The notes below the pieces were generated by a model. It searched no databases and was not told the DNA's origin. It saw nothing but the letters and a program-made list of their open reading frames with translations. DNA of 24,565 nucleotides from positions 1 to 24,565 of the IMG/VR virus record IMGVR_UViG_3300025117_000221. One strand, given 5' to 3'. Shown piece by piece: positions 1 to 24,565 of this stretch. This stretch comes from a virus. Numbering within the stretch: position 1 is the stretch's first letter; each line of letters starts with the position of its first letter. Position numbers and translations under genes: made by a program.

Positions 1-75
1 GATAAATGATTCGGGACTTGGTGGCCTATGGTTAGTGGATTTGGGATAGACAATTAAGATGGAAGATCAAGAGGG

Positions 76-165
76 TAAAAAATCGCGGCCAAAAAAATTT
101 CCGAAAATCCCATAAACGCGGCCGATGTTTGTCGCAGAATAAGTTTTTGAAAAACGCGGTTTCAG
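76..165 (+). repeat. Three CGCGG-centred motifs, candidate transposase end-binding sites
   Basis: An A-rich tract followed by CGCGG occurs three times in the gene-free first 205 bases: AAATCGCGGCC near 80-90, AAACGCGGCC near 114-123, and AAACGCGGTT near 152-161. Spacing is about 33 and 38 bases, all in the same orientation. In Mu, MuA binds three sites (L1-L3) inside the left end, so placement to the left of the immunity region fits that role. The match is short and the right end is not available for comparison, so this is a suggestion only. Confidence 0.3.
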
Positions 166-205
166 AGTAACGCAATCGGTTACAACATTTTATGGCCAAG
201 GTCTA

Positions 206-613
206 TCAAATTTCGGTCATGGTTCCTTTCCGCTTGATAGCAAATTCATCCCTCTCTTCTTCTGTCCAGGGAACGTAAATGATATCTGCGTCAGGGCAAG
301 CAGAAACGAGTCTGGAAAGAAATTGAAGATCAATATAAGCAGCAATCATCGGCCCACTGAAAGATATAGGCATGTTTTTCTTCGTGAAAAGTCTAATTGT
401 CGCGCCATCAAGATCAAGAAAATTATTCTTTGTTAATATTTTTACTGGCATATCGCCCAGTATTTCCTGTATAATCCCATCGAGGTTCGATTTTTGAGGA
501 ACAACGATCGCGGACTCCTTGGCGATTAACTTGTTGAGAATCGCTCCGCAAAACTTAAATGCTTTTCGCATCGCATCAGGATCGGGACCGTAAGAATTGA
601 TGAAGTAGATCAT
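206..613 (-). CDS. Hypothetical protein, 135 aa, in the immunity-side region
   Basis: I do not recognise the family. The product is a soluble-looking 135-residue protein with no membrane segment, starting MIYFINSYGPDPDAMRKAF. The minus-strand start has a fair ribosome site (AAGGA about 8 bases upstream). It lies left of the repressor and is transcribed away from the early genes; in Mu-like prophages this is where genes expressed in the lysogen, including cargo, are often found. Codon use is AT-rich like the neighbouring repressor and unlike the GC-rich phage body, which suggests a separate origin. A superinfection-exclusion or defence role is possible, but nothing in the sequence shows it. 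Confidence 0.6.
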   Translation of the reverse strand: MIYFINSYGPDPDAMRKAFKFCGAILNKLIAKESAIVVPQKSNLDGIIQEILGDMPVKILTKNNFLDLDGATIRLFTKKNMPISFSGPMIAAYIDLQFLSRLVSACPDADIIYVPWTEEERDEFAIKRKGTMTEI

Positions 614-640
614 TTTCGTAATCCTTTCATTGGTTTTATT

Positions 641-847
641 ATGAAGCTGACAAAAATATCAAAGTTGCTGAGATTGGCCACTAGTACAGAAGAATCACTT
701 CGTGGCGTAGATTGGAATGCCTTTAAATCGATAGAAAAGGCTGTTTCCTATATTAAATCGGCCGCCATATCAGAGAGAAAACGCTTAAAATCAAACCCAC
801 GCCGTGACACAACATTGGGCGATATAAAAAAGGTGTACGGCATCTAA
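641..847 (+). CDS. Small basic hypothetical protein, 68 aa
   Basis: This is a lysine- and serine-rich 68-residue protein, predicted helical, with a basic middle (ERKRLKSNPRR) that could contact nucleic acid. No family is recognised. It diverges from the 206-613 gene with only 27 bases between the two starts, so they would share one short promoter region. No good Shine-Dalgarno sequence precedes the ATG, which lowers confidence. It converges on the repressor gene, leaving 15 bases between their stop codons. Base composition is AT-rich like its neighbours. Confidence 0.45.
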   Translation: MKLTKISKLLRLATSTEESLRGVDWNAFKSIEKAVSYIKSAAISERKRLKSNPRRDTTLGDIKKVYGI

Positions 848-862
848 TTATCAATATCCACC

Positions 863-1825
863 TTACCTCTCCAGATCCCGGGCGTACCATATTACTTTGC
901 CGTTGACGCGGACGTTGGCTGTTGACATTTTATAGGGAGCATACTGCTTATTGTCGCTGATTATAAGGAGTTTATCAGGAAAAGAAGGCTGGACACGCTT
1001 GATCATAATCTCATCGTCAATTGAAATCGCGTAGATGCCGCCCTGGGAGGCAATACTATTACGGCCATGATCGACCAAGACAAGATCCCCGGAAAGAAGC
1101 GTCGGCTCCATACTGTCGCCGCTTACCTTGATCAGAGACATCTTATCAGGAGATCCCTTCCGCTGCATCCAGTCCTTTCTGAATGCGACACACATATCGG
1201 CGGTGTCTTCCGGGACCGTCCCGCCGCCGGCGCTTATACTTCCGGTCATCTGTCGGACAAAAACAAACGCCTCGGGAGGATTACAAGGTGGCGCGGGGAA
1301 AGACGGCGGCATGGGTGCCTCTGGGCCACAGATCTCCGGGTATTTCGCGCGGGCGCCAAAAAAGGGCTCGCCTTCACCATCCATTATCCAGTCTATGCTT
1401 ATCCTATAATGATTCTGGAAATAGGTAAGCGTTTCAAATTTAGGCATTTTAATGCCGCGACGATAATTATCGATGGTTGAAACCGACAACTCAAGAATTT
1501 TCGCAAGCTTGTTATTGGATAAATTATTTTCGGAAATTATATAGTTGATAGCCCACCTGACTCTACTTATTCTCTTATTTAAGTCAATACTCAATCCACG
1601 GACCAGCTCTTTAGGCAACTTTTCCTTATCTTCCTCTGAAATATCATTAATATCGACACAGAGCGTTCCTTCAATAATTTTTGAATATTTCCCCAGGATA
1701 GGAAGAACGTCTCGCCCCCAACCGTAATAGGTATTCCGAGAGACTCCGATTGATTTTGCAAATCGAGACACGGGTATCCCGATCTCCCGCCTTCGGTCGT
1801 CGATTTTTTTGAAAGATAATCCCAT
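863..1825 (-). CDS. Phage repressor, two HTH segments plus S24 (LexA/CI-type) peptidase
   Basis: This is the probable lysogeny repressor (320 aa from the ATG at 1825; a TTG at 1873 would add 16 residues but is less likely). Residues about 4-45 and 84-130 each look like a helix-turn-helix segment (FAKSIGVSRNTYYGW; LAKILELSVSTIDNYRRG). A Pro-rich linker (about 165-185) leads to an S24 peptidase domain. Catalytic Ser238 lies in GDSMEPT and Lys276 in MIKRVQ, and the Ala199-Gly200 pair in SISAGGG fits a RecA-stimulated self-cleavage site. In this family SOS damage causes self-cleavage and induction. Mu's own c repressor lacks this peptidase, so this is a lambda-like control module on a Mu-like phage. 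It diverges from the early operon across an operator-rich gap, and one operator copy sits just upstream of its ATG, suggesting autoregulation. Confidence 0.9.
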   Translation of the reverse strand: MGLSFKKIDDRRREIGIPVSRFAKSIGVSRNTYYGWGRDVLPILGKYSKIIEGTLCVDINDISEEDKEKLPKELVRGLSIDLNKRISRVRWAINYIISENNLSNNKLAKILELSVSTIDNYRRGIKMPKFETLTYFQNHYRISIDWIMDGEGEPFFGARAKYPEICGPEAPMPPSFPAPPCNPPEAFVFVRQMTGSISAGGGTVPEDTADMCVAFRKDWMQRKGSPDKMSLIKVSGDSMEPTLLSGDLVLVDHGRNSIASQGGIYAISIDDEIMIKRVQPSFPDKLLIISDNKQYAPYKMSTANVRVNGKVIWYARDLER

Positions 1826-1832
1826 ATTTTTC

Positions 1833-1959
1833 GGTTGACACCTTTCCGCGAGGGTGACAACTAAAGGTGTCAACCAGGCGATGTTATAAAATAGTTTATA
1901 TATTCAAGTAATTAATTCAGCATTACGCGAAAAGATGAAATATTTAGGTGACAACCTAA
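1833..1959. promoter_or_regulatory. Operator cluster: four GGTG(A/T)CAAC(C/T) sites
   Basis: Four copies of a 10-base motif lie between the divergent repressor and ner-like genes. They are GGTTGACACC at 1833-1842 (the motif on the minus strand), GGTGACAACT at 1853-1862, GGTGTCAACC at 1866-1875 and GGTGACAACC at 1947-1956. The last sits inside a dyad, TTAGGT-GACA-ACCTAA (1944-1959), directly upstream of the rightward promoter. The first and third form a 13-base inverted repeat (1833-1845 with 1863-1875). Position and repetition fit binding sites for the repressor and/or the Ner-like protein. The AT-rich stretch 1881-1945 between them probably contains the leftward repressor promoter, but I cannot fix its boxes. 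Confidence 0.75.
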
Positions 1960-1968
1960 AAAAAACGC

Positions 1969-1996
1969 TTGACACAGTACTTTCATGTGTTATAAA
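1969..1996 (+). promoter_or_regulatory. Rightward early promoter (sigma70-type)
   Basis: A perfect -35 box TTGACA (1969-1974) is followed after 16 bases by TATAAA (1991-1996). It points to the ner-like gene at 2050 and lies 10 bases downstream of the operator dyad at 1944-1959, as expected for a repressible early promoter (Pe in Mu). Confidence 0.8.
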
Positions 1997-2049
1997 CCCT
2001 AACCATACACGGTTCATTTTTAGACATCGGTCCCAAATGGAGAAGCACC

Positions 2050-2286
2050 ATGACACCTAACCGAATCCAGTTTGAACTCAAAGAGCGCGGCGCGACGCAG
2101 CGGGCGATTGCCCAGAAGATCGGCGTCTCGGAAGCGCACGTCTCCGACATTGTGCTCAAGAAGCGGATCTCCGACCGGGTTATGCGGGCCGTGGCCGAAG
2201 CCATCGGCGCGCCGATCCAGAAGGTCTTCCCGGAGTACTACAACGCCCCGGCGAAGCGGCGGACGAGCAAGATCGCCCCCGTTTAG
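2050..2286 (+). CDS. ner: Ner-like HTH regulator, first early gene
   Basis: This 78-residue protein is a single helix-turn-helix domain (about residues 12-40, TQRAIAQKIGVSEAHVSDIV) with a short basic tail. By position and size it corresponds to Mu Ner, the Cro-like protein that turns down early and repressor transcription after induction. It is the first gene behind the early promoter, and a GGAGAAG ribosome site precedes its ATG. The fold is closer to the general Cro/XRE type than to Mu Ner itself, so the symbol expresses positional equivalence. It ends in TAG and is followed by the next early gene after about 30 bases. Confidence 0.75.
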   Translation: MTPNRIQFELKERGATQRAIAQKIGVSEAHVSDIVLKKRISDRVMRAVAEAIGAPIQKVFPEYYNAPAKRRTSKIAPV

Positions 2287-2319
2287 GCTAACTAATAAGC
2301 CTTTTAGGAGCGCATGTCA

Positions 2320-2835
2320 ATGACAAAGCAACGGAAAAGTTTAGACGCCTGTCAATCTGCCCTTGATTTCGACCAACCCATCGAAGCCTACACCCAGCTC
2401 CGCGACCAGCTCGTCAAGGCGGTGCCCGCGCCGATCGAGGCGAAGGAGTTCCGTTACGAGGAGTACTGCATCGAGATTGCCGTATCGATCAAGAAGGCGA
2501 TCAGGGCCTCCGGCATGAGCCGCGAGCAGATCGCCGATGAAATCAATGACTTTTACGGCTGGCCGAAAAACGACGGCCGGAAATCCCTGACCATCCACAT
2601 GCTGAACAATCACCTTTCCAAACCTACCGAATACCCCCTCCCGCTGTCCTTGATCCACGCCGTTCATCGCATCACCGGCTCCCTGGAGCCGCTTGCGACG
2701 ATGGCCGAGATGGAAGGGGCGCGGATCATCACCGGGGACGAGGTGCGAAAGTTGGCGCTCGGTAAAATCGACGACGCAATCCAGGAGATGCAAAAATTGA
2801 AACGGTCGTTTCGGACCCACCCGGAAGCCGCCTGA
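2320..2835 (+). CDS. Early-region hypothetical protein, 171 aa
   Basis: This is an unrecognised soluble protein in the early operon. Residues around 45-95 (SIKKAIRASGMSREQIADEI) look like a helix-turn-helix, and the rest is helical and charged. Proteins of this kind sit between ner and the transposase in Mu-like prophages, but I know no experimental function. Two ATG codons compete: at 2314 only three bases separate AGGAG from the start, while at 2320 nine bases do, so 2320 is preferred. A second DNA-binding regulator of the early region is possible. Confidence 0.65.
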   Translation: MTKQRKSLDACQSALDFDQPIEAYTQLRDQLVKAVPAPIEAKEFRYEEYCIEIAVSIKKAIRASGMSREQIADEINDFYGWPKNDGRKSLTIHMLNNHLSKPTEYPLPLSLIHAVHRITGSLEPLATMAEMEGARIITGDEVRKLALGKIDDAIQEMQKLKRSFRTHPEAA

Positions 2836-2864
2836 CGGGGCAAACAGACAAAGGAGGGACCACG

Positions 2865-3323
2865 ATGAAGCTGGCAACGGACATAAAAGCTATGGAGGTC
2901 ATTCTTACAAAGGCCGAAAGAATCGGCGTTTTATCAGAGATCATAACCTCATTTAACAGCGAGGAAGGGGAGGAGAAATCGGACCAGGCGGAATATTTTA
3001 TTAGTCACCTCGCAAACGCGATAACGGATCTCTCCGATGAAATTGTTTCCATCACGTATAGGGTTTCTCTCCCCGGGATAATGGCGGCACAGAAGAATAT
3101 GGGCGATGCGCCGCCAAAGACAGGCGACATGGCATACAAGGCGTCGGAGATCGCCCGCATGACAGGAAAATCGACGAGGGCCATTGAGATTCGGTCGCAA
3201 AAGGAAGCCTGGAACTATACAGAGAAAATAGGACGAGGCCGAGGCGGGAAAACCAGAGAATACCCCTTTTCTGCACTCCCCCCCGATGTCCAGAACGCCG
3301 TGGCTCAAAACGTGAGGGAATAA
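2865..3323 (+). CDS. Protein with a C-terminal Mu-type DNA-binding domain
   Basis: This 152-residue protein has two parts. Residues 1-80 are helical, acidic and unrecognised. Residues about 88-150 closely resemble the N-terminus of the transposase encoded at 3505: both share a SEI/KEI...MTGKS/MGKS core, a Tyr-Pro pair and an ALPPDVQ(N/V)AV ending. That is the Mu DNA-binding winged-helix type (PF02316) used by MuA and the Mu c repressor. A free-standing copy could compete with transposase for operator or enhancer sites, as Mu repressor does, or assist it. A strong AAAGGAGG site precedes the ATG. The regulatory role is inferred. Confidence 0.75.
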   Translation: MKLATDIKAMEVILTKAERIGVLSEIITSFNSEEGEEKSDQAEYFISHLANAITDLSDEIVSITYRVSLPGIMAAQKNMGDAPPKTGDMAYKASEIARMTGKSTRAIEIRSQKEAWNYTEKIGRGRGGKTREYPFSALPPDVQNAVAQNVRE

Positions 3324-3343
3324 AGAACTGAACGGAGGAGCCG

Positions 3344-3499
3344 ATGAAAACCATAAGTGCTGGAATATTGAGAGATAAGACACTGGATGGACTGGATAGA
3401 TTCTTTGACGGTACCGGCCTTAAATGGTGCTGCTGGGCGATAATCATCATGGCCGTCATGTACTTCGGGCCGGTTTGCATCCGGATCCTGGCGAGGTGA
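3344..3499 (+). CDS. Small single-pass membrane protein, 51 aa
   Basis: A 51-codon frame with a good ribosome site (CGGAGGAG, then ATG at 3344) lies in the 180-base gap before the transposase. Residues about 28-48 form one hydrophobic helix (WCCWAIIIMAVMYFGPVCI) preceded by a charged segment, with a short basic end (RILAR). It stops six bases before the transposase ATG, so the two are probably co-translated. Family and function are unknown. Confidence 0.6.
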   Translation: MKTISAGILRDKTLDGLDRFFDGTGLKWCCWAIIIMAVMYFGPVCIRILAR

Positions 3500-3504
3500 C
3501 GCTA

Positions 3505-6183
3505 ATGACGGGCGACTGGGCATTCGCGGCGAAGGAGATCAGCGGTTTTATGGGAAAATCTAAACAGGCCATTATAAAACGAGCGAAAAAAGAGGGGTGG
3601 CCGTTTGTTGAAGAACAAGGGAACGGGGGAATATCTCGCCAATACCCCCTGCCCGCCTTGCCGCCCGACGTCCAGGTCGCCGTATATAATAGGGAAGGCG
3701 CTCCGGAGTCGATGCTGCAGTATCTGTCGCCCGCCGTCGCCCTGGCGGCGATGGAACGGCCGGCCGCCGTGCCGACGTTTGCCGAGACAGTTCAGCCCGT
3801 GAGGGCCAAGCGGGTCCGTCGGGTGGCCCCCCGGGTCGGTTCCCTCCTCCCCGAGGGGTCCCCGGCGGCGCCCGCACATAATATAAAGGATACAGGGGGC
3901 GAGGAGACGGGAATCAATGGAAGCCTGCGCGGTTCCAACCGCCGATTAAGTTCGACGGCTCTGGCTGACAACCGGTCCGCATTTTCACCCCGCCCCGCCT
4001 CCTCATATAATAAGGAAGGGGCGGCAGCCGAACCCCTCCCGGAGGTCCCCGGCAGGAGTGCCGGGAGAACGCCGGCGGCCCCTTCCTTTCCTCCAACTAC
4101 TGTACAAACGTATAGTGCCGGCGGCAACACGCCCGCCCCCCGTTTCGCGCCCATGTCCGCCCCCGGCATCCTCCCTGTCCGACGCTACACCTACGAAGAC
4201 CTTCCCGCCTGGTCGCCCGAGCGCGCGATCTCCGGGGACGCCCTCCGTAATGTCCGGGTCGGCAAGATCCTGGCCGTCCTGCGCGACGTGGACGCGCAGC
4301 CGCGCGACTGGGCGAAAGGCGCGAATGCCTGGAAGAAGTACGTGGCAATCAAGCACGCGGTCGCCCTGCAATCGATCTACCGCTGGATCGACAAATTCGA
4401 CAAGCGCGGGATCGCCGGCCTCGAGCACCGCAAGTCAAACGCCGGAAAATCAAAGTCATGGTCCGTCGAGGCGTTAGATTTCTGGGTCGGCCTGACCCTG
4501 AAACCCGAGCACCGCAAGATCGACCTCGCCACCCTCTACCAGGATGCGCTGCTCATCGAGGCCGGCCGCCGCGGCTGGGAGATCGGCTGCTACGCGTCCG
4601 CCGTCTGGTGGCATCGCAAAAAGGCCACCCCGCTGCTGCTCGCCATGCAAAACGGCGGCATGCGCGCCCTGGACAACATGCTGCCCCCGGTCCTCCGCGA
4701 CTATTCCGATCTGGCCCCGTTCGAGATGCTCGTCGGCGATCAGCACCGCTTCGATTTTTGGGTGGTCGATGACGACACCGGCGCCGTCTTCCGTCCGGAG
4801 TGTTTCCTCTGGCAGGATCTGCGCACCCGGATCATCTATGGCATCGCCTTCGACCACCATTACGACGCCCATCTCTGCGGCCTGGCGCTGCGGGTAGGCA
4901 TACATATTTATGGATGTTTTACCGGCATTTACACCGACAACGGCAAGCCGGAACTCTCCAAATACATGATGGGAATCCTCTCCGAGATCCGCCACCTGGG
5001 CATGGAGTGGAACCTCACCGAAGACGCCCCGATGGACGTCCTGGACGTGGACCCGGAGGAGGTAGACCCGGTCGTCACGCGCATTGCACCCGGCACCCAC
5101 AAGAAGGCCGTCATTAAAAACGCCAAGGCGAAGATGAATGAAGGAACTTTCTGCGTGATCGAGAACGTCCTCCGGAGCCACTTCCGCATCGCCGGCAGCG
5201 TCAAACGCCTGACCGACGACCCCGACACCCAGGACATGGACCATGCCGAGGCGCAGAGATTAGCCAAGGAAAACAAGCTGCTTCTCGCCTCTGAATTCTA
5301 CCTGACCTGCTACCGCGCCGCCGATTATTACAACCGCGAAAAGCCCCATCGGGGCGTCCGCAAGGAGTGGATCTGGAAGCCCCGGCCCGCGGAAGCCACC
5401 CCGTATGAATGCCTGATGGCCTGCTACGCCGACGGTTGGAGGCCCCGCTGGATCTCCGACGAGGCGGCGGACCACATCTTCCTGAAGCGCCAATCCCGGA
5501 CGGTGCAGCTCGGCCGGGTGACGATCGACGGCGAGATCTACGAACACGACGCCCTCCTGGGCCTGCCCAAGAGCCAGCGCGTGGATTGCCGGTTCAACCC
5601 GTTGGAACGGGACGTGATCCTCGTTTATCTGGACGAAAAATTCCTCTGCCCGGCGCACCCGGTCGAATATTCATCCATGAAGAATGAAGATCTGGCGAAG
5701 AAAAAGATCGTGGAAAAGCGCGCGAAACGCAAGGCGATTGCCGACAACTTCCGCGCGATCATCAAGAGCATCCCGGACCTGCGGGAGTACTCCAAGATCC
5801 CGGAGGCCGAGAAGGTGGCGGCCGTCGTCGGCGAGGAGAAGAAGCGGATCGAGGCCGCCCGGGCGAACCTGACGCGCGCCCTCGAGCCCGAGGAGCTGGC
5901 CGCCGAGATGGCGAAGATGGAGGCCCTGAACGAGCGCCTGCCCGACGGCCGGTCGGCCGCCTTCGCCATGTCGGCGATGGGGAAGCCCGTACCGCCGCGG
6001 CCGTCAGAATTCATGAGCCGGGAGCTTCGTTATGAATGGTGCCTGAAGTGCGAAATGGCCGGCGGAGATCTGTCCGAGGAAGACAAGATTTTCGTGGGGC
6101 AACACGAAGCCAACATGACACCCGCCCAGCGCGAGCGCGCACAGTTTGATCATGAGTACGGGAGGGCATATGGGGCCGTATAA
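3505..6183 (+). CDS. MuA-type DDE transposase
   Basis: This is the transposase for integration and replicative transposition, 892 aa against about 660 in Mu. The ATG at 3505 follows GAGGTG with good spacing; an upstream in-frame ATG at 3424 lies inside the previous gene and lacks this. Domains: Mu-type winged-helix DNA-binding domain (about 1-63); a long Pro/Ala/Arg-rich linker (about 75-225); further HTH-like DNA-binding segments (about 230-330); an RNase H-fold catalytic core; then a charged, helical C-terminal region that in Mu contacts MuB. Likely catalytic acids are Asp412 (LVGDQHR), Asp478 (IYTDNGKPE) and Glu553 (CVIENVLRSH); the 66-residue Asp-Asp spacing is close to Mu's. The extra length is mostly the linker. 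The gene overlaps the following small one by 14 bases. Confidence 0.95.
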   Translation: MTGDWAFAAKEISGFMGKSKQAIIKRAKKEGWPFVEEQGNGGISRQYPLPALPPDVQVAVYNREGAPESMLQYLSPAVALAAMERPAAVPTFAETVQPVRAKRVRRVAPRVGSLLPEGSPAAPAHNIKDTGGEETGINGSLRGSNRRLSSTALADNRSAFSPRPASSYNKEGAAAEPLPEVPGRSAGRTPAAPSFPPTTVQTYSAGGNTPAPRFAPMSAPGILPVRRYTYEDLPAWSPERAISGDALRNVRVGKILAVLRDVDAQPRDWAKGANAWKKYVAIKHAVALQSIYRWIDKFDKRGIAGLEHRKSNAGKSKSWSVEALDFWVGLTLKPEHRKIDLATLYQDALLIEAGRRGWEIGCYASAVWWHRKKATPLLLAMQNGGMRALDNMLPPVLRDYSDLAPFEMLVGDQHRFDFWVVDDDTGAVFRPECFLWQDLRTRIIYGIAFDHHYDAHLCGLALRVGIHIYGCFTGIYTDNGKPELSKYMMGILSEIRHLGMEWNLTEDAPMDVLDVDPEEVDPVVTRIAPGTHKKAVIKNAKAKMNEGTFCVIENVLRSHFRIAGSVKRLTDDPDTQDMDHAEAQRLAKENKLLLASEFYLTCYRAADYYNREKPHRGVRKEWIWKPRPAEATPYECLMACYADGWRPRWISDEAADHIFLKRQSRTVQLGRVTIDGEIYEHDALLGLPKSQRVDCRFNPLERDVILVYLDEKFLCPAHPVEYSSMKNEDLAKKKIVEKRAKRKAIADNFRAIIKSIPDLREYSKIPEAEKVAAVVGEEKKRIEAARANLTRALEPEELAAEMAKMEALNERLPDGRSAAFAMSAMGKPVPPRPSEFMSRELRYEWCLKCEMAGGDLSEEDKIFVGQHEANMTPAQRERAQFDHEYGRAYGAV

Positions 6184-6592
6184 AAAAGACACAACCAATC
6201 GGGTTTTAAAGTCAATAAAAAATGCGATGACGGCCGAATCCATGCGTTTTGATCCGTACACCGATCTTGAAATTATCGAAGCATACCAACATCGGCGCCC
6301 GGCTAAAATCAGCGTTCTCCCGTGCCCGATTCCGCTTTACCGGTGCTACTTCATCGAAGATCAAACCGTTGCAACCTACATGTCGCACTTGCTCAGGAGT
6401 GAATACGATATTTTTTCGCGCATTGTGAAGGGCCGTCATAATTTTCAGCCCCACATCGAATTATTTGTGATTACAGACAACCAGGTTGTCTTGGAGGAGA
6501 AGATCTGTGGGTCCATTCTTGCCCATCTTCTTTTTCGGTTTCATCACCGGATAGCCAAGAACTATGTCAGTGACGAGCGTTTTCTTTTCTGA
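6170..6592 (+). CDS. Hypothetical protein between transposase and ATPase genes
   Basis: This is a 140-residue unrecognised protein, basic at the N-terminus and hydrophobic-aromatic in the second half (ILAHLLFRFHHRIAK), without a clear membrane helix. The ATG at 6170 follows GGAGGG closely; an in-frame ATG at 6146 lies deeper inside the transposase gene. Base composition is visibly more AT-rich than the flanking transposase and ATPase genes, so it may be a later insertion into the early operon. It overlaps the transposase by 14 bases and ends 12 bases before the ATPase start. No function can be assigned. Confidence 0.6.
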   Translation: MGPYKKDTTNRVLKSIKNAMTAESMRFDPYTDLEIIEAYQHRRPAKISVLPCPIPLYRCYFIEDQTVATYMSHLLRSEYDIFSRIVKGRHNFQPHIELFVITDNQVVLEEKICGSILAHLLFRFHHRIAKNYVSDERFLF

Positions 6593-6604
6593 GGAGAGGA
6601 ACAA

Positions 6605-7291
6605 GTGAAATCTGAATTCATCGAGAATGCGAACACGCGGAAATTCTTTGAGATCTGCACCGAGCTGTCCGACATGTCGTCCATGATCGGGCCGTCGCTG
6701 GCGATGGTCACCGGCCCGGCCGGGCGCGGCAAGACCGAGGCGGCCCGCCGCTTCGCCACCCAGACCGAGGCGATCTATCTCCCGCCGCTCAACACCCGGA
6801 CCCCGACGATGGTTCTCCGGGAAATCGCGTTTGAACTGGCGGGCATGCGGCCCGTCCGGTCCGACGCCTGCCTCCAGATCATCAGCGACGAGATGGCCAA
6901 AGAGCGCCGCCTGATCATGATCGACGAGGCGGATCTGCTCGCCATGCAGGTCCTGGAGATGCTCCGGAACGTCAACGAACGCTATGCCTGCCCGATCCTG
7001 CTGATCGGCGAGGACGACCTGAAGGGCCGGATCGCCTCCCGGCGCCGTCTGCAGAGCCGGATCCGCCGGCGTCTGGAATTCGGCCCGGTCACGCAGCAGG
7101 ACGTGGCCTTTTTCTTCAAACAATCCCTGGTCGTGGCCCCGCCCGCCGTCACCGCCCTGATCCAGCAGCACGCAAAGGGCGACTGGCGGCCGGTGATGAC
7201 GGCGGCGATCGGCATCGAACGCGCCATGAAGGCGACCGGAACCAACGAGATCTCCGTGGAGATGACGAAAGATGTCCTCAAAAGCGCCTAA
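6605..7291 (+). CDS. MuB-like AAA+ ATPase, transposition target selection
   Basis: This 228-residue ATPase has Walker A GPAGRGKT (37-44) and Walker B LIMIDE (103-108), followed by a sensor-like LLIGEDD. In Mu, MuB coats target DNA, delivers it to the transposase complex and gives target immunity. The protein is shorter than Mu's (about 312 aa) because it lacks the N-terminal HTH extension, which is common in the AAA_22-type homologues of Mu-like prophages. The start is GTG at 6605 behind GGAGAGGA. It follows the transposase at one gene's distance and overlaps the next gene by 20 bases. Confidence 0.9.
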   Translation: MKSEFIENANTRKFFEICTELSDMSSMIGPSLAMVTGPAGRGKTEAARRFATQTEAIYLPPLNTRTPTMVLREIAFELAGMRPVRSDACLQIISDEMAKERRLIMIDEADLLAMQVLEMLRNVNERYACPILLIGEDDLKGRIASRRRLQSRIRRRLEFGPVTQQDVAFFFKQSLVVAPPAVTALIQQHAKGDWRPVMTAAIGIERAMKATGTNEISVEMTKDVLKSA

Positions 7292-7904
7292 AACCGGCTT
7301 CGATATCCGCCGTTGCCGCGTTTGCGGTTGCACGGATGACGACTGCTCTGATTGCATCGCCCGGACCGGCACGCCGTGTCACTGGGTCGAGGACGATCTC
7401 TGCAGCGCATGCGAGGGGCGCGTCCCTAAAACCGGCCTGGCCTCGCGGATGCGCGCGTGGATGAAGGCGCAGCGCCGCCCGTTCACGAAGCGCGACGTTT
7501 ACCTCGCCCTGGGCATCGAAAGCTCGGCGGAGCGGTCCATCCTCCGCAACGCGGTGCCCGATTTCGAGCGCCGCGGCGAGATCATTCTCCAGCCGCCGGA
7601 CAAACGCAATCGGTTAGTGAATCTGAATCGCTACCGCTACAACCACGACTGGAAAGGCGGGAAGACCGGCGAGCTAAAGCCCCGGCTTTTCAAGGCGATG
7701 TACGTCTCCGGGACGTTCGCCGCGACGGACATCCAGCGCCTGACCGACCTCAACCGCTCCTGGATCGACAAGACCGTCCGCCGCCTGCGCCGCTCGGGGC
7801 ACCTGGCCATCGTCGGCCGCCGCCGTTGTTCCGGCAGCAACAGCGCGGAGACGATCTTTCATATCGCCAACCGCGACAAGTTCCGCCTCGAGGTGATGAG
7901 ATGA
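7272..7904 (+). CDS. Zinc-finger plus winged-helix early protein
   Basis: A 210-residue protein. The N-terminal 50 residues are a Cys-rich zinc module with Cys at 15, 18, 20, 25, 28, 36, 44 and 47 and His37. Two segments resembling winged helices follow (about 55-105 and 135-195; TDLNRSWIDKTVRRLRRSG is a typical recognition region). Proteins of this build occur in the early operons of Mu-like prophages, but I know no proven role; DNA binding is very likely. It overlaps the ATPase gene by 20 bases and shares an ATGA overlap with the next gene, so it is translationally coupled on both sides. Confidence 0.75.
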   Translation: MSSKAPKTGFDIRRCRVCGCTDDDCSDCIARTGTPCHWVEDDLCSACEGRVPKTGLASRMRAWMKAQRRPFTKRDVYLALGIESSAERSILRNAVPDFERRGEIILQPPDKRNRLVNLNRYRYNHDWKGGKTGELKPRLFKAMYVSGTFAATDIQRLTDLNRSWIDKTVRRLRRSGHLAIVGRRRCSGSNSAETIFHIANRDKFRLEVMR

Positions 7905-8410
7905 AAGCGATCAGCCTTTGGGAGCCGTGGGCATCGTTGATGATGCTCGGGGCGAAGACAATCGAAACCCGGTCATGGCCGACGAAACACCGGGGGCCAT
8001 TGCTGATCTGTGCGGCCCAGGGAGGGTTGAGCCGAGCTAAGTTATGGCGGCAGACTTACCATCAGAGCGCCTTTCGAGCTGCCCTGGCCCCACTAACCGA
8101 CAACAACCGTATTTTTCTCGGAAAGTTTAATTTTTACTTTGGGTATGCGCTCTGTGTGGTCGACCTGATCGACTGTTTTCCGACAGAGGCCCCGGAGGTC
8201 CGGCGGATTGTTGATGTCGATGAGAACGAATATCTGTTCGGAAATTATGAGCCTGGCCGATTCGCATGGATCACCCGGAAGGCGTGCCCCCTTCGAACCC
8301 CCGTCAGGGTCACCGGCAGGCAGATGATTTTCAACGTCCCCGATGATGTGATCGCGCCAGTCTTGCGCGAGCCCAAAGACGGAGATCCTTGGTGGAGGAG
8401 GTCCGAATGA
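7901..8410 (+). CDS. ASCH-domain protein
   Basis: The 169-residue product begins KAISLWEPWASLMMLGAKTIETRSW, shortened here to its key parts: the ISLWEPWA strand and the GAKTIETRSW motif, both typical of ASCH domains (PUA-like fold, RNA or modified-nucleotide binding). RHGPLLICAA-like sequence (here HRGPLLICAA) follows, and a GRFAWI segment closes the barrel. ASCH proteins are widespread in phages; some act on modified nucleosides, most are uncharacterised. The ATG lies in an ATGA overlap with the preceding gene, and its stop overlaps the gemA start in the same way. The role in this phage is unknown. Confidence 0.85.
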   Translation: MKAISLWEPWASLMMLGAKTIETRSWPTKHRGPLLICAAQGGLSRAKLWRQTYHQSAFRAALAPLTDNNRIFLGKFNFYFGYALCVVDLIDCFPTEAPEVRRIVDVDENEYLFGNYEPGRFAWITRKACPLRTPVRVTGRQMIFNVPDDVIAPVLREPKDGDPWWRRSE

Positions 8411-8898
8411 AAATGATCCCGGGAACAAACGTCAATTTCGCCACCTACGCCCCCACGGGGGCGCGGCCGTACCTGCAAAACGCAACCGAAAAGGCCCAGC
8501 GCAATGGCCTGTTGGCGATGGTCCACATTGCGAAGAAAGACCTGATGTTGCGCGATGATGAATACGAGATGATCCTCCAGGGCTTCAAGGTGGCGTCCTC
8601 CGGAGAGCTGGACGTCCCGCAACTGGAACGCCTGGTGAAGTATCTCAAAAAGTTGGGCTGGAAGCCCGTCCGGTCTCGCCGGAAGAAGAAAGCGGCGCCG
8701 GCGGATGCCCGCCTGGCCGCGCTGCGCACCCGGTGCGTGGAGGTCGCGAAGACCCTCGACAACGGAGAGAAGCGTCTGGCCGGCCTGGCCACAAAGATTT
8801 GCGGATTCAGCAGTTTAACATGGTGCCGCGACGCGGCGAAACTCGAACGGCTCCTGGCCGTTCTCGGCTCGATCAAAGAAAAGGAGACGGAATCATGA
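8407..8898 (+). CDS. gemA: GemA-like regulatory protein (Mu gp16, DUF1018)
   Basis: This is a 163-residue protein of the Mu gp16/GemA family. The diagnostic part is residues about 23-80, with AMVHIAKKDLMLRDDEYE followed by a VPQLERLVKYLKKLGW segment. In Mu, GemA modulates host gene expression and replication during lytic growth. The middle is Lys/Arg/Ala-rich (RSRRKKKAAPADAR). The ATG at 8407 follows GGAGGAGG and overlaps the previous stop (ATGA); TTG/GTG codons at 8389-8392 would extend it but are less likely. Its own stop overlaps the next start by four bases. Confidence 0.88.
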   Translation: MKMIPGTNVNFATYAPTGARPYLQNATEKAQRNGLLAMVHIAKKDLMLRDDEYEMILQGFKVASSGELDVPQLERLVKYLKKLGWKPVRSRRKKKAAPADARLAALRTRCVEVAKTLDNGEKRLAGLATKICGFSSLTWCRDAAKLERLLAVLGSIKEKETES

Positions 8899-9320
8899 GT
8901 AAAAACGGAACCCCGAAAAGCAATGAAGCCTGGATCACCGACCGCGCCATCCGCAAGGGCACGATCCTGGCGGAACTCTCCTCCCACATTGGCGAGCCCA
9001 ACGCGATCGGCATGGGCGAGCTGTATGAGCTGGTGTATGGCGAGCCCTGGAGCAACCGGATCAACGACACACGGGCGCTCCGGACGGTGATCGAATGGAT
9101 GCGCTCCGAGGGCATCCCGATCTGCTCCGTCGCCTCGGCGAACGGCGGCGGCTACTACATCGCCGCGGCCGGCAGCGAGCTGGCCAATTATCTCCGCCGC
9201 GACGAGCGCCGCGCCCTCAAGATCCTCAAACGATGTGCGACGATCAAGAAGATCTCTCTGCCCGACTACCTGGGCCAGATGAAGCTGAACATGGAGGGCG
9301 GCGAAAATGAAGCAGCGTAA
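8895..9320 (+). CDS. Winged-helix-like early protein, 141 aa
   Basis: No named family is recognised with confidence. Residues about 45-95 (ALRTVIEWMRSEGIPICSVA followed by GGGYYIA) have the pattern of a winged helix with a Gly-rich beta hairpin, suggesting DNA binding. Small proteins of this type lie beside gemA and gam in many Mu-like prophages. It has a good AAAGGAG site, overlaps gemA by four bases and overlaps gam by 14 bases. Confidence 0.7.
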   Translation: MSKNGTPKSNEAWITDRAIRKGTILAELSSHIGEPNAIGMGELYELVYGEPWSNRINDTRALRTVIEWMRSEGIPICSVASANGGGYYIAAAGSELANYLRRDERRALKILKRCATIKKISLPDYLGQMKLNMEGGENEAA

Positions 9321-9792
9321 GGAATCGGAACTCAGCCTGGCCGAAATCAAGCGGGCGTCCGATGTTGCCCTGGCCGATATCGCCGACTGCTGCAAGCGGA
9401 TCGACGCGCTGAAGGCCGAGGCGGAGGCGTCCGTGTCAGTCATCCAGGCCAACTACAGCGCGATGCTCGCGCCGCTGCAATCGCAACTGGCGCAAAACGT
9501 CGCATGGCTCAAAGACGCGATGAAGAGCAATAAGAAGGTACTCTTCGACGGGACCGACATCGTCCGGCTGGTCAACGGCTCCCTGATCCACAGCACCGCC
9601 GACAAGGTCACGATCCCGCGCGACGCCCTGGCCAAATGCAAGGAGCTGGGCTTCGCCGAAGTGATCAAGATCGAAGAGTCGCTAAACCGCGACGCCGTCG
9701 AAAAGTGGCCGGACGAGCGCCTGATCCTGATCGGCGCGGCGCGGAAACAAAAGGAGGAATTCTCCTACGATCTGGCGGCGGTGAAGCCATGA
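9307..9792 (+). CDS. gam: Gam-like host-nuclease inhibitor / DNA end-binding protein
   Basis: The 161-residue protein matches Mu Gam in size (174 aa) and layout: a long N-terminal coiled coil (about 10-75) with repeated Ala/Glu/Lys, then a beta-rich segment (VLFDGTDIVRLVNGSLIHST) and a C-terminal helical part. Mu Gam is a Ku-like dimer that binds double-stranded DNA ends and protects them from RecBCD-type exonucleases. Here it would guard phage DNA ends. A GGAGGG site precedes the ATG, which overlaps the previous gene, and the stop overlaps the next start (ATGA). Confidence 0.9.
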   Translation: MKQRKESELSLAEIKRASDVALADIADCCKRIDALKAEAEASVSVIQANYSAMLAPLQSQLAQNVAWLKDAMKSNKKVLFDGTDIVRLVNGSLIHSTADKVTIPRDALAKCKELGFAEVIKIEESLNRDAVEKWPDERLILIGAARKQKEEFSYDLAAVKP

Positions 9793-9992
9793 GCCGCGGC
9801 CTGACCGACAAAGAATGCGCCTGGCTGGAGCGAATCGATAAAGAGGTCGACCGCGCATGGCCCGACCTTACTCCCTGGGAGCATAAGTTCTTCGATGACC
9901 TCATGGAGCGGTTCAAACGCTTCGGCGACCGCACCTCGATCTCCCCGAAACAATGGGAGATCATCACCAGAATCAGCGAGAAAATCCTATGA
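9789..9992 (+). CDS. Small hypothetical protein, 67 aa
   Basis: A 67-residue acidic-basic helical protein (GLTDKECAWLERIDKEVDRA) with Trp-rich helices and no recognised domain. It is held in place by ATGA overlaps at both ends (9789-9792 with gam, 9989-9992 with the next gene), which supports it as a genuine coupled gene. Small proteins of this type often follow gam in Mu-like early operons; the role is unknown. Confidence 0.7.
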   Translation: MSRGLTDKECAWLERIDKEVDRAWPDLTPWEHKFFDDLMERFKRFGDRTSISPKQWEIITRISEKIL

Positions 9993-10585
9993 ATTTCCCC
10001 TGCCCTTACTGCAAACGGGAGTTGAATCTCATGGAATTGCAAGCGGAAAGCGATTTGATGGCGATCATCAGGATGTCCGCCTCGTTTGGCAAGCACAACA
10101 ATCTCGTATGGACATACGCGGAACTCTTCGGGATTACCCCCATGCGCGCGAAGGCGAAGAAGCTCCGCTTGATTCTCGAAGAATTGAAAAAGCTCTTCGA
10201 CGGGGGAGGCTTCAGCTATCGTCAACGGCTCTACCGGATCACCCCGGAGGGTATCGCCGAGGCCCTGAACGTGGTCGTCAAGAAGAATTTCGCCGACGGG
10301 CTGGACTCTCATAACTACCTGAAAAAGGTCATGATCAACATCGCCGAGCGCGAAGACAAGACCGCCGGCCGCCGGGCAGAGAAAGACCTCCGCGCAAAGG
10401 AGGCGTCCCTCATGTCCGGCGGCCGGGAGGCTGGCCAGCCCCGCCACGATGCCCCCTACCCCGTCCCCGAGGAACAGGTCGAGGCCCCGCGCATGAAGAC
10501 GATGCCGCGAACCTCGCCGCTTACCGACGCCGAGCTCGAGGCGAACCGGCAGCGGCTGAAAAACATGCTCAAACAGATCGGATAG
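9989..10585 (+). CDS. Hypothetical protein with N-terminal CPYC motif, 198 aa
   Basis: The product starts MNFPCPYCKRELNLMELQ, where CPYC could be half of a zinc ribbon although no second Cys pair is present. Residues about 30-75 (AELFGITPMRAKAKKLRLIL) look like a helical DNA-binding segment, and the C-terminal third is a charged, Pro-rich, probably flexible tail. The family is not recognised. The start overlaps the previous stop (ATGA), and the gene is followed after 10 bases by a 30-codon membrane ORF. Confidence 0.7.
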   Translation: MNFPCPYCKRELNLMELQAESDLMAIIRMSASFGKHNNLVWTYAELFGITPMRAKAKKLRLILEELKKLFDGGGFSYRQRLYRITPEGIAEALNVVVKKNFADGLDSHNYLKKVMINIAEREDKTAGRRAEKDLRAKEASLMSGGREAGQPRHDAPYPVPEEQVEAPRMKTMPRTSPLTDAELEANRQRLKNMLKQIG

Positions 10586-10595
10586 GGAGGGCGTC

Positions 10596-10688
10596 ATGGC
10601 AATCATTGCGGGAATCGTTCTTTATCTGGTGTTTGCGTGGATCTTCTGGGCGATCATATACGGCGGAACCCGCGACAACGACGATTAA
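10596..10688 (+). CDS. Membrane microprotein, 30 aa
   Basis: A 30-codon frame with a GGGAGG ribosome site encodes one hydrophobic helix (IIAGIVLYLVFAWIFWAII) followed by a short charged end (RDNDD). It lies snugly between two ORFs and is followed by another AAGGAGG site. Single-helix phage microproteins can modulate host membranes, but no homologue is recognised and it is too short for coding statistics. Confidence 0.45.
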   Translation: MAIIAGIVLYLVFAWIFWAIIYGGTRDNDD

Positions 10689-10698
10689 GGAGGCGAAA

Positions 10699-11068
10699 AT
10701 GGCAATAGATCAAAGGAAATACGGCCCCGGCATCAAATCAAATTGTTGTCAACGACAAACCGGCCGCGGCCAGCGTCCTTGCTGGCACTCCGGAGATCGT
10801 CATCGCATTCACCGACGAACGCGATCGCACTCTCCATGACGCGCTGGTCGAGACGGCGCGCAGTCTCCGCCGGACGCCGGAACAGCAGGTGTTGTGGATG
10901 TTGCAATCTCAAATCGAATCGAGCATGAATGGCGAAAATATTTTTTCAGGAAAGGGGCTATCATGGCAGACATTTTTGTACCTGATCCACTGCGTAAATC
11001 CGTTGAAGCCGCGAGCGACGGGAAACAGACCGTTCTGCGCACGGCAAAAGGAAATCCGACCTACATGA
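10699..11068 (+). pseudogene. Small early gene interrupted by a frameshift
   Basis: An AAGGAGG site and ATG at 10699 open a frame (MAIDQRKYGPGIKSN) that ends at 10839 with an unlikely Arg/His-rich tail. One base over, the next frame is open from 10709 to a stop at 11066-11068 and looks protein-like (PEIVIAFTDERDRTLHDALV, then RTPEQQVLWMLQSQIES). The natural join lies at 10733-10743, where the pentamer TCAAA occurs twice in tandem; one extra copy would restore a single frame. The second frame then overlaps the following gene by over 100 bases, which is odd, so the true end is uncertain. Assembly error is possible. The function is not recognised. Confidence 0.5.
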
Positions 11069-11952
11069 ACATTGTGCCCCGCATGATGTGCGAGGACCTG
11101 GGCGACGGCCTCGGCACAGGCCCCCACGAGGCGTTTATCGTGCGCGGCCGGGAGGTCCCCGAGATCATGATCGGCACGTATCAGGCGAGCATCCATAACG
11201 GAGAGGCTCTCTCCCTGCCCTATCAGGTTCCGCGCACGATGATCAGCCGGGACGACGCGATGCGGGCCTGTCTCGCCTGCGGCCCCGATTACCATCTCGC
11301 AACCAACTGGGAGAGCGCGGCCCTCTGCCTCTGGATGATCAAAAACAACATCCCCAGGGGCAACACGGATTGTGGCCGATCCCATTCGCACCCCGAGGAG
11401 GCCGGCATCAGATGCGAGCATGGCAAGACGCTCACGGGCAGCGGCCCATTGGCCTGGCGTCACGACGGCACGTCCTGCGGGATCGCCGACCTGGTCGGCA
11501 ACGTCTGGGAGCATCAATGGTGTCTGCGATCGGTCGGCGGCCGGATCATGATGCCGCCGGACAACGATTTTACCCTCCCGGAGGAGGAATGGCCCGATAC
11601 GGGCGTCTGTTTCGACGGCGTCGCCGGAATCCGGATATCCGGCCGCGTCACGAAACGCGGGTGGTTCTCCGCGCCCTTCGCCGAGATCGGCGTCAAAACG
11701 GGATACGAGATCCCCGCATCCATGAAACGGGCATTGCTCTGCCCGTCCCTGCCCGCCGATCCGCCCGGGAACCTGGGCCGCGTATGGGTGGATAATAGCG
11801 ATAGGCGCGAAGCAGTTCCGCTCCGTTTCGGGGTTTGGTCCTACGCCGGCACTGCGGGCGTGGGGGCGTTGAGCCTCGGCTTTCTGCGCACGAGCGTCTA
11901 CTCGACTTTCGGTTTCCGTCTCGCCTATATCAGTAACGTGCGGTCGGTGTAA
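10963..11952 (+). CDS. FGE/C-type-lectin-fold protein, probable DGR variable target
   Basis: This is a 329-residue protein. Residues about 60-329 have the formylglycine-generating-enzyme (SUMF1) / C-type lectin fold, with GIADLVGNVWEHQ as the signature and a closing GFRLAY. The C-terminal 40 residues (about 287-326) read like the variable region of diversity-generating retroelement targets: an LRFG.W start, a YAGTAGVGALSL core, RTS, then GFR. Such proteins bind ligands or receptors through the variable face. Residues 1-55 may attach it to a larger assembly. The ATG at 10963 follows AGGAAAGGGG. Its location in the early/middle region, away from tail genes, is unusual for a receptor-binding protein. 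No catalytic sulfatase-activating role is implied. No reverse transcriptase was recognised in this window. Confidence 0.85.
   Translation: MADIFVPDPLRKSVEAASDGKQTVLRTAKGNPTYMNIVPRMMCEDLGDGLGTGPHEAFIVRGREVPEIMIGTYQASIHNGEALSLPYQVPRTMISRDDAMRACLACGPDYHLATNWESAALCLWMIKNNIPRGNTDCGRSHSHPEEAGIRCEHGKTLTGSGPLAWRHDGTSCGIADLVGNVWEHQWCLRSVGGRIMMPPDNDFTLPEEEWPDTGVCFDGVAGIRISGRVTKRGWFSAPFAEIGVKTGYEIPASMKRALLCPSLPADPPGNLGRVWVDNSDRREAVPLRFGVWSYAGTAGVGALSLGFLRTSVYSTFGFRLAYISNVRSV
11821..11925 (+). other. Candidate DGR variable region (VR)
   Basis: Over these 35 codons only 7 of 105 bases are A. The presumed variable positions (TTC, GTT, TCC, TAC, ACT, AGC, TTT, GTC, TAC, ACT, TTC) all end in C or T, as expected if they derive from AAC/AAT template codons mutated at A. 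The fixed positions (Gly, Trp, Ala, Val, Leu, Arg) use A-free codons. The VR may begin somewhat upstream; its template repeat was not found here. Confidence 0.6.
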
Positions 11953-11960
11953 ATCTGTTG

Positions 11961-11978
11961 CGCGGGCGGTAGCCCGCG
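11961..11978 (+). promoter_or_regulatory. GC-rich hairpin with GGTA loop just after the VR gene
   Basis: CGCGGGC-GGTA-GCCCGCG is a perfect 7-bp stem with a four-base loop, starting nine bases after the stop codon. DGR target genes are known to carry a GC-rich hairpin/cruciform with a GRNA-type tetraloop downstream of the VR that aids retrohoming, and GGTA fits. No T-run follows, so it is not an ordinary terminator. Confidence 0.6.
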
Positions 11979-12013
11979 GTGCACCGCACCAAATCAACGA
12001 GGAGGCCACACCC

Positions 12014-12112
12014 TTGGACGAAGCCGGGTTGTATGAATTCTTGAAATGCCCCCACTGCCAGAAGATTTTTGGCGAAGTGCTCGTCATCGAGGGCCGGGCG
12101 GTCTACAAATGA
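12014..12112 (+). CDS. Small CxxC protein, 32 aa
   Basis: A TTG start at 12014 lies eight bases after ACGAGGAGG and encodes 32 residues with LKCPHCQKIFGEVLV, which has one CxxC pair followed by a beta-like segment. It resembles half of a zinc ribbon. Mu Com is a small zinc-binding translational regulator, but it is larger and has two Cys pairs, so equivalence is not claimed. The strong ribosome site is the main support. Confidence 0.4.
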   Translation: MDEAGLYEFLKCPHCQKIFGEVLVIEGRAVYK

Positions 12113-12193
12113 GAAGGCCGGGAAATGATCATGCAAAATAACCTCTTGACATTTGCGCAAAACTGTGAGACCGTCGGGCCAGTCATAGCACAA

Positions 12194-12343
12194 GGGGCTG
12201 CCCCGGCCTCAAGAGCGTCCGAAGTCATCGGCGTGAAAGGGGGTTTCGTTATTGGGCCAGTAAGCCCGAGCTGCCCGGATACCGCGAGGTCTGGGGCGCT
12301 GCCTTGTGCGCGTGACTACAGTTCGGGCTTATTTTTATGCCCG
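12194..12343 (+). promoter_or_regulatory. Highly structured leader upstream of the BRO gene
   Basis: This gene-free stretch is dense in hairpins: GGGG-CTG-CCCC (12194-12204), CCGA-AGTCA-TCGG (12219-12231) and GGGC-N6-GCCC (12254-12267). A long-range stem AAGCCCGA (12262-12269) with TCGGGCTT (12323-12330) encloses a CCGG/ACC-GCGA-GGT/CTGG tetraloop helix and a GCGC hairpin. CGGGC (12324-12328) can also pair with GCCCG (12339-12343). These pairings exclude one another, as in attenuators. The BRO ribosome site follows at about 12366. Function is inferred. Confidence 0.35.
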
Positions 12344-12378
12344 CCATCGAAACAGTCAAAGCATAAGGAGGTTTCACC

Positions 12379-13047
12379 ATGAAAGAAAACAACAGCATCA
12401 TCGCATTCCATTACGCCAACGGCCCCGTCCGCATCGTCACCGACCCCTCCGGAAATCAGTGGTGGGTGGCCGCCGACGTCTGCGCCATCCTCGGAATCGC
12501 CAACCCGAGAGATGCCGTCGCTGCCCTGGACGACGACGAAAAGAATACCGTCGCCTTTTCCGACGGTATTCCATCGCGCGGAAATCCCAACGTAAACGTC
12601 ATCAACGAGTCCGGCCTCTACACGCTGATCTTCCGTTCCAACAAGGCCGAGGCAAAGGCGTTCCGCAAGTGGGTCACCTCCACGGTCCTTCCGGCGATCC
12701 GCAAGACCGGCGCCTTCGCCTCCGGCAAGTCCGTTGCGAAGCTCACCATCTTCCTGAACGACGTGGCCACGGCAGGCTTCTGCTCCTTCGACACGCTCAA
12801 AGAATACTGCTGGCTTCGCACCCTCGGCCTTCCGCTGGACATGGCGGGCCGCGCCACCAACATGGGCGCCACCCACCACATTCAGGCCGTCGACCGCAAG
12901 CTGAAGGCCGTCGGGGTCCGCTTCCCCAACCTCCTCTTTGCCACCCGGCGCAAGCTCATGGACGACGCCTTTGAAAAGCTCCTCGCCGAAGCCGAGATGA
13001 ACGCCGTCGGCGACGCCGTCGCGGCGAAGGAGGTGGCCAATGCATAA
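12379..13047 (+). CDS. BRO-N family protein, antirepressor-like
   Basis: This 222-residue protein has an N-terminal BRO domain (about residues 8-112): a WWVAADVCAILGIANPRDAV segment, then the ESGLYTLIFRSNKAEAKAFR pattern and WVTSTVLPAIRKTG. BRO-N proteins bind DNA, and many phage members act as antirepressors or late regulators. The C-terminal half (about 115-222) is an unassigned helical domain. The ATG follows AAGGAGG. The gene sits behind a structured 5' region and overlaps the next gene by eight bases. Its target is unknown; it could counteract the S24 repressor or a host regulator. Confidence 0.88.
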   Translation: MKENNSIIAFHYANGPVRIVTDPSGNQWWVAADVCAILGIANPRDAVAALDDDEKNTVAFSDGIPSRGNPNVNVINESGLYTLIFRSNKAEAKAFRKWVTSTVLPAIRKTGAFASGKSVAKLTIFLNDVATAGFCSFDTLKEYCWLRTLGLPLDMAGRATNMGATHHIQAVDRKLKAVGVRFPNLLFATRRKLMDDAFEKLLAEAEMNAVGDAVAAKEVANA

Positions 13048-13288
13048 GCCGGAGACAATGGACGGAATGCGCGCGGAAATGGCCCTGGCCCCGGTCTTCG
13101 ACGCCAGGGGTGAACTTCAAACGCTGGTCGGCATCCTCGGCGCGGTGCTCTATCTTTCGGGCCACGACGACGAGGAGCCGTGGAAAGAGGACGTCATTAC
13201 GGCCCTGGCCCAGATCCAGGAGAAGCTCGCCGATCTCGCCAACGGGCTCGACGGGGCAATTGCAGGAATGAAAATTGTAAAGGAGTGA
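13040..13288 (+). CDS. Hypothetical protein, 82 aa
   Basis: This small acidic helical protein has a hydrophobic stretch (LQTLVGILGAVLYLSG, about 27-42) and a C-terminal helix ending MKIVKE. No family is recognised. The ATG follows AAGGAGG inside the end of the BRO gene, with an eight-base overlap, so the two are probably translated together. It might be a partner of the BRO protein, but there is no direct sign of this. Confidence 0.6.
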   Translation: MHKPETMDGMRAEMALAPVFDARGELQTLVGILGAVLYLSGHDDEEPWKEDVITALAQIQEKLADLANGLDGAIAGMKIVKE

Positions 13289-13299
13289 CCATAAAAGAC

Positions 13300-13328
13300 T
13301 TGACACTGGGCCGCGTCGGGCGGAAAAT
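13300..13328 (+). promoter_or_regulatory. Possible sigma70 promoter before the 13353 gene
   Basis: TTGACA (13300-13305) is followed after 17 bases by GAAAAT (13323-13328), four of six matches to the -10 consensus. It would drive the gene at 13353. The spacing is ideal but the -10 box is weak, so an activator may be needed. Confidence 0.35.
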
Positions 13329-13352
13329 GTCTAACCCGAAAGGAGAGAGACC

Positions 13353-13850
13353 ATGAAACTATCGCAAATATACGCCATCGTAGGATGGCCGCTGAGGATT
13401 TGGAGAACGAGAAAACTGCCTCCGAAAGCAGTTGAGCATAACATCACATTTGACGAGGCGGTGCGGCGTGTCACCAAAAAGCTGCCGGGCCGCCCGGAGG
13501 ACCTAATCGGAGACCGGTGGAACTGGGAGGAGGGCGGTCTGCGAATTCTGCCGCGAGTCGCCCCGACTACAGACGCAGAACGAGCGGATATAGAGGAACG
13601 GTTGGCAATGCAGACGGCGATGGATTCGCGTTATTGCGACCTGAAGCAAAAGGAGTCCACGGGAAAGCTGTCCGGAGCGGAATTGATGGAGTTGATCGGC
13701 ATGGAAAGTGGTTGCGGATTGTGCCTTGATAACTACGATCCTGAACAGAGGGCATCCGGCCTGCGGCTGGAAGGCCCAAAATTGTCATTTCGTCTCCCGG
13801 GGGAAAAAAGATATCCGCTGGGGCAGCGCCCGGCGTTGTTTCCAAAATAA
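13353..13850 (+). CDS. Hypothetical protein, 165 aa, end of middle region
   Basis: An unrecognised protein. Residues 1-25 are mildly hydrophobic (KLSQIYAIVGWPLRIW) and the rest is soluble and charged, with a Cys pair (GCGLC) around residue 125. AAGGAGAGA precedes the ATG. It is the last gene before the putative small RNA and terminator at 13858-13997, so it may close the middle operon. The place is where Mu carries its middle/late activators Mor and C, but no helix-turn-helix of that family is visible, so I do not call it an activator. Confidence 0.65.
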   Translation: MKLSQIYAIVGWPLRIWRTRKLPPKAVEHNITFDEAVRRVTKKLPGRPEDLIGDRWNWEEGGLRILPRVAPTTDAERADIEERLAMQTAMDSRYCDLKQKESTGKLSGAELMELIGMESGCGLCLDNYDPEQRASGLRLEGPKLSFRLPGEKRYPLGQRPALFPK

Positions 13851-13857
13851 AAAAAGC

Positions 13858-13997
13858 TTGACAAAATATCAGATATAGTGTCACATCTTCACCGGCTCTA
13901 CAACATATAGCAACGGTCAGCGCGTCCAAATCTTCAAGAGTATCGACCGGAACGCCACTTTCGCCCCCGCAGTTTGGGGTAGAAGTGGCGTTTTTTT
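13858..13997 (+). ncRNA. Candidate small RNA or leader with promoter-like start and strong terminator
   Basis: Between two genes lies TTGACA (13858-13863), a small dyad ATATC-A-GATAT (13866-13876), a TATAGT hexamer (13874-13879), about 70 bases without an ORF, and an intrinsic terminator. The TTGACA to TATAGT spacing of 10 bases is too short for a normal sigma70 promoter, so the dyad may be an activator site. If transcription starts near 13886, an RNA of about 110 bases would result. It could equally be the leader and attenuator of the lysis operon. Confidence 0.3.
13951..13997 (+). terminator. Strong intrinsic terminator before the lysis genes
   Basis: AACGCCACTT (13951-13960) pairs perfectly with AAGTGGCGTT (13983-13992), with an inner C-run/GGGG helix (13964-13968 with 13976-13979) and a run of seven T from 13991. 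It separates early/middle transcription from the lysis and head genes, so a late promoter or antitermination would be needed to express them. Confidence 0.85.
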
Positions 13998-14016
13998 ATT
14001 TGGGGCAAGGCGCCAC

Positions 14017-14490
14017 ATGTCCAGCCGCAAAATAGAAGATTGCATCCCTGAACTGCAAGAGAAGATTCTCGCCTTTCGGTCCAAGATGGCCCAGGCGGGG
14101 ATTCCTTTTATGCTCACCTGTACCGCCCGGCAGGTCCGGGAGCAGGTCGCCCTTTACGCTCAGGGCCGCGAAAAATTGGAGATGACAAACGCGCTCCGCC
14201 GGGCGGCCGGGCTGGCGCCGATCTCGTTCATGGAAAACAGCCGCAAGGTCACCTGGACGCTTGCCTCGAAACACATCGTCGACCTGGACGACAACATCCC
14301 CGGCAACGACCAGGCCCGCGCCTTTGACATCGCCATCACCCGCGACGGCCGGCCCACCTGGGATCTGAAAATCAACGTAAACAAAAACGATCTGCCGGAC
14401 TACGAAGAGGCCGGGCGGATCGGTGAGTCCTGCGGGCTCCGCTGGGGCGGCAGATTCCCCAGCCCGGACGCCCCGCATTTTGAGGTTTGA
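14017..14490 (+). CDS. M15-family endolysin (L-Ala-D-Glu or D,D-carboxypeptidase type)
   Basis: The 157-residue product is a phage zinc peptidase of the VanY/M15 type that cuts peptide cross-links of peptidoglycan at lysis. Visible features are SKH (84-86), ARAFDIA with Asp104, and DAPHFEV at the end with Asp151 and His154. His86, Asp104 and His154 would bind zinc. The segment between His86 and Asp104 is about ten residues longer than in typical members. There is no signal peptide, so export depends on the holin encoded two genes on. It is the first gene after the terminator, with AAGG six bases before the ATG. Confidence 0.88.
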   Translation: MSSRKIEDCIPELQEKILAFRSKMAQAGIPFMLTCTARQVREQVALYAQGREKLEMTNALRRAAGLAPISFMENSRKVTWTLASKHIVDLDDNIPGNDQARAFDIAITRDGRPTWDLKINVNKNDLPDYEEAGRIGESCGLRWGGRFPSPDAPHFEV

Positions 14491-14492
14491 TA

Positions 14493-14846
14493 ATGTGGTA
14501 CTCCCTGAAATACACCGACAAAATGCCCGACGGGATAGCCGGCTACGCAAAAGCATGGTTCATCCGGATCCGGCCGCAATACCGCGACGACGTCGGCATT
14601 CTGAAGCATGAGGAAACACACGTCAAACAGTTCTACCGCACCCTCGGGTTTTCCAACCTGATGCACACCCTTTGGAAAAAAAGCAAGCTGAAGGCGGAGG
14701 TTGAAGCCTATCGTGAGCAGTTGAACTGGCCCCCCGCAATGGCGGACCGGGGGTATTACTTGAATTGTTACGCCGGGTTCATCGCCGACCGGGCGCGCTA
14801 TGGGCTGGACATCGGCGTTAATGAGGCAAGGCGGCTGCTCGAGTAG
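14493..14846 (+). CDS. HExxH zincin-like metalloprotein
   Basis: A 117-residue protein with the zinc-protease signature HEETH (39-43) and a likely third ligand in the AEVEAYREQL helix (Glu69 or Glu71), as in gluzincins. Length is minimal and no signal peptide is seen. The ATG at 14493 follows GAGGT; an upstream TTG at 14487 is less likely. It stands between the M15 endolysin and the holin, so a role in lysis or in processing a phage protein is possible but not shown by the sequence. The substrate is unknown. Confidence 0.75.
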   Translation: MWYSLKYTDKMPDGIAGYAKAWFIRIRPQYRDDVGILKHEETHVKQFYRTLGFSNLMHTLWKKSKLKAEVEAYREQLNWPPAMADRGYYLNCYAGFIADRARYGLDIGVNEARRLLE

Positions 14847-14869
14847 ATCCGCCTCCGCGGGAGGATATC

Positions 14870-15427
14870 ATGGACTGGAAAGACACCATCGCGAAGGTTA
14901 CGAACGCGGCCCCGATGCTGGGGTCTCTCTTTGGCGCTCCCGGCATGGCTATCGGGGGGATCGTAAAGCTTGTCGCCTCCGCCCTGGGGGTAGAGCCGTC
15001 CGAGGAGGCCATCGCGGCGGAGATCCAGCAGAACCCCGAGGCGCTGCTGACGTTGAAGGAGCTTGAATCGACCCACCGGATCGAGCTGGAAAAGCTCCTC
15101 CTGGAGAAGGAGCGGATACGCCTGGCGGACGTCCAGAGCGCGAGGACCCGGCAGACGGAAAGCGAAAAATCTTCCGGCAAAAGGGACATCAATTTGTATG
15201 TCCTGGCCTGGCTGCTGGTGCTCGCGTTTTTCGCTCTTACGGGCATGCTGCTCTATTTTTCCTACAGCGGCCGAGCCGTAACCGACCAGACGGGCGTGCT
15301 GTTCATGCTGCTGGGCACCCTGTCGACGGCGTTCGGCGGCGTGTTTCAGTACTTCTTTGGCAGCTCGGCGGGATCCACCGCAAAATCGGCCACCATCAAC
15401 AACATGATGGAGAAAAAGGGCGACTGA
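14870..15427 (+). CDS. Holin-like membrane protein (3TM holin type)
   Basis: The 185-residue protein has a hydrophobic N-terminal segment (about 13-40), a charged coiled coil (about 60-100), and two strong membrane helices (about 109-131 and 142-163) joined by a short loop, with a Ser/Lys-rich tail. This is the layout of the three-TM phage holin family. It would open the inner membrane to release the endolysin. GGGAGG precedes the ATG. Position just after the two peptidase genes supports the call. Confidence 0.8.
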   Translation: MDWKDTIAKVTNAAPMLGSLFGAPGMAIGGIVKLVASALGVEPSEEAIAAEIQQNPEALLTLKELESTHRIELEKLLLEKERIRLADVQSARTRQTESEKSSGKRDINLYVLAWLLVLAFFALTGMLLYFSYSGRAVTDQTGVLFMLLGTLSTAFGGVFQYFFGSSAGSTAKSATINNMMEKKGD

Positions 15428-15431
15428 CGAC

Positions 15432-15698
15432 GTGGACGAGGGAGATTATGCCCAACAGAATGATGAATTTTTCCGGCAACTGGAGCTGCAACGCCATTTT
15501 AGCCGGATCGGACAAACACGGCGCGAGGCGCAAACGCAGTACCCCGGGGGCGACCCACTCGGAAGCAATGGGGTGGGCGCCTCCGGGCCCCGCATGTGCC
15601 TCGACTGCGGCGAAGAGATCGGAGCGGCACGGATGACGGCAAACCCGGCGGCTGTCCGGTGCATCGGATGCCAGGAGAAAAAGGAGCGAGGCCATTGA
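15432..15698 (+). CDS. TraR/DksA-type zinc-finger protein, 88 aa
   Basis: The C-terminal half carries a four-Cys zinc finger, RMCLDCGEEIGAARM with Cys56/Cys59 and Cys77/Cys80, typical of the TraR/DksA C4 family. Short phage and plasmid TraR proteins bind RNA polymerase in its secondary channel and mimic DksA plus ppGpp. The N-terminal half is shorter than full DksA but long enough for the TraR helix with DxA-like acidic residues (EGDYAQQNDE). GTG start at 15432; the ribosome site is weak, but the four-base overlap with the next gene supports the frame. Effects on late transcription are plausible. Confidence 0.78.
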   Translation: MDEGDYAQQNDEFFRQLELQRHFSRIGQTRREAQTQYPGGDPLGSNGVGASGPRMCLDCGEEIGAARMTANPAAVRCIGCQEKKERGH

Positions 15699-16006
15699 AC
15701 GAACATTGGCAGCTTTTTGCGGCGGTTGCGGCCCTGGTGGCGGCATGGAGTTTGATCATCATCGCGGCGCTGCGGGTCATGTTTTCAAAGTGGATCAAGA
15801 CCCTTGAGGATAAAATCGCCGGCTTCGGCGAAACCGAACGATCCTGCTCGGCATTGGAGAGGGAGCTGCTCGAATTAAAAGCGGACCTGCCGCTGTCCTA
15901 CGTGCGCAGGGAAGATTTCATCCGGTTCGACGTCGTCATCAACTCGAAACTGGATAAGCTCCGCGACCTCGTTGTGGAGGCGTTGCGGGGAAAAAGGGAG
16001 ATCTGA
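15695..16006 (+). CDS. DUF2730 protein (Mu gp25-like), membrane-anchored coiled coil
   Basis: A 103-residue protein with one N-terminal membrane helix (about 6-28) followed by a coiled coil containing YVRREDF, the characteristic stretch of the DUF2730/Mu gp25 family. The TTG start at 15695 has AAGGAG eight bases upstream and overlaps the previous stop (TTGA). It lies where Mu has gp25, just upstream of gp26/27-like genes. The function is unknown; its topology (single helix plus periplasmic-type coiled coil) would also suit a lysis accessory protein. Confidence 0.8.
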   Translation: MNEHWQLFAAVAALVAAWSLIIIAALRVMFSKWIKTLEDKIAGFGETERSCSALERELLELKADLPLSYVRREDFIRFDVVINSKLDKLRDLVVEALRGKREI

Positions 16007-16008
16007 GC

Positions 16009-16305
16009 ATGGATATGGAACGGGCACGGCGGGAGGAAATGCGCTGGAACATCCTTCGGGCGCTCTATGCGGCCCAGCCGATGGGGACCTCGGAGGCGAT
16101 CATCAAAACCGCGCTCATTGAAATCGTGCCCGATGTGACGGTCATGGACGTCCGGCGCGAGCTGGACTATCTCTGCGAGCGCGGCCTGGCCGAGATCAAT
16201 AAAAACCGGCCCGTGTGGTTTGCGAAAGCGAGCTGGCACGGCATCGATTTCGTTGAATATACGGTTGATTGTTTTCCGGGCATCGCGCGTCCGGAGAAAT
16301 GGTGA
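16009..16305 (+). CDS. Winged-helix protein (Mu gp26-like, VpaChn25_0724 type)
   Basis: A 98-residue protein with a winged-helix pattern: RWNILRALYAAQPMGTSEA, then VMDVRRELDYLCERGLAEI as recognition helix and wing entry. Members of this family sit in the same slot between DUF2730 and DUF3486 genes in Mu-like phages. A DNA-binding function is likely, perhaps in packaging, but unproven. The start is two bases after the previous stop, behind GGGAGAT. Confidence 0.78.
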   Translation: MDMERARREEMRWNILRALYAAQPMGTSEAIIKTALIEIVPDVTVMDVRRELDYLCERGLAEINKNRPVWFAKASWHGIDFVEYTVDCFPGIARPEKW

Positions 16306-16309
16306 TCCC

Positions 16310-16849
16310 ATGCCGGCAAGATCCAAAATAACGCAACTGCCGCCGGAGATCAAAGCGAAGCTGGATCGCCTTCTGATCGCACGGGGCTTTTCCGGATACG
16401 ATGGCATGACGGACGAGGTGAATGCGGAGCTTGCCGCCGCAGGTTATGCGATCACCCTCTCCCGGTCCGGGTTAGCGCGGTACGGACAGGGTTTCGAAGA
16501 GAAGATTGCCCTCTTGAAAATCGCATCGGAGCAGGCCCAGGCGATCACCGACGCCCTGGGTGATGACGCCGACAAAATGGGTCAGTCGCTGACCGTCCTT
16601 TGTCAGCAGCAGGCATTTAACGTCCTGGTAAAAATGAAGGAGCTTGATCCGGAAAACATCGATTTCAATAAGCTCACGGTAGCCATTTCTAAGTTGAACA
16701 AGGTCGCCGTGGATCAGAAGAAATGGCAGCGGGAAATCAAAGAAAAGGCGACGGCGACCGCCGACGAGGTGGTCAAGGTGGCCAAGCAGGGCGGCCTCTC
16801 AAATGAGAAGGCCGAGGTCATCAAGAAGAAGATTCTGGGGATCGTGTGA
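16310..16849 (+). CDS. DUF3486 protein (Mu gp27-like, probable small terminase)
   Basis: A 179-residue helical protein. The N-terminal region (LPPEIKAKLDRLLIARGFSG, then MTDEVNAEL and TLSRSGLARYG) is a helix-turn-helix typical of DUF3486, the Mu gp27 family, followed by a long coiled-coil region. Its place directly before the large terminase and its DNA-binding head domain suit a small terminase subunit that recognises the phage end. The ATG at 16310 is used; upstream in-frame codons overlap the gp26-like gene. It shares a four-base GTGA overlap with the terminase gene. Confidence 0.85.
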   Translation: MPARSKITQLPPEIKAKLDRLLIARGFSGYDGMTDEVNAELAAAGYAITLSRSGLARYGQGFEEKIALLKIASEQAQAITDALGDDADKMGQSLTVLCQQQAFNVLVKMKELDPENIDFNKLTVAISKLNKVAVDQKKWQREIKEKATATADEVVKVAKQGGLSNEKAEVIKKKILGIV

Positions 16850-18426
16850 CGACGAACGATAAAACACCCATCACAGATTTTGACCTGGCGCGCGGCGCTA
16901 CGGGCGTCCTTTTGCCCTATCAGGTCCGCTGGGTGGCGGACCAATCCCCGGTCAAATTCATCGAAAAGTCGCGACGTGTCGGCATCTCCTGGGCTGAGGC
17001 GGCCGACGATACGCTCTATGCATCCGAAAAGGGATCCGGCGAAAAGCGGAATGTCTGGTACATCGGCTATACCAAAGACATGGCCCTCGAGTTCATCAAC
17101 GACTGCGCCAACTGGGCGCGGGCCTACAACCTGGCAGCCTCCGTAATGGAGGAGTGCGAGGAGATCGACGAGGAAGAGGTCGGCGGCGTAGTCCTCGAAA
17201 AGAAGATCCTGGCCTACCGGCTCACGCTTGAATCGGGGTGGAAGATCACGGCCCTCTCCAGCCGCCCCACCAACCTCCGCGGAAAGCAGGGGCGCGTGGT
17301 CATCGATGAGGCCGCGTTCCACGACGATCTGGCCGGGCTCCTGAAGGCGGCGATGGCGCTCCTGATGTGGGGCGGCCAGGTGCGGGTCATCTCCACCCAT
17401 TTTGGGGACACGAACGAGTTCAATTCCGTCATCCAGGACATCCGGGCAAAGAAAAAACCCTACAGTCTCCACCGCATCGACTTTGACGAGGCCCTGGCCG
17501 ACGGCCTCTATAAGCGGATCTGCGAGGTCCTTGGCCGTGAGTGGTCGCCGGAGGTCGAGGCGGCCTGGCGGCAGGGCATCATCGATTCCTACGGAGACGA
17601 CGCGGACGAAGAGCTTTTCTGCATTCCCAGCCAGGGCACGGGGACCTTCATGACCCGGGCATTGATCGAGACCTGCCTCTCCGCGGAGATCCCGGTCATC
17701 CGGTACGAACAGCCCGCCTCGTTTGCCGAGCTCGCGGACCATATCCGCTACGCCGAGGTCAAGGACTGGTGCGAGGAGATCCTGGAGCCGCTGCTGCGCG
17801 CCCTGGATAAGGAACGAAATTCCGTCGTAGGCGAAGATTTTGGACGCACGGGCGATCTTTCCGTATTCATCCCGCTCCTGGAGCAGCAAAACGCCAACTG
17901 GCGCGCGCCGTTCCATGTCGAGTTGCGGAACATCCCGTTTCAACAGCAGGAACAGATTTTCTATTACATCTGCGACCGGTTGAACCGCTTCCGCTATGCC
18001 GCTCTCGACGCCCGGGGAAACGGCCAGTATCTGGCCGAACGCGCCATGCAGCGCTACGGCGCCGGGCGGGTCGCCCAGGTCATGCTGACGGAGCAATGGT
18101 ACAGGGAAAACATGTATCAATACCGGGCGGCGTTCGAAGACAAAACCATCCTGCTGGCCAAGGACGCCGACACCATCGAGGATCACCGTGCGTTCAAGGT
18201 CATCCGGGGCGTCGCCAAGCTTCCGGAAGTGCGAACCAAGGGGAAAGACAACAAAAAGCGCCACGGAGACGCCGGCGTCGCCGGGGCGATGGCCTGGTTT
18301 GCCGTGCATCAGGAATGGGGCGGCGGCCCGGTCGGATATGAATCCGTCACCCGGCGCCGTTTTGCCGGCGGCGACGGAGACGATGATTCTCCCGCAGGTT
18401 CATTCATGCAACGGGGGGCGTACTGA
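16846..18426 (+). CDS. Large terminase subunit (Mu gp28-like)
   Basis: This 526-residue packaging motor has an N-terminal ATPase and C-terminal nuclease. The ATPase shows a Walker-A-like SRRVGIS (42-48), Walker B RVVIDEAAF with Asp154-Glu155, and the coupling motif STHFGD (183-188). RNase-H-fold nuclease acids are probably Asp331 (GEDFGRTGD), Asp388 (AALDARGNG) and Asp475 (RHGDAGVAG). It cuts and translocates DNA into the prohead by headful packaging in Mu. GTG start at 16846 inside a GTGA overlap. The stop overlaps the portal ATG by one base. Confidence 0.95.
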   Translation: MTTNDKTPITDFDLARGATGVLLPYQVRWVADQSPVKFIEKSRRVGISWAEAADDTLYASEKGSGEKRNVWYIGYTKDMALEFINDCANWARAYNLAASVMEECEEIDEEEVGGVVLEKKILAYRLTLESGWKITALSSRPTNLRGKQGRVVIDEAAFHDDLAGLLKAAMALLMWGGQVRVISTHFGDTNEFNSVIQDIRAKKKPYSLHRIDFDEALADGLYKRICEVLGREWSPEVEAAWRQGIIDSYGDDADEELFCIPSQGTGTFMTRALIETCLSAEIPVIRYEQPASFAELADHIRYAEVKDWCEEILEPLLRALDKERNSVVGEDFGRTGDLSVFIPLLEQQNANWRAPFHVELRNIPFQQQEQIFYYICDRLNRFRYAALDARGNGQYLAERAMQRYGAGRVAQVMLTEQWYRENMYQYRAAFEDKTILLAKDADTIEDHRAFKVIRGVAKLPEVRTKGKDNKKRHGDAGVAGAMAWFAVHQEWGGGPVGYESVTRRRFAGGDGDDDSPAGSFMQRGAY

Positions 18427-20069
18427 TGGCAACGCTTTACGATCAATTCGGGCGCGAGATCCAGGTAGGCCGGCAGCCGGAGACCCGGGAGATCGCCGTC
18501 GCCGCAATCCGGGATCGATGGAGCAATTACCCGTCGGGCGGGCTCACCCCGCAGCGGCTGGCCGTCATCTTCAAGGAGGCCGACGCGGGCGATGTTTCCC
18601 GTCAGGCCGAACTCTTTGAGGAGATGGAAGAGAAGGATACCCATCTTTTCAGCGAGTTGCAGACCCGCAAAAACGCCGTCCACGGCCTGGATTATGAAAT
18701 TACGCCCTATTCAGAAAGCGCCGAAGACAAAAAGATCCGGGATTTTGTCGCCGACTGCATTTTCAATCTCGAAAGTTTTGACGATGCCCTCCTGGACATG
18801 CTCGACGCGATTGGCAAGGGTTATTCCTGTTTGAAGAATTCATGGGATACATCCGGCGGTAAAGCGGCCCTGATCAGCCGTATCGAGTGGATCCACGCGA
18901 AAAAAGCAATTTTCTACGAGCGCGGCGCAAACATGTGGGCCAAGAGCTACGAATATCCGCGGATTCTGACGGAGGCGGAGCCGATCAACGGCGAGATGCT
19001 GCCACCGTTCACGCTCGTCTACCACCGCTACAAGGCCCGCTCCGGCTACGATACGCGCGCGGGTGTGCTCCGGGTTTGCGCCTGGATGTTTCTGTTCAAA
19101 AATTATGCGTTCAAGGATTGGGTGGCCTTCGCAGAAACGTTCGGGATGCCGCTGCGCCTGGGCAAATACAGCCCCGGAGCGACCAAGGAAGACAAGGACG
19201 CCCTGTATGCGGCGATCCGCTCCCTGGGAGTCGACGCCGCGGGAATCATCTCCCAGAATACGGAGATTGAATTTGTCGAGGCTGTCAAGAACGCCGGGTC
19301 GAACAACATCTATGAGTCCCTGGTGAACATCTGCGACAAACAGGTATCCAAGGCAATATTGGGCCAGACGGCGACCACAGAGGGAACGCCCGGCAAGCTC
19401 GGCAACGAGGATGCCCAGGACAGGGTCCGCCATGACCTGATCAAGGCCGATTCGGAGTCCGTCGGCAAGACAATCCGCCATCAGATCATCCGGCCCCTCG
19501 TGGGGTGGAATTTCGGCTGGGATAAGCCGCTCCCCTGGTTCAACCTTCTCTACGAAAAACCGGAGGACCTGGAAAGCCTGATGAAGGTTTACAAAGGCGC
19601 CTCGGATATCGGGCAGCCCATCTCCCAGGAACACGTCTCCGCGCGATTCAAAATCCCGCTCCCGCAAAAAGGCGAGACGGCGCTAAAGCCCTCGGCCCCG
19701 GCAGCCGGGCCAGGCGAAGGAAGTGATGTGCTGGCGGCCAAAACAAGGCCCGGGAGGGGCGATCTCCCCGAGGCGAGGGTGGTAGTGGCCAGGGCGGATC
19801 AAATCGCTTCTGGGGGCGATATAGACGCGGCCGATCTGATTTCCGACCGGCTTTCGGCGGAGGCCCAGGAAACAACGGATAAATTCATCGCGGCAATCCG
19901 CATTTTGGTGGAGGACCCGGGTGTCGGGGACCTCGCGGATCTGCGCGACCGGATCATCGGCCTGTGGGGCGATCTGTCCCCGGCGGACCTCGGCGCCCTG
20001 ATCGCCCGGGCGACGGCGGTGGCGGAGATGGCAGGCATCTCCGATATTCACGACGAAACGGGGGTTTAG
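18426..20069 (+). CDS. Portal protein, DUF935 family (Mu gp29-like)
   Basis: The 547-residue protein belongs to the DUF935 portal family, which forms the ring at the head vertex through which DNA enters. Typical parts are the early LTPQRLAVIFKEADAGDVSR region, AELFEEMEEKD, and a mid-protein WVAFAETFGMPLRLGKY stretch. The last 130 residues are a Pro/Ala/Gly linker (about 420-455) followed by a helical acidic domain, a common extension in this family. It begins one base before the terminase stop and is followed with no gap by gpF. It ends in TAG. Confidence 0.93.
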   Translation: MATLYDQFGREIQVGRQPETREIAVAAIRDRWSNYPSGGLTPQRLAVIFKEADAGDVSRQAELFEEMEEKDTHLFSELQTRKNAVHGLDYEITPYSESAEDKKIRDFVADCIFNLESFDDALLDMLDAIGKGYSCLKNSWDTSGGKAALISRIEWIHAKKAIFYERGANMWAKSYEYPRILTEAEPINGEMLPPFTLVYHRYKARSGYDTRAGVLRVCAWMFLFKNYAFKDWVAFAETFGMPLRLGKYSPGATKEDKDALYAAIRSLGVDAAGIISQNTEIEFVEAVKNAGSNNIYESLVNICDKQVSKAILGQTATTEGTPGKLGNEDAQDRVRHDLIKADSESVGKTIRHQIIRPLVGWNFGWDKPLPWFNLLYEKPEDLESLMKVYKGASDIGQPISQEHVSARFKIPLPQKGETALKPSAPAAGPGEGSDVLAAKTRPGRGDLPEARVVVARADQIASGGDIDAADLISDRLSAEAQETTDKFIAAIRILVEDPGVGDLADLRDRIIGLWGDLSPADLGALIARATAVAEMAGISDIHDETGV

Positions 20070-20825
20070 ATGACCATTGAAGCCGTCTTTAACCTCCCCT
20101 TCGAAGAGCAGATCGCGTTCTTTCGCAAGAAGTTGAACGTTCCGACGCGCAAGTGGGACGATCTCTGGCACGCGCAACACGCCAAGGGCTTCATGATCGC
20201 CGGGGCGATGAAGGCGGATCTTCTGGCCGATTTCCGCGCCGCCGTCGACCAGGCCATCGCCGGCGGCGTGACGCTCGCGGATTTCCGGAAAGATTTTGAC
20301 AACATCGTCGCGAAGCACGGATGGAGCTACAAGGGCGGCCGCAACTGGCGCTCCCGGGTCATCTACGACACCAACATCAGCACGTCGTATGCGGCCGGTC
20401 GCTGGCAGCAGCTCGCAGATCCGGACGTGACCAGATTCTATGGCTATCTCGTTTACCGTCACGGCGATTCGCGAGTGCCGCGGCCGATCCATCTCTCCTG
20501 GCACGGCATAACCCTGCCGGCTGGCGATCCCTGGTGGGGCACGCATTATGTGCCGAACGGCTGGGGCTGTAAATGTAAGATATTCGCGGCCACGAAAGAA
20601 GAGTGGCAGGCCGCCGGAGCTAAGGGGAAATCTCCCGACTCGCCGATCGACCCCGAAACCGGCGAGCCGGTCGGCATCGATAAAGGTTGGGGCTACAACG
20701 TGGGGAAGGCTTATGCGGAACAGACGCATACGATCCTGAGGAACGCAATCGCGCGCCTCCCCGATGACATCGCCGCCAAGCTGGCGGCGGAAATCGCGGC
20801 ATATTCGGAGCCGGAAAATGGCTGA
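20070..20825 (+). CDS. Minor head protein, gpF type (Mu gp30-like, PF04233)
   Basis: A 251-residue phage head morphogenesis protein of the SPP1 gp7/Mu F family. The characteristic C-terminal block is visible: His141 within RPIHLSWHG, DPWWGTHYVPNG, then GWGCKCK with Cys167 and Cys169. It associates with the portal and helps start head assembly and, in relatives, DNA injection. The ATG follows the portal TAG immediately. Mu gpF is longer (about 440 aa), so this is a short variant. It overlaps the next gene by eight bases. Confidence 0.9.
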   Translation: MTIEAVFNLPFEEQIAFFRKKLNVPTRKWDDLWHAQHAKGFMIAGAMKADLLADFRAAVDQAIAGGVTLADFRKDFDNIVAKHGWSYKGGRNWRSRVIYDTNISTSYAAGRWQQLADPDVTRFYGYLVYRHGDSRVPRPIHLSWHGITLPAGDPWWGTHYVPNGWGCKCKIFAATKEEWQAAGAKGKSPDSPIDPETGEPVGIDKGWGYNVGKAYAEQTHTILRNAIARLPDDIAAKLAAEIAAYSEPENG

Positions 20826-21411
20826 GATGGTCAGGATAAAAATCGACGACAGGCAGGTCCTGAACTCCCTGCAAGAGCTTTCGCGACGCATGGGAAATCC
20901 TGCGGCGGCCATGAAGATCGTCGGCGAGCGCATCCTGCTCCAGACCGAAGAGCGCTTCAACCGCGAGGGGCCGGCGCCGGACGGATCGCCCTGGCCGCCG
21001 TTGGCTGCATCGACCAGGCGCAGAAAGAAGCACCCGAAGATCCTGACGGAGTCCGGCCGCCTGCGGGGACGCATCCGGTATCAGCTTCTCGGCAATTCCA
21101 CCCTGGTCGTAGGGTCGGCGGAGCCCTATGCGGCGATCCACCAGTTGGGCGGAGCGATTCATAAAAAAGCCCGCAGTGTGCAGGTTCGTCATCGGACAGA
21201 TGCAAAGGGCAATCTGCTGCGGACGGATCTTTTCGGCGGCAAAGGGCTGATCTTCGCAAAGGGCAGTCACCGGCGTGTTTTGACGCGGCAATTCTCCGCC
21301 GGCGAGCACGATATCCGGATCCCTGCCCGGCCGTTCCTGGGGCTGAGCCGCGCGAACAGCGACGAAATCACCGGCATCATTACCGCGTACCTGATAAAGA
21401 GGGAATCATGA
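20818..21411 (+). CDS. Virion morphogenesis protein (Mu gpG-like)
   Basis: A 197-residue protein of the phage virion morphogenesis family (Mu G, PF05069), which acts in head completion/tail joining. Recognisable parts are ILLQTEERFNREGPAPDGSP and WPPLAAST, LTESGRLRGRI, and the late IPARPFLGLS motif. The ATG at 20818 overlaps gpF; a second ATG nine bases on is possible. The stop overlaps the protease start (ATGA). No oddities. Confidence 0.9.
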   Translation: MAEMVRIKIDDRQVLNSLQELSRRMGNPAAAMKIVGERILLQTEERFNREGPAPDGSPWPPLAASTRRRKKHPKILTESGRLRGRIRYQLLGNSTLVVGSAEPYAAIHQLGGAIHKKARSVQVRHRTDAKGNLLRTDLFGGKGLIFAKGSHRRVLTRQFSAGEHDIRIPARPFLGLSRANSDEITGIITAYLIKRES

Positions 21412-22526
21412 AGAATATTCTGGTCATACTCAAGGATCTCGCGGGCGTCGCGCCGGCAGAATTCCAGGTGCTCCCGGAAGGGAAAATCGAGATCGAGGGC
21501 ATGGACCCGGCCTATATCGATGAAGCCGCGGCCCAAGCCGTGATCGCACATTTCAAGCGGCGCGGGAATGACATGGTGATCGACTATGAGCATCAGACCC
21601 TGGAGAATACCCAGGCTCCCGCCGCCGGGTGGATCAAGGATCTCGTCTGGAAGGGCGGCCAGGGGCTCTGGACCGTCGGACTGGACTGGACGGCGAAGGC
21701 CAAGGAATATTTGGCAAATCGCGAATATCGTTATTTTTCCCCGGTCATGGCCGTGGGAGCGGACGGTCGGGTTATGGGGCTGATCAATGTAGCCCTGACC
21801 AATAGCCCGAAAATAAACCACTTGCAGCCCATCGTGGCAAAGTACTGCGCCGCGGAGGCGCGAACAGACAAGGAGGAAAACATGAATTTGCTGGAAAAAC
21901 TGCGGAAGATGTTCGGCCTGGCTGCGGATGACGGGGAAGACAAGGTCCTGGAGGCGGCAACCCAGGTTGTCGCGAAGGCGCAGGTCGGCGGCGCCGTCGT
22001 GGCCTGCAAGGAGGTCATGGAGGCGATCGGAGCGAAGGCGGACGCCGGCAAGGATGAGGTCGTCCGGATTATCGGGGCTTTGAAAGGACCGGCCGTCGTG
22101 GCCTGCAAGGAGATCCTGGAGGCCGTCGGCGCCAAAGAGGGCGCGAACAAGGATGAGGTCCTCCGGATCGTCGCCTCCCTGAAGGCGCCGGGCGACGTGG
22201 CCGTGCAGCTCAGCCAGCAAGTCGCGACGTTGACGGCCAAGCTGACCGCGATGGAGCAGCAGGATCTGGTGACGCTGGCCCTCAAGGAAGGCAAGACCAG
22301 CCCGGACGAGCTCGAAAAGTGGGGCCGCGATCTGGCGCTGAAGAATCCGGAATCGTTCAAGTTGATCGTGCTGTCGCGCCCGGTGGGCAGCGTGATCCCG
22401 GTGAGGGAGATCGTTATCGCGAAGGATGTTCCCGGCAGAGGCCTCGACGATTCGCAGAAAACGATCAACGCCATGTGCGGCGTCGATGAGGACACGTTCA
22501 AAAAGTACGGTCCGAAGGGGCAGTAG
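21408..22526 (+). CDS. Head maturation protease with C-terminal scaffold (Mu gpI-like)
   Basis: A 372-residue Mu-type I protein. Residues 1-155 are the protease part with MVIDYEHQT, AAGWI and the YRYFSPVMAV...INVALTNSP region typical of the family; Asp/His in DYEHQ and Ser in RYFSP are plausible active-site elements. Residues 159-372 are the scaffold part, also made separately from an internal start (see Z). Two 33-residue repeats occupy about 197-262. In Mu, I cleaves the scaffold during head maturation. It shares ATGA with gpG, and precedes the decoration-like and gpT genes. Confidence 0.92.
   Translation: MKNILVILKDLAGVAPAEFQVLPEGKIEIEGMDPAYIDEAAAQAVIAHFKRRGNDMVIDYEHQTLENTQAPAAGWIKDLVWKGGQGLWTVGLDWTAKAKEYLANREYRYFSPVMAVGADGRVMGLINVALTNSPKINHLQPIVAKYCAAEARTDKEENMNLLEKLRKMFGLAADDGEDKVLEAATQVVAKAQVGGAVVACKEVMEAIGAKADAGKDEVVRIIGALKGPAVVACKEILEAVGAKEGANKDEVLRIVASLKAPGDVAVQLSQQVATLTAKLTAMEQQDLVTLALKEGKTSPDELEKWGRDLALKNPESFKLIVLSRPVGSVIPVREIVIAKDVPGRGLDDSQKTINAMCGVDEDTFKKYGPKGQ
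21882..22526 (+). CDS. Internal scaffold protein Z, in-frame start within gene I
   Basis: An unusually strong ribosome site (AAGGAGGAAAAC) precedes an in-frame ATG at 21882, codon 159 of the protease gene. Translation from it would give a 214-residue protein starting MNLLEKLRKMFGLAADD, rich in Lys/Glu/Ala helices, lacking the protease domain. Mu makes its scaffold Z in the same way from inside gene I. It includes two 33-residue repeats and a heptad-rich segment (VQLSQQVATLTAKLTAMEQQ) suited to oligomerisation. Confidence 0.8.
   Translation: MNLLEKLRKMFGLAADDGEDKVLEAATQVVAKAQVGGAVVACKEVMEAIGAKADAGKDEVVRIIGALKGPAVVACKEILEAVGAKEGANKDEVLRIVASLKAPGDVAVQLSQQVATLTAKLTAMEQQDLVTLALKEGKTSPDELEKWGRDLALKNPESFKLIVLSRPVGSVIPVREIVIAKDVPGRGLDDSQKTINAMCGVDEDTFKKYGPKGQ
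21996..22193 (+). repeat. Tandem 99-bp repeat in the scaffold region
   Basis: Two adjacent 99-base units (21996-22094 and 22095-22193) both encode VVACKE(V/I)(M/L)EA(I/V)GAK, then DEV(V/L)RI and an ALK/SLK end. They diverge at many third positions, so the duplication is old or selected. Unit length keeps the frame. Confidence 0.8.
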
Positions 22527-22595
22527 TCCGGTGGGTCGGTAACCAGGTAAAAAACTACACAACGTGGGCTGATGCCCGGAATTCAGGAGGAAAAA

Positions 22596-23801
22596 ATGAA
22601 GAGGTTTATCGACAAATGGTTTGGAAGCATGGCGATCTTTTGCATCATGCTGTTCGTTTGCCTTTCCGCCGCGATGGCCGCAATTCTCGGATGGCAGGCA
22701 GGAGCGACCGGTCTGATGTTCGCCTTTGGCGCGCTCGCGGCGGATAAGAAACTTGAATACAAGGAAGGGGTGGAGGTGCCCGTGCCGGTCAAGACGGCGA
22801 CCGAAATCTTCGCAGGTTCGTTCCTTTGTGTGGACGCGACGGGATGGGGCGTTCCCGGGGCCGATACGGCTGGGCTTATTTTCCAGGGCGTATCGAGGAC
22901 CTACGTCCCGAGCACTTCCGGAAACGGCGCGGCCACCGCGATCGCCCGCCGCCGCGGTCTGATCAAGACGACACTGGGGACGGCGATCACCCAGGCCAAT
23001 GTCGGCGACAACGTATTCCTCGTGGATGATCAGACGGTCGATCTGATCGGAAACGTCAGCAACGGGATCTTCTGCGGCGTGATCGCGGAATACGTCGATA
23101 CGACTCACGCTTTTATCGACATCGAGCCGGCGATCAGACAGGCGGACGTGGCCACCCACATTGCCGACGGAAGCGGCGCCCACGCCGCCTCGGCGATCTC
23201 CTTGCTCGACTCGGGCAACTTCACCACAGCGGCCCAGGTGGAAGCCGCCCTCGCGGAGATCTACCAGCACCTGAAATCCGCCAAGGGAATCATCAATATT
23301 CCCACGCCGGCTATCGATTCCGCCGGGGTTGCCCTGGCGGCGTTCGTCAGCGCGGACAGCGTCACCGGCGGCTACTGCGTAACCGCCAAGGGGCTCGGCA
23401 TCCGGTGGAACAACCACGCCACCCCCGGCCCGCCGGTAGGCATCAAGGTGGCGGTGCCTCCCGAGGCGGACATTACCGCCAACATGGTGCTCCACATCCT
23501 GGCGGCCAAGACCGGGGCGACGGCGACGGACCTCCCGAAGTTCACCGTCGGAGTCTACAACAACGTAGTGGGCGCGGCTTATGACGCCGACGACGATTTC
23601 GGCGGGGATACCGACGCGATGACGAACGCCGTGGCGAAAACAATCCAACACGTGACGCGGACCCTGGCGCTTGCGGATCTCGCCGCCTACCCCTCGGCGA
23701 TCGAGCTCACCATCAAGCCGAAGGACGGGACGCTCACAGATGATGACGTGATCATGTTCGCCGCCTGGATCGAATACAAGAAGAAGATCCTGACGTCGTA
23801 A
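22596..23801 (+). CDS. Decoration-like (DUF2190-type) protein with N-terminal membrane segments
   Basis: A 401-residue protein. From about residue 48 (AADKKLEYKEGVEVPVPV, then EIFAGSFLCVDATG) it resembles capsid decoration/DUF2190 proteins with a beta-rich repeat fold up to about 180. Residues about 185-220 contain VATHIADGSGAHAASAI, a trimeric-fibre-like motif, and the C-terminal 170 residues are an unassigned beta-rich domain. Oddly, residues 8-48 form two hydrophobic segments (SMAIFCIMLFVCLSAAMAA; ATGLMFAFGAL), not expected in a head protein. Their junction looks like a fusion of a small membrane protein with a decoration protein. AGGAGG precedes the ATG at 22596. It stands between the scaffold and major head genes. 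Confidence 0.7.
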   Translation: MKRFIDKWFGSMAIFCIMLFVCLSAAMAAILGWQAGATGLMFAFGALAADKKLEYKEGVEVPVPVKTATEIFAGSFLCVDATGWGVPGADTAGLIFQGVSRTYVPSTSGNGAATAIARRRGLIKTTLGTAITQANVGDNVFLVDDQTVDLIGNVSNGIFCGVIAEYVDTTHAFIDIEPAIRQADVATHIADGSGAHAASAISLLDSGNFTTAAQVEAALAEIYQHLKSAKGIINIPTPAIDSAGVALAAFVSADSVTGGYCVTAKGLGIRWNNHATPGPPVGIKVAVPPEADITANMVLHILAAKTGATATDLPKFTVGVYNNVVGAAYDADDDFGGDTDAMTNAVAKTIQHVTRTLALADLAAYPSAIELTIKPKDGTLTDDDVIMFAAWIEYKKKILTS

Positions 23802-23874
23802 CTTCCCCGTTAGCGGCCGGGTGCGGAGCGCCGCGCCCACACCATAAACATTCAGATTAAAGGAGGAATTGAAC

Positions 23875-24441
23875 ATGATCATCAATCAGGCAGCGATTGC
23901 CGGAATCTACGGCACGTTCAGCACCATTTTTAACCAGGCCCTGGATAAGGCCGAAAGCATGGTCGATCTGATCGCCATGCGCGCTCCCTCTGCGGGGGCG
24001 TTTGTGGACTATACCTGGCTCGGCTCTCTCCCGATGATGCAGGAGTGGCTGGGAGATCGCGTCATAAAGGATCTCTCCGCTCACCATTACGTCGTCCGGA
24101 ACAAGCGGTTCGAGGCGACCGTAGCGGTCAATGCGGACCACATCGAGGACGATCAAATCGGAATTTATACCCCGATGATCGCCGAACTGGGGCGGGGCGC
24201 CAAGATCCATCCCGACATTCTGGCGTTCGCGCTCCTCGCTGCGGGGTTCTCGACCCCCTGCTATGACGGTCAGTATTTCTTCGACACCGACCACCCGGTC
24301 AAGGGGGCCTCCGTATCGAACACCGGCGGCGGCGGGGGCAATCCCTGGTTTCTGCTCGATCTCTCCCGGTATATCAAGCCGGTCATCCTGCAGGTGCGCA
24401 GGCCGCCCCGCTTCGTGGCTCAGGATCGGCCGACCGACTAG
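23875..24441 (+). CDS. Major head protein gpT, N-terminal part ending at an in-frame amber codon
   Basis: The first 188 residues of a Mu-like major head subunit (about 305 aa in Mu). Family features include FSTIFNQALDKAES, TWLGSLPMMQEWLGDRVIKD, YDGQYFFDTDHPV and NPWFLLDLSRYIKPVILQ. AGGAGG lies eight bases before the ATG at 23875, the right place for a highly expressed capsid gene. TAG at 24439-24441 interrupts the frame after DRPTD, yet the same frame continues with clear gpT sequence. As it stands the product would lack over a third of the protein and could not form a capsid unless the stop is read through. A nonsense mutation or sequence error is the simple explanation. Confidence 0.88.
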   Translation: MIINQAAIAGIYGTFSTIFNQALDKAESMVDLIAMRAPSAGAFVDYTWLGSLPMMQEWLGDRVIKDLSAHHYVVRNKRFEATVAVNADHIEDDQIGIYTPMIAELGRGAKIHPDILAFALLAAGFSTPCYDGQYFFDTDHPVKGASVSNTGGGGGNPWFLLDLSRYIKPVILQVRRPPRFVAQDRPTD

Positions 24442-24565
24442 CGCGCTTTTATGCGGAACGAATACGTGTATGGCGTGGATGACAGGAAGAACGTTGGGTT
24501 TGCCCTCTGGCAGCTCGCGTACGGTTCGAAGGATACACTCAGCGAGGCCAACTATATCGCGGGAG
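24442..24565 (+). pseudogene. gpT continuation after the amber codon, cut by the window edge
   Basis: Directly after the TAG, the same frame encodes FMRNEYVYGVDDRKNVGFAL and then WQLAYGSKDTLSEANYIAG, which matches the C-terminal third of gpT-family major head proteins. There is no shift and no lost sequence: one codon alone separates the two parts. No ribosome site lies before the ATG at 24451, so independent translation is unlikely. The gene runs off the window. Confidence 0.8.

Follow-up and report, generated by a model that had tools for sequence, protein, structure and literature searches.

The stretch of DNA analysed here (the window) comprises the 24,565 bases of the IMG/VR record IMGVR_UViG_3300025117_000221, a fragment of a Mu-like phage. 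Its genes follow the order repressor, MuA, MuB, GemA, Gam, target gene, Bro-N, M15 peptidase, terminase, portal, MuF and protease, and the homologues of MuA, MuB, GemA, Gam, Mu protease I and MuF/portal found in it bear out the Mu-like setting proposed in the initial annotation. On the forward strand, the genes for a Mu-type transposase A (3424..6183; Pfam Mu-transpos_C and DDE_2) and an early Mu Gam homologue (9307..9792; Pfam PF07352, E 2e-22) are followed by a PHROG_2161-like gene (9953..10585; E 2.8e-8) upstream of the target ORF (10963..11952). Downstream of the latter, on the same strand, are a short zinc-ribbon-like ORF of 32 aa (12014..12112), recognised by sequence comparison and for which Pfam gave nothing, and a Bro-N antirepressor-like gene (12379..13047; Pfam PF02498, E 1e-24). 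The target gene, assigned earlier to the early/middle region, does lie between Gam/PHROG_2161 and Bro-N, ahead of the M15 peptidase and terminase genes.

The segment between the end of a short ORF (~10688) and the target gene, at 10694-10962, resembles a small frameshift-broken gene (MAIDQRKYGPGIKSN, then another frame). Directly 5' of Bro-N, at 12255-12335, is a long imperfect inverted repeat, AAGCCCGAGCTG ... CAGTTCGGGCTT and then ATTTTTA, which resembles a terminator or regulatory element. Two head-to-tail 99-nt repeats, 77% identical, lie within the Mu protease I gene (21993-22190). Megablast of the window against named phages gave no match. Genome contigs searched with the window protein alone yielded no relatives and, when searched with the alignment of its clade (see below), best relatives of ≤46% identity; no bacterial host was therefore assigned to the window phage.

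The protein of 329 aa encoded by the ORF at 10963..11952 matches PHROG_2889 across its entire length (E 4.8e-88). DGR targets homologous to it occur in named phages, among them VHML, BalMu-1, Bise and ACA1. Its AF2 model, which rests on a 50-sequence alignment, has a pLDDT of 92.7 and a pTM of 0.92, as compared to a pLDDT of 46 obtained with 13 sequences. The best three Foldseek matches of the model are chains of 5VF4, TaqVP (TM 0.90), and the sequence profile of the target matches 5VF4 with E 3e-117. These matches identify the ORF as a member of the PHROG_2889/TaqVP family. TaqVP, the DGR variable protein from a Thermus aquaticus prophage (PDB 5VF4; PMC6328139), shares with the window protein 35% identity and the full-length fold (TM 0.90 on the query), and in both the variable repeat (VR) is C-terminal within a C-type lectin fold. 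The lectin-fold protein with a C-terminal VR described in the initial annotation is thus consistent with the predicted structure. The window protein is shorter than TaqVP (329 vs about 381 residues) and, unlike TaqVP, is not encoded next to its reverse transcriptase (RT).

The 3' end of the gene is poor in adenine. The count of 7 A in the 105 bases of 11821-11925 was confirmed; all 105-base segments taken across the record average 24.1 A (sd 6.1), and the minimum of 7 is confined to segments starting at 11815-11822. Ungapped alignment to the template repeat (TR) of the phage itself places the VR at 11815..11924 on the forward strand, with adenine-specific differences, and GFR ends it, as noted previously. 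The codon pattern put forward earlier holds in large part. Most variable codons, AAY in the TR, end in C or T, an exception being ACG>TCG at 11902, which ends in G; the fixed codons are A-free apart from ACG at 11890, which retains its A. A feature missing from that annotation is a hairpin/cruciform of the DGR target-site type, CGCGGGC-GGTA-GCCCGCG, at 11961..11978 on the forward strand. It begins 11 nt past the start of the stop codon, has a 7-bp all-GC stem and a GGTA loop (P about 1.5e-4 when the 60 nt following the stop are shuffled), and is the single GC-stem hairpin of the GRNA-loop type in the window. Phage VRs are known to be followed, 4-34 bp downstream, by a GC stem of 7-10 bp with a 4-nt GRNA loop, and in BPP-1 the hairpin is required for efficient retrohoming (PMC3240598).

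The absence of an RT and a template repeat from the window, reported earlier, was confirmed: neither an RT (RVT_1) search nor a TR search detected one in the window record or in the overlapping contig G001. Contig G001 shares 12,877 bp with the window at 99.98%, from 11689 up to the window end, carries an identical VR and extends into the tape-measure gene. Scanning with the tape-measure protein of G001 located the right arm on contig L312 (IMGVR_UViG_3300025154_000428), which is 100% identical to the bridging G001 across 12,557 bp and shares 5,059 bp with the window with 1 mismatch. The phage considered here is therefore the window, G001 and L312, three contigs of different assemblies joined via near-identity rather than read from a single molecule. 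On L312, a tail-side target of 346 aa (16795-17835) is followed in order by a hairpin, Avd (from 17900), the TR (18283-18392; 37789-37898 in window numbering) and the start of an RT (from 18545), of which the first 58 codons are present up to the contig end; the full RT is found in the close relative L166. The right-end DGRs of G003 and G034, which are transposase/capsid relatives, were considered as the missing arm and rejected, as their target and TR type differ. In these Mu-like right ends (L141 and L142), an ORF of ~265 aa between the tail DGR target and an Avd-like gene resembles, judged by eye, a Dam-type DNA adenine methylase.

The TR is the best match of the window VR anywhere on L312, the tail VR being the second. 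Relative to this TR, 19 of the 26 template adenines are changed in the window VR, against 8 of the remaining 84 bases (Fisher 8e-10); the adenines have changed to T (8), G (6) and C (5), and template G is unchanged throughout. For the VR of the tail target, the corresponding differences are 15/26 and 4/84. Adenine-specific differences from one TR in both VRs indicate one DGR with two targets about 25 kb apart, and the differing outcomes at most adenines in the two VRs indicate separate diversification from one template. On the evidence of these repeats, the ORF at 10963-11952 is a DGR target (variable) gene. That it is an ordinary FGE-sulfatase-like or lectin gene with an A-poor 3' end arising by chance is scarcely credible, as the Pfam FGE-sulfatase match pointing that way is weak (E 0.13) and the TR match refutes it, along with the hairpin, the TaqVP fold and the global A minimum at the VR.

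The initial annotation had left undecided whether the target is orphaned or depends on a retroelement elsewhere in the phage or host, and had suggested a search for an RT and an A-mismatched repeat. The TR, Avd and RT start on the overlapping right arm, L312, support service from within the same phage, and the orphan option is disfavoured by the confinement of the mismatches mainly to template adenines. An orphan or decaying target, whose VR would be a relic no longer overwritten, is accordingly a poor prospect: the ORF and hairpin are intact, the changed adenines have mostly reached states unlike those of the tail VR, and the matching TR and DGR genes occur in the same phage. The points in its favour are the 8 non-A differences and the near-circular relative G062, in which a related target occurs and an RT and TR went undetected. 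The 8 non-A differences suggest either that the last overwriting was not very recent or that the TR has drifted. Third codon positions account for five of them, and two have states common to the tail VR, which likewise suggests some TR drift or an old last overwriting.

The window gene is thus very probably the second, remote and trans-served target of a two-target phage DGR, a judgement made apart from its function. The DGR core (tail target, Avd, TR and RT) would be some 25 kb further downstream in this Mu-like genome, at its right end. The sequence contains one TR, two VRs with adenine-specific differences, both hairpins, Avd and RT codons 1-58. The error-prone RT, together with Avd, would make cDNA from the TR RNA while misreading adenines, and this cDNA would then replace either of the two VRs, which are each marked by a GC-stem/GRNA hairpin; retrohoming in trans and current activity are what established DGR biology would predict. 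The product appears to be a soluble C-type lectin with a variable binding face, the gene of which lies among middle genes and is presumably expressed with them.

Phage DGRs are described as diversifying mainly host attachment proteins (PMC8144416), and the prototype of the mechanism is the Mtd DGR of Bordetella phage BPP-1, which follows the same GC stem and GRNA loop rule as the window phage (PMC3240598). Unlike the latter, BPP-1 has a single target in its tail region, and Mtd is structurally only weakly similar to the window protein. Closer counterparts are orf35 of Vibrio phage VHML and gp50 of Bacillus phage BalMu-1, PHROG_2889-type DGR targets with the same hairpin type, in which 7/7 and 10/11 TR/VR differences, respectively, are at adenines; unlike the window target, they come after baseplate and fibre genes and directly before their own RT. 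A same-family target also occurs in the tail region of Klebsiella phage KPN U2874 (L149, 5995-7089), the flanking 6 kb of which has no annotated RT.

DGRs with two targets are already known in phages. A figure cited in PMC10743442 puts them at about 13% of DGR cassettes, and the same paper describes two phages with different targets within one cassette. Two VRs occur in Lagaffe_CP, Lelie and CP11 (PMC11792537). Faecalibacterium phage Lagaffe/Lagaffe_CP (PMC5883640, PMC11792537) resembles the window phage in having one TR, a tail target adjoining Avd and RT, and, by exonuclease, Gam-like and ERF genes of the early region, a second target homologous to the tail one. Our comparison of its remote VR with the tail-side TR gave differences at 11/25 A and 0/80 non-A positions; unlike the window target, this protein is devoid of the N-terminal part and has a C-terminal extension after the VR. 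The second target of Dulem virus 37 likewise differs from its tail-side TR at 16/27 A and 4/85 non-A positions (computed here). Both second targets are outside the tail cluster and fall outside the clade of the window target, their exact place in the tree being unsure because both are long branches.

Relatives of the target were gathered from viral contigs, and trees were built with the VR columns removed. The window target falls in a clade of 18 genes from 15 contigs (bootstrap/SH-aLRT 100/100), 16 of which were recovered again at 100/100 in a second tree. No description of such a clade of non-tail targets was found in the literature covered, which excluded many subscription papers and all preprints. 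Tail and early proteins of annotated phages served as references for labelling neighbours by homology, and no labelled tail gene was found near clade members (within about 8 kb, as far as the contig extends). Replication, partition, transposition, methylase or packaging genes are near the target in 14 of the 15 contigs, and in L159 the RT is the single labelled neighbour. Tail genes precede most targets outside the clade. Some of these are without labelled tail neighbours, so the labels are good and not complete; two such targets, L194 and L213, look tail-associated from a tape-measure-like upstream gene read from the sequence. L260 and L266 had been taken as early targets by identity and were discarded, as the tree groups both with tail targets. 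A PHROG_8734-type gene is directly upstream of 78 of 121 other targets vs none of 17 clade members, and the own tail target of the window phage is likewise without it.

In the Mu-like phages L255 (60% identity) and L259 (48%), the target occupies the same position, downstream of MuB, GemA and Gam. An L255 ORF (7869-8507) resembling the PHROG_2161-like gene of the window is likewise upstream of the target, and a 77-aa homologue of the zinc-ribbon-like ORF comes after it. The tree places L255, the window and L166 together and L259 elsewhere in the clade; the gene therefore appears to move between phages. The closest relative, in L166 (IMGVR_UViG_3300028916_000084), is 62% identical and, like the window target, 329 aa long, and its TR resembles that of the window phage, with 26 of 27 template adenines kept. 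Unlike the window phage, L166 carries a full target-Avd-TR-RT cassette between ParB and primase genes and is without recognised Mu genes. An RT also adjoins the clade target in L159, L161, L163, L164 and L258. In L163 and L164, paired tandem clade targets per TR and RT are found near primase genes, with VRs that differ at 13/23 and 14/22 A (L163) and at 14/24 and 11/24 A (L164), the TR differences being almost all at adenines. Contig G062 (L278; IMGVR_UViG_3300042876_000983), of 43 kb with a 163-nt end repeat at 98.8%, is probably a near-complete circular phage. Its single clade target, a candidate orphan, adjoins primase-like and ParB-like genes.

Trans-targeting of the kind proposed for the window phage is also indicated by the repeats of two larger phages. 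The VR of clade member L156 (90.5-kb contig) differs at 11/25 A and 0/85 other bases from the TR of tail DGR L265, from which it is separated by about 51 kb when the contig is taken as linear, and that of L160 (79.9-kb contig) differs from the L167 TR at 10/21 A and 3/91 other bases.

The initial annotation had suggested a function other than that of the usual receptor-binding tail tip. This possibility is strengthened by the fully supported clade without recognised tail neighbours and by the separate tail target. The window target lies outside the tail cluster, contrary to what would be expected of a tail receptor-binding protein, and the occurrence of its branch outside tail gene clusters in many phages suggests that its job may not be host-receptor binding. 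Since the non-tail position is conserved across very different phages and a tail target is already present, we favour, at about even confidence, a non-tail protein that would bind, through its variable face, a molecule of the host or of a competitor in the course of infection or lysogeny.

The main alternative, held to be somewhat less likely, is that the virion has an additional receptor-binding lectin with a gene outside the tail operon, so that two diversified lectins widen the host range. Several observations fit it. The window protein shows full-length homology to VHML orf35, BalMu-1 gp50 and other tail targets and retains the full length of its tail relatives, in keeping with a virion role; the two MTD-like targets of Lagaffe_CP, suggested by the authors to be a doubled host-range mechanism, provide a precedent (PMC11792537); and the only targets found in G052, a 52.9-kb contig, are non-tail ones. 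It is opposed by the lack of recognised tail genes near any clade member, by the tail target that the window phage already has, and by the missing PHROG_8734-type gene, though this is also missing at the tail target of the same phage. An adaptor-like tail-side gene in G001 was set aside as a sign of virion attachment because L314, a relative with a tail target, is arranged alike. A small tail-side gene pair (L006, 7169-7807 of G001) precedes the tape-measure gene here and in L314, away from the tail target, and is homologous to genes directly before the tail targets in G003 and G034.

The reading of the window protein as a non-tail binder may extend, more tentatively and at somewhat less than even confidence, to a monophyletic branch of DGR lectins that would act as non-virion, early/middle variable binders in unrelated phages, served in trans by the tail DGR; their ligands could be, for instance, a competitor, the product of a resident prophage or a variable defence protein of the host. 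Phage DGRs have been read almost wholly as host-range machines at tail tips. A supported non-tail clade, overwritten from the template of a tail target tens of kb off, makes non-tail diversification testable. Such targets are overlooked by RT-centred searches on fragmentary viral contigs, where A-depletion together with a GRNA hairpin can flag them. If the proposal is true, both sides of an infection, outside and inside, would be diversified from one template.
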